DNA of 42,951 bases from an uncultured bacterium (GTDB lineage: Bacteria > Patescibacteriota > Minisyncoccia > Phycocordibacterales > PALSA-1337): the NCBI GenBank assembly GCA_903842025.1, contig CAIMKX010000020.1, positions 1 through 42,951 on the forward strand. Direction: 5' to 3'. A program made the position numbers and the translations under genes. Positions 1 through 42,951 of this stretch are shown here, one piece after another. The notes beneath the pieces are model-generated. The model was not told the DNA's origin. It did not search any database and saw nothing but the letters and a program-made list of their open reading frames with translations. Each line of letters opens with the position of its first letter. Positions within the stretch are counted from its first letter, which is position 1.

Positions 1-96
1 CGCCGCCATCAAGAAATGCTAAACTCATTTGAGGCTCATCTTACGATGGGAGAATACTGTTGCTTTTTCCATAAAAAAGAGCCCGTCACCCAGTAA
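1..96 (+). other. possible 3' end of a gene cut by the window edge
   Basis: Frame 1 is open from the first base to a TAA at 94-96, giving 31 residues with no recognisable motif. It may be the tail of a gene that starts outside the window, or chance. Bases 97-158 show nothing further that I can name. Confidence 0.2.
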
Positions 97-158
97 GGAA
101 AACGAGCTCAACCTACAGCTCTATCACCTTCACATTTTTTGTCCACTACTCGGTCGAT

Positions 159-266
159 AACCAAACATACCTTTTCCTTTTTGGTCTGCGAGCGCCCGCA
201 CTGTTTACTTTAAGTTGTGCGGGCTGGTCGCTATTCTCGACCAAAAAGGAAAAGGTATGTTTGGTT
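159..266. repeat. long perfect inverted repeat at the end of uvrC
   Basis: Two 28-bp arms, 159-186 and 239-266, are exact reverse complements. Inside them a second exact 8-bp pair, GCCCGCAC at 194-201 and GTGCGGGC at 217-224, closes a short loop. The right arm covers the first bases of the uvrC stop codon, so uvrC mRNA would run straight into this hairpin. There is no clear U-tract. It could act as a transcript-end structure or be a palindromic mobile remnant; a fold-back assembly artefact is possible but less likely because the arms are separated by unique sequence. Confidence 0.75.
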
Positions 267-1491
267 ACCTCCCTCGAATAACACTTCTTTTTTGCCTATG
301 GTATTTGATTGCATATCTATGTGCCTCGGCGTTAACGGCGATTATTTCCCTTTTGAATCTTTTTACCAATTCAGGATCACCCAATAATTCCGAAGCCTTG
401 TGTTTGTCGTCCTTCGTGACAGCGACAACAGAAATATTGATTCGGCGTGCTTTTAAAATATTCTCTGCGGCTTTCAACTGATTTGCATTGCCATCAACAA
501 CGATGAGGTCAGGATACGCCCATTCCGGATGATTCAAGCGACGAAAAATAACTTCGGCCAAATTGGCGATATCATTATTGGTATCCTTCTTTATCTTGAA
601 TTTCCTATACTCGGCCGGAGCGGCGTTGCCATTCTGGTAAACCGTCATAGCACCGACCACATTAGTACCTGAAAGATGGGCGATATCATAAGCTTCGATC
701 CGATAATTTGATCTTGAAGATTGTTCGCGGTTGTCTTTTATCAAAGCAATGTCATTGATATGATCCAAAGCATGGAGCAGATGCTTGAATCGGTTGGCAT
801 CTTCAAATCTCATCTCCTTGGCCGCCTCATTCATATCTTTCTCTATTTGAATCCGAAGCTGGCTTTTTTTGCCTTCGAAGAAAAGAATCAGATGATCAAT
901 CGTCCGCGAATATGCCAGTCGGTCTGATTCACTTCCTCGATCAGGCGAACGGCCGATGGCTTGATAGAAAGATTCATATCTTGGATCGTAGGCCTTTTTG
1001 TCCCTGAATGGGAACAAGCGCCGTAGAATCTTGAGCGACTCTTTAATTAAACCAGCCTCGGTAAACGGACCGAACAACTTTTTTATCCTGTAAGGAGTAG
1101 TCCCATCAGCTTCACTTTTTTCCAGATCGCGAGCACGAGCTAGGAAGACGCGCGGCCATAGTTCTTCGGTGATTACCACGCACTGATTGCTTCGGTCATC
1201 CCGCTCATCGACATTGTAATAAGGTTGGTACTGTTTGATCAGAGAACTTTCTAATAGCACGGCTTCGAGAACAGAATCGGTCTGCTCAAATGTCAGCGAT
1301 TTTGCTTTTGTCACCATGTCGACGATCCGTGGACCGCGAGTTTCGATAAGATCATTGGCAAAATAGCTCTTTGTTCTATCCTTCAAAGAGGTTGCGCGAC
1401 CGATGTAAATAGGACGCTTTTGGTAGTCCCGGAATATGTAAATACCCGGCAAATCGGGTAATTTCTTCTTGTTGAGGTATTGGCGGAGCAT
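265..1491 (-). CDS. uvrC: excinuclease ABC subunit C, lacking the C-terminal HhH domain
   Basis: UvrC makes the dual incisions of nucleotide excision repair with UvrA and UvrB. Visible in order are the N-terminal GIY-YIG nuclease domain (LPGIYIF then IYIGRATSLKDR), a UVR motif in the middle (MNEAAKEMRFEDANRFK) that should bind UvrB, and the RNase H-like endonuclease domain with AYDIAHLSG and VVDGNANQL. The protein is 408 aa against about 600 for the family and stops just after the conserved HRQKR stretch, so the tandem helix-hairpin-helix DNA-binding domain is missing. I chose the ATG at 1491 over the longer frame starting at 1527. It places the GIY motif at the usual distance from the N terminus, and TACTCT lies 7 nt upstream with TTGATT 17 bp further, implying a leaderless mRNA. 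Confidence 0.93.
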   Translation of the reverse strand: MLRQYLNKKKLPDLPGIYIFRDYQKRPIYIGRATSLKDRTKSYFANDLIETRGPRIVDMVTKAKSLTFEQTDSVLEAVLLESSLIKQYQPYYNVDERDDRSNQCVVITEELWPRVFLARARDLEKSEADGTTPYRIKKLFGPFTEAGLIKESLKILRRLFPFRDKKAYDPRYESFYQAIGRSPDRGSESDRLAYSRTIDHLILFFEGKKSQLRIQIEKDMNEAAKEMRFEDANRFKHLLHALDHINDIALIKDNREQSSRSNYRIEAYDIAHLSGTNVVGAMTVYQNGNAAPAEYRKFKIKKDTNNDIANLAEVIFRRLNHPEWAYPDLIVVDGNANQLKAAENILKARRINISVVAVTKDDKHKASELLGDPELVKRFKREIIAVNAEAHRYAIKYHRQKRSVIRGR

Positions 1492-1527
1492 GGGATTAAG
1501 AGTATGATAGGTGCGGATTAGAATCAA
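1480..1527. promoter_or_regulatory. overlapping divergent promoters for uvrC and the small-ORF pair
   Basis: On the minus strand TTGATT (1522-1527), 17 bp and TACTCT (1499-1504) point at the uvrC ATG 7 nt away. On the plus strand TTGGCG (1480-1485), 17 bp and TATGAT (1503-1508) point at the small gene at 1542. The two -10 boxes overlap, so the units probably compete for polymerase. Assigned by eye from hexamer match and spacing. Confidence 0.5.
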
Positions 1528-1541
1528 GAGAAAGGTTCTTT

Positions 1542-1661
1542 ATGTACATAATACCGATACTGCACGGTCCAGTGTTTTGCACGGGAATGTTAATCTTCCT
1601 ATTGCTGTTCACCTTCTTTTCGGCGAACCCTAACGTCAACCGCAACCCCGGTCATCATTAG
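1542..1661 (+). CDS. 39-aa hypothetical single-span membrane peptide
   Basis: A short frame reads M-Y-I-I-P then a hydrophobic run MLIFLLLFTFFSA and a polar, Asn-rich tail ending in GHH. AAAGG lies 7 nt before the ATG, a good ribosome binding site, and a plausible promoter precedes it. It is followed 9 nt later by a second small membrane ORF and then an intrinsic terminator, so the two form a complete transcription unit divergent from uvrC. No family is recognised. The function is unknown; the architecture is what supports it being real. Confidence 0.55.
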   Translation: MYIIPILHGPVFCTGMLIFLLLFTFFSANPNVNRNPGHH

Positions 1662-1670
1662 AAAGTCGCT

Positions 1671-1811
1671 ATGAATGCAACACTTTCTTTGAGAAGGATT
1701 ACCCACGATACGATACGCCTCATTCCTTGGATGATAGCTGGAGTTTTACTTCTCATTGGACTGGCCTTGATACCGCTCATCGATCGGTTAGAAAGGACAA
1801 AAACCAAATGA
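1671..1811 (+). CDS. 46-aa hypothetical single-span membrane peptide
   Basis: The frame begins MNATLSLRRITHDTIR, continues with a membrane segment MIAGVLLLIGLALIPL, and ends in a basic tail. Charge distribution suggests N-in orientation. It is the second cistron after the 39-aa ORF (9-nt gap) and a strong terminator begins 12 nt after its stop. GAAAG lies 6 nt upstream as a possible ribosome site. I recognise no family. Confidence 0.55.
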   Translation: MNATLSLRRITHDTIRLIPWMIAGVLLLIGLALIPLIDRLERTKTK

Positions 1812-1822
1812 GAAATCACACC

Positions 1823-1849
1823 AAGCCGGACCAAATCCGGCTTTTTTGT
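1823..1849 (+). terminator. intrinsic terminator of the small-ORF pair
   Basis: Exact 8-bp stem AAGCCGGA (1823-1830) and TCCGGCTT (1836-1843) with a 5-nt loop, running into TTTTTTGTTTTTG. Confidence 0.85.
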
Positions 1850-1852
1850 TTT

Positions 1853-1938
1853 TGTCATTCCCGCGAAAGCGGGAATCCAGTTTGTTAACAATGGCGCCAA
1901 CGATTCAACACTGGATTCCCGCCTTCGCGGGAATGACA
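1853..1938. repeat. REP-like inverted pair, copy 1
   Basis: Two 28-bp units, 1853-1880 and 1911-1938, face each other across 30 bp. Each unit is itself palindromic around CCCGCG..CGCGGG. The left unit has GCGAAAGC and the right the complement of GCGAAGGC, so the arms differ at one base. The pair lies between the small-ORF terminator and the uvrA stop codon. Confidence 0.9.
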
Positions 1939-1947
1939 GCGCAGTAA

Positions 1948-4818
1948 CTACCTCCCCTTGAGCACCCTCTTCAAATATTTCCCCGTATAGCTCGCCTCGC
2001 TTTTGGCCACATCCTCAGGTGTTCCCTTGGCCACAATATTTCCGCCTCTTTCGCCGCCTTCGGGGCCGATATCGATGACATAGTCGGCGTTCTTGATTAG
2101 ATCCAGATTATGTTCGATTACTACGACGGTGTTTCCTTTCTCAACCAGCTTGGTAAGAATTTCAATAAGTTTCTTAACATCTTCATAGTGTAGACCGACG
2201 GTTGGTTCATCTAATAGGTAAATAGTTTTCTGGAGATGAGCTCGGTACAATTCAGACGAGATCTTGACCCTTTGCGCTTCTCCACCGGACAGTGTCGTAG
2301 CGGATTGACCTAATTTAACATAACTAAGTCCGACATCCACAAGAGTCTGTAATCGATCTTCAACGGCTGGAATATCTTTGAAGAATTCTAATGATTCCTC
2401 GATAGTCAATTCCAGGACTTCATGAATATTCTTGCCGCGGTATTTGATATCCAAAGTTTCCTTCATAAAGCGCTTACCATTACAAACGTCGCAAGTAACA
2501 TAAACTGTTGGAAGAAAATGCATCTCCACTGCTATCTCACCATTGCCTTCGCAGGCTTCACAGCGGCCGCCGGGACGATTGAAAGAGAAACGGCCGGGAC
2601 CCCAACCTCTGGCGCGCGCCTCTGATTCAGATGCGAATAGATCACGAATATGAGTCCAGGCTCCGGTATAGGTGGCTGGATTGGACCTTGGTGTTCTACC
2701 AATGGGTGATTGATCTATGAGAATCGCCCGGCCGATGTATTCGGAGCCGGTGAAGCTCTTGCAGTTGATCATCTCATTGCTGCGCATTCTGGATTCATAT
2801 CTAGTTTGAAGATTGCGATACAAAATTTCGTACATCAGAGAGGATTTGCCGGAGCCGGAGACGCCGGTTATGACATTCAAGCAACCAAGAGCAATATCGA
2901 CATCCATATTCTTGATGTTGAAAATCTTGCCGCCGCGGATCATGATCTTCCCTTTTGGCTCGCGGCGGAAATGCGGCATAGGGATCTTTTCTTCGCCACG
3001 CAGGTAAGCCAAAGTCAGGGAATTGGAAACGTTCTTTTTGGCAGTCAAAAGATCGTCGAGATAGCCGGAGACGACGACTTTACCGCCGTGGACACCGGCT
3101 CCTGGTCCAATATCAATTAGATAATCTGAAGCGAACATCGTATCCTCATCGTGCTCGACGACGATTATCGTATTACCCAGATCTCGCAATCGAATAAGTG
3201 TACTGATTAGACGATCGTTATCGCGCTGGTGCAGTCCAATCGTTGGTTCATCCAAGACATAGAGAGCGCCGACTAGTCCTGAACCAAGCTGAGAAGCCAA
3301 TCTTATTCGTTGTGATTCACCGCCTGACAAAGTATTGGCTCGACGATCAAGCGTCAGGTATTCAATGCCGACATTGACCATGAATGAAAGGCGGTTTTCG
3401 ATTTCTTTCAGGACAACTTTGGCAATTTCCCTTTCCGAGTCAGAAAGTTTAAGCGCTTCGAAATATTTGATGCCACCCTCAATAGACAAAGCTGTTATTT
3501 CGACAATATTCTTGCCGTCCAATAGAACATGCAGAGCTTCATCGCGCAAACGCGCGCCTTTGCAGGCCGGACAAGGTTTGTCGCTCCAAATGCTCTCGGT
3601 TCCCAAACCATTACAGGTCGGACAAGCACCATAGGGTGAATTGAAAGAGAATAATCTCGGTTCAATTTCCGGATAGGAGAAACCGTCGTATGGACACATG
3701 AATTTGACGGACATCAGGGATTCGTTGGAGTTTTCGCCAATAGATTTTTCTACATTGCCAATACCTTCTGCCTTGTCATTCCCGCGAATGTTTGAATCAG
3801 TAAAAACTTCTCGTTTGTCATTCCCGCGAAGGCGGGAATCCAGTGTTGAATTCCCATCGCTTTCTTTTGCAACACTGGATTCCCGCTTTCGCGGGAATGA
3901 CACAGTGTCTTCAGAGGCTGACATATTCAATAAGGCGGGGGATTTTTTTACTTCCCCCGGGTATTCAATCCTAATCAACCCATCAGCCTCCTGAATGGCC
4001 CTTTCCAAAGATTCGGATAATCGTTCGCGGGCATTGTCGGCCTTTTTGACCGACTCGGCCTTTGATTCCTCTCCTGCTTTTGAAGTCTTTGCTTTCCCTG
4101 CTTGGAATTCACTGATAAAGATCTCATCAACCAAAATTTCGATATCGTGCTTCTTGTTCTTGTCGAGAATTATTTGATCACGCAATCGGTAGACGGTACC
4201 ATCGATGCGCACGCGGTCATAACCCTTACCAAGCATGTCATAAAGCATCTGATAGTATTCCCCTTTGCGACCGAGAACAACTGGCGCATAGATCTTGATC
4301 TTAGCATCAGAAATATCGACACCAAATACTTTCTTGGCTCTGGTCGCTCTTGTTGTAACAGTCTTTAGAATGGTTTCGAGGATCTCTTCTTTTGAGATGC
4401 GGTGAATAGGGCGATTGCAGACCAAGCAGTGCGGCTTCCCAACACGTGCAAAGAGGACGCGGAGGTAATCGTAGATCTCAGTAATGGTTGCAACGGTTGA
4501 ACGAGGATTGTTGGAGCGGGATTTCTGGTCGATGGAAATGGCCGGCGAAAGACCGATGATCTCATCGACATCGGGTTTTTGCATTTTGTGCAGGAATTGG
4601 CGCGCGTAGGCGGAGAGCGACTCGACGTAACGGCGCTGGCCTTCGGCGAATATTGTGTCGAATGCCAAAGAAGACTTGCCGGAGCCAGAAAGGCCGGTGA
4701 TGGCGATCATCGAGTTGCGTGGCATTTCCACAGTGATGTTCTTGAGGTTGTGAGTTCTCGCCCCTTTGACGATTATTTTCTCCTCACCGACCACTTTTGT
4801 CCTTTTTTTGCCTGGCAC
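1948..4818 (-). CDS. uvrA: excinuclease ABC subunit A with an in-frame repeat insertion
   Basis: UvrA is the damage-scanning ABC ATPase of nucleotide excision repair. The 956-aa chain has Walker [10 protein letters not shown] at residues 42-50, a first zinc pair CLVC, the zinc motif CPTC..CPAC, signature [16 protein letters not shown], a second Walker [10 protein letters not shown], zinc motif CEAC..CDVC and second signature [12 protein letters not shown]. The start is a GTG at 4818 with an extended -10 (TGCTAACAT) 9 nt upstream. Residues about 306-349, just before the CPYDG segment, are encoded by a REP pair plus a half-unit and read as low-complexity text (SRLRGND twice). The whole linker of about 100 residues there is longer than in familiar UvrA proteins. 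Everything needed for catalysis appears intact. Confidence 0.96.
3774..3902. repeat. REP-like inverted pair plus half-unit inside uvrA
   Basis: Units at 3816-3843 and 3875-3902 face each other across 31 bp, and a truncated half-unit (TGTCATTCCCGCGAAT) sits at 3774-3789. All are in frame in uvrA and contain no stop in the coding frame. Confidence 0.9.
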
Positions 4819-4935
4819 AGTGGCTGGATGTTAGCATGAAAATGGGGATTTTACAAATAGAGGTTCGACTTAAGTAGCACCTTGGCTGGACATTTATATA
4901 AATAACTGGCAATATGTTGCAAGAAAGGAAACAGA

Positions 4936-5313
4936 TTGAAAACTATGAAAATCCCGCATAAATGGTTAGATTGGCTATGCTTCTATACCGCAATAGCCTT
5001 ATTGCTTGTTGCCATGGCGTTCCTAGTTTGGTCAATAACCAATCCAAAATCGTCGAATAGTAATAACAGGAATAATGGCGATATCTTGGTTTGGGAAGTC
5101 AACGGCAAAACCAACGTCATGCTCACGGTCACCAATCAGTCAGGTAATGGCTGGACAACCGCAGATGTCCTGTATGATAATGGGCGTTTCCTCATTGTCA
5201 GCTACAAAGGGACCAACATTATCAGTTCAGATGTTTTCGACCCTAGTGGATCGAAACCTGAGAAGGGGTACTTGGGTACACAAAGCCTGGGACAAAAGCA
5301 GAGAACAAAATGA
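4936..5313 (+). CDS. hypothetical membrane-anchored extracytoplasmic protein
   Basis: The 125-aa product has one N-terminal membrane segment (about residues 14-33, FYTAIALLLVAMAFLVW), then a Ser/Asn-rich linker SNSNNRNN and a small polar domain of likely beta strands. This suggests a protein tethered to the membrane with its domain outside. A TTG at 4936 is the best start because AAAGGA ends 7 nt before it; an in-frame ATG lies at 4945. A hairpin terminator follows the stop by about 20 nt. No family recognised. Confidence 0.7.
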   Translation: MKTMKIPHKWLDWLCFYTAIALLLVAMAFLVWSITNPKSSNSNNRNNGDILVWEVNGKTNVMLTVTNQSGNGWTTADVLYDNGRFLIVSYKGTNIISSDVFDPSGSKPEKGYLGTQSLGQKQRTK

Positions 5314-5330
5314 CGAGAATTTTCACACCA

Positions 5331-5364
5331 TAAGCGCGCTCATAGGGGCGCGTTTTTTGTTTTT
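5331..5364 (+). terminator. intrinsic terminator after the 4936 gene
   Basis: GCGCGC and GGCGCG arms around a short loop, followed by TTTTTTGTTTTT. It ends against the clpB stop codon, which lies on the opposite strand. Confidence 0.65.
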
Positions 5365-8044
5365 ACCTCCTCTCCCCCACCAAGCCCGGCATAATGATCG
5401 GACTTTCACCCTTGTGTTTCTTTTTGACGTCAAAACTGAATTTGTCAGCGTGGTAATCGACGAAGATCTTGCCGCCTTTGGCTACTTCTTGGGAAATGAG
5501 AAGGTTAGCAACTGGAGTTAGGATCTTATTTTGGATCAGACGCTTGAGAGGGCGCGCGCCGTACTGCGGGTTGTAGCCTTCTTTGGAGAGATAATCGTAG
5601 ACGGCCGGAGTCAGGTCGAGCTCGATCTGTTTGTCAGATAATCTCTTCATGACCTGGTTGACTTGGATCTCAACGATTTCCTTAATGGCTTCAGGTGAAA
5701 GGATATCGAAGATAATGATGTCATCGACACGATTGAGGAATTCCGGGCGGAAATAATCCTTGAGGGCGGCGTTGATCTTATTCTTGGCTTCATCGTAATT
5801 GTCCTTGTCGCGATTTTCCGTATTCTTGGCAAAGCCGAGCTTCTCCATCTTCTCAATATGTTGAGCCCCGATATTCGACGTCATTATAATTACAGTATTG
5901 CGGAAGTTGACCACACGACCCTTGGAATCGGTCAAGCGGCCATTGTCGAGAACCTGAAGGAGTACATTGAAAACTTCCGGATGAGCCTTCTCGATCTCAT
6001 CGAAAAGGATAACGGAATACGGACGGTGGCGGACAGCTTCGGTGAGACCGCCAGCTTCATCATAGCCAACATAGCCTGGAGGCGCGCCGATCAACTTCGA
6101 GACGGAATGTTTCTCCATGAATTCGGACATATCGACGCGGATAAGGGCCTTGTCATCATTGAAAAGGAATTCAGCCAAAGCTTTCGTTAGCTCGGTCTTA
6201 CCCACACCGGTCGGACCAAGGAAGATGAACGAACCGATCGGCCTATTGGGATCGGCCACGCCGGCGCGCGAACGACGAATAGTATCGGCAATTTTCGAGA
6301 CCGCCTCATTCTGGCCAACGATCCGCTTCTGTAATTCTTGCTCCATCCTGGTAAGTTTGACCGCTTCTGATTCCAACATTCTTGAAACAGGTATCCCTGT
6401 CCAGCGAGAAACCACAGCGGCAATATCTTCGGCATTAATCTCTTCTTTTAAGATCCTGCGAGATGACTGCAACTTCTTGAGCCGCTTATTCTTCTGTTCG
6501 AGTTCCTTTTCAAGCGCAGGTAATCGTCCGTAGCGAATTTCAGCGGCCTTGGCCAAATCGGTTCGCGCTTCGGCATTCTCGCCTTCGATGCGCAATGTCT
6601 CCAGTTCTTTCTTGATGCGTTTGATTTCGGAAATCGTTTCCTTTTCATTCTTCCACTTGAGATCCAATTCCGACGTGCTTTCTTTGAGATCGGCGATCTC
6701 TTTCTCTATCGTAGCCATCCTAGCTTTGGCGGCCTTTTCTGTTTCTTTCTTCAAGGCCTCGCGCTCAATTTCCAAACGCATAATCTTGCGTCTAGTTTCT
6801 TCAAGCAAAGGCGGCATGTTTTCCAACGAGATGCGCAAAGAAGAAGCGGCTTCATCTATTAGGTCAACAACCTTATCGGGCAGGAATCGATCGGTAATAT
6901 AGCGGCTTGCTAATGTTACAGCGGCCACAATAGCGTCGTCAGTGATACGAACGCCATGGAATAATTCATACTTCTCTTTGAGTCCGCGAAGAATAGCCAC
7001 GGCATCTTCGATGCTTGGTTCGTTCACAAACACCGGTTGGAAACGCCTAGTTAAGGCCGGATCCTTCTCTATATATTTCTGATATTCCTTTAATGTGGTC
7101 GCACCGATCGCTCGGAGTTCACCTCGCGCCAAAGCTGGCTTCAACATATTGGAAGCATCCATGGAACCTTCTGAGGCGCCAGCTCCAACAATGGTGTGAA
7201 TCTCATCAATGAAGAGAATAATCTTTCCATCAGACCTTTCAACTTCCTTGAGAATATTCTTGAGTCTTTCCTCGAATTCACCGCGGTATTTGGTGCCGGC
7301 AATAAGAGAACCTAAGTCGAGCGAGACCAATTCCTTATCCTTCAACGATTCCGGAATATCGCCTTGAGACATTCGCAGTGCTAATCCTTCAACGATCGCT
7401 GTTTTTCCAACACCAGCTTCCCCGATCAGAATCGGATTATTCTTGGTACGTCTGGAAAGTATCTGAATGATACGCATGATCTCCGAGTCACGCCCAATAA
7501 CAGGGTCGAGCTTGTTCTCATGAGCCAGTTTTGTAAGAGATCGCGCGTATTTATAAAGGGTGCGGAATTTTTTCGGCTCGCCATCCTTAGGCGGCGGATT
7601 TAACTTCAATTCGGTGATGATTTTGGAAACATTTTCGCGCTCGATCTTGAAACGAGTCAAAATGTCTTTGGCGATACAAGGTATGTCAAAAATGGACAAG
7701 AATAAATGCTCAGTCGAGATAAACTCATCTTTGAGAACAGAGGCGACCTTGACGGAATTGTCCAAGATCTGGGCCAGGTCGGGAGTAAGATAGATCTGAT
7801 ATGAAGGTGAAAGAACATTCGATCCCTCTGGGGCCTCGATATGCTCCAAAACGACATCGGTAAGCATGGGAGTGTCGACTTCCATCTTGTCGAGAATGGA
7901 AGCCACCATGCTTTCCTCTTGCAGAATAAGAGCGCAAAGCAAATGCACCGGATTGACATGATTTTGTCCCCTTTCTATGGCCAATTCATGGGCTCTCCGT
8001 AAGGCCTCTCGCGCTTTGGTTGTAAGTTTGTTTAGTGGAGGCAT
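5363..8044 (-). CDS. clpB: ClpB-type disaggregase (Hsp100 AAA+ ATPase)
   Basis: ClpB threads aggregated proteins through a hexameric pore, normally with DnaK. The 893-aa chain has a Clp N domain (about 1-145), nucleotide-binding domain 1 with Walker A GEAGVGKT near 208-215 and Walker B ILFIDEIH near 277-283, a coiled-coil middle domain about 413-535, and domain 2 with Walker A GPTGVGKT at 610-617 and [16 protein letters not shown]. The full-length middle domain argues for ClpB over ClpC or ClpA, which have a short or absent one; I see no IGF/L loop for ClpP. An ideal leaderless promoter precedes the ATG. No partner chaperone gene lies in the window. Confidence 0.93.
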
Positions 8045-8050
8045 AATATT

Positions 8051-8080
8051 ATCTTAATACAGAAAGGGGGTAGTAGTCAA
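8051..8080 (-). promoter_or_regulatory. clpB promoter, leaderless type
   Basis: TTGACT (8075-8080), 18 bp, TAAGAT (8051-8056), then only 6 nt to the clpB ATG. Transcription should begin at or within a base or two of the start codon. Confidence 0.65.
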
Positions 8081-8179
8081 TGATTTTCAGAGGTGTCTCC
8101 TCTAGGAACGAGGTTTAGTACGATTTCTGGACAGAATTTGTTGCATATAATGACTGCTCGCAAAAGTGATTTATCCGAC

Positions 8180-8207
8180 TTGACAACTGTTTGATTTGAT
8201 GTAATAT
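8180..8207 (+). promoter_or_regulatory. promoter of the 8238 gene
   Basis: Consensus TTGACA (8180-8185), 16 bp, TAATAT (8202-8207). A start near 8214 leaves a leader of about 24 nt containing AGGA, unlike the leaderless neighbours. Confidence 0.65.
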
Positions 8208-8237
8208 TAGGTGAGACAACAAACCCAGGACATTTAT

Positions 8238-8723
8238 ATGAATAAGAGCAAACACAATCTGATGGTGGTTGCCGACACATTTCCCTGTCAAGAGACCGGG
8301 TGTGACGGAAGAGTGCCGCTTGACTTGGACACAAACGGGCATTGTCTTCTCATGTATGGCCGCGAAATCGACATCGTCTGGTGTAGGAAATGCGGACGCG
8401 TTCATCACCCGACATCTGAGACGCCGGTTTCAGATTATGATTTCGAGAAGATATATATGAAAAAAGAAGATGGTCAGTTGAGAAGTCACATAATTTTAGT
8501 ACCTCTAAGTGAGACGGAACGAAATCAATTTGTCCAAGCTCACATAGACGCTATAGCTTCCTCACTACCAAAGAGTGCGGAATACCTGAGAGAACGGCTA
8601 CATAAGTTTAGCGGACTCAAGCATCTGCCGGCGTGTCACCCTGATCAATTGCAATGTTCGTGCGGTATTTATACCGCCGCAAAGTGGTTGGCCGCTCATC
8701 CACACGATATCGATGCTCCTTAG
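8238..8723 (+). CDS. hypothetical cysteine-rich protein, possible zinc ribbon
   Basis: I start the gene at the ATG at 8238 because AGGA at 8227-8230 is 7 nt upstream; the frame itself extends to a GTG at 8211. The 161-aa soluble product has cysteines arranged as CQETGC, then CRKCG followed by HH, and a later CSCG. The first four could hold one zinc ion. No signal peptide or membrane segment is seen. It has its own promoter and terminator and stands alone between clpB and proS. No family recognised. Confidence 0.75.
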   Translation: MNKSKHNLMVVADTFPCQETGCDGRVPLDLDTNGHCLLMYGREIDIVWCRKCGRVHHPTSETPVSDYDFEKIYMKKEDGQLRSHIILVPLSETERNQFVQAHIDAIASSLPKSAEYLRERLHKFSGLKHLPACHPDQLQCSCGIYTAAKWLAAHPHDIDAP

Positions 8724-8752
8724 ACAATCGAGATGTTATTACAAACCTACGC

Positions 8753-8784
8753 GCGCCATTTCAAGTGGAATGGCGCTTTTATTA
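8753..8784 (+). terminator. intrinsic terminator of the 8238 gene
   Basis: Exact 8-bp stem GCGCCATT (8753-8760) and AATGGCGC (8769-8776), loop of 8 nt, then TTTTATTATTTTAT. Confidence 0.8.
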
Positions 8785-8786
8785 TT

Positions 8787-10022
8787 TTATAAACTCCCCA
8801 TCTTCACCATCTCCTCCTTCCCTGTCCTTCTATCTTTAACCTCGACTGACTGATCAGCTAGAGTCTTCTCACTAATGACATATCTCTTCGGAATACCAAT
8901 AAGATCCGAATCTGAAAACTTTTCTCCGGCGCGCATATCGCGGTCGTCGTAGAGGACTTCAACACCTTTTTTCGTCAGCTTGTCATATAATTCATTGGCC
9001 GCTTTCTTAACCGTTCCGGCTTCGTCAAACAAGCCGATTAAGTGAATAGCAAACGGTGAGACGGATTCTGGCCAAACCAGACCTTTGTCATCAGACCAGA
9101 TCTCAGCGATTGTACCTAATAGGCGCGGCAGACCAATTCCATAACAACCCATAATCACGGATTTAGACTTCCCTTCGGCGTCTTTGAAGACCAAGCCTAA
9201 AGCATCGGAGAATTTGGTACCTAAACTAAAAATGTTACCGGTCTCAACAGCTTTTTTCTCCTTGAGGTCTCTCCTCAAGATTCCCAAATCTTTGAGCACC
9301 TCGTCATTCAGAACTTCTTTATTAATAGCAATCCTCTTGCCCTCATGGACATAAATAGTATCTTCACCGGCTTCTGTTAAAGTTTGGAATTCATGGGAAT
9401 ATTTCGAGAATGAACCGCCGCTGGCAAAAGTCACATAAGTCTCATTGCCAAGACCGACTCGGTCAAAAATTTTAATGTAAGCCTGCTTGGCGCGCTCGTA
9501 AAATTCATTGTGGGACTTTTCATCGACGTTGAATGAATAGAGATCCTTCATGAGGAATTCGCGGCCGCGCATGATGCCAGACTTGGCTCTTTCCTCGTTG
9601 CGGAATTTTGTCTGGAATTGGTAAATAGCTTGAGGCAAATCTTTATAAGAGCGAATATGATCCTTCATAAGATTGGTCAAAGGCTCTTCATGCGTAAAAG
9701 CCAAACCAGTTTCACTGCCATTGTTTAATTTTGTTTTGAACCAGTTATTTACAACAGCATCATCCCAGCGACCGCTGGCTTCCCAAAGCTTCTTGTCCTG
9801 CAAAGCCGTCATTTGAATTTCTTGGCCACCGATAGCATTCATTTCCTCACGGATGATTCCAATGATCTTGTTCAAAGTCCTTAGTCCCAATGGCAAGAAT
9901 GAATAAACGCCGGCCATTTCTTTGTGGATAAAACCGGCTTTGATGAGCAACTGGGCGTTCTTGGCCACTTCATCCTTGGGTGCTTCACGACGGGTCTTGG
10001 AAAAGAGTTGGGATTGTTTCAT
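8787..10022 (-). CDS. proS: prolyl-tRNA synthetase, form without the INS editing domain
   Basis: Class II synthetase that charges tRNA-Pro. Recognisable segments are AGVYSFLPLGLRTLNKI near the N terminus, FTHEEPLTNLM, FRNEERAKSGIMRGREFLMKD (motif 2 region), GSFSKYSHEFQTLTE, MGCYGIGLPRLLG (motif 3 region) and an anticodon-binding domain with DDRDMRAGEKF. At 411 aa it is far shorter than the roughly 570-aa bacterial type: the stretch between SHEFQ and the FSLGTKFS segment is short, so the inserted editing domain is absent. The ATG at 10022 is chosen over the frame start at 10118, because the extra 32 residues are repeat-derived. TATTAT lies 7 nt upstream, and ATGACA, the edge of a REP unit, sits 17 bp further. 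Confidence 0.93.
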   Translation of the reverse strand: MKQSQLFSKTRREAPKDEVAKNAQLLIKAGFIHKEMAGVYSFLPLGLRTLNKIIGIIREEMNAIGGQEIQMTALQDKKLWEASGRWDDAVVNNWFKTKLNNGSETGLAFTHEEPLTNLMKDHIRSYKDLPQAIYQFQTKFRNEERAKSGIMRGREFLMKDLYSFNVDEKSHNEFYERAKQAYIKIFDRVGLGNETYVTFASGGSFSKYSHEFQTLTEAGEDTIYVHEGKRIAINKEVLNDEVLKDLGILRRDLKEKKAVETGNIFSLGTKFSDALGLVFKDAEGKSKSVIMGCYGIGLPRLLGTIAEIWSDDKGLVWPESVSPFAIHLIGLFDEAGTVKKAANELYDKLTKKGVEVLYDDRDMRAGEKFSDSDLIGIPKRYVISEKTLADQSVEVKDRRTGKEEMVKMGSL

Positions 10023-10051
10023 GGGGGTAATAATACAAGAAATCATTGTTA

Positions 10052-10437
10052 TTGTCATTCCCGCGAAGGCGGGAATCCAGGATTGAACAATGGCATTTAA
10101 GTAATATAATGCGAACAATATGGAGAAAGCATACTTTGTCTATATTCTTGCTAGTAGCAGAAATGGCACCCTTTATATCGGTGTCACCAATAATCTGGAG
10201 CGGAGAACCTATGAGCACAAGAACAATGCTATGAAAGGATTTACTCAGAAGTACGGCGTTCACAGACTAGTCTGGTATGAAAGCACGAATAATATCGAAT
10301 CTGCCATTCAAAGAGAGAAACAGATAAAGAAATGGAATCGCAGTTGGAAGATAAGACTGATCGAGGAAACTAACCCGCAATGGAAAGACTTGGATTAATT
10401 GTTCAATCCTGGATTCCCGCCTTCGCGGGAATGACAA
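10052..10437. mobile_element. REP-bounded element carrying a GIY-YIG nuclease gene
   Basis: Perfect 40-bp inverted repeats, 10052-10091 and 10398-10437, enclose a 306-bp centre almost filled by one complete gene. The outer 28 bp of each arm is the same REP unit found elsewhere in the window. The inner 10-12 bp (GATTGAACAA) match only between these two arms. The last base of the gene's stop codon is the first base of the right arm. I infer an autonomous member of the family whose other copies are short empty pairs. I cannot see a target-site duplication by eye. Confidence 0.6.
10120..10398 (+). CDS. small GIY-YIG nuclease family protein
   Basis: The 92-aa protein is a stand-alone GIY-YIG domain of the UPF0213/YhbQ-like type: FVYILASSRNGTLYIGVTNNLERRTYEHK, then KYGVHRLVWYES, and AIQREKQIKKWNRSWK. 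The Tyr pair, the Arg after LE and the Glu in AIQREKQ correspond to the catalytic set of this fold. Members cleave DNA in homing and repair systems; the function of this short class is poorly known. TATAAT lies 9 nt before the ATG, and the matching TTGAAC -35 box is inside the left inverted repeat, so the repeat appears to drive the gene. Confidence 0.88.
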   Translation: MEKAYFVYILASSRNGTLYIGVTNNLERRTYEHKNNAMKGFTQKYGVHRLVWYESTNNIESAIQREKQIKKWNRSWKIRLIEETNPQWKDLD

Positions 10438-10495
10438 ACGAACATCTTTTTGGACAATAAGTTACATTATTGCGAAAAAGTAATATAATACTATC

Positions 10496-10603
10496 ATGAT
10501 CGACAACACACCGATATATATAATCTACATTTTTGGCGCACTGATGGCTATTGTGATTATGTTGCTCGGCATTCTATTCAAAGTCAGCGAAAACAAAGAA
10601 TAG
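10496..10603 (+). CDS. 35-aa single-span membrane peptide
   Basis: The frame encodes MIDNTPIYIIYIFGALMAI, a continuing hydrophobic stretch to LLGILF, and a charged tail KVSENKE. TATAAT is 6 nt before the ATG, with GTTACA 17 bp upstream of it, the leaderless arrangement of the core genes here. It lies between the GIY-YIG element and the rseP stop codon. Function unknown; too short for homology by eye. Confidence 0.5.
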   Translation: MIDNTPIYIIYIFGALMAIVIMLLGILFKVSENKE

Positions 10604-10610
10604 CTTAAAT

Positions 10611-11822
10611 CTACTTTATCAACTTCACCACATCCTTGTAAGTCACAACCACCATCAGGATCATGAGCAAGACGAAGCCGACCGTATTCACGGCGTTGGC
10701 GTATTTTGGTTCAAGACGTCTGCGAATGACTCCTTCTATGAGGACAAACAGCACTCGACCACCATCGAGAGCCGGAAAAGGTATAAGATTAATAACTCCT
10801 AAGTTAATGGAAATCAAAGCGGTGATCATCAGCAAATATTTGAATCCCATCTCGGCGGCACCGCCGACTATTCCTGCAATACCAATGGGCCCGGAAACGT
10901 CGGAGAAATTTGCGGAGCCCTGGAATATCTTGGCGATAAAGTCATAGAGACCGACGGCCGTCTCACGGATCATGACTAGTGTGTAGTGTCCGCCTTCATA
11001 TATAGCAGAGAAGAAAGGTAACTTGAGGTCGACAACATTGTCCATGGCGATGCCAATAGCGTATTTGTTTTCAACAATACCTTTGATTGGTGAGACTGAA
11101 GTCGTTATAGGCGCTGAGTTGCTCCGAGAATATGAAAGCTGAATCGGGGTACCACCGTTATTATTTATAAGGGATTGGACGTCTTCGATTTTCAAAGTCT
11201 TAATGTTGTCATCAGTTGTTAACTTGTCATTCCCGCGAAGGCGGGAATCCAGGATGTCACCACTGACGACCTTTCCGGTAATATCCTGGATTCCCGCCTT
11301 CGCGGGAATGACAACGCTAGTATCTGTGACTGCAACTAAAACATCGCCGGTTTTCAAGCCCGCCTTCTCTGCTGGAGATCCAGGACTGACGAGTGTAATC
11401 ATTATCCGGGGATTTTTGAATTGATCTGAATACCTTTCAAATCCGGAAGTCGTGGCTGTTACACCAAAGAGAAAAACTCCCGAATAGAGCAGCCAGGCAA
11501 AAAGAAAATTGAAGAAGACTCCGGCGACCAAGACCGTCACCTGCTGCCACTTTTGCTTATTGACGAAACTCCGATTCTTGTCCGGACCACTGATCGATTC
11601 ATCATTGGGATCCTCGCCGTGAATCTTTACATAACCGCCGAATGGAATAAGATTCAGGCCGTATTTCGTCTCTCCTCTCCCCCAAGAAATGAGCCTCGGC
11701 CCGAATCCGATCTTGAATTCATCAACTCTGATGCCGTTCCACCTGGCAAAGACAAAATGGCCCAGTTCGTGGATGAAGATGAGGATGGCCAGTACTATTA
11801 AAAATATAATTGTGGTTAGCAT
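10611..11822 (-). CDS. rseP: RseP-like site-2 membrane metalloprotease with an in-frame repeat
   Basis: Intramembrane zinc protease of the M50 family, which cleaves anti-sigma factors or signal-peptide remnants within the membrane. Evidence is the HELGH zinc motif in IFIHELGHFVFARWNG near the N terminus, the second motif LDGGRVLFVLIEG near the C terminus, four or so hydrophobic segments, and a PDZ domain (SPGSPAEKAGLKTGDVLVAV). At 403 aa it is of normal length only because a REP pair adds about 30 residues (about 170-200) inside the PDZ loop, before IKTLKIEDVQSLINNNGG. The -10 for this gene is not obvious; GGGACTAG repeats fill its upstream region. Confidence 0.93.
   Translation of the reverse strand: MLTTIIFLIVLAILIFIHELGHFVFARWNGIRVDEFKIGFGPRLISWGRGETKYGLNLIPFGGYVKIHGEDPNDESISGPDKNRSFVNKQKWQQVTVLVAGVFFNFLFAWLLYSGVFLFGVTATTSGFERYSDQFKNPRIMITLVSPGSPAEKAGLKTGDVLVAVTDTSVVIPAKAGIQDITGKVVSGDILDSRLRGNDKLTTDDNIKTLKIEDVQSLINNNGGTPIQLSYSRSNSAPITTSVSPIKGIVENKYAIGIAMDNVVDLKLPFFSAIYEGGHYTLVMIRETAVGLYDFIAKIFQGSANFSDVSGPIGIAGIVGGAAEMGFKYLLMITALISINLGVINLIPFPALDGGRVLFVLIEGVIRRRLEPKYANAVNTVGFVLLMILMVVVTYKDVVKLIK
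11225..11313. repeat. REP-like inverted pair inside rseP
   Basis: Identical 28-bp units at 11225-11252 and 11286-11313 face each other across 33 bp; the match extends 2 bp further inward (GA/TC). Both are in frame in rseP and stop-free in the coding frame. Confidence 0.92.
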
Positions 11823-11829
11823 GTGGTTT

Positions 11830-11956
11830 AGGGACTAGTTTTTAGGGACTAGGGACTAGATTTGCCACGAAATGTTTGTGGCCAAATAACTTGTCCCTAA
11901 CACCCAATCCCAGTCTCTTGCGATTTCTAGTCCCTAGTCCCTAAAAACTAGTCCCT
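11830..11956. repeat. GGGACTAG repeat cluster, inverted arms between rseP and frr
   Basis: Perfect 31-bp inverted repeat: arms 11830-11860 and 11926-11956, each built from three GGGACTAG-type words. A smaller hairpin, GCCAC..GTGGC, lies at about 11865-11883. The right arm supplies most of the frr stop codon. Confidence 0.85.
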
Positions 11957-12506
11957 AGCTTAAGACTTCCTTCTCCTTCTTCTCATAATACCCATCAATC
12001 TTCTTATTGGCTTCATCGACCATCTTCTGCGTCTCGTTCTTGAGTCGGAAAATCTCGTCCTTGCCGTAACCTCCGGTTTTCTCTTTTTCTTGAAGATCCT
12101 TAATAACCACGTCGCGATGACCTCGAACCTGCTTCTTGGCCTCTTCGGACTTGTCCTTGGCCATCTTGGCGAATTCTTTGCGACGATCGGAGGTCAGTTC
12201 CGGAAAAATGACTCGCAGACCTTGGTCATCGACAACGACGGAAAGGCCGAGATTGGCGACGGTAATAGCCTTCTCAATGTCTTTGGCCTGGCTCTTTTCC
12301 CAGGGCGAGATGCGCAAAGTTCGAGCACCTTCGATCACCACACTTGCCAACTCCTTGATGGACATTGGCGCGCCATAGATCTCAACCTTGACGCTGTCCA
12401 AGACCTGCGGCGAAGCCTGACCGGTCCTGATCTGCGAGAACTCTTTCTTGAGCCAATCTTCGGTGTTAGCGAGCTGTTTCTTGAGCGGATTAAAATCGTA
12501 AGACAT
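11955..12506 (-). CDS. frr: ribosome recycling factor
   Basis: RRF splits post-termination ribosomes with EF-G. The 183-aa length and hallmark segments FSQIRTGQASPQVLD, VEIYGAPMSIKELASV, LRISPWEKS, LRVIFPELTSDRRKEFAKMAKDKSEEAKKQVRGHR and a C-terminal coiled helix fit the family throughout. The ATG at 12506 (MSYDFNPLKK) is preferred to the frame start at 12560. A clear TATAAT is 34 nt before it, so this gene has a leader of about 27 nt, but without a Shine-Dalgarno site. It is flanked on both sides by inverted GGGACTAG repeats. Confidence 0.95.
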   Translation of the reverse strand: MSYDFNPLKKQLANTEDWLKKEFSQIRTGQASPQVLDSVKVEIYGAPMSIKELASVVIEGARTLRISPWEKSQAKDIEKAITVANLGLSVVVDDQGLRVIFPELTSDRRKEFAKMAKDKSEEAKKQVRGHRDVVIKDLQEKEKTGGYGKDEIFRLKNETQKMVDEANKKIDGYYEKKEKEVLS

Positions 12507-12578
12507 GGTGGTTTGATTAATGTTGTATGAGTCGATTATAGCATATTCTTTAAAGAACATTCGCTGTGTTTATGACCA

Positions 12579-12626
12579 AGGGACTAGTAATTAGGGACTA
12601 GGGACTAGAAATCGCATAAGACTGGT
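12579..12626. repeat. GGGACTAG repeat upstream of frr
   Basis: About 48 bp here match, with a few changes, the reverse complement of 11909-11956, including the extension GAAATCGCA..AGACTGG. Together the copies bracket frr as an imperfect inverted repeat. Confidence 0.75.
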
Positions 12627-12659
12627 GTTTCCATACTGGCTACAACCTACAACCTGTGT

Positions 12660-13433
12660 TCAAACATTCAGCGCCACATACTCGAGCAACATCTTCAAGG
12701 AAGGACTTCTGTCACTGGCATACTTCCGAGCGGTTTCGATAGCATCCAGACTAACCTTGCCGTCCATTGGACCATTATTCTCATAAATGTAGGCTTGCAG
12801 AGTGTCTAGGAATTCAACGGCGTCCTGTTTTGATTTCTTTTCTTTGGAAATATCCTCGACGAGCTTCTTCACTATCTCCAATCTTTTCGAAATACTGGAA
12901 GTGACAAAAATTTTCGTCACTTTTGATAAGTCGTCAGAGGACATGTCCCGCTCGCCGGCCTTTGAAAAACTAGCCAACTTTGTGGCAACAACTGACTTTG
13001 ACTTATTTGAATTTGCCGCGCTTGGAGTATTCGAGTCCGACGCGGTAGTATTTATGAGCGAAAGTCTTGATCTCACCGTGGGCAACAATAAATGAGCCGA
13101 TGGAATTATCAAAAAGAAATGAGCGTACTCGGCCGGCTCTTCAAGTAGTTTGAGTAAAGCATTTTGCGCTTCAACTGTGATGCCATTCAGAGAAATTATA
13201 AATACCTTCTTCCCCGCCGCCGTGATCGGCATCATTTCGTGAGCAGCTTTCAATTCTCGGGAATCATCAATCGTAAAATTCTGATACTTTCTTTCAAAGA
13301 AATCCGGATTGCCTTGAATGGCAACGCCATGATCGTGAGCCAGACTCAGGATCAGTTCATCTTTAAGAGAATCGTTACCGATCAATAGATAGGCGTGGTG
13401 GGAGAGGGTTTTGAGGTGGAAGGGGTTTCTCAT
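12660..13433 (-). CDS. holB: DNA polymerase III delta'-like clamp-loader subunit
   Basis: The 257-aa product resembles the N-terminal AAA+ portion of delta': HAYLLIGNDSLKDELI at the start, GKKVFIISLNGITVEAQNALLKLLEEP, and a sensor region LLPTVRSRL. There is no Walker A, as expected for delta'. It would help load the sliding clamp. The C-terminal half is weakly conserved and contains a Ser/Lys-rich linker. The ATG at 13433 is chosen: TATAAT is 6 nt upstream, and the longer frame from 13502 only adds a translated REP unit (IPAFAGMT). Confidence 0.8.
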   Translation of the reverse strand: MRNPFHLKTLSHHAYLLIGNDSLKDELILSLAHDHGVAIQGNPDFFERKYQNFTIDDSRELKAAHEMMPITAAGKKVFIISLNGITVEAQNALLKLLEEPAEYAHFFLIIPSAHLLLPTVRSRLSLINTTASDSNTPSAANSNKSKSVVATKLASFSKAGERDMSSDDLSKVTKIFVTSSISKRLEIVKKLVEDISKEKKSKQDAVEFLDTLQAYIYENNGPMDGKVSLDAIETARKYASDRSPSLKMLLEYVALNV

Positions 13434-13469
13434 AGGTGAATTATAACAGAGGTCAGAAATATTACAGCT

Positions 13470-13497
13470 TGTCATTCCCGCGAAAGCGGGAATGACA
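13470..13497. repeat. solitary perfect-palindrome REP unit
   Basis: A single 28-bp unit whose two outer ends are both TGTCATTCCCGC-type, so the whole is a palindrome around GAAA/TTTC. It lies between the mreB stop and the holB start. It looks like the outer halves of a pair joined after loss of the middle. Confidence 0.85.
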
Positions 13498-13502
13498 GAC
13501 AC

Positions 13503-14516
13503 CTATCGTTTCGAAATCATCGCTTTCTTGTAAACATCCAAGTGCGTGAGAGTAATCCCGGTACCTTTGACAACACAAAGCAAAGGCTCTTCGGCTAACT
13601 GAGCTTTGACACCAGTACGTCGGAAAACCAATTCCGGCAAATTTCTTAAGAGTGATGAACCGCCGGTCATGGTGATGCCTTGGTCAATGATATCGGCGGC
13701 CAATTCCGGAGGGGTATCCTGCAGGACATCGCGGATGGCTTTGATCATCTCCCGAAGCGGCGCGGCGATGGCTTTGACGATCTCATTGGTTTTGATCTCG
13801 GTCGAACGCGGCAAGCCGGTGATGTAATCGCGGCCCTTGACCATCATCGCCAATTCCTGATCAAGCGGAACGGCCGATCCGATATTTATCTTGATGATTT
13901 CGGCCATGTGATCGCCGATGGCCAGATTGAAATTCCTTTTGATGTGATCGGCAATGGCCGCGTCAACCTTATTGCCGGCGCATTTGACCGATGTCGAGGC
14001 GACGATGCCACCAAGAGAGATTACAGCCACATCCGTGGTTCCGCCGCCGACATCGACGACCATGTGGCCCCTGGCTTCATGAATGGGAATGCCAGCGCCG
14101 ATGGCCGCCAAGATCGGTTCCTTGACGACATAGGCGTTCTTGGCTCCGGCCCGAATGGCCGCTTCGATGACCGCGCGCCTTTCTGTGGAAGTAATCCCAG
14201 CTGGCACGGAAACCAGGACGTCAGGCTTGAAAAGTGAGAATTTACCCAAGGCTTTGTCTATGAAATAACGGAGCATGGCTTCAGTCACGCGGTAATCGGC
14301 GATAACGCCATCCTTCATCGGCCGATAGGCGATGATATCATCAGGCGTCCGTCCGACCATTTCCTTGGCCTCATTGCCCACGGCCAAGATCTTCTTGGTC
14401 GTCTGGGTGATCGCCACCACCGAAGGTTCGTTCATAACTATTCCTTTGCCCGGCAAAAAGACCAAGGTATTGGCCGTACCCAGATCGATCCCCAATTTCG
14501 GAGAAAAAAAACTCAT
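13503..14516 (-). CDS. mreB: rod-shape determining actin homologue MreB
   Basis: MreB polymerises on the inner membrane and guides elongasome peptidoglycan synthesis. The 337-aa sequence has phosphate-1 GIDLGTANTLVF, phosphate-2 VVDVGGGTTDVAVISLGG, and the adenosine region TMTGGSSLLRNLPELV. TATGCT lies 11 nt before the ATG, so the leader would be about 4 nt. No mreC or mreD adjoins it; murA lies upstream on the same strand and holB downstream. Confidence 0.96.
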   Translation of the reverse strand: MSFFSPKLGIDLGTANTLVFLPGKGIVMNEPSVVAITQTTKKILAVGNEAKEMVGRTPDDIIAYRPMKDGVIADYRVTEAMLRYFIDKALGKFSLFKPDVLVSVPAGITSTERRAVIEAAIRAGAKNAYVVKEPILAAIGAGIPIHEARGHMVVDVGGGTTDVAVISLGGIVASTSVKCAGNKVDAAIADHIKRNFNLAIGDHMAEIIKINIGSAVPLDQELAMMVKGRDYITGLPRSTEIKTNEIVKAIAAPLREMIKAIRDVLQDTPPELAADIIDQGITMTGGSSLLRNLPELVFRRTGVKAQLAEEPLLCVVKGTGITLTHLDVYKKAMISKR

Positions 14517-14628
14517 GAAGTGATGGTAGCATAGAATGGGCGGAGTTCAAGGTATGCACGGCTTCTATTTGGCATTATTCCTTTCCGGATCGCTAGATCC
14601 TGTTTAGTCTGGAATAAATCTAGCACAA

Positions 14629-14662
14629 AGGTTCCTTGATGTCTCTCTTCTTCAAGGAACCT
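14629..14662 (-). terminator. hairpin at the murA stop codon
   Basis: Exact 11-bp stem: 14629-14639 and 14652-14662 (AGGTTCCTTGA and complement), overlapping the first bases of the murA stop codon on the minus strand and followed by only TTTG. Terminator-like but with a weak U-tract. The remaining 110 bp up to mreB show no gene. Confidence 0.5.
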
Positions 14663-15998
14663 AAACTCTCTTAATATACGCCCCGATGTCCTGCAACCTC
14701 TCTTCCAGATTTTCATAACCACGATCAATCAGGTGAACATTATTCACAACAAACTTCCCTTTGCCCACAAGTGCCGCCATGACGATGGCAAAGCCTGCTC
14801 GGATGTCAAAAGCACTCAACTCTTCCGCATCGGGCAGTGAATTCAAAAGCGTCGGACCCTTGATCAATATTTCCATCGGATTCATAACTGTCACATTGGC
14901 GCCCATTCTTGTCAGATCATCGACATATTTGAAACGCCCCTCAAAAATCGTCTCCGTGACTTTGCTTTCGTCCGAAGTCTGAGTCAGAAAGACAGACATC
15001 GGGGACTGAAGATCCGTTGGAAATCCTGGGTATTCATGAGTCTGGACATTGAAAGCTTTAAAAGTTTTGGCAGAATTGGTCGCAGGATTTGAAACACAAA
15101 TAGTCTTATTCAAACCCTTCCCTTCTTGGATGGAAATGTTCACTCCGGATTCTCTAAGCATATTCAATACGGTATCCAGATGATCCGGCCGGCAATTTTC
15201 GATCAAAAGTTCCTCGGCGCAAAGCGCTCCGAGAATTATATAACTGCCCGCTTCGATACGGTCCGGAATGGCAACATATGACTCTTTTGGGGATAATAAT
15301 TTGCCGTTTGTTCCTTCAATGGTAATAACTGGCGTGCCGACACCGTTGATTTTCGCCCCGCAAGAATTTAACCACTCGGCAACATTAACAATCTCCGGTT
15401 CCATGGCGCAATTCTCCAGAATAGTTGTCCCATTTGATAATACGGCGGCCATCATCAAAGTTTCCGTGCCGCCAACCGAGACTCTGTTGAAAGCAATATT
15501 CGTCGACCCTAAACCTTTTGAAGTCTGAATCGTATAAAGATTATTCTCCAAGACAACGGTCGCACCCATCTTCTTGTAACCTTCAATGAATAAATCAATG
15601 GGACGAGCTCCGATAACGCAACCACCGGGAGCGGGAAAAGTAGCCTTACCAAATCTTGCGAGCATTGGACCTGTAAGTACAACCGAGGCCCGCATTGTTC
15701 TTCCAAGCTCAGGATCGATATCGGTCTTCTTTATGCCACTAGAGTCAATAGTTAGAATCTTCTTCGAGTCCGGATAGGTAGTCCATTGAACTTTGGCGCC
15801 CAAATTTGTCAGAATTTCATCCATCGTCTGAATGTCGCTGGTGTTCGGCACATTCTCAAGCATGACTTGACCATCAAAAAGGATGCTGGCGGCCATGGCC
15901 TTCAAAGCGGAATTCTTGGCACCGTTCACCGAAACCTTACCCTTAAAGGTTTTCTTTCCGGCCAAACCTTCGATTACAAAAGATTCCTTCTTGTTCAT
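14661..15998 (-). CDS. murA: UDP-N-acetylglucosamine 1-carboxyvinyltransferase
   Basis: MurA transfers enolpyruvate from PEP to UDP-GlcNAc, the first committed step of peptidoglycan synthesis. The 445-aa chain shows the N-terminal NGAKNSALKAMAAS, the active-site loop PAPGGCVIGARPIDL with Cys127 (so the fosfomycin-target cysteine is retained), SVGGTETLMMAAVLS, PDRIEAGSYIILGAL, and ADHLD-like RPDHLDTVL. Its length slightly exceeds the usual 420. A well-spaced promoter puts its transcription start within about 5 nt of the ATG. Confidence 0.96.
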   Translation of the reverse strand: MNKKESFVIEGLAGKKTFKGKVSVNGAKNSALKAMAASILFDGQVMLENVPNTSDIQTMDEILTNLGAKVQWTTYPDSKKILTIDSSGIKKTDIDPELGRTMRASVVLTGPMLARFGKATFPAPGGCVIGARPIDLFIEGYKKMGATVVLENNLYTIQTSKGLGSTNIAFNRVSVGGTETLMMAAVLSNGTTILENCAMEPEIVNVAEWLNSCGAKINGVGTPVITIEGTNGKLLSPKESYVAIPDRIEAGSYIILGALCAEELLIENCRPDHLDTVLNMLRESGVNISIQEGKGLNKTICVSNPATNSAKTFKAFNVQTHEYPGFPTDLQSPMSVFLTQTSDESKVTETIFEGRFKYVDDLTRMGANVTVMNPMEILIKGPTLLNSLPDAEELSAFDIRAGFAIVMAALVGKGKFVVNNVHLIDRGYENLEERLQDIGAYIKRV

Positions 15999-16009
15999 AA
16001 GTAAGGCGT

Positions 16010-16052
16010 ATTGTAGTATTTTCTGGAGGAATTCACAAATTTGGTGTATAAC
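16010..16052. promoter_or_regulatory. divergent murA/priA promoter region
   Basis: For murA (minus): TTGTGA at 16033-16038, 17 bp, TACAAT at 16010-16015, 11 nt to ATG. For priA (plus): TATAAC at 16047-16052, 6 nt to the ATG at 16059; its -35 is unclear. Both messages would be leaderless or nearly so. Confidence 0.55.
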
Positions 16053-16058
16053 TACCCC

Positions 16059-17990
16059 ATGAATATCATCAGTGTCATTCCACTGGATAAGGCCAAAATA
16101 GCCTCTGAACTGACATATTTCACATCTTCGGATGTTCCGGTCGGCGCCATCGTTTCCGTGCCACTGCGATCAAAGAAGATTCAGGCCATTGTGACCGATT
16201 CCAAGCCGGCCGCTGATTACAAGAGCGAGATCAAGACCGCGACGTTCGAAATACGGAAGCTCGATGAGGTCAAAGCAACCCTTTTTTTTCCGCAGTCCTT
16301 CATCGAAGCCTGCAAAATATTGGCCGACCACTATGCGACGACTATCGGCGCCGTCATCGACACTTTAGTCTCCGATTCCATTCTCGCCAATATCGGCCAG
16401 ATCGCCCCACCGCTTCCCGGCCAGCCGAGTTTGGCCCTCTCAGCCAAGAAGAAAGATTGGCGGCCGTCGCTCGCCATGCAAGGCGACGAAGCCGACCGGA
16501 TGAGTTCCTGGCGGAGCCTGATCAGGCAGGAATTCGCCAAGAAGAAATCCTTGGCGATCTACGCGCCGGCGATCGAGGATTGCGACAGCCTGTTCAAAAG
16601 CCTGGAAAAAGGCATCGAGGGCTATATTTTCCGCCTTGACGGAAGTCAGACGCCGAAAAAAGTGGCGGCCCAATGGAAAGCGATTTCCGAAACCGAGCAT
16701 CCGGTCGTCATCATCGCCACCGGCTCGTTTTCTCTACTGCCTCGCGGCGATATCGAGACAGTCGGGATCGAGCGGGAAAACGGCCGCGGTTGGATCTCTC
16801 AACGCTCGCCATGCCTCGACCTCCGTCATGCCTTGGAGACGATCGGACGGATGAGGGCCCAAACCGTTATTTTGGCCGACATCATGCTCCGCACCGAGAC
16901 GCTCTTCCGGGTCGAACACGGCGAGATCGAACACGGCTCACCTTTCAAGTGGCGCTCCGTCTCTTTGGCCAAGGATTCATTATTGGACATGAAGAAGAAA
17001 GCGACGTTCAATCCCGGATCCAAAGAGGAAAAAGCCGAATTCAGGGTGTTTTCCCCGGAATTGGAATCGCTCATAAGGGTCAACAATCAAGAGAGCACCC
17101 ACCTCTTCATCATAACCGTTCGGCGCGGCCATTCACCCATGACCGTTTGCGCCGACTGCCAAACGATCGTCATCTGCAAACAATGCTCGGCGCCGGTCGT
17201 TCTCCACACCTCGCAGGGATCCGGCAAGAATTATTTCATGTGCCATCATTGCGGCGAGAGAAGATCCGCTGATGAGAATTGTATTCTTTGCGGCGGCTGG
17301 CGCCTGGTGCCGCTGGGCATTGGGATAGACAAGGTTCAAGAGGAGATCAAGACGAAGTTTCCGGGTATAGACGTCTTCAGGATCGACTCTGAGTCGACGA
17401 AGAGTGAGAAGCAGATCAAGGAAGCCATGCGGAAGTTCCGCGAAAAGCCCGGTAGCATTCTCCTTGGCACGGAATTGGCCTTGAATTATCTCAATGAAAA
17501 AGTCGACCATGCGGCCATAACTTCCCTCGATTCCCTCTTCACCTTGCCGGATTTCCGTATCCAGGAAAAAATCATGTACTTGATAGTTCGCCTCCGCAGT
17601 TTGGCGACGAGATCCATCCTGACCCAAACTCGCCGACCGGAAGAAAAGGTCTTCGAATACGGGCTCAAAGGAAACTTGAGCGACTTTTACAAAGCGACGC
17701 TCGATGAGCGCCGGCAATATGGCTATCCGCCATATTCGGTCCTGGTCAAGATAACGATCGAAGGCAAAAAGGACGAAATTGCCAAATCAATGGCTGACTT
17801 GGAGAGACTTTTTGAACCAAAAGTGATCGACATTTTTCCCGCCTTCACATCGACGGTCAAGGGCAAATCGGTCATCCACGGCCTCATCAAGATCCCCCGA
17901 AGCGACTGGCCGGACTCTGAATTGATCAAGAAATTGAGAATGCTGTCACCGGAGTTTTCCGTAAAAATCAATCCTGAGAGTTTGCTGTAA
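16059..17990 (+). CDS. priA: PriA-like primosomal protein lacking helicase motifs
   Basis: PriA restarts stalled forks through a 3'-DNA-binding domain and a DEAH helicase. Here the N-terminal domain is recognisable (VPVGAIVSVPLRSKKIQAIV) and the eight zinc cysteines are kept (CADC, CKQC, CHHC, CILC). So are SLDSLFTLPDFRIQEK and the C-terminal YGYPPYSVLVKI. The ATPase is not: no GxTGSGKT appears near residues 130-200, the DEEH position reads ERENG, the GSATP position reads ADIMLRT, and QVAGRAGR is replaced by IVRLRSLATR. At 643 aa the length is near normal, so this is divergence, not truncation. I infer a structural, non-helicase role, as for some actinobacterial homologues. ATG at 16059 is preferred to the TTG at 16041. 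Confidence 0.85.
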   Translation: MNIISVIPLDKAKIASELTYFTSSDVPVGAIVSVPLRSKKIQAIVTDSKPAADYKSEIKTATFEIRKLDEVKATLFFPQSFIEACKILADHYATTIGAVIDTLVSDSILANIGQIAPPLPGQPSLALSAKKKDWRPSLAMQGDEADRMSSWRSLIRQEFAKKKSLAIYAPAIEDCDSLFKSLEKGIEGYIFRLDGSQTPKKVAAQWKAISETEHPVVIIATGSFSLLPRGDIETVGIERENGRGWISQRSPCLDLRHALETIGRMRAQTVILADIMLRTETLFRVEHGEIEHGSPFKWRSVSLAKDSLLDMKKKATFNPGSKEEKAEFRVFSPELESLIRVNNQESTHLFIITVRRGHSPMTVCADCQTIVICKQCSAPVVLHTSQGSGKNYFMCHHCGERRSADENCILCGGWRLVPLGIGIDKVQEEIKTKFPGIDVFRIDSESTKSEKQIKEAMRKFREKPGSILLGTELALNYLNEKVDHAAITSLDSLFTLPDFRIQEKIMYLIVRLRSLATRSILTQTRRPEEKVFEYGLKGNLSDFYKATLDERRQYGYPPYSVLVKITIEGKKDEIAKSMADLERLFEPKVIDIFPAFTSTVKGKSVIHGLIKIPRSDWPDSELIKKLRMLSPEFSVKINPESLL

Positions 17991-18016
17991 CCCCCTTTCT
18001 CTGTTATAGTTTTGCC

Positions 18017-18553
18017 ATGAAAGAGATAATCCAACGCGAACATCCTGTCCTGCGGGAAACGGCCAAATCAGTGCCGATCGAGGATATCCGGTCTGACAAG
18101 ATCAAGGCCATCATTGCCAATCTGAGCCAGGCCATGTCGCTACAGAAAGACGGTGTGGCCATTGCCGCCCCGCAGATCGGGGAAAATCTGAGGATCTTCG
18201 TCATTTCCGCCAGACTATTGAAACAAGCCGACAAATCCTACAAAGGCGACGGCAAGACCGACTTGGTCTTCATCAACCCAGAGATCATTAAAGCCTCCAA
18301 AGAAAAGAAACCTGTCGAAGAAGGTTGCCTTTCCGTCCGCTGGCTCTATGGTAAAGTCCGCCGATCAGTCCGCGTAACGTTACAGGCTTACAATGAAAAT
18401 GGTGAGAAGATCGAGCGTGGCGCTTCCGGACTTTTGGCCCAAATATTCCAGCATGAGGTCGACCATTTGAACGGCATCCTATTTACCGACAAGGCCAAGG
18501 AAGTCTGGGAGATGAGCCCGGAGGAAGTGGCGGAGATGCAGAAAGCGCAGTAG
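18017..18553 (+). CDS. def: peptide deformylase
   Basis: Removes the formyl group from nascent N-terminal methionine. The 178-aa protein carries motif 1 as GVAIAAPQIG (residues 47-56, with Ala in place of the usual second Gly), motif 2 EEGCLSV with metal ligand Cys104, and motif 3 QHEVDHLNG with His146, Glu147 and His150. TTATAG lies 7 nt before the ATG, with TTGCTG 16 bp upstream. It heads a two-gene set with fmt, 50 nt downstream, matching their linked functions. Confidence 0.96.
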   Translation: MKEIIQREHPVLRETAKSVPIEDIRSDKIKAIIANLSQAMSLQKDGVAIAAPQIGENLRIFVISARLLKQADKSYKGDGKTDLVFINPEIIKASKEKKPVEEGCLSVRWLYGKVRRSVRVTLQAYNENGEKIERGASGLLAQIFQHEVDHLNGILFTDKAKEVWEMSPEEVAEMQKAQ

Positions 18554-18603
18554 TAATTAGATATTAGTAATTAGAGGTAAGAGTTAAGAGGTTAGAGATA
18601 AGA

Positions 18604-19521
18604 ATGAAAATAACAAATATGAATAATCCGGCGCAGATTAAGTTCGCTTTCTTCGGGTCTTCGAGGCTTTCAATAATAGTCTTGGATGAATTGGCGAAAC
18701 GTGGAATAATTCCCGGCTTAATCATATCAGGTCCAGATAAACCCAAAGATCGCGGACATGAATTACATCCGAACATCGTAAAAGAGTACGCTTTAAAAAA
18801 CAATATTCCCGTTGAGAGTCCTATAAAGCTCGATTCCAATTTCATTGAAAAACTCACTACTACGCTAAAGCTTCGTAGGGCAAGTAAAAGTCAAAGCTGG
18901 GACATATTCCTGGTCGCTTCTTACGGAAAGATTATTCCGAAAACGGTCATAGAATTGCCGACCAAAGGTTCATTGAACATCCACCCTTCCCTTTTGCCGA
19001 AATACCGCGGACCTTCGCCATTACCAAGCACTATTCTCGATGATCAGAAAAGAACAGGTGTAACAATTATGAAAATGGATGAACAAATGGATCATGGGCC
19101 GATCGTTGCCCAAAAGGAAATATTAATCACTGAATGGCCGACTTATGAAGATTATGAGGAAATGATGGCTCGCGAGGGTGCGCGTCTATTCGCTGATACT
19201 ATCACCGAATTCATCAGCGGCAATATTGAACTAATCGAACAGGATCACGCCGCAGCTACATTTACTAAAAAAATAGTCAAGGATGATGCCCTACTTAACC
19301 TATCAGATGATGCCTATTTGAATTTCCGCAAAATCCAGGCCTTTCATGAATGGCCACAGGCATTTTTCTTCCTTGAACACCGCGGCCGCCAGATTCGGGT
19401 TAAGGTCACCGAAGCAGTCTTTGAAAGCGGCCAGCTCCAAATTTTGCGAGTTATTCCCGAGGGCGGCAAGGAAATGGGCTATACAGACTTCAAAAGAGGA
19501 TATGGGGTGAGTGCAAAGTGA
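18604..19521 (+). CDS. fmt: methionyl-tRNA formyltransferase
   Basis: Formylates initiator Met-tRNA using 10-formyl-tetrahydrofolate. The hydrolase fold begins FAFFGSSRLSIIVLDEL, with the SLLP motif in LNIHPSLLPKYRGPSPL and the catalytic Asp in DEQMDHGPIVAQ; the C-terminal tRNA-binding domain follows from about residue 205. Length 305 aa is typical. The first six residues are poorly conserved; an ATG at 18622 is an alternative start. The gap after def is an A/G-rich string of GAGGTAAGAGTTAAG-type words like that near hpf. Confidence 0.95.
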   Translation: MKITNMNNPAQIKFAFFGSSRLSIIVLDELAKRGIIPGLIISGPDKPKDRGHELHPNIVKEYALKNNIPVESPIKLDSNFIEKLTTTLKLRRASKSQSWDIFLVASYGKIIPKTVIELPTKGSLNIHPSLLPKYRGPSPLPSTILDDQKRTGVTIMKMDEQMDHGPIVAQKEILITEWPTYEDYEEMMAREGARLFADTITEFISGNIELIEQDHAAATFTKKIVKDDALLNLSDDAYLNFRKIQAFHEWPQAFFFLEHRGRQIRVKVTEAVFESGQLQILRVIPEGGKEMGYTDFKRGYGVSAK

Positions 19522-19548
19522 AAAATGCAAAGTGCAAAGTTGTTCGTC

Positions 19549-19730
19549 TGTCATTCCCGCGAAGGCGGGAATCCAGGATAAAACTCAAAATCCAAATGAC
19601 CAATGACAAATCAATGTCAAAGTCCAAAATCCAACTTTTGACATTTGAGCTTTGGATTTAATTGGAAATTTGTCATTTGGATTTTGTCATTAGTGTTCAA
19701 CACTGGATTCCCGCCTTCGCGGGAATGACA
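19549..19730. repeat. REP-like inverted pair with a 126-bp centre
   Basis: Units 19549-19576 and 19703-19730 face each other across 126 bp. The centre is low-complexity sequence made of CAAA/TCCA words with its own inverted match (CAAAATCCAAATGAC near 19587, complement near 19673). There is no ORF inside. This is the longest empty copy in the window. Confidence 0.88.
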
Positions 19731-19749
19731 AAGAAACACATACTTTACA

Positions 19750-19926
19750 TTATTTGAATACCGCGGCGTTGGCGGCCGTGAAGTTGTCCCCGATGATCAT
19801 CGCCTTTTCCGTAAAATAGTACAGGGCCAGCCAGTAACAACAGACGGCGGCAAAAGCGATGCACAAAGCGGTGTTAACGTGTTGCTTTGCCGCGGACATA
19901 TCCAAAAATGAGGCTGATGAGTCCAT
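19750..19926 (-). CDS. 58-aa single-span membrane protein downstream of hpf
   Basis: The frame reads MDSSASFLDMSAAK, then a hydrophobic segment LCIAFAAVCCYWLALYYF with two adjacent cysteines, then a polar tail ending AAVFK. Its ATG is 9 nt beyond the hpf stop on the same strand, so it is probably co-transcribed. I recognise no family. Co-transcription with a ribosome hibernation factor hints at a stress or stationary-phase role, but this is inference only. Confidence 0.55.
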   Translation of the reverse strand: MDSSASFLDMSAAKQHVNTALCIAFAAVCCYWLALYYFTEKAMIIGDNFTAANAAVFK

Positions 19927-19935
19927 GTGATTGTA

Positions 19936-20322
19936 TTAGATGACCGTGCCGTCCTTGCCCCATGGCCAAAGACCCTTGAGAGCGTTCTTGACCAGGACGC
20001 CGCTCCTTCTCACAAGCGATACTTTTTTCCCTTTACCGGCGCGCAACTCCTGCATGATCTCATCCCGAACGCCGTCGATGGCGCTGTAAAGATCGCCTTT
20101 TTCCGAACTGGCGTAAGCGTTCTTGGCTACGCCGACGATATGGATCTCAGCCTTGAAGATCTCGCCCTTGTTGTGGTGCGCCGTGGTCCTGGCCAATTCG
20201 ACATCGCACTGGACGGTGGGATCGTGCGCCAATATTTCGGAGATCTTCGTCAAACGCTTGTTCGTGTATTCGGAAATCGAAGGGGTCAAAGTGATGTTGG
20301 TGGTCTTGATGTTGATGTTCAT
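19936..20322 (-). CDS. hpf: ribosome hibernation promoting factor, HPF/RaiA family
   Basis: Binds the 30S decoding centre to inactivate ribosomes during starvation. The 128-aa chain follows the family pattern: MNINIKTTNITLTPSISEYTNKRLTKI, then HHNKGEIFKAEIHI, and DLYSAIDGVRDEIMQELRAGKGK, with a short basic tail. It has the short form without the C-terminal dimerisation domain of long HPF. Upstream lie tandem GAGGTAA repeats instead of an evident Shine-Dalgarno site. Confidence 0.92.
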   Translation of the reverse strand: MNINIKTTNITLTPSISEYTNKRLTKISEILAHDPTVQCDVELARTTAHHNKGEIFKAEIHIVGVAKNAYASSEKGDLYSAIDGVRDEIMQELRAGKGKKVSLVRRSGVLVKNALKGLWPWGKDGTVI

Positions 20323-20333
20323 GGTGATTAAAA

Positions 20334-20380
20334 GTTAGAGGTAAGAGGTAAGAGGTAAGAAGTAAGAAGTAAGAAGTTAG
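20334..20380. repeat. tandem heptamer repeat upstream of hpf
   Basis: Three GAGGTAA-type and two GAAGTAA-type heptamers in a row. Related but less regular sequence lies between def and fmt (18556-18603). Purpose unknown. Confidence 0.6.
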
Positions 20381-20512
20381 ATATTTGATAATAGAAATCA
20401 TTCACAACCAAGTCCTGTGGTATATTAACATAATCGGCAAAAGATTGGCGACTGTATTATTTACGGTTTGATACCAAAACTGGTGCATTGCGCGATGTAA
20501 AGACTTTCAAAG

Positions 20513-20731
20513 TTAATCCAAATCAACGGAAAGCAGCTTGCTCGGCGAATGATGGCCGTTAATGATCCTGACGGCCGCGCCCGGATGCAAACCCTTCACA
20601 ATCTCCACAATCCGCCTGTTGGCGCTGTTGCCCTTGGCGGCCTCTTTTACCCTGATCTCGAAATGGTCGGATGAAATCTTCTTGATCTCTTCTTTCTTCT
20701 GGCCCGGATAGGCTTTGACGTGAATATACAT
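20513..20731 (-). CDS. DUF167 / YggU-family protein
   Basis: The 72-aa product matches the UPF0235 pattern: VKAYPGQKKEEI, FEIRVKEAAKGNSANRRIVEIV and VRIINGHHSPSKLLSVD. The fold is small and conserved in bacteria and eukaryotes; the molecular role is not established. It is slightly short for the family. No neighbour gives a further clue. Confidence 0.85.
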   Translation of the reverse strand: MYIHVKAYPGQKKEEIKKISSDHFEIRVKEAAKGNSANRRIVEIVKGLHPGAAVRIINGHHSPSKLLSVDLD

Positions 20732-20840
20732 GACTTTGATTTCATCCCTCGGATGTGTTACATTTTCTCATGTCGGAATGGCAAAAGATAGGATATTGTT
20801 GAAATAGTTTTTTTGATTTCAGAGATAATTAATTCAATAT

Positions 20841-20912
20841 TCCGGGATAGCTCAGCGGTAGAGCGATCGCCTGTTAAGCGATTGGTCGCAGGTTCGAATC
20901 CTGCTCCCGGAG
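20841..20912 (+). tRNA. tRNA-Asn (GTT)
   Basis: Acceptor TCCGGGA pairs with TCCCGGA, D arm GCTC/GAGC, anticodon stem ATCGC/GCGAT around the loop CTGTTAA with anticodon GTT, variable TGGTC, and T arm GCAGG/CCTGC with loop TTCGAAT. The discriminator is G and the following CA is not a full encoded CCA. All arms pair perfectly, so it should be functional. Confidence 0.97.
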
Positions 20913-20915
20913 CAC

Positions 20916-20944
20916 TTGACATTACATATAAAATATGCTATGCT
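20916..20944 (+). promoter_or_regulatory. strong promoter upstream of the secreted-protein gene
   Basis: TTGACA (20916-20921), 17 bp, TATGCT (20939-20944), beginning 3 nt after the tRNA. A start near 20951 would give a leader of about 115 nt. Confidence 0.65.
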
Positions 20945-20984
20945 TGTATCGGCATAGTTATTTGACATGTTATATTCCCTTTGA

Positions 20985-21024
20985 CCGCAGATTTGAGGGC
21001 TTTTCTGAGCTCTTAAATATGCGG
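20985..21024 (+). other. imperfect hairpin in the leader of the 21067 gene
   Basis: CCGCAGATTTGAGGGCT can pair with most of AGCTCTTAAATATGCGG, leaving several mismatches and a short loop. It lies within the predicted 5' leader. Could be a regulatory structure or chance. Confidence 0.3.
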
Positions 21025-21066
21025 CCAAACACAACCGCATAAAACAATACAATCGAAAGTCACTCT

Positions 21067-21576
21067 GTGAAAATCAAAAGCATTCTTGTTACTGTTCTCC
21101 TATCTCTCACCATTGGCGGCTCCGTATTCGCTGCGGACATTGACACCACCGATCTGGTCTATCGGGTCAAGATCGCCAATCTTGAGCCGTTGCGTCAGGC
21201 CATGCTGGCCGAGGCCAAGGTCACCGTCACTGTGAATGGTGAGACTACCCTTCCAGTGAAGGTCGGGTTGGTGGAATACACGATCACGGTCTGGGGCAAG
21301 GAAAGGCCACAGGTGAGTATCAGGATCGACGACACCGAGTTCATTTCCTTTTGTGACTCGCCTAGCGAGCTGCAACGGGTAAAAGTGTGGTCGATCTCCA
21401 ACCCGAAGTCTCAGATGTATGAGCTCACGGCCAAGAGAATTGATTACTCGGAAAGCGACCTACCGGCAGACAAAAGGTGGGAATTCAAAACTTGGGCTGA
21501 TGCCAAAGTCAGGTGGGATAAGCTCACAAACATTTTCGCGGCTATCCGCGAGAAATTCGAAGTTGTGGTCAAGTGA
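21067..21576 (+). CDS. hypothetical secreted protein
   Basis: The 169-aa product starts at a GTG and has a clear type I signal peptide: MKIKS, a hydrophobic core ILVTVLLSLTIGG, and VFA before the predicted cleavage at ADID. The mature part looks beta-rich, with a single Cys in SFCDSPSE and no catalytic motif I can name. It has its own strong promoter, a long leader with a weak GAAAG site and a very stable terminator. Family unknown. Confidence 0.75.
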   Translation: MKIKSILVTVLLSLTIGGSVFAADIDTTDLVYRVKIANLEPLRQAMLAEAKVTVTVNGETTLPVKVGLVEYTITVWGKERPQVSIRIDDTEFISFCDSPSELQRVKVWSISNPKSQMYELTAKRIDYSESDLPADKRWEFKTWADAKVRWDKLTNIFAAIREKFEVVVK

Positions 21577-21587
21577 CCGCAACTGCA

Positions 21588-21626
21588 CCCGTCGAGAGGA
21601 CTCGTCCTCTCGACGGGTTTCTCTTT
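21588..21626 (+). terminator. intrinsic terminator, 13-bp stem
   Basis: Exact arms 21588-21600 and 21605-21617 (CCCGTCGAGAGGA and complement) with a CTCG loop, followed by TTTCTCTTTT. Confidence 0.88.
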
Positions 21627-21688
21627 TATATCATCAAACGAGTTCTTACTTCGTTCAGCATGTGGAGCAGTATTATCTCTATTCAAAA

Positions 21689-21718
21689 TATACAAATCAT
21701 TCAAAATTTTGCTATACT
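21689..21718 (+). promoter_or_regulatory. promoter of the structured RNA
   Basis: TATACA (21689-21694), 18 bp, TATACT (21713-21718). The expected start 7 nt downstream coincides with the first base of the closing stem of the RNA at 21724. Confidence 0.55.
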
Positions 21719-21723
21719 TTCAT

Positions 21724-21970
21724 TCGGAATAGCGAGAATTGGTATTTTCAAGCTTCGCTTGGAACGGGGGTTGTGAATTAAGTCCGTCACCCGCCATTGT
21801 GCGGTGAATCGCTCGAAAGGGCGAAGGAGCGGTTAAAAGCAACGACTGGCTTAAGGGTGTACCAAGAACCCATTTGGGAGGCGAACGAAGGGTTAGAAAG
21901 GCGACGAAATCCTTTCTTTCTTCAAGTACCTGGCTATTCCGACAAAAAACTCTCATTTTGAGAGTTTTTT
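21724..21970 (+). ncRNA. unassigned structured RNA of about 220 nt with its own terminator
   Basis: No protein frame is convincing here, but the sequence folds extensively. A closing stem TCGGAATAGC (21724-21733) pairs with 21933-21942, and an inner GGTATTT (21741-21747) with AAGTACC (21924-21930). Hairpins follow: CAAGC/GCTTG (21749-21761), CACCCGC/GCGGTG (21788-21806), TCGCTC-GAAA-GGGCGA (21809-21824, GNRA tetraloop), GAACCC/GGGTT (21866-21894) and AGAAAGG/CCTTTCT (21895-21917). A long helix TTAAGTCCGTC (21778-21788) with 21844-21854 has one mismatch. I compared it by eye with RNase P, tmRNA, SRP and 6S RNA. The AAGTCCG/GGCTTA pairing recalls RNase P helix P4, but the flanking consensus and size do not fit, and the others fail too. 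Confidence 0.7.
21944..21970 (+). terminator. terminator of the structured RNA
   Basis: AAAAAACTCTCA (21944-21955) and its exact complement 21959-21970 around a TTT loop, starting 2 nt after the closing stem; the A-rich side makes it potentially bidirectional. Confidence 0.85.
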
Positions 21971-22109
21971 GTTGAAAATAACACCGAATAAATGACCGGG
22001 GATTCCTTAAAAGAGGTTCTAGCGTCCTCTAGCCAGTGGAGCAGATATTTGCAAATATTGCGGCAGATGTATAATGGTGTTAGCTTATCAATCTAATCTC
22101 ATCAACACC

Positions 22110-22397
22110 ATGGCCGACAATCAAAACAATGAAGATCTCATAAAGAGGGCTGACATCCAGCAAATTGCTGAAAAAGGCAAGAAAATATATGAGCAAATAA
22201 AAGTGGACTATGACCCGAAAGAAAAGGGCAAGTTTTTGGCTATCGATGTAGATACTGAAAAAATCTATCTAGGAAATAACAGTGCGGAAGCTGTAACGCT
22301 CGCCAAGCAAAATCATCCTAACAAAGTCTTCTATGTCGTAAAGATCGGTTTCGATGTCGCCGAAACGATGGCAAAGTCATTCATAGAACACAAATAA
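22110..22397 (+). CDS. small conserved hypothetical protein paired with an aspartic protease
   Basis: The 95-aa soluble product has an N-terminal charged helix and a compact core GKFLAIDVDTEKIYLGNNSAEAV..KVFYVVKIG, similar in pattern to DUF5678-type proteins. The ATG at 22110 is used because the frame start at 22074 lies inside the TATAAT at 22070-22075. The leader is about 27 nt without a Shine-Dalgarno site. It overlaps nothing and ends 1 nt before the retropepsin-like gene, so the two are surely co-transcribed and perhaps act together. Confidence 0.8.
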   Translation: MADNQNNEDLIKRADIQQIAEKGKKIYEQIKVDYDPKEKGKFLAIDVDTEKIYLGNNSAEAVTLAKQNHPNKVFYVVKIGFDVAETMAKSFIEHK

Positions 22398-22398
22398 T

Positions 22399-22764
22399 AT
22401 GGTCAAAGGTGTTTTCACTGAAAATATGCCGCTAATTCCTGTACTTGTAGCTTGGGGCCAATCCGTCCAAGCTCCTTTTGTGATCTTGGATACCGGATTT
22501 ACCGGTGATTTACAAGTCACCCCTGAGATAGCGAAGGAACTAGGTTTGAAAGTCACAGGCGTCATGAATGCTCGTATCGCCAATGGACAGGTTGTAGAAA
22601 TTCCCACCGCTTTGGCTATCGCCGTCATGGAAGGCACGAAAAACTACATTGACGTCTTAATATCTGACAGCATGCCACTCGCAGGTATCAGTTTTCTGTC
22701 AAAATTCAATTACAAAGCAATTGTCGATTGTAAATACAAAACAGTTAATCTTGAAAGGGTGTAA
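22399..22764 (+). CDS. clan AA (retropepsin-like) aspartic protease
   Basis: The 121-aa single-domain protein has the active-site turn VILDTGFTGDLQV (Asp-Thr-Gly followed by the hydrophobic-Gly segment), a flap-like ANGQVVEIPTA, and the C-terminal GISFLSKFNYKAIVDCKYKTV in place of the second lobe's hydrophobic-hydrophobic-Gly motif. It should therefore work as a homodimer. There is no signal or membrane segment, so it is cytoplasmic. The ATG follows the upstream stop by one base. The substrate is unknown; the upstream partner is an obvious candidate. Confidence 0.85.
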   Translation: MVKGVFTENMPLIPVLVAWGQSVQAPFVILDTGFTGDLQVTPEIAKELGLKVTGVMNARIANGQVVEIPTALAIAVMEGTKNYIDVLISDSMPLAGISFLSKFNYKAIVDCKYKTVNLERV

Positions 22765-22781
22765 ACGAAAGGATTATATGA

Positions 22782-23069
22782 CCACCTATTCCACTCAAAA
22801 CATTTAAAGGTATCTGTATTGCTGTCATTCACAGGACAAATGATGACGATGATAAGCTCGTAGTTATTCCGGAAAATACAATGATTACAGATGATGAAAT
22901 ATGTGCCGCGACCAATTTCCAGGAACGTTTTTTCAAATCTGAGATTGTTAGGGCGAAACAGGCACAATTTAAGACAGGGACGTGCTCGTTGATCAACAAC
23001 TTTCATTTACTAAATAGTTTCGAACATCCTTCAGCCCTCGGAGCCGCCAAAATAGCCCTGAAAATATAG
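22782..23069 (+). pseudogene. C-terminal remnant resembling an inorganic pyrophosphatase family
   Basis: The frame is open from just after a TGA (22779-22781) and reads PIPLKTFKGICIAVIHR, DDDDKLVVIPENTMITDDEI and TNFQERFFKSEIV. This is the pattern of the second half of short inorganic-pyrophosphatase-like proteins in which the first half carries NYGYVP and DGEELDAYV. That half is missing and the only in-frame ATG is at 22881. The last 40 residues look like read-through into intergenic sequence. I judge it a decayed fragment. Confidence 0.55.
23019..23044 (+). repeat. 26-nt direct repeat, left copy
   Basis: TTCGAACATC then CTTCAGCCCTCGGAGC. The right copy at 27973-27998 differs at two positions. 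The copies bracket purN and purL. Confidence 0.65.
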
Positions 23070-23080
23070 GGCATTTTTTG
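23055..23080 (+). terminator. small intrinsic terminator
   Basis: GCCCT (23055-23059) and AGGGC (23068-23072) followed by ATTTTTTG. It would end transcription from the protease pair or the remnant before purN. Confidence 0.6.
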
Positions 23081-23177
23081 TCACCCAAAGCAGGATTCGA
23101 ACGTATTGCAAAAATTTACTATTTAATCGATACTGCTTTCAGATTACAGATCAACAAAAACAATATAGGACTTCACA

Positions 23178-23861
23178 ATGAACAAACCACGAATTCTCGT
23201 CTTTGCATCCGGATCAGCCGAAGGTGGCGGATCAGGATTTGAAAAGTTGGTGGAAGCTTCACGCGGCGGACGGCTCAAAGCGGATATCGTCGCCGTGGTT
23301 TCCAACCACCTGAATGGCGGTGTGCGTCAGCGAGCCGAACGGCTCAGCGTACCGTTCCTGCATTTTCCAAAACCTTGGGACGGTGAAGGATACCAACGCT
23401 TCGCCCAAGAAACAGAAGCCACCTTCTTCGCGCTCTCCGGGTGGCTAAAGATGGTTGCCGGATTGGACAAGACAACACGCTTCAATTCCAGAACGGTATT
23501 CAATATTCATCCTGGACCCTTGCCTGATTTCGGCGGACCGGGACTGTATGGTCATCATGTTCACGAGGCCGTCATGGCCGCATTCCGACGCCACGAGATA
23601 ACTCACTCTGCGGTTTCCATGCATTTCGTGACTGGAGAATATGACCGCGGCCCTCTTTTCTTCCAGTTCAAAGTTCAGATAATGGAAGATGACACTCCCG
23701 ATACTCTCGGTCAGAGGGTAAACGGATGGGAGCACTACTTCCAACCAAGAATCACCAATATGGTGGTTGACGGATCGATAGACTGGAATGGTGTGGATCC
23801 AGATTCTATATCCATTCCTGCAGCCTATTCGATGAACTTTTGGCCAGATTCCTGGAAATAA
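23178..23861 (+). CDS. purN: phosphoribosylglycinamide formyltransferase-like protein
   Basis: Converts GAR to FGAR with 10-formyl-tetrahydrofolate, step 3 of purine synthesis. The 227-aa chain has the formyl-transferase core FNIHPGPLPDFGGPGLYG with Asn109 and His111, and SMHFVTGEYDRGPLFFQ with Asp156, matching the three catalytic residues of E. coli PurN. The N terminus LVFASGSAEGGGSGFEKLVEAS is the usual phosphate-binding strand-loop with a longer Gly-rich turn. TAGGA lies 7 nt before the ATG and a terminator follows. It sits beside purL, the next step. A related formyltransferase with another substrate cannot be ruled out. Confidence 0.82.
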   Translation: MNKPRILVFASGSAEGGGSGFEKLVEASRGGRLKADIVAVVSNHLNGGVRQRAERLSVPFLHFPKPWDGEGYQRFAQETEATFFALSGWLKMVAGLDKTTRFNSRTVFNIHPGPLPDFGGPGLYGHHVHEAVMAAFRRHEITHSAVSMHFVTGEYDRGPLFFQFKVQIMEDDTPDTLGQRVNGWEHYFQPRITNMVVDGSIDWNGVDPDSISIPAAYSMNFWPDSWK

Positions 23862-23885
23862 GAAAACTTTCTGGTCAATAACGAC

Positions 23886-23917
23886 GAGCGGCTCTGCAAA
23901 AGCCGCTCATTTTTTTA
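23886..23917 (+). terminator. intrinsic terminator of purN
   Basis: Exact 8-bp stem GAGCGGCT (23886-23893) and AGCCGCTC (23901-23908) followed by ATTTTTTT. Confidence 0.85.
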
Positions 23918-23929
23918 TAAAACAACTTC

Positions 23930-23957
23930 TTGCAATTCATCATTTTCTGCGTAATAT
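23930..23957 (+). promoter_or_regulatory. possible purL promoter
   Basis: TTGCAA (23930-23935), 16 bp, TAATAT (23952-23957). A start near 23964 would place the hairpin at 23968 at the very beginning of the message. Confidence 0.4.
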
Positions 23958-23967
23958 TCAATCCGGA

Positions 23968-23995
23968 AGCACCTTGCGGTGCTTTTTGTTTTTTG
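23968..23995 (+). terminator. terminator-like hairpin in the purL leader
   Basis: AGCACC-TTGC-GGTGCT (23968-23983) followed by TTTTGTTTTTT, about 35 nt before the purL ATG. It either backs up the purN terminator or attenuates purL. Confidence 0.65.
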
Positions 23996-24029
23996 AAAAC
24001 CACAAAATTGGAAACAACAGGAGAAACCT

Positions 24030-27000
24030 ATGATCTATAGTTTATATCGTCAGATCAACAGTGGCCTGGAACTTGGTTTCTACATTGAAACCACAGGCCA
24101 GCTATCGGAGAAAGAACTTAGCCAGCTTCAATGGCTCATTACGGAAACCTTCGAACCTGAAAAGGTTGGATTGGAATCGTCTATTGCACAACGCGAGGTA
24201 TTAGAAATTGGTCCCCGCCTGGCCATCGAAACTCCATTCTCATCGAATGCGGTATCGATCTGCCAAGCGATGGGTTTGGCAAGCGTCACACGCATCGAGC
24301 AGACCCAACGTTTCAGACTTGGAAATGGCTCGCCGGCGGAATATATCATCAAGAGGTATCTCGACCGGATGACCGAAGAAATCCACGTCGACGGAATCAA
24401 GAGCTTTGATACAGGTATCCAGCCGGAAAATGTCAAAATGATCGATCTCATGGGTCACGGGAAAACCGCTCTCGAGGAGATGAACAGCGCTCTTGGCCTT
24501 GGCATGGATGCCCGGGACATTGAATACTACCATCACCTCTTTGCGGAAGTCCTCAAAAGGAATCCGACTGATGTCGAACTCTTCCAGCTCGGCAACGCAA
24601 ATAGTGAGCACAGCCGCCACTGGTACTTCAAAGGCCAGATCGTCATCGACGGTGTGCCAATGAAACGCACGCTTATGGAAATCGTTCAACGCCCGCTCAT
24701 TTGTCTCGAGGAGATGGATCGAGTTAGTCTCATCGCATTCAGGGACAATGCCGGAGCGATTCAGGGATACAGATCCAATCTGATCCTACCACTGACACCT
24801 GGCAAACCATCGGAAATGGTCATCCGTGACAAGGTGCTTCACATCACCTGCACCGCGGAAACTCACAATCATCCGACAGCAGTTGAACCATTCAATGGCG
24901 CAGCCACTGGAGCTGGTGGAGAAATTCGAGATGGCACAGCGCCAGGACGAGGTGGCATCACAGGTATTGGTGTCGCAGGTTACGCGGTAGGCCATCTTTT
25001 CATTCCAGGGTATTTGATACCCGGAGAGATCGTCGGCTTGAACAAACCTTCAAAATACGCGTCGCCTTTGGAAATTCTGATCCGAGGAAGCAACGGTGTT
25101 TCTAGCTATGGCAACCAATACGGCCGACCTCTTACACTCGGCTTTACCAGAACTTTCGGCCAGATCGTCTCTGGCGAATGGAGAGAATGGAGAAAACCGA
25201 TCCTCTACAGCGGCGGTGTCGGACATTTATTTGACGAGTACCTCGCAAAAGAAACACCGGAAGTCGGCATGAAGATCGTCCGCATCGGCGGCCCGGCTTA
25301 CCCTATCGGTGTCGGCGGCGGAAGCGCCTCCAGTATGATGCAGGGAGAGAATTCCGAGGTGCTTGATTTCAATTCCGTTCAACGCGGTAACGCCGAGATG
25401 GAAAATCGAGCAAATCGGGTCATTAGGGCTTGTGTGGAAATGGGAGACAAGAATCCCATCTCGAGCATCCACGACCAAGGAGCTGGCGGTCCAAGTAATG
25501 TCCTTACGGAGTTATTGGAACCGCTCGGCGGAACTATAAATATCCGTAAGATCATCCTCGGCGACAAAACGATGTCAGTCCTGAAGATCTGGAGCGCTGA
25601 ATTCCAAGAAGGATACGGCTTCCTGATCAGGCCTGAACAGATGAGCTCTTTTGAGTCCATTTGCAAACGCGAACGGGTAAATTGCGAAGTTCTCGGGGAA
25701 ATAACCGGCAGTCGAAAGATTGTCGTTGAAGACCCGCAAAACGGACACATGCCCGTTGACCTCAATCTGGAGCAGGTTCTAACGAACATGCCCCAGAAGA
25801 CATTCGAGTCAGCACGAAAGGCCAAGGAGCTCAAACCTTTGGACCTGCCAGAAATAACCGTAGGAGAAGCCATAGAAAAAGTTTTCAAGCTTCCATCGGT
25901 CGGTTCGAAAGGTTACTTGGTTCACAAGGTGGATCGTAGCGTCTCGGGACTAGTAGCACAGCAGCAATGTTGTGGCATAGCCCAGATCCCGATCGCCGAC
26001 AATAGTGTTAACGCACAAAGCCACTTCGGTTTGACCGGGGCGGTAAGTGCGGTCGGCGAACAACCGATAAAGATGCTCATTGATGAAAAGGCTGGTGCTC
26101 GTCTGGCTGTAGCAGAAATGCTCACCAACATGGCCAGCGTCAAAATCAGTGGCATTAACGACATTCGCTGTCGTGCCAACTGGATGTATCCAGCCAAACT
26201 GCCACATGAGGGCGCTCTCCTCTACGATGCTGCGGTTGCCATGTCCGACCTAATGGTCGAGCTCTGTATCGCAGTTGACGGAGGCAAAGATAGCCTTTCT
26301 ATGGCGGCGACGGTTCAGGGAGATCTTGTAAAAGCTCCCGGTTCATTGGTAATTCTCGGATACGCACCTGTGCCCGACATTACCAGGAAAATCACACCAG
26401 ACATCAAGATGCCTGGTCTGAGTAGACTCGGTCTCATTGATCTAGGTTTAGGCAAGGATCGCCTGGGCGGTTCCGCTCTGGCTCAAGCTGTGAATCAGCT
26501 TGGTGACAAAACACCAGATGTCGATGATCCTAAACTCCTCAAGAACTCATTTCTTGCGATGCAAAAGATGATCGACGAAGATCTTATCCTAGCGATGCAC
26601 GACCGAAGCGACGGCGGCCTCATAACCACAGTCGCAGAGATGTGCATGGCCAGCCAATCTGGATTCACAATCCAAACACGAAGTTGGAATGTGGTAGATG
26701 ACATGGATATTCTAGACGAGCTGTTTGCTGAAGAGCTTGGCTTCGTCCTGGAATTTCTGCCCGACAAAGAGAAACGTATTCGCGCCCTTTGCGAGGAATT
26801 CAATATTCCCTTTTCATCTGTCGGTTCTACAAGTGAGACGGGAGAATGCCAAATTCGTGATGATGATCACTATGTATTCGCAAGTACAATTAGAGAGCTT
26901 CGACTTTGGTGGGAGTCCACCAGTTATGAACTCGAAAAGCTCCAGATGAATACCGATTGCGCCAAAATCGAATTCTTCGGTCACGGCAGTACTCGGTATA

Positions 27001-27905
27001 ATCGGGAACCTCCAAATTACGAGCTCACCTTCGAACCAAAAGACACGCTCCCGGAAATCTTGAACTCGCATGACAAGCCAAAGGTGGCAATCATACGTGA
27101 AGAAGGAACAAACGGCGATCGCGAGATGCAGGCCGCATGTGCGGCCGCCGGCCTTGCCCCATGGGACGTCACGATGAGTGATCTCCTTCGAGGCAAGATC
27201 AACTTGGACCAGTTCCAGGGCATCATATTCGCCGGAGGTTTCTCCTATATGGATGTGTTTGGCAGTGCCAAAGGTTGGGCTGGGACTATCCTTTTCAGCG
27301 AGAAGCTGAAAGAGATGTTCAACAGATTCTATTATGACCGTCATGACACATTCTCATTAGGGGTATGCAATGGTTGCCAGCTCATGGCGCTATTGGGATT
27401 GGTACCGTTCGTCGGCTTCGACGACTGTTACTACAGCAGGCTGGATGACCGATACCAGCCACGATTCATTCACAACATTTCGGGAAGATTCGAGTCTCGA
27501 TGGGTTCAAGTGGAAATCCGACCAAGTCCGTCCATCATGCTCAAAGGCATGGAGGGATCGAGACTGGGCATCTGGGTGGCTCACGGAGAAGGACATCTGT
27601 TCTTCCCGCACAAGACGGTTCTTGATAGGGTACGGGAGTCAAATCTCACACCACTAGTCTTCATAGACAGCTCCGGAAAGCCAACGGAAGAATATCCCTA
27701 CAATCCCAACGGATCGCCGTTTGGGATCACCGCTCTTTGTTCGCCTGAAAACGGAAGGCACCTAGCCATGATGCCTCATCCCGAGCGTTGTTTCCGTTTG
27801 TGGCAATGGCCATGGATGCCTGCCTCTTGGCAAAAGCTTGAGGCTTCACCCTGGCTTCGAATGTTTCAGAACGCCAGAAATTGGTGTATGGAACACAAGG
27901 TCTGA
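24030..27905 (+). CDS. purL: phosphoribosylformylglycinamidine synthase, single-chain large form
   Basis: Converts FGAR, glutamine and ATP to FGAM, step 4 of purine synthesis. The 1291-aa length matches the large proteobacterial/eukaryotic type that fuses PurS-like, PurL and PurQ parts. In order: an N-terminal PurS-like domain; linker and first synthetase half with SEHSRHWYFKG and CTAETHNHPTAVEPFNGAATGAGGEIRD (ATP site); second half with VDGGKDSLSMAA and AMHDRSDGGL; a C-terminal class I glutaminase with VAIIREEGTNGDREM, GVCNGCQ (nucleophile Cys) and MMPHPERCFRLWQWPW (His and Glu). AGGAGA ends 6 nt before the ATG, one of the best Shine-Dalgarno sites in the window, and it has a strong terminator. 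No purS, purQ or other pur genes are near except purN. Confidence 0.95.
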   Translation: MIYSLYRQINSGLELGFYIETTGQLSEKELSQLQWLITETFEPEKVGLESSIAQREVLEIGPRLAIETPFSSNAVSICQAMGLASVTRIEQTQRFRLGNGSPAEYIIKRYLDRMTEEIHVDGIKSFDTGIQPENVKMIDLMGHGKTALEEMNSALGLGMDARDIEYYHHLFAEVLKRNPTDVELFQLGNANSEHSRHWYFKGQIVIDGVPMKRTLMEIVQRPLICLEEMDRVSLIAFRDNAGAIQGYRSNLILPLTPGKPSEMVIRDKVLHITCTAETHNHPTAVEPFNGAATGAGGEIRDGTAPGRGGITGIGVAGYAVGHLFIPGYLIPGEIVGLNKPSKYASPLEILIRGSNGVSSYGNQYGRPLTLGFTRTFGQIVSGEWREWRKPILYSGGVGHLFDEYLAKETPEVGMKIVRIGGPAYPIGVGGGSASSMMQGENSEVLDFNSVQRGNAEMENRANRVIRACVEMGDKNPISSIHDQGAGGPSNVLTELLEPLGGTINIRKIILGDKTMSVLKIWSAEFQEGYGFLIRPEQMSSFESICKRERVNCEVLGEITGSRKIVVEDPQNGHMPVDLNLEQVLTNMPQKTFESARKAKELKPLDLPEITVGEAIEKVFKLPSVGSKGYLVHKVDRSVSGLVAQQQCCGIAQIPIADNSVNAQSHFGLTGAVSAVGEQPIKMLIDEKAGARLAVAEMLTNMASVKISGINDIRCRANWMYPAKLPHEGALLYDAAVAMSDLMVELCIAVDGGKDSLSMAATVQGDLVKAPGSLVILGYAPVPDITRKITPDIKMPGLSRLGLIDLGLGKDRLGGSALAQAVNQLGDKTPDVDDPKLLKNSFLAMQKMIDEDLILAMHDRSDGGLITTVAEMCMASQSGFTIQTRSWNVVDDMDILDELFAEELGFVLEFLPDKEKRIRALCEEFNIPFSSVGSTSETGECQIRDDDHYVFASTIRELRLWWESTSYELEKLQMNTDCAKIEFFGHGSTRYNREPPNYELTFEPKDTLPEILNSHDKPKVAIIREEGTNGDREMQAACAAAGLAPWDVTMSDLLRGKINLDQFQGIIFAGGFSYMDVFGSAKGWAGTILFSEKLKEMFNRFYYDRHDTFSLGVCNGCQLMALLGLVPFVGFDDCYYSRLDDRYQPRFIHNISGRFESRWVQVEIRPSPSIMLKGMEGSRLGIWVAHGEGHLFFPHKTVLDRVRESNLTPLVFIDSSGKPTEEYPYNPNGSPFGITALCSPENGRHLAMMPHPERCFRLWQWPWMPASWQKLEASPWLRMFQNARNWCMEHKV

Positions 27906-27928
27906 GATTACACTCAAAGATCTAACAA

Positions 27929-27957
27929 CCCCTCGCGCAACGCGAGGGGTATTTTGT
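27929..27957 (+). terminator. intrinsic terminator of purL
   Basis: Exact 9-bp stem CCCCTCGCG (27929-27937) and CGCGAGGGG (27941-27949) with a CAA loop, then TATTTTGTTG. Confidence 0.82.
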
Positions 27958-27972
27958 TGTCAGCAATATACG

Positions 27973-27998
27973 TTCGAACATCTTTCAACCCTCGGAGC
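27973..27998 (+). repeat. 26-nt direct repeat, right copy
   Basis: Matches 23019-23044 at 24 of 26 positions in the same orientation, with little similarity outside, so the matched block is sharply bounded. Confidence 0.65.
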
Positions 27999-28005
27999 AA
28001 TAAAG

Positions 28006-28191
28006 TCATTTGGATTTGTATTCGTCCTTCAATATTTTTGTTATACCAATACCGGACTTCTCTGCTTCCCTAAAAGCATTCATCAGTCCGTTCATAGTAT
28101 CGGCAGTGCCGTTCTTCATCGCCCGACAGATCGGACAATCATCAAAGCCTTCCCACTTGGCATTTTTCTTGTTGAGTTTGTTGGTTTTCAT
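28006..28191 (-). CDS. small hypothetical protein with a CPIC motif
   Basis: The 61-aa product starts MKTNKLNKKN, carries FDDCPICRAMKNG and ends in charged helix sequence. The single CxxC could bind a metal as a dimer or be redox-active. TATAAT lies 33 nt before the ATG with no Shine-Dalgarno site, the same layout as frr. It is divergent from the M15 peptidase gene. Family not firmly recognised. Confidence 0.6.
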   Translation of the reverse strand: MKTNKLNKKNAKWEGFDDCPICRAMKNGTADTMNGLMNAFREAEKSGIGITKILKDEYKSK

Positions 28192-28301
28192 TTGAGTAGT
28201 GTTAAACGATTAAACGAAACTGCAATTATACATCTTTATGAAAATACCGCGCAATAACAGATGACGCTCGAAACGACGATAAGATATGCTATAATCAGCC
28301 G

Positions 28302-29207
28302 ATGAAGGAAAAGAGCGCCAAAATCAACTATCGGCCGATATTGGTGGCCACAATGGTGGCTGTCCTTATTTTTGGAGCAGTTTATTGGACATATTACACC
28401 TACGAAACGAACAACCTTCTGACAATAACGCAAAATAACCTGGCCTCCAGCACAGCTGTATTCCAATCGATAGTCAGCCAGCAAAGAGCCAAGATCGCTC
28501 TGGTCACTTCCGAAAACCAAAACTTGAGCAACATGCTGACCACCGAGCAAAAAGCTCGTTTCGACCTCGAACAGCAAAAGCAGGCCAACCTGAAGCAGAT
28601 CGACACCCTGACCAAACTGACCACCATCGATCCGGAGCTCATAAAAAAGTATTCAAAAGTCTACTTCCTGAGCGAGAACTACGTCCCGGCCAAATTGACG
28701 GACATACCCGTCGACTACCTTTCGGATCCGACGAAGCCGGCCCAATTCCTAGAAAATGCCTATCCGTTCTTTTTGAGCATGCTGCAAAATGCCAACGCCA
28801 GCCGCGTGCCACTATTCGTAGTCTCGGCCTACCGCTCGTTTGATTATCAAAAAACCCTCAAGTCTGACTATAAAGTCATCTACGGTGCCGGCACGGCCAA
28901 CCAATTCTCGGCCGACCAGGGCTATTCCGAGCATCAGCTCGGCACGGCCGTCGATTTCGGCACGACCAACGTCGGAGCCGATCTTAAATTCGAAAAGTCC
29001 GCCGCCTTCAAATGGCTCAGCGACAATGCCTACAAATACGGTTTCGTCATCTCCTATCCGAAGTCCAATACTTACTACGAATATGAACCGTGGCATTGGC
29101 GCTTTGTCGGACGACAGCTTGCCCAAGATCTCCATGACCAGGGCAAATATTTCTACGAGATGGACCAAAGAACCATTGATACTTATCTCATAAAACTCTT
29201 CGATTAG
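28302..29207 (+). CDS. membrane-anchored D-Ala-D-Ala carboxypeptidase, M15B (VanY/DacY-like)
   Basis: Trims peptidoglycan stem peptides outside the membrane. The 301-aa chain has a cytoplasmic start, one membrane segment (about residues 12-32, PILVATMVAVLIFGAVYW), a coiled-coil stalk rich in Gln and Lys (about 45-110), then the zinc peptidase domain. That domain has FVVSAYRSF, GYSEHQLGTAVDFG (His and Asp zinc ligands) and EPWHWRFVG (catalytic Glu and third ligand His). All M15 motifs are intact. TATAAT lies 6 nt before the ATG, implying a leaderless message. Confidence 0.93.
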   Translation: MKEKSAKINYRPILVATMVAVLIFGAVYWTYYTYETNNLLTITQNNLASSTAVFQSIVSQQRAKIALVTSENQNLSNMLTTEQKARFDLEQQKQANLKQIDTLTKLTTIDPELIKKYSKVYFLSENYVPAKLTDIPVDYLSDPTKPAQFLENAYPFFLSMLQNANASRVPLFVVSAYRSFDYQKTLKSDYKVIYGAGTANQFSADQGYSEHQLGTAVDFGTTNVGADLKFEKSAAFKWLSDNAYKYGFVISYPKSNTYYEYEPWHWRFVGRQLAQDLHDQGKYFYEMDQRTIDTYLIKLFD

Positions 29208-29210
29208 GCT

Positions 29211-30812
29211 CTACCGATATTCCTTTAATGTCGGCAGAGAAACCACAAAGGTTGTACCCTTTCCGAGGACGCTTTTGGCTTCAATCGAACCGTTATGGGC
29301 CAGGACTATCCATTTGACGATCGCCAAACCCAGACCGACGTTGTTGCCGCTGGAATTGCGTGATTTTTCCGCCCGATAAAAACGGTTGAAGATCTGCGGG
29401 ATGTCCTCATCGCTGATGCCGATGCCGTTGTCGCCAACCTTGATTTCAATCTGGCCATCCTGAACAGTGCTTTCAACATGGATCCAGCCGCCGACTTTGC
29501 CATAATTCACGGCGTTCCGGAACAAATTCAAAAACATCTTTTCCAAATAGGCCCGATCCCCCATCAAAACGGCATTGGGATTGCTGATCACCCGGATTTT
29601 GATCCTTTTTTCCTTGGCCAAAGTCTTGCATCTGGTTACGGCGTTTTTGATGATGTCGGACAGGTTTGTTCTCTTCAGATTTATGCCCTTATCATAGGAA
29701 GACTCCTTGGATGTCAGGATCGAGAGGTCGGTGATCATGTTGGAAAGATGCTCGATCTCATGATTGATGGCTTTGAAGGCTTTTATGGCTGACCGACATT
29801 TCTTTTCATTCTTGTCCATCAGGGCCAAGTCGGCATTGCCGCGGATGATCGCTAGCGGAGTCCTGATCTCATGGGCGGCGTTGGCGATGAATTCGGTCTT
29901 CAACTGTTCTTCCTTGAGCAATCGCTCGGTTTCCCTGAGCATCTCGGTTTTCTTTTTGGCGGTAATGTCACGGATGTTGAGGATAATACCTTGAACGTCC
30001 GGATTATCGAGCATGTTGTAACCTGTGGCTTCAAAACAGGTCAGAAGGCCGTTGGAATGGCGAAAATTGAATTCGGCAATGTGGGCGATCTGGGGATTAT
30101 TGATAGTCCCCTTGAGATATGCGTCGGCCACGGCATCAGAGGTGTTGAACAGGAAGTCCCTCGGCCGGCGCCCGATGGCATTCTCGGTCTTTATGCCGCA
30201 AATTTTCTCAAGGGAAGAACTGACATACTTGATGACGCCTTTTTCGTTGAGGAGCATGATGATCTCATGGCTGTTCTCCACCAAAGCCTTGAAATAGGTC
30301 TCCTGGCGGGTCGCCAGCTCGCGGGCCTGCTGTTCCTTGACTATGAGGCGGTGGATGGTGATCGCTTGAGCGACACTGTTTCCTATGCAGACGCACAGAA
30401 CCTTTATTGATTGCTGAAATATCTGTTTCTTCTTGAAACAAAGCACCATTGTCCCATAAATTTCTTCCTTGAATCTCAACGGAATAATGACGTAGCTTTT
30501 CAAATATTTACTTTCGTCGTATTTGTCATTTTCACTTTTCAGACTCTCAACATAGTCAGGACTGTCATGAGCCATCGCAGAGTAATTTTTTCCGCCTTTG
30601 GTCGGCCTATCCGGTTTGAAAGGGGTATTCGGACTGATATAGCCCAATTCCAGATTCAATGATTCGGGAGAATTGAGCCAGACAAAACCGTAATCGGCTT
30701 GGATGATTTTTTGTCCTAGCTCGGTGAATTTCTTGACGATTTTTATCTCATCGTCTTCATTCAGGCATTCGAGAACGGTCTCATTTATTCGCTTGATCTC
30801 ATTTGTAAGCAT
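29211..30812 (-). CDS. cytosolic sensor histidine kinase with GAF and PAS domains
   Basis: The 533-aa protein has no membrane segment. An N-terminal GAF-like domain (about 15-155) is followed by a PAS domain (about 172-285, VENSHEIIMLLNEKGVIKYVSSS) and a HisKA helix with phospho-acceptor His314 in NAAHEIRTPLAII. The ATPase domain shows N box LFRNAVNYGK, G1 DNGIGIS, F box FNRFYRAEKS and G2 NVGLGLAI. It should sense a soluble or internal signal. TACTTT is 8 nt before the ATG. The likely partner regulator lies upstream on the same strand, separated by a methyltransferase-like gene. The stop is 3 nt from the end of the convergent M15 gene. Confidence 0.93.
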   Translation of the reverse strand: MLTNEIKRINETVLECLNEDDEIKIVKKFTELGQKIIQADYGFVWLNSPESLNLELGYISPNTPFKPDRPTKGGKNYSAMAHDSPDYVESLKSENDKYDESKYLKSYVIIPLRFKEEIYGTMVLCFKKKQIFQQSIKVLCVCIGNSVAQAITIHRLIVKEQQARELATRQETYFKALVENSHEIIMLLNEKGVIKYVSSSLEKICGIKTENAIGRRPRDFLFNTSDAVADAYLKGTINNPQIAHIAEFNFRHSNGLLTCFEATGYNMLDNPDVQGIILNIRDITAKKKTEMLRETERLLKEEQLKTEFIANAAHEIRTPLAIIRGNADLALMDKNEKKCRSAIKAFKAINHEIEHLSNMITDLSILTSKESSYDKGINLKRTNLSDIIKNAVTRCKTLAKEKRIKIRVISNPNAVLMGDRAYLEKMFLNLFRNAVNYGKVGGWIHVESTVQDGQIEIKVGDNGIGISDEDIPQIFNRFYRAEKSRNSSGNNVGLGLAIVKWIVLAHNGSIEAKSVLGKGTTFVVSLPTLKEYR

Positions 30813-30825
30813 AATGGTTTAAAGT

Positions 30826-30860
30826 AAATCGGCGTGAAATTTATCATTCCGCGCCGATTT
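30826..30860 (-). terminator. hairpin between the methyltransferase-like gene and the kinase
   Basis: AAATCGGCG (30826-30834) and CGCCGATTT (30852-30860) are exact complements with a 17-nt loop, adjoining the stop of the 31696 gene and overlapping the kinase promoter. The U-tract is poor. Confidence 0.45.
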
Positions 30861-31696
30861 CACGATGTTCTTATCTTAAAAGCTAGAGCAGAGAACTTCT
30901 TATCGAAGAAAGTAAAAGTGCGTTCTTGACATACTTCGACTTCCCTCCTTGTACCGTCAGATGAAGCACCGATACTCAGATTTAGAATCAGAAACTTCAA
31001 ACTGAAAAGCTTGGAAGTTTTTAACCCGGTGTAACCGATATTGTGATCACTCAACGCGTCCACAATCACAAGACGGTTACTCGGACTATAAGCAAGGCAT
31101 TTGCCGATCTGCCTAAGAACGACCCTTACTGATCTAACCGACATTATTTCGACAACACGGCACATATACCAGATCTCCACTGATTTAACATCCAGTGATA
31201 CTGAATCTGGATTGGCAAGTGCCGACCTTAGTTCAGCGCACTTTACCGAGGGCCGTAATCTTGGATCTGATCCCGGAATGGATTCGAACTGCTCCTTGAG
31301 TTTCGGAATGAGATTCTCGCATGCCACTGCCGAGACGTCTAGCCAGACTGTCCTCAATCTAACCATATAAGCCTCCCTTACCCACTCCGAATCGTGTCCT
31401 TTTCCTCCACCTACAGCCAAAATGACCCTTTCACTCTTTTCTCGTCTGCTTAGATCATCTTCAGTTGAATTGTTCAAGACTGCACGGAGAAAATCCTGTG
31501 CAAATCCCCCCAATTTTCTGTTAGACTGCTCAGCTACCTCCGCAGTAATCTGAGCTCTGACTTTTGATGGAATAAAAGCGCGCGGATCGGCATTTCGACT
31601 GTCCCAATCATTGCTCAACCTGTGTTGATAACTTTTGGACAGACCCAACTGCTTTGTTTTTAAAGATAAAGACAACACAATACGATTTGTGCTCAT
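30860..31696 (-). CDS. putative class I SAM-dependent methyltransferase
   Basis: The 278-aa product has a glycine-rich loop VILAVGGGKGHDSEW after a strand, then VWLDVSAVACENL at the position of the acidic ribose-binding strand, and VRVVLRQIGKCL with RLVIVDALSDHN later, a Rossmann-like order compatible with a methyltransferase. No target-recognition motif is seen. It has TTGACA-18-TAAAGT and AAGGAGA 8 nt before the ATG, unlike the leaderless genes on either side. It stands between a response regulator and its probable kinase. The methyltransferase call is tentative. Confidence 0.55.
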   Translation of the reverse strand: MSTNRIVLSLSLKTKQLGLSKSYQHRLSNDWDSRNADPRAFIPSKVRAQITAEVAEQSNRKLGGFAQDFLRAVLNNSTEDDLSRREKSERVILAVGGGKGHDSEWVREAYMVRLRTVWLDVSAVACENLIPKLKEQFESIPGSDPRLRPSVKCAELRSALANPDSVSLDVKSVEIWYMCRVVEIMSVRSVRVVLRQIGKCLAYSPSNRLVIVDALSDHNIGYTGLKTSKLFSLKFLILNLSIGASSDGTRREVEVCQERTFTFFDKKFSALAFKIRTS

Positions 31697-31720
31697 ATCG
31701 ATTGTCTCCTTTCCTTCAAA

Positions 31721-31750
31721 ACTTTAACATATCGGCAATTTAACTGTCAA
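31721..31750 (-). promoter_or_regulatory. promoter of the methyltransferase-like gene
   Basis: TTGACA (31745-31750), 18 bp, TGTTAAAGT with the -10 at 31721-31726. The leader of about 20 nt holds the Shine-Dalgarno site at 31705-31714. Confidence 0.6.
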
Positions 31751-31780
31751 AATACCCAACCTCATATTTGTATGTCGTAA

Positions 31781-32449
31781 TCACTCCTTCATCGAGAAGC
31801 CGACACCACGGATGGTGTGGATCAGGGGTTTGAGGCCTTTGAGGTCGATCTTGCGGCGCAGATAGCGGATGTGGACATTGAGCTCGTTGTTGGACTCCTT
31901 GAAATTGGGGCTCCAAACGCCTTCGATGAGCTTCTTGCGGCTCAGGGCTTCCCCACGATGGGTGATGAGCATGTCCAAAAGCAAGTATTCCTTGGGCGTG
32001 AGCTTGATGATCTTGCCATCGCGCATGACCTCGTGCTTGACGCGATCCATGATGAGATCGCCCATACTGACAATGTCCGAATCAGTCGTCTTGCGGCGTC
32101 TCAGAATCGCCCGGACGCGGGCGAACAATTCATTCATACCAAAAGGCTTGACCAGATAATCATCGGCGCCAATGTTCAAACCGGCCACCCGGTCTTCGAC
32201 AAGGCCTTTGGCGGTCAGCATGATGATCGGAGTCTGGATCTGATGGGCCCGAAGCTCTTTGCAGACATCGACACCGTCCCTTTTCGGCAACATTATGTCC
32301 AGAATGATGATGTCGTAATTATTTTTAAGAGCCTTGTCCAAGCCCTCCTGGCCGTCATAGGCGGCGTCGACGGAATAGCGCTCGGTCTTCAGGGCTTGCT
32401 TCAGGATATCAACCAACTTTATTTCGTCTTCAATAATGAGTATTGTCAT
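31781..32449 (-). CDS. OmpR/PhoB-family response regulator
   Basis: Receiver domain with acidic pocket IIEDE (residues 5-9), phospho-acceptor Asp51 in IIILDIMLP, Thr in IMLTAKG and Lys in DDYLVKPFG, followed by a winged-helix DNA-binding domain (LTPKEYLLLDMLITHRGEALSRKKL, then NELNVHIRYLRRKID and IHTIRGVGFSM). 222 aa is normal. The ATG at 32449 is used over the frame start at 32458; TATAAA lies 12 nt upstream. Its partner is probably the kinase at 29211-30812. Confidence 0.95.
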   Translation of the reverse strand: MTILIIEDEIKLVDILKQALKTERYSVDAAYDGQEGLDKALKNNYDIIILDIMLPKRDGVDVCKELRAHQIQTPIIMLTAKGLVEDRVAGLNIGADDYLVKPFGMNELFARVRAILRRRKTTDSDIVSMGDLIMDRVKHEVMRDGKIIKLTPKEYLLLDMLITHRGEALSRKKLIEGVWSPNFKESNNELNVHIRYLRRKIDLKGLKPLIHTIRGVGFSMKE

Positions 32450-32627
32450 GCTTAGCACGTATTTATATACCTATATCTCCAAAAAAGCAAGTCAATGTTA
32501 ATATTATGTTAAAGATATTTCACTCAAAGGAAGCTCGCAGTCCATAGATTCACTATGTTCCATTAAGATTCAGTTAATAAAAATAGTGTACTAATGCGAG
32601 CGCCGTGCTAGAATTGTCGCAGATTTT

Positions 32628-33116
32628 ATGAACATTAACTTTCACTTCCTCTTAGGAAGTTTTGTAACTGTCCTATTTTTCATTGCATACGTCATCTTGT
32701 ATCGGCTCTATAAAAAGGTCGGGAGAAGATGCCGTAAGAAAGGCTGCGGATCTCTGGATGTGGAACGCCGTAGTCTTATTTTTCTGGCAGATGACGAGAC
32801 CATATCGATGCGAAGTGTGACGGGTGCCAGGCGTTGGTTTGTCAGACGCGCTTATTCATTCACATTTTCAATCTGCAAAGATTGCGGATTCATTGAGGTC
32901 GTCAGATTCAACGGCGGCCCTTTCTCGGTTTGGCATCTTTGGTGGGTCAACAGATACCACCATGATCAACTCGAAGGAGACGCCAAACTGGAAAACATCC
33001 TATACTTCTCTCTCCAGGACATTCTGAAAAGAAAACGAAACAGAATCGATCAAAATTCGATTATCACCGATACGCCAGATCTTAAGATTGGCTATATCGA
33101 TCCAAGACAATTCTAG
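32628..33116 (+). CDS. hypothetical membrane-anchored zinc-ribbon-like protein
   Basis: The 162-aa protein has an N-terminal membrane segment (about residues 7-26, LLGSFVTVLFFIAYVILY), a basic stretch and two Cys pairs, CRKKGC and CKDCG, about 45 residues apart, which could form one zinc site on the inner face. The remainder is Arg/Lys-rich and soluble. TGCTAGAAT, an extended -10, lies 13 nt before the ATG and a terminator follows. Family unknown. Confidence 0.7.
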   Translation: MNINFHFLLGSFVTVLFFIAYVILYRLYKKVGRRCRKKGCGSLDVERRSLIFLADDETISMRSVTGARRWFVRRAYSFTFSICKDCGFIEVVRFNGGPFSVWHLWWVNRYHHDQLEGDAKLENILYFSLQDILKRKRNRIDQNSIITDTPDLKIGYIDPRQF

Positions 33117-33129
33117 TCGTCGCAATAAT

Positions 33130-33159
33130 CCCACACAGCAATGCGTGGGACTTTTTTTA
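33130..33159 (+). terminator. intrinsic terminator after the 32628 gene
   Basis: CCCAC (33130-33134) and GTGGG (33145-33149), with an inner CA/TG pair around GCAA, then ACTTTTTTTA. Confidence 0.7.
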
Positions 33160-33175
33160 TGCTAGGATATGACCT

Positions 33176-34546
33176 ATGGAAAAAGAGCAGATAATCTGGG
33201 ACGTGGCGGTGATCGGTGGCGGACCGGCGGGTATGATGGCGGCGGGAAGAGCGGCCGAGCTGGGCGCCAAGGTTATACTGCTGGAAAAGAATGGTTCGGT
33301 AGGCAAAAAGCTTTTGATCACCGGCGGAGGCCGATGCAATCTCACTAACGCCGAATTTGACAACCGCAAATTCCTAGAAAGATTCAAGGACGACGGCAAA
33401 TTCCTCTTTTCTGCTTTTTCTCAATTCAGCGTCAAGGAAACGCTTGATTTCTTCCATAACCGGAAAATGGAAACAAAAGTTGAGAATGAACAGCGGGTAT
33501 TCCCTGTGAGTAATAAATCGCAATCTGTTTTGGAGGTTATGACCGACTACATGAAAGAATACGGCGTCACCGTGCAGACCAACTCCCCTGTTGAGGGGAT
33601 TGTCATGTCAAAAACCAAAGCGAATTCAAATGGTTCCGGTCGGACTTCGACAGTTCAAAGCGCTCAGGCCGGAAAAAACTTGATCACCATCAGACTTAAA
33701 AACCCCTCGAACAGGCTGGGCGCAGTCGGTAAATCAATTCAAGCTCGCTCTGTTGTAATAGCGACCGGCGGGACTTCCCATCCGGAGACCGGCTCGACTG
33801 GCGACGCCTATGCTTGGCTTAGAAACATCGGACATAGGATAATCGAACCGACACCTTCTTTGGTGCCTTTGGCAGTCAAAGATTCCTGGGTCAAGAAACT
33901 GGCCGGTGTCAGTCTGGCTGATATTAAACTCACGCCTTTTCAGAATGGAATCAAACAAAGTCTGAATAATTCAAACAATAAGAGCGCTTCCAAAATTCTT
34001 GACAAAATACTCTTCACCCATGTGGGCATAAGTGGACCGAGCGTCCTTAACATGAGCAAAGATATTGGAGAGCTGTTGAAATACGGCGACGTCATTCTTT
34101 CACTGGATCTTTTGCCGAAATACGATTACGCCAAACTCAATAGCAAGCTCCAGGAAATATTCAAGGTCAATGACAAGAAGAAATTCAAAAATTCCCTGAA
34201 TGATCTGTTGCCTTCTTCCATGATTCCAGTGGTCATTGAATTCTCAAAAATTGACCCGGAAAGTAATTGCAATTCGGTCAGCCGCGAGGAACGACTGAGA
34301 CTTGTGACTCTTCTCAAAGATATTCACATGCATATTGACAGTCTACTTGGCACCGATAAAGCCATAATCTCGAGCGGCGGCGTCTCCTTGGACGAGGTTG
34401 ATTTCAAGACCATGCGCTCGCGGATTCATCCCAATCTTTTCCTAGTCGGAGACATTCTGAACATTGATCGCCCGTCCGGCGGCTTCAGCCTGCAACTTTG
34501 CTGGACTACCGGATTTGTTGCTGGCACAAACACGTTTCGCAACTAA
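33176..34546 (+). CDS. HI0933/YhiN-family FAD-dependent oxidoreductase
   Basis: The 456-aa flavoprotein begins with a dinucleotide-binding fold VAVIGGGPAGMMAAGRAAE and the family signature KKLLITGGGRCNLTN. Later come VVIATGGTSHPETGSTGDAYAW, FTHVGISGPSVLNMS, and the C-terminal FAD motif LFLVGDILNIDRPSGGF. Homologues include aminoacetone oxidase-type and BaiN-type enzymes, but the physiological substrate of this group is usually unknown. TAGGAT is 7 nt before the ATG. Length slightly exceeds the usual 400-420 because of a Ser/Asn-rich loop near residues 145-165. Confidence 0.92.
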   Translation: MEKEQIIWDVAVIGGGPAGMMAAGRAAELGAKVILLEKNGSVGKKLLITGGGRCNLTNAEFDNRKFLERFKDDGKFLFSAFSQFSVKETLDFFHNRKMETKVENEQRVFPVSNKSQSVLEVMTDYMKEYGVTVQTNSPVEGIVMSKTKANSNGSGRTSTVQSAQAGKNLITIRLKNPSNRLGAVGKSIQARSVVIATGGTSHPETGSTGDAYAWLRNIGHRIIEPTPSLVPLAVKDSWVKKLAGVSLADIKLTPFQNGIKQSLNNSNNKSASKILDKILFTHVGISGPSVLNMSKDIGELLKYGDVILSLDLLPKYDYAKLNSKLQEIFKVNDKKKFKNSLNDLLPSSMIPVVIEFSKIDPESNCNSVSREERLRLVTLLKDIHMHIDSLLGTDKAIISSGGVSLDEVDFKTMRSRIHPNLFLVGDILNIDRPSGGFSLQLCWTTGFVAGTNTFRN

Positions 34547-34601
34547 CTTCGTCGAAAAATGCTATAATCGCTTCGCTCATATATCGTCTACACTCGGATT
34601 A

Positions 34602-34644
34602 TGTGGAAGTAGAGACGAGGCATTGCCTCGTCTCTACTTCCACA
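34602..34644. repeat. perfect 20-bp hairpin repeat (GTAGAGACGAGGC type)
   Basis: Arms 34602-34621 and 34625-34644 are exact complements with a 3-nt ATT loop, built around GTAGAGACGAGGC. It lies between the FAD oxidoreductase and tspO. A separate TATAAT sits at 34563-34568 with no gene after it. No T-tract follows, so it is more likely a dispersed repeat than a terminator. Confidence 0.8.
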
Positions 34645-34674
34645 AATCCTCGCTTGACGCTATAATTGCCAGTA

Positions 34675-35079
34675 ATGAACAATGCCTACAACTGGTATTC
34701 GACTTCGATTAGACCATCTTGGTCACCTCCGTCTTGGCTCTTCGGTCCAGTTTGGACATTTCTTTACATCCTTATCGCCATATCATTCGGCAACGTTTTT
34801 TGGCTGATCGCCCAAAAGAAGATTCCGTGGGTAGTCGTTTTGCCCTTTGTCTTGAATCTGATCTTTAATTTTTCCTTTACTTATTTTCAGTTTAATTTGA
34901 GGAACAACTTATTGGCCGGAGTCGACATCTTACTCATACTCGGAACACTAATTTGGGCTATCGTTGCCATTTATCCTTATGTGAAGTGGATTGCCTACAT
35001 TCAGATTCCCTACCTGCTTTGGGTTTCATTCGCAACGATTTTGCAGCTGACTATTACCTATTTGAATATGAATAGGTAA
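34675..35079 (+). CDS. tspO: TspO/MBR family membrane protein
   Basis: Five-helix membrane protein that binds porphyrins and related ligands. The 134-aa sequence has WYSTSIRPSWSPPSWLFGPVWTFLYILIAIS, the hallmark Trp/Pro-rich first loop and helix, and helix 5 with IPYLLWVSFATILQLTITYLN. The ATG at 34675 is used, with TATAAT 8 nt upstream; the TTG at 34666 overlaps that box. In CPR-like genomes its ligand is unknown. Confidence 0.9.
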   Translation: MNNAYNWYSTSIRPSWSPPSWLFGPVWTFLYILIAISFGNVFWLIAQKKIPWVVVLPFVLNLIFNFSFTYFQFNLRNNLLAGVDILLILGTLIWAIVAIYPYVKWIAYIQIPYLLWVSFATILQLTITYLNMNR

Positions 35080-35125
35080 AACGTGCAGATAAGTTTATTA
35101 TTATCAAATAAACCAATCAACATAC

Positions 35126-35524
35126 ATGAAAGGATTCCACTCAAACATCGAAAAAGACACACTAGCCAACGACAACTTCCGCAAAGTTCTTTACACTGCC
35201 AAACATTGCCAATTGGTTCTCATGAGTCTTCTGCCATTGGAGGACATTGGTCTGGAAACGCACGCTGATAACGATCAATTCTTCCGAATCGAAAAAGGCG
35301 AGGGTAAATGTATTATCGACGGTCACGAATACGCCTTGACTGACGGCACGGCCATAATCGTACCGGCTGGCGCCAAGCATAACATCATCAATACTTCAGC
35401 GACAGAAAAGCTCAAGATGTACACGATCTATTCGCCGGCTCATCACAAGAACGGGACGATTCATGAGACGAAGAAGATAGCCGAGTCGAGTAGTGAGGAT
35501 TTTGACGGGAAGACCAGCGAATAA
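35126..35524 (+). CDS. cupin-domain protein
   Basis: The 132-aa single-domain beta-barrel shows cupin motif 1 as GLETHADNDQFFRIEKGEGKCII (His, Glu-like positions) and motif 2 GTAIIVPAGAKHNIINTS. Two metal-ligand histidines are visible. Such proteins range from sugar isomerases to small-molecule binders, and the sequence does not say which. The stop is 8 nt before a small membrane-protein gene. Confidence 0.87.
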   Translation: MKGFHSNIEKDTLANDNFRKVLYTAKHCQLVLMSLLPLEDIGLETHADNDQFFRIEKGEGKCIIDGHEYALTDGTAIIVPAGAKHNIINTSATEKLKMYTIYSPAHHKNGTIHETKKIAESSSEDFDGKTSE

Positions 35525-35532
35525 AAATCTAC

Positions 35533-35703
35533 ATGTCCCCGCGTTCTCTCATCTGGATCTGCGTCATGATCGGCTCCGCAGTCGGCGGCTTTATCCCTGC
35601 TCTGTGGGGAGACGGCATGTTCTCCATGTCGTCTTCGATACTTTCCGTTGTCGGAGGTTTGATTGGGATTTGGATCGGATTCAAATTGTCTCAAATGTTT
35701 TGA
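35533..35703 (+). CDS. 56-aa glycine-rich two-helix membrane protein
   Basis: The frame encodes MSPRSLIWICVMIGSAVGGF, a polar turn WGDGMFSMSSS, and a second hydrophobic helix ILSVVGGLIGIWIGFKLSQMF. GxxxG-like packing in both helices suggests oligomerisation in the membrane. It follows the cupin gene by 8 nt and is presumably co-transcribed. Similar small proteins seem common in CPR genomes, but I cannot name a family. Confidence 0.6.
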   Translation: MSPRSLIWICVMIGSAVGGFIPALWGDGMFSMSSSILSVVGGLIGIWIGFKLSQMF

Positions 35704-35765
35704 AACGGTACATTGGTCGCAAATTATCGTCGGAATGAAAAAATGCAAAGCCTCATCACTCAGAA

Positions 35766-36650
35766 CTATTTCTTGCCAAAATATCCTAATAGAGCCTTGA
35801 TACCCGCCAGATTGCGATCCCATTCTATAGTGTCATGGGTAGAGAGTTCGACTGTAATGGCCGGAATATCTTGCGAGGCCAACCAATCGTCAGCGGCGCC
35901 GGTGGTGGCATAAGCGTCAAAAGTCTTGACGGCCGGATAACCGGAAGCCTTGGAATAGGCGTTCATGATGTCGAGAGTGCCGGGAAGAATGCCGTTCTCA
36001 CACTGTGAGGCATAGACAGCGTTGGATTGGCTGTGCCAGAAGACGACGGTCCTGGGTTTGTATTCTCTAATGAAATCACGGAGAGCTTGGGTCTCTGGTT
36101 CAGAAAAAGCTGTTTTGCCGGCGCTGACGGTCTTGGATTGCCAGGTGCTTTTGGCCTGCCATTTGCAGTCAAAATTGCGATTGAGATCGACCTTATTGGC
36201 GTCAAAACGTCCGGCCGCCAAAACCTTTTCATCAGTCGAAACATCCGAAATTGAAAATCGCCCTTCTTTGCCAGTCACCGCGAATACGCCGTCAGGATTG
36301 GCTGATGGAATAATACTCACAGTAAAATTCGTGGGCACGGCATCCGGATTGACCTCTAGATAATCCAGATATTTGTAAGCCAAAAGGACGCTGTTCCATT
36401 CATAGCCGCCGTGGATGCCGCCAACAAACAGTAAATGGATAGGTCCTGTACCGTAAGTATATGAATCAATAGCGCGTCCTTCAACCGATTTGCCGATAAT
36501 CACGTGGATCGCACCGGCTTTCGGCAAGGACATCGGCGAAATTACCGGCTCGGCTTGATTTGAATTGACATAGAAAAAAGCGCCGACGGCCATTATCACA
36601 ATGGCGACAATGATCGCGACGGTAATGTTCGTGAGATTCGGCCGCATCAT
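35766..36650 (-). CDS. M14-family zinc carboxypeptidase, membrane-anchored, catalytically complete
   Basis: After a short cytoplasmic start and one membrane segment (NITVAIIVAIVIMAVGAFFY), the extracytoplasmic M14 domain shows GGIHGGYEWN (first zinc ligands His and Glu), the substrate Arg region VDLNRNFDC, third zinc ligand His in VVFWHSQSNAVYAS, and catalytic Glu in AITVELSTHD. It probably cleaves peptidoglycan peptides or amide bonds outside the cell. The ATG at 36650 overlaps the TGA of the upstream paralogue as ATGA, so translation is coupled. It is the second gene of a tandem duplication. Confidence 0.9.
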   Translation of the reverse strand: MMRPNLTNITVAIIVAIVIMAVGAFFYVNSNQAEPVISPMSLPKAGAIHVIIGKSVEGRAIDSYTYGTGPIHLLFVGGIHGGYEWNSVLLAYKYLDYLEVNPDAVPTNFTVSIIPSANPDGVFAVTGKEGRFSISDVSTDEKVLAAGRFDANKVDLNRNFDCKWQAKSTWQSKTVSAGKTAFSEPETQALRDFIREYKPRTVVFWHSQSNAVYASQCENGILPGTLDIMNAYSKASGYPAVKTFDAYATTGAADDWLASQDIPAITVELSTHDTIEWDRNLAGIKALLGYFGKK

Positions 36651-37564
36651 TTGTTGCCGTAATACTTGAGCAAAGCCTGGACGCCCAGGAGGTTCTTGGA
36701 CCATTCGGTATTGGAATGGTCAGTCAAGATGACGCTAACAGCTGGAATATTGATCTTGGCCAGCCAGTTGGTGATGTCGCCGGTCGTCGAATAGAAGTCA
36801 AAGCTCTGGTAAGCCGGATAACCGGAAGCATCGGCATAAGTCTGGGTCAGAGCGTTCGTCTCTGCGGAAACGCCGCCATGGCAATTGGAGGCATAGACTC
36901 CCCCGGCGGCGCTGTACCAAACAATGACAGCGGCAGGTTTGGCGGTGGTGATGTAATTCTTGATAGCTTGGCTTTCCGGCTCGGAAAAGACCGCGGTTCC
37001 GCCGCTTACGGTGGTGCTCTGCCACTTGCCGTTCTCCTGCCAGTCGCAGTCAAAATTGCGGTTGAGGTCGACGGTATTGGCGTTGAATCGGCCGGCGATG
37101 ACGGTATTTTTCGAAGTCGAGACGTCGGCGGCGGTGAAATTGCCGGTGGCAGTGCCTACGACTTTATTCAAACCGTCAGGATTGAGAACCGGAATGACAA
37201 TGACCTTCACATTGACAGGAATGACGCTCGGATTGGCTTTGAGGTAATCGGTCAGTTTGTTGGCAACGAGAACTGTGTTCCATTCATAACCGCCATGGAT
37301 GCCGCCGATAAAGAGAATTTCTGAGGTACCGGTGCCATAATGATAAGCATTGATGTCGCGGCCTTCGACGGATTTGCCGATGACCGAGATGGCGCCGTTG
37401 GTCAACGGTGCGCTTGGCGTGACGGCCGGCGAGACGGAAGGTTGAGCGGTCTCAGTCGGAGTCTCGGTTACTGTAGCCGGCGCAGACGGACTTCTGGTAA
37501 AAAAGTAGATTGCGGCGATGGCCACAATAACGACACCTGTGGTGATGATAGTGGTTTGTTTCAT
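36647..37564 (-). CDS. M14 carboxypeptidase paralogue missing catalytic residues
   Basis: The 305-aa protein has an N-terminal membrane helix (TTIITTGVVIVAIAAIYFF), a Pro/Thr-rich linker and an M14-like domain closely resembling the downstream gene: GGIHGGYEWN and VDLNRNFDC are kept. However, the third zinc ligand reads VIVWYSAAGGVYAS (Tyr for His) and the catalytic position reads AVSVILTDHS (Ile for Glu). I infer loss of peptidase activity with retained fold, perhaps a binding subunit for its active neighbour. TATAAT lies 8 nt before the ATG. Confidence 0.85.
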   Translation of the reverse strand: MKQTTIITTGVVIVAIAAIYFFTRSPSAPATVTETPTETAQPSVSPAVTPSAPLTNGAISVIGKSVEGRDINAYHYGTGTSEILFIGGIHGGYEWNTVLVANKLTDYLKANPSVIPVNVKVIVIPVLNPDGLNKVVGTATGNFTAADVSTSKNTVIAGRFNANTVDLNRNFDCDWQENGKWQSTTVSGGTAVFSEPESQAIKNYITTAKPAAVIVWYSAAGGVYASNCHGGVSAETNALTQTYADASGYPAYQSFDFYSTTGDITNWLAKINIPAVSVILTDHSNTEWSKNLLGVQALLKYYGNK

Positions 37565-37661
37565 ATGGGGGTATTATAGCACGAAATATCCAAAGGGTGG
37601 GGACAAATTGTCACCCCCCCTTTCAATAAGAACAATTGGCGGCCTGCAAGCCATATAGCTG

Positions 37662-37689
37662 TTGACATTTAGTCTAATGAATGTAGAGT
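37662..37689 (+). promoter_or_regulatory. promoter of the GNAT gene
   Basis: TTGACA (37662-37667), 16 bp, TAGAGT (37684-37689); the leader carries AAAGGA at 37709-37714. Confidence 0.6.
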
Positions 37690-37721
37690 TGGGCGAGACA
37701 AATCGAACGAAAGGAATCGCA

Positions 37722-38195
37722 ATGTTTACTGACATAATAACTGTTGAGTTACTTCGTGAGGAACAAGTAACAGACAAAGCAGTTAATGACATTAACTCGC
37801 TCCTACATAAACAGCGAGCCGGCACGGAACCAGTGACCAAGGAGCATCTTCTCAAATGTGTCGGAAGAATGGCTATCGTAGTGGCCTGGAATGACAATGA
37901 GAGAGTGATCGGTCTAGGCGTGCTAACCCAATCGGGAGGCCTCAATTTCCGTTGCGCGGAAATCCGCCATTTGATTGTTTCAAGCGGCCTGGACATTCTG
38001 TCAATCGGCATTCGTATCGTGGAGACGCTTCGCGAGACATGTCCTTACCCGGTGGCATACATTGACGGAGGGGCTTGGGTTCAGGACGATGAAATGAAAA
38101 ATATCTTCATTGCCCTGGGCTTCAGGGAAAAACCCGGCAGCCGGTTTCGGTATCGGATCGTCGAACCGACAGAGACGGAGCTGAGAAAGTCGTGA
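37722..38195 (+). CDS. GNAT-like acetyltransferase
   Basis: The 157-aa protein has the general GNAT order: a strand pair AIVVAWNDNERVIGLGVLT, then AEIRHLIVSSG leading into a pyrophosphate-like helix SIGIRIVETLRE, and a C-terminal NIFIALGFREKPG resembling the usual GF motif. The acetyl-CoA loop Q/RxxGxG/A is weak, so the activity is only probable. ATG at 37722 follows AAAGGA by 7 nt; the frame extends upstream to 37662, inside the promoter. It has its own terminator. Substrate unknown. Confidence 0.65.
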   Translation: MFTDIITVELLREEQVTDKAVNDINSLLHKQRAGTEPVTKEHLLKCVGRMAIVVAWNDNERVIGLGVLTQSGGLNFRCAEIRHLIVSSGLDILSIGIRIVETLRETCPYPVAYIDGGAWVQDDEMKNIFIALGFREKPGSRFRYRIVEPTETELRKS

Positions 38196-38228
38196 TCACG
38201 TTTTACGCCAAGTATGCATCGACACAAC

Positions 38229-38261
38229 GCGCCGCAAACATATGTTGCGGCGCATTTTTTG
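38229..38261 (+). terminator. intrinsic terminator of the GNAT gene
   Basis: Exact 9-bp stem GCGCCGCAA (38229-38237) and TTGCGGCGC (38245-38253), then ATTTTTTG. Confidence 0.88.
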
Positions 38262-38414
38262 TCATCCCTATTATTCTTTTTTCAAATTCAAAACCTCAAC
38301 TGACCTTTTGATTGCGATAAAGCCGTAGAAATATGATTAAAATTATCTTTTAAGATACTCCTCTTCACTCGTCTCATCATGCGCATCAATATTACATAAT
38401 ATCACGATTCGGAT

Positions 38415-38445
38415 TCAAAAAAGCGGCAGGATCTGATCCTACCGC
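38415..38445 (-). terminator. minus-strand intrinsic terminator
   Basis: Eleven-base arms 38423-38433 and 38435-38445 (GCGGCAGGATC and GATCCTACCGC, one wobble) with six A residues on the plus strand at its left, that is a U-tract on the minus strand. It marks a minus-strand transcript from 38.45-38.8 kb. Confidence 0.72.
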
Positions 38446-38528
38446 CATGGCTCTGGCCGGGAAGCATAGCTCCCTTTTCCTGGGACAGCCAGAATGCCCA
38501 AAGATTGACTCTTTCCATTGTTTGCCAG

Positions 38529-38648
38529 TTATTGTAAGGCACTAATCTTACACTGGTAGCACGGCTTAGCATCCTCGGGAGGGAACAATGGCATATTCCT
38601 CTCGGTAGAGAGAAAGCAGTTGGCAAACTTTAGCTCTGCTTGATTCAT
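38529..38648 (-). CDS. possible 39-aa protein with a CYQC motif
   Basis: The frame runs MNQAELKFANCFLSTERNMP, LFPPEDAKPCYQCKISALQ, and stops 84 nt before the terminator. Composition looks protein-like, with a CxxC, but there is no convincing ribosome site. A second frame starting at 38626 runs through the terminator and is unlikely. Confidence 0.35.
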   Translation of the reverse strand: MNQAELKFANCFLSTERNMPLFPPEDAKPCYQCKISALQ

Positions 38649-38888
38649 CTTGACCGCGGCACATAGCCCGCTAAGGAGAAAACGGTTTCGCCACCCGTAT
38701 GCCTTTTTAAGTGCTCTTCAAAGTACAATTACCCCACATACTTACCTCACCCCCTTTCGTTAGGCTTAAGTCTCTTAAGATTGTACACCATCTCCTCCCT
38801 TATCTCCATCCAAATTTAGCGAATTCAAATTAGGGCATAATTAACATGACCGGACTAGTTCTCAAATTCGGTGAGAGTTATATAATTG
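38649..38888 (-). other. non-coding stretch with leader-like pairing
   Basis: On the minus strand GTACAAT (near 38786) can pair with ATTGTAC (near 38725), enclosing CTTAAG-AGA-CTTAAG, which suggests a structured transcript leading to the 38529 frame. The part from 38789 to about 38820 is a remnant of the NADAR gene 3' end. The Bro-N promoter (TATAAT) ends at 38886. Confidence 0.35.
38789..38815 (-). repeat. duplicated NADAR 3' end, distal copy
   Basis: 27 bp identical at 25 positions to 39373-39399. Read on the minus strand it encodes WMEIREEM, the tail of the NADAR protein, and then continues VYNLKRLK to a stop. The upstream frame is broken by a TAA. Confidence 0.75.
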
Positions 38889-38892
38889 TGCC

Positions 38893-39492
38893 ATGAGAAA
38901 CCTGAATGAAATCACAAAAACCGTTGCCATATTTGAATCCCGGGAAATCAGAAGAACCTGGCATAATGACCAGTGGTATTTTGTTGTGGAAGATGTGGTA
39001 ATGGCTTTGACTAATAGTCAGAACGTGAAGGATTATATTACAAAAATGAGAGAATGTGATCCGCAACTCAGTCAAGGGTACGTACAATTTGTCAGTACCC
39101 TTGACATAATGACAAAAGGAGGTCGTCAGAAGATGAACTGTTCTGATCTAGAGGGTATTTTCCGTATAATTCAAGCAATTCCCTCTCCAAAAGCCGAGCC
39201 GTTCAAATTATGGCTTGCTAGAGTCGGTAAAGAAAGGATCGATGAGATCTACAAAGGCACTTTTGACATGACCGCTCAAAAATACAAGAATTTCAAATCA
39301 TTGAACAAAGAGGATAATCTTCGCGATCATATGAACGACATCGAACTTATCCTGACCATGCTAGTTTCTTCTCATCTCCTCCCTGATCTCCATCCAGATC
39401 TTTCCAATCTCATTCCGGCCTTTGCTATCCTCACCAATATCCCAGAAGCCGTCACCTGGCGGATAGGTTACGATCTTCTTCACTATCATTAG
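38893..39492 (+). CDS. Bro-N domain protein, internally deleted, with a read-through tail
   Basis: Residues 1-95 form a Bro-N (phage antirepressor/BRO) domain: IRRTWHNDQWYFVVEDVVMAL, DYITKMRECDP, GGRQKMNCSDLEGIFRIIQAIPSPKAEPFKLWLARVG. Relatives in bacteria continue with about 70 residues (a Lys-rich helical region) before LKxENLRDHMTDLELIFTML. Here that middle is nearly absent, going from ERIDEIYKGTF to YKNFKSLNKEDNLRDHMNDIELILTML. The last 44 residues are antisense to the NADAR gene and look accidental. TATAAT lies 6 nt before the ATG. Such genes occur in phages and plasmids; the role in a chromosome is unclear. Confidence 0.8.
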   Translation: MRNLNEITKTVAIFESREIRRTWHNDQWYFVVEDVVMALTNSQNVKDYITKMRECDPQLSQGYVQFVSTLDIMTKGGRQKMNCSDLEGIFRIIQAIPSPKAEPFKLWLARVGKERIDEIYKGTFDMTAQKYKNFKSLNKEDNLRDHMNDIELILTMLVSSHLLPDLHPDLSNLIPAFAILTNIPEAVTWRIGYDLLHYH

Positions 39493-39813
39493 ATCGCCAC
39501 TATCCAGAAGCGCCTTGCGAACCTCCTCATGCTGTTCGGCCTTGAGTCGCATCATTTTCTTCATGACTGCCCTCTTGTATTCGTCTTTCTTGAATTGTGT
39601 AATTTGTTGCGGCTTGTGTTTGGTCGAGACTTCCCAGGCTTTGACCGGACTCCTCGCCGCCCGGATCTCTTGGATGATCTTCTTGTCAGAATACCTGGCG
39701 CATTGATAGGCATGTTCAACGGTCGGATAAACAACACCATCGATTTCAATGGTATGAGAAGTGTAGGGTGAAAAGTAAATATAAAATATTTCGAGAGGTA
39801 AAATTTGCGGCAT
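39361..39813 (-). CDS. NADAR / YbiA-like N-glycosidase family protein
   Basis: NADAR proteins hydrolyse N-glycosidic bonds of ADP-ribose-type or riboflavin-intermediate substrates. The 150-aa chain shows YFSPYTSHTIEIDGVVYPTVEHAYQCARY, AARSPVKAWEVS, KRAVMKKMMRLKAEQHEEVRKALLDSGD and GDGFWDIGEDSKGRNEIGKIWMEIREEM, covering the family from start to end. ATG at 39813 has TATAAT 10 nt upstream. The 3' end overlaps the Bro-N frame, and a second copy of its last 27 bp lies beyond that gene. Members can be antitoxin or phage-defence associated; I see no partner toxin here. Confidence 0.88.
   Translation of the reverse strand: MPQILPLEIFYIYFSPYTSHTIEIDGVVYPTVEHAYQCARYSDKKIIQEIRAARSPVKAWEVSTKHKPQQITQFKKDEYKRAVMKKMMRLKAEQHEEVRKALLDSGDLMIVKKIVTYPPGDGFWDIGEDSKGRNEIGKIWMEIREEMRRN
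39373..39399 (-). repeat. duplicated NADAR 3' end, proximal copy
   Basis: The intact copy within the NADAR gene, in the same orientation as 38789-38815. The two copies bracket the Bro-N gene. Confidence 0.75.
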
Positions 39814-39868
39814 ATTGCTATTAATTATAAATTTTGAATGCTGGTCTGATATGATTTGCATCCATTTT

Positions 39869-40465
39869 CTACTTAACTTCCTCCAATACCCCATTCTTAA
39901 CTACCAAATATTTGCTTCTTCCTTCAGTCGGCTGGCTAGACATGGGCTCATTTGTTTTACGATCAGCATAATTAACTATAAGTTGGCCATTTCTGATCTC
40001 GGTTGTCTGCGGAGCGATCCTGTCGCCAAGACCGATCGCATTCAAACCTCTATATCCTGTGGCAGTTTTCAGGGCAACTGCGGCATAAAAGAACGTGCCG
40101 CTTCCACCTTGATTCTCAGTTAGGACAAAGGCGACATCAGGCAAACCATCGCCATTGAGGTCGCCAAAAGATTCATTTCCGAAATATTGGGTGACAATTT
40201 TCGACGCACTGCCGGCGATCGGCTCTTCGGCGCGGCCGTTCACAAGCGTCACCGGTTGCTCGTTCACAATGTAGGCCACGTTCTTGTAATCCGCCCTAAA
40301 GATTTTCTGACTGCTAATGGAAATCGCTGCGTAGCCGCTCAAGACTTCCTTGGTCTGCTCGTACTGCATACCGATATAAAAAGTCAGTACCGGCACAACG
40401 AAAATAAAGAGGATTATTGCTCCAAGCTTCGAGTACCAAGTGATCTTGTTCCATTCGATGGTCAT
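39869..40465 (-). CDS. membrane-anchored protein with an FG-GAP/VCBS-like motif
   Basis: The 198-aa protein has one membrane helix near the N terminus (about residues 13-32, GAIILFIFVVPVLTFYIGM) and an outer domain with FGDLNGDGLPDVAFVL, the calcium-binding DxDGxxD turn typical of FG-GAP repeats, though only one is present. The rest is beta-rich. TACAAT lies 6 nt before the ATG at 40465. The function of this CPR-typical architecture is unknown. Confidence 0.75.
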   Translation of the reverse strand: MTIEWNKITWYSKLGAIILFIFVVPVLTFYIGMQYEQTKEVLSGYAAISISSQKIFRADYKNVAYIVNEQPVTLVNGRAEEPIAGSASKIVTQYFGNESFGDLNGDGLPDVAFVLTENQGGSGTFFYAAVALKTATGYRGLNAIGLGDRIAPQTTEIRNGQLIVNYADRKTNEPMSSQPTEGRSKYLVVKNGVLEEVK

Positions 40466-40484
40466 AGGACCATTGTAGCATGAA

Positions 40485-40512
40485 TTAAAAATGCTTCCCG
40501 AAAGAAGCATGT
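40485..40512 (-). terminator. terminator of the 40894 gene
   Basis: On the minus strand GCTTC-TTTCGG-GAAGC, extended by AT/AT, is followed by TTTTTAATT. It separates this gene from the one downstream. Confidence 0.7.
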
Positions 40513-40516
40513 GCGA

Positions 40517-40894
40517 TCACAATCTGTCGTTGTTCACCGCGCAGGCATAGAGCGCGACACCGGCCGGGATTATCGAGACCAGAAATATCGCGATCGCTAG
40601 GGCGCCGACTGTCCAGGCTGCGGCATTCGGCAATAATGGCAAGCTGCTTGTGATCTCCCTCACACTCGCCGCCAGAGCAGCCATTATGAATCCGAATACC
40701 GATCCCACCAGCCACCCATAAATCCGATTCACGGCGCTTTCCAATACTCCATATCTTCCCTGTCGAGCCGACTGATGTCGGGTCAGCATGTCGATCATCA
40801 CCCTTGCAATGATGACAGCCAGTGTCGACATGGTGTACGCCCACCAAAGCTCCAAAGCGCTAGCGGAAATACCGTCTATCAAATAAGCACTCAT
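40517..40894 (-). CDS. hypothetical membrane protein with about three helices
   Basis: The 125-aa protein has hydrophobic segments near residues 14-30 (LELWWAYTMSTLAVIIA), 57-78 (IYGWLVGSVFGFIMAALAA) and 93-118 (WTVGALAIAIFLVSIIPAGVALYA), with a basic loop RHQSARQGR between the first two. No motif or family is recognised. I use the ATG at 40894; GGAAAG about 12 nt upstream is a weak ribosome site. It is followed by its own terminator. Confidence 0.65.
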   Translation of the reverse strand: MSAYLIDGISASALELWWAYTMSTLAVIIARVMIDMLTRHQSARQGRYGVLESAVNRIYGWLVGSVFGFIMAALAASVREITSSLPLLPNAAAWTVGALAIAIFLVSIIPAGVALYACAVNNDRL

Positions 40895-41016
40895 CAAACT
40901 TCACTTTCCGGAAATTCATTTCCTCAGCCATTATCTCTCTAAAACGACAGGAGTCAAGGATATGTACAGGTATTTTACATCGAATTTAAATCGGAGTATA
41001 TTTGATAAAAAGAAAC

Positions 41017-41484
41017 ATGGAGAACTCAAACAAATATCTTATAAATATCAGCAAGTTGGCAGAGACAGCCAAAAATAACAACTGGGCGATCGAATATGAC
41101 GCCGATGTTGATTCTTTCTATTGGACCAAGCCGGAAATCTCTAAGAACGCTCAACTGATGAAACTGTCTGATGATTTTGCCTTATATGTCACTCCTGAAG
41201 GAAATATCGAAGGCGTCTTCATCAAATACGCCAAAAACAATTTTATGGAGCATAACAAAGGCTTCAAACCTATCTTAGAAAATATGAAAGAGGTTGATGA
41301 CAATCGTTTTGTTCTGACCAAATCCAATGAAAAGAAGCTGAGCGGCCTGCTAGAATCAATGGCCAACAAAATAACCGCCGATAATATATTCAGCCCGTGT
41401 TTCGGCTTCATTCATCACAAAACTGTACCACAAATACAGAATTTTAACAAAATTCGCACTAGTAATTTGTCAGAACCTTTATAA
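41017..41484 (+). CDS. hypothetical soluble protein
   Basis: The 155-aa product begins MENSNKYLINISKLAETAK and alternates short strands and helices: NWAIEYDADVDSFYW, FALYVTPEGNIEGVFIKYA, FKPILENMKEV. No membrane segment or catalytic motif is visible. TATATT is about 14 nt before the ATG; a TTG at 41002 is possible but overlaps that box. Its last 26 bases overlap the convergent end of the ParA gene. Confidence 0.65.
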   Translation: MENSNKYLINISKLAETAKNNNWAIEYDADVDSFYWTKPEISKNAQLMKLSDDFALYVTPEGNIEGVFIKYAKNNFMEHNKGFKPILENMKEVDDNRFVLTKSNEKKLSGLLESMANKITADNIFSPCFGFIHHKTVPQIQNFNKIRTSNLSEPL

Positions 41485-42475
41485 GATTATTGGAAAGACT
41501 CTCAAATTCTTCTTTTGATTTCTCAATATTTTCTTTTGTTCCCTGATGATGGTCGGCGATCTCTGCCGGATTCAAATCAAATATCGCCACGCCCAGTTCC
41601 TGGCATTTTGCCGGAATTCGTCCGTAGTCCTGGATGATTTGCAAAGGATTTTTCCAGCTACTTTCGACCAGGCCGTTCCTGCAATGCTTTTCCGACAAAT
41701 ATTCACGGACCTTATTGGGAATTTTCTCCATCCAAGCCCGATGATCGGCGATGGGTTGCTCGCCGTAAACATTGTATGAATTGACAATGTAACCGATGAA
41801 TAGCGGATCGCCCTGCAAGACAAGCCTGGTTTCGGTATTTCCGGCCAGGGCTTTGGCGCTGTTCCTCCAATTTATCTTCCATTTTTCATAGACGACACCC
41901 AAATTTTCAATACCCTGAACACTGAAAGCGTCCGGCATGACGGGTACCACGAAATAATCGGCTCCAAGCAGGATCATCTGATTCAACAGACCGAGACTTG
42001 GCGATGTATCTATAACAAATATGTCAACTTGATCGGAAAGACCTTTTTCACGAAGAAATCTGTCGATGGCGCTTGTTTGGAAATATCCAATCGGTTGGCC
42101 GGCGGCCGCTTGGCCGTAAGCTGTAATCAATAGACTTTCATAAACCGATAGGTTGATATCACCTTTTAGCAGAAAAAGATTGTTCTTGCCATTCACCCTC
42201 AAAAACTGAACGCCAAGATTGACATCGGTCCCGCCTTCAACAACGCCTTTCAAGACATCGGCTATCGTCTTTTCACTCTCGGAGAAGAGATGTTTCGTAT
42301 AATAATCTTCACCCATTGCCAGACGGCTCAGGTTGCATTGTGGATCAAGATCAACGAGAACAGTCTTATAACCTTTTTCAGCAAATTTGACGGCACAATT
42401 GTAAGCAAGCGTTGTCTTGCCAACACCGCCTTTATTGTTCGTAAATATCACCTTTTTTGATCTGGTGAACTTCAT
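41459..42475 (-). CDS. ParA/MinD-type P-loop ATPase
   Basis: The 338-aa chain has deviant Walker A NNKGGVGKTTLAYN, motif A' VLVDLDPQCNLS and Walker B DIFVIDTSPSLGLLNQMIL, followed by ADYFVVPVMPDAFSVQG, the full set of partition ATPases. It is longer than chromosomal Soj proteins, with an insertion near residues 60-130 and a C-terminal helical tail. No ParB-like gene or obvious parS cluster lies next to it, so it may position something other than DNA, or be an orphan from a plasmid. TAAAAT lies 6 nt before the ATG, with TTTCAA 16 bp upstream. Confidence 0.88.
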   Translation of the reverse strand: MKFTRSKKVIFTNNKGGVGKTTLAYNCAVKFAEKGYKTVLVDLDPQCNLSRLAMGEDYYTKHLFSESEKTIADVLKGVVEGGTDVNLGVQFLRVNGKNNLFLLKGDINLSVYESLLITAYGQAAAGQPIGYFQTSAIDRFLREKGLSDQVDIFVIDTSPSLGLLNQMILLGADYFVVPVMPDAFSVQGIENLGVVYEKWKINWRNSAKALAGNTETRLVLQGDPLFIGYIVNSYNVYGEQPIADHRAWMEKIPNKVREYLSEKHCRNGLVESSWKNPLQIIQDYGRIPAKCQELGVAIFDLNPAEIADHHQGTKENIEKSKEEFESLSNNLIKVLTNY

Positions 42476-42487
42476 AGGGGTATTTTA

Positions 42488-42877
42488 TCACAAAACTTTT
42501 TTATTGAAATAATACCCCCTCTTCTTCACCTTTTCCCCATACCTCCTCCTCTCTTCCACGCCAACCCAGCGGGCCTTCTGGTCATTCAAGTAAAGATCAT
42601 CGCCTGGCTAGCGGGGGAAGACATGGAGATGGAAATGTGAGACGCCTGGCCTCCGGCCGGCTCATTATGCTGGCGAAAAGAGCGGGGTGACATGCTCATG
42701 AGGGATGACTATGACGCTGCCGGGATTATTGGGCCACCATTTGGGAGAGATGAAAGCCAGGATCTTGCCGTCATCATAGAAGATGTAAGGAGAAATTATC
42801 CACAGGACCGGTAACCGCTCACCCCTGTCCACACCTCGTACCACATATTTTGACTGAATGATATATAATATGTCCAT
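42488..42877 (-). pseudogene. broken HIT-family hydrolase gene
   Basis: Three frames together spell a HIT protein. From 42877: ILAFISPKWWPNNPGSVIVIPHEHV, ending at a stop after LFSPA. Then in another frame NEPAGGQAS. Then HFHLHVFPR, the catalytic HxHxH motif, a TAG, and GDDLYLNDQKARWVGVEERR to a final stop at 42488. About 45 residues expected between the HEHV and NEPAG segments are missing. So a deletion, a frameshift and a nonsense change have inactivated it. The active-site His triad is otherwise preserved, which suggests recent decay or a poor assembly here. Confidence 0.75.
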
Positions 42878-42879
42878 AT

Positions 42880-42951
42880 ATGGGACGCGTACTTACACCA
42901 AAAGAGATCTATGAGCGCATGAAAGAGTGGAGGAATATGAAGAAGCTCCAC
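42880..42951 (+). CDS. start of a gene running off the window
   Basis: ATG at 42880 with TATAAT (42864-42869) 10 nt upstream opens a frame of 24 codons to the window edge: MGRVLTPKEIYERMKEWRNM then KKLH. The charged, helical start could belong to a DNA-binding or small regulatory protein, but too little is present to say. It is divergent from the HIT remnant. Confidence 0.5.
   Translation, partial: MGRVLTPKEIYERMKEWRNMKKLH

Follow-up and report, generated by a model that had tools for sequence, protein, structure and literature searches.

A conserved structured RNA of Patescibacteria outside known RNA families and its statistical link to large serine recombinases

Orphan structured RNAs are already a known kind; what is new in this study is an RNA class, not a proven function. 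The raiA-motif RNA (ModT) has been reported as conserved in over 2,500 species (PMC11706538). Like it, the RNA described here is a stand-alone, compact, highly structured and strongly conserved orphan, but it has no Rfam match even at an E value of 10 and it is accessory. GOLLD and ROOL are large RNAs associated with phages and tRNA clusters, and they are several times larger than the present RNA. They too are patchy, structured RNAs linked to mobile elements with an unknown role, whereas the present family has no Rfam match and is almost absent from viral contigs and phage records. HEARO, or omega RNA, belongs to IscB- and TnpB-type elements. It is likewise carried by mobile elements in isolated copies; in contrast, the present RNA has no Rfam match, the terminator after its fold leaves no room for a guide, and no nuclease gene is regularly adjacent at its loci. 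Integrons are known for their attC sites and for cassette-encoded sRNAs. The resemblance here lies in a gene between repeated motifs that look like recombination sites, in co-directional arrays; however, the motif at this locus is the end of a serine recombinase gene and has no attC fold. Nothing relevant on noncoding RNAs or recombinase cassettes of Patescibacteria was found in the open-access literature searched. Subscription literature lay outside that search, and novelty was judged against Rfam and open-access literature only.

The RNA gene was analysed within a 42,951-nt stretch of DNA from an uncultured bacterium, referred to as the window. The gene and its parts were located as follows:

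21726 to 21975, plus strand: RNA gene from predicted first base to terminator end, about 250 nt; supported by a covariance model R2 match of 102.6 bits and by homologues
21710 to 21718, plus strand: extended -10 promoter element TGcTATACT, at a fixed position across 37 homologues
21726 to 21733, plus strand: P1 5' strand GGAATAGC, pairing with 21933-21940 as a perfect 8-bp closing stem
21739 to 21744, plus strand: P2 5' strand TTGGTA, pairing with TACCAA at 21860-21865; both-side changes at 4 of 6 pairs
21746 to 21764, plus strand: P3 hairpin; both-side changes at 7 of 8 pairs
21770 to 21843, plus strand: P4, 21770-21774 with 21839-21843 (comparative alignment, helix 4)
21784 to 21832, plus strand: P5, 21784-21787 with 21829-21832 (comparative alignment, helix 5)
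21791 to 21804, plus strand: P6 hairpin, missing in short forms (comparative alignment, helix 6)
21810 to 21823, plus strand: P7 hairpin with GAAA loop, missing in short forms (comparative alignment, helix 7)
21849 to 21858, plus strand: P8 hairpin GCTTAAGGGT; middle pair C-G in 27, U-A in 10 and G-C in 1
21869 to 21932, plus strand: optional 3' domain with hairpins P9 (21869-21878) and P10 (21897-21915), not in mid-size or short homologues
21933 to 21940, plus strand: P1 3' strand GCTATTCC, pairing with 21726-21733
21942 to 21972, plus strand: intrinsic terminator ACAAAAAACTCTCA/TGAGAGTTTTTTGT, a 14-bp stem with T-run directly after P1

A sequence-only reading of this locus had claimed a -10 box that predicts a start at the closing stem, a stem ending 2 nt before a 12-bp terminator, and six further helices inside, one of them capped by GAAA. 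The promoter claim held, with a predicted start at 21725-21726 and the first base of the closing stem at 21726. The stem does close shortly before the terminator, with a spacing of 1-2 nt, and the terminator stem was found to have 14 bp. The GAAA-capped hairpin also held and corresponds to P7. Nine helices were found inside the closing stem in place of six: seven conserved core helices supported by covariation and two in the optional 3' domain. P4 extends towards 21765/21848, with mismatches in the window copy, and P5 lies beyond the conserved P4/P5 internal loop AATTAAGT/TTAAAA, whose bases are invariant. The minimum free energy (MFE) of 21722-21975 was -93.7 kcal/mol, compared with -71.1 +/- 4.6 kcal/mol for dinucleotide shuffles (z -4.9; 0 of 200 as low). 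The single-sequence MFE fold departs from the comparative structure in places, and the comparative structure is preferable where the two disagree.

The structure was examined by comparison of homologues. In a MAFFT alignment of 19 sequences (A9), from which the 3' domain, where present, had been cut out by hand, 47 base pairs in 8 helices were formed in 96.2% of cells. Both-side changes were found at 27 of the 47 pairs, in 100 cells. All 500 shuffles fell below the real alignment on every one of these values, and sliding the register reduced the paired cells to 33-51%. A larger set of 42 sequences gave 93.4% paired cells and both-side changes at 30 pairs (190 cells); this alignment was fitted to the covariance model and should be read with caution. 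Helix P2, UUGGUA/UACCAA, also occurs as UUGAUA/UAUCAA, UCGGUA/UACCGA, UUGGUG/CACCAA and UUGGCA/UGCCAA, P5 swaps from CCG/CGG to CGG/CCG, and ten sequences have U-A in place of C-G at the P8 middle pair. A four-way junction, in which just one or two bases are unpaired, joins P2, P3, P4 and P8. Two loops are nearly invariant: the one between P1 and P2, which is purine-rich (GAGAG opposite GAG), and the asymmetric P4/P5 internal loop (AAUAAGU opposite UNAAAA). The sense strand pairs in 93% of cells, compared with 78% for a hypothetical antisense transcript. G-U cells numbered 292 and A-C cells 23, and therefore selection acts on the transcribed strand as RNA. These comparisons show a core architecture in which P1 and P2 lead to the P2/P3/P4/P8 junction and P5, with optional P6, P7 and 3' domain, followed by the terminator. 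The criterion for a new RNA family, a covarying secondary structure across homologues, was met.

We investigated whether this structure belongs to a known RNA. In a search of 4227 Rfam families at curated thresholds against the window and seven homologue loci, no match to the RNA was obtained and only tRNAs were found; the only above-threshold family in the window was tRNA-Asn at 20841. With E values up to 10, the RNA region gave only chance-level matches far below gathering scores. A tmRNA (RF00023; tRNA-like domain) was not found at the RNA by ARAGORN or Rfam, and neither SRP RNA (RF00169) nor 6S RNA (RF00013) matched at the RNA gene. The same genome carries a full-length RNase P RNA on contig C21 (100.9 bits) and a tmRNA on contig C42 (105.5 bits). 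As a separate observation, SRP RNA (RF00169) and 6S RNA (RF00013) were undetected anywhere in the 99% complete genome of the window (G000), where they may be divergent. The RNA is absent from 32 of 34 congeners and is therefore no housekeeping substitute for the undetected SRP or 6S RNA. The earlier proposal of an unassigned structured RNA, possibly a new class, would have been refuted by a significant Rfam match or by homologues that vary without covariation. Both were checked and neither was found, so the proposal is supported. Its alternative, an extremely reduced known RNA, failed, since RNase P RNA and tmRNA lie elsewhere in the genome and the gene is absent from most relatives. The comparison thus shows, beyond chance, a real, folded RNA from a family outside the known RNA families.

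Homologues were found in more than 30 Patescibacteria genomes. When 100 relatives were searched with blastn, several genomes gave matches of 74-83% identity that covered the RNA fully or in part. The exact pattern TGGYTTAMGGRTNTAYCAAGAR occurred in 21 stretches among 84,980 bacterial and archaeal species; 20 were genuine, all from Patescibacteria or unnamed bins, and the 21st, from Methanobrevibacter, was rejected as a homologue, being without every other part of the RNA. Covariance models detected the RNA in 16 of 384 genomes of the class of the window genome (about 4%), in 9 of 380 genomes of the phylum (about 2%) and in 4 of 13 genomes of a second class; with lax filters, it was found in 2 of 34 genomes of the genus. 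Most of these genomes are metagenome bins and the draws were strictly filtered, so each prevalence is a lower bound. Some genomes hold two or three differing copies. No match was found in phage or plasmid records, and only one of 2.9 million viral contigs contained the family; a phage or plasmid origin was rejected on these grounds. These results indicate that the RNA gene is accessory and, as far as searched, confined to Patescibacteria.

The RNA occurs in three sizes. The shortest, seen in L020 and L038, is reduced to the core and measures about 117 nt; the intermediate one includes P6 and P7 and reaches about 157 nt; and the longest, to which the window copy belongs, has a further 3' domain ahead of the P1 3' strand. 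In one lineage (L054, L058, L059, L061) palindromic repeats are inserted into the P6 and P8 hairpin loops, which fits those loops being peripheral. Two of these copies, L058 and L061, are possibly decayed. At L018 (5975-6250, minus strand), an ORF for a small membrane protein of about 52 aa stands where the 5' part of the RNA should be, and in genome G001 (L015, 1350-1530, minus strand) a small membrane ORF has a 30-nt copy of the RNA 5' end on one side and a full RNA on the other. An ORF inside the RNA was rejected as an explanation, as these are only two related cases and the L018 copy lacks the 5' part.

The regions upstream of the RNA were aligned by P1. In 37 such regions, the -10 box had its first T in 34, its A in 34 and its last T in 30, and the TG extension had T in 26 and G in 26. 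A weak TTG was seen at -35, about 17 bp upstream of the -10 box. The distance between the -10 box and the closing stem is constant in nearly all copies, and this fixed-distance promoter is the strongest evidence available that the RNA is its own transcription unit. We infer from promoter conservation, without expression data, an independently transcribed noncoding RNA gene that starts at the closing stem.

Around the RNA, the window contains three copies of a short motif, designated as scars:

21642 to 21670, minus strand: scar 1, similar to the 3' terminus of a gene for a large serine recombinase; translates as ..MLNEVRT..
22016 to 22044, minus strand: scar 2, same motif as scar 1, 41 nt past the terminator
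23018 to 23046, minus strand: scar 3, same motif as scars 1 and 2

Translation of the motif on the minus strand gives ..L(D/N)EVRT.., a C-terminal sequence of large serine recombinases (LSRs). With up to 3 mismatches, it occurs only three times in the 950-kb genome, all within 1.4 kb around the RNA. L003 and L059 hold longer LSR fragments, which can be aligned to one another and to the intact PF07508 recombinase of genome G447. The RNA contig of G001, a genome of the same genus, has six consecutive scar sites that share one orientation. Across 28 RNA-bearing genomes there were 17 motif matches, of which 7 were no more than 10 kb from the RNA where about 0.4 would be expected; the reversed control motif gave 0 matches in the same test. 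Scar matches on RNA contigs have the same orientation as the RNA. In 11 cases an LSR was present on the contig of the RNA, and in 10 of these it was located upstream in the opposite orientation, at a distance of 1 to 31 kb. The criterion for LSR cargo, a position near a recombinase gene or 3'-end scars more often than expected by chance, was met. Some LSR-RNA intervals include core genes, such as argS, and therefore not each interval is one element. No scar or LSR can be recognised near many of the RNA copies, LSRs are frequent in every genome of this set, and in genome G040 a scar array was found on a contig that does not carry the RNA; the link between RNA and recombinase is therefore statistical, with att sites unmapped. 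Scar-to-scar units were seen in the window and in G001, with no empty-site comparison behind them. We infer that the RNA is commonly, although not always, cargo of serine-recombinase elements or arrays.

Several further observations were made on these recombinases. G000 has twelve PF07508 recombinase matches in 950 kb, the highest of 56 genomes searched. Window positions 21642-23046 and locus L094 (G001:C34, about 6 kb) consist of tandem units, each ending in an LSR remnant of 25-30 codons; being all in one orientation, such units resemble integron-style cassette capture by serine recombinases. A second recurring motif, ATAGTGAGTRGCGNGGTGGGGTAA, occurs beside the RNA or a recombinase 3' end, downstream of the RNA in L046 and L059 and upstream in L069, L071, L003 and L017. 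The recombinase C-termini of L088, L089 and L090 end in RTGLEPATPTLQ, QGESNPCY and RGRDSNSR, which resemble translated tRNA genes; this suggests that the 3' end of the recombinase gene may overlap tRNA genes that serve as attachment sites. Direct repeats of att type were sought on either side of the small element in L023, and none stood out.

The genes next to the RNA were also compared, with ORFs called mechanically. Among 111 neighbour proteins, 87 Pfam families were found and none in more than 3, and a constant protein partner encoded nearby was rejected. The neighbours include restriction-modification, copper resistance, GIY-YIG, NYN and OLD-like proteins and core enzymes, none recurrent. 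In one lineage (L052, L054, L058, L059, L061) the RNA lies about 14 nt past the stop of a conserved gene (61 nt in L058), whose product is SWIM-type zinc-finger-like as judged by eye, without a profile test.

With some reserve, we favour the reading that mobile elements of serine recombinases carry a new structured RNA that acts in trans, with a molecular function that is inferred and not demonstrated. The RNA would be cargo of integrative elements or cassette arrays moved by LSRs and would act in trans, not on a neighbouring gene, a step that rests on conservation alone. The invariant loops may bind a single conserved partner; a protein or a host RNP is most likely, although no partner, target or ligand has been identified. 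The constancy of the P1/P2 and P4/P5 loop bases across differing cargo fits such binding. After transfer, the RNA would probably help to regulate or maintain the element or its accessory genes. Control of the downstream gene in cis is unlikely, given that the adjoining gene is often convergent and that there is no regulon, and a base-pairing regulator is unlikely because the unpaired bases are constant between elements. Catalysis by the RNA is not excluded.

Three other explanations were considered and found unlikely. In the first, the RNA belongs to the 3' UTR of the upstream gene, is transcribed together with it and serves to protect or process the mRNA. At 31 of 33 loci, the gene next upstream does run in the same direction as the RNA (p of 1e-7 against one half and of 9e-4 against 0.7), and it often ends no more than 20 nt away, with a stop codon often at 7-20 nt. 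However, the extended -10 promoter is kept at a fixed spacing in nearly all copies, in the window a strong hairpin with T-run (21589-21627) separates the RNA from the upstream gene, and the upstream genes are unrelated, the immediate one being a tRNA in L019 and L020. We consider this reading improbable, although co-transcription with the upstream gene or a 3'-UTR role is not excluded.

The second explanation is a cis-acting riboswitch or attenuator, in which the RNA would act as a sensor and P1 would compete with the terminator, thereby controlling the downstream gene. In its favour, P1 closes 1-2 nt ahead of the terminator, some copies, as judged by eye, have a terminator CTCTC that could pair with the conserved P1/P2 loop sequence GAGAG, and the next gene is co-directional in 24 of 34 loci. 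Against it, the next ORF is convergent in the other 10 of 34, and in L020, L025 and L034 it lies on the opposite strand 5-10 nt past the terminator; no function is shared among the downstream genes, and the GAGAG complement is lost elsewhere without compensation (L021 terminator AACTGTC). The criterion of a conserved co-directional downstream gene of related function was not met, and this reading is doubtful.

According to the third explanation, the element encodes the RNA as an antisense regulator and controls its own recombinase or primase with it via base pairing. This could account for the position on recombinase islands, some of which have a Toprim-domain protein next to the recombinase. 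However, the unpaired bases should then vary with the target, and they are invariant despite differing recombinases and cargo. No complementarity test was made, and the reading remains a remote one.

A folded DNA recombination site of the attC type, not an RNA, is very unlikely. The locus does sit between recombinase-gene scars and is widely scattered, but the promoter and terminator are conserved, the 292 G-U against 23 A-C cells point to RNA-strand selection, and the scar sites themselves lack an attC-like fold. An integron attC was likewise rejected for the GTTCTAAC motif, which resembles one attC half; it has no palindromic partner or attC-type hairpin, and its translation is a recombinase C-terminus.

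A reduced or derived RNase P RNA with AAGTCCG/GGCTTA as helix P4, an echo that the sequence-only reading had raised, is all but ruled out. The likeness to RNase P RNA (RF00010) is limited to the short echo AAGTCC/GGCTTA, and membership is not supported, although the pairing is possible in 95% of cells. GGCUUA has two competing pairings, P4-like with AAGUC or as hairpin P8; the P8 hairpin GGCUUACGGGU shows C-G/U-A covariation, whereas the AAGUC/GGCUU pairing shows none above shuffles (332 of 500 as good). L068 retains P8 through a C-G to G-C change that breaks the P4-like pair. RF00010 (bacterial type A) had no match in the region at E up to 10, the gene is missing in most relatives, and the full-length RNase P RNA on C21 answers whether the genome has another. 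An RNase P P4 formed as a pseudoknot was also rejected for want of covariation.

Returning to the favoured trans-acting RNA, these results describe a complex conserved RNA with its own promoter and no relative among 4227 curated families, in a host group of very small genomes whose noncoding RNAs are hardly explored. The covariance models, the promoter and the minimal 117-nt form make it directly testable. A bolder reading, in which a new class of functional RNA works together with LSR elements, for example by controlling, as RNA or RNP, the integration, excision or expression of the cassettes, is unlikely; if true, it would be an RNA-controlled counterpart of the integron. The scar link itself hints at serial gene-cassette capture by serine recombinases in Patescibacteria, which is worth a study of its own.
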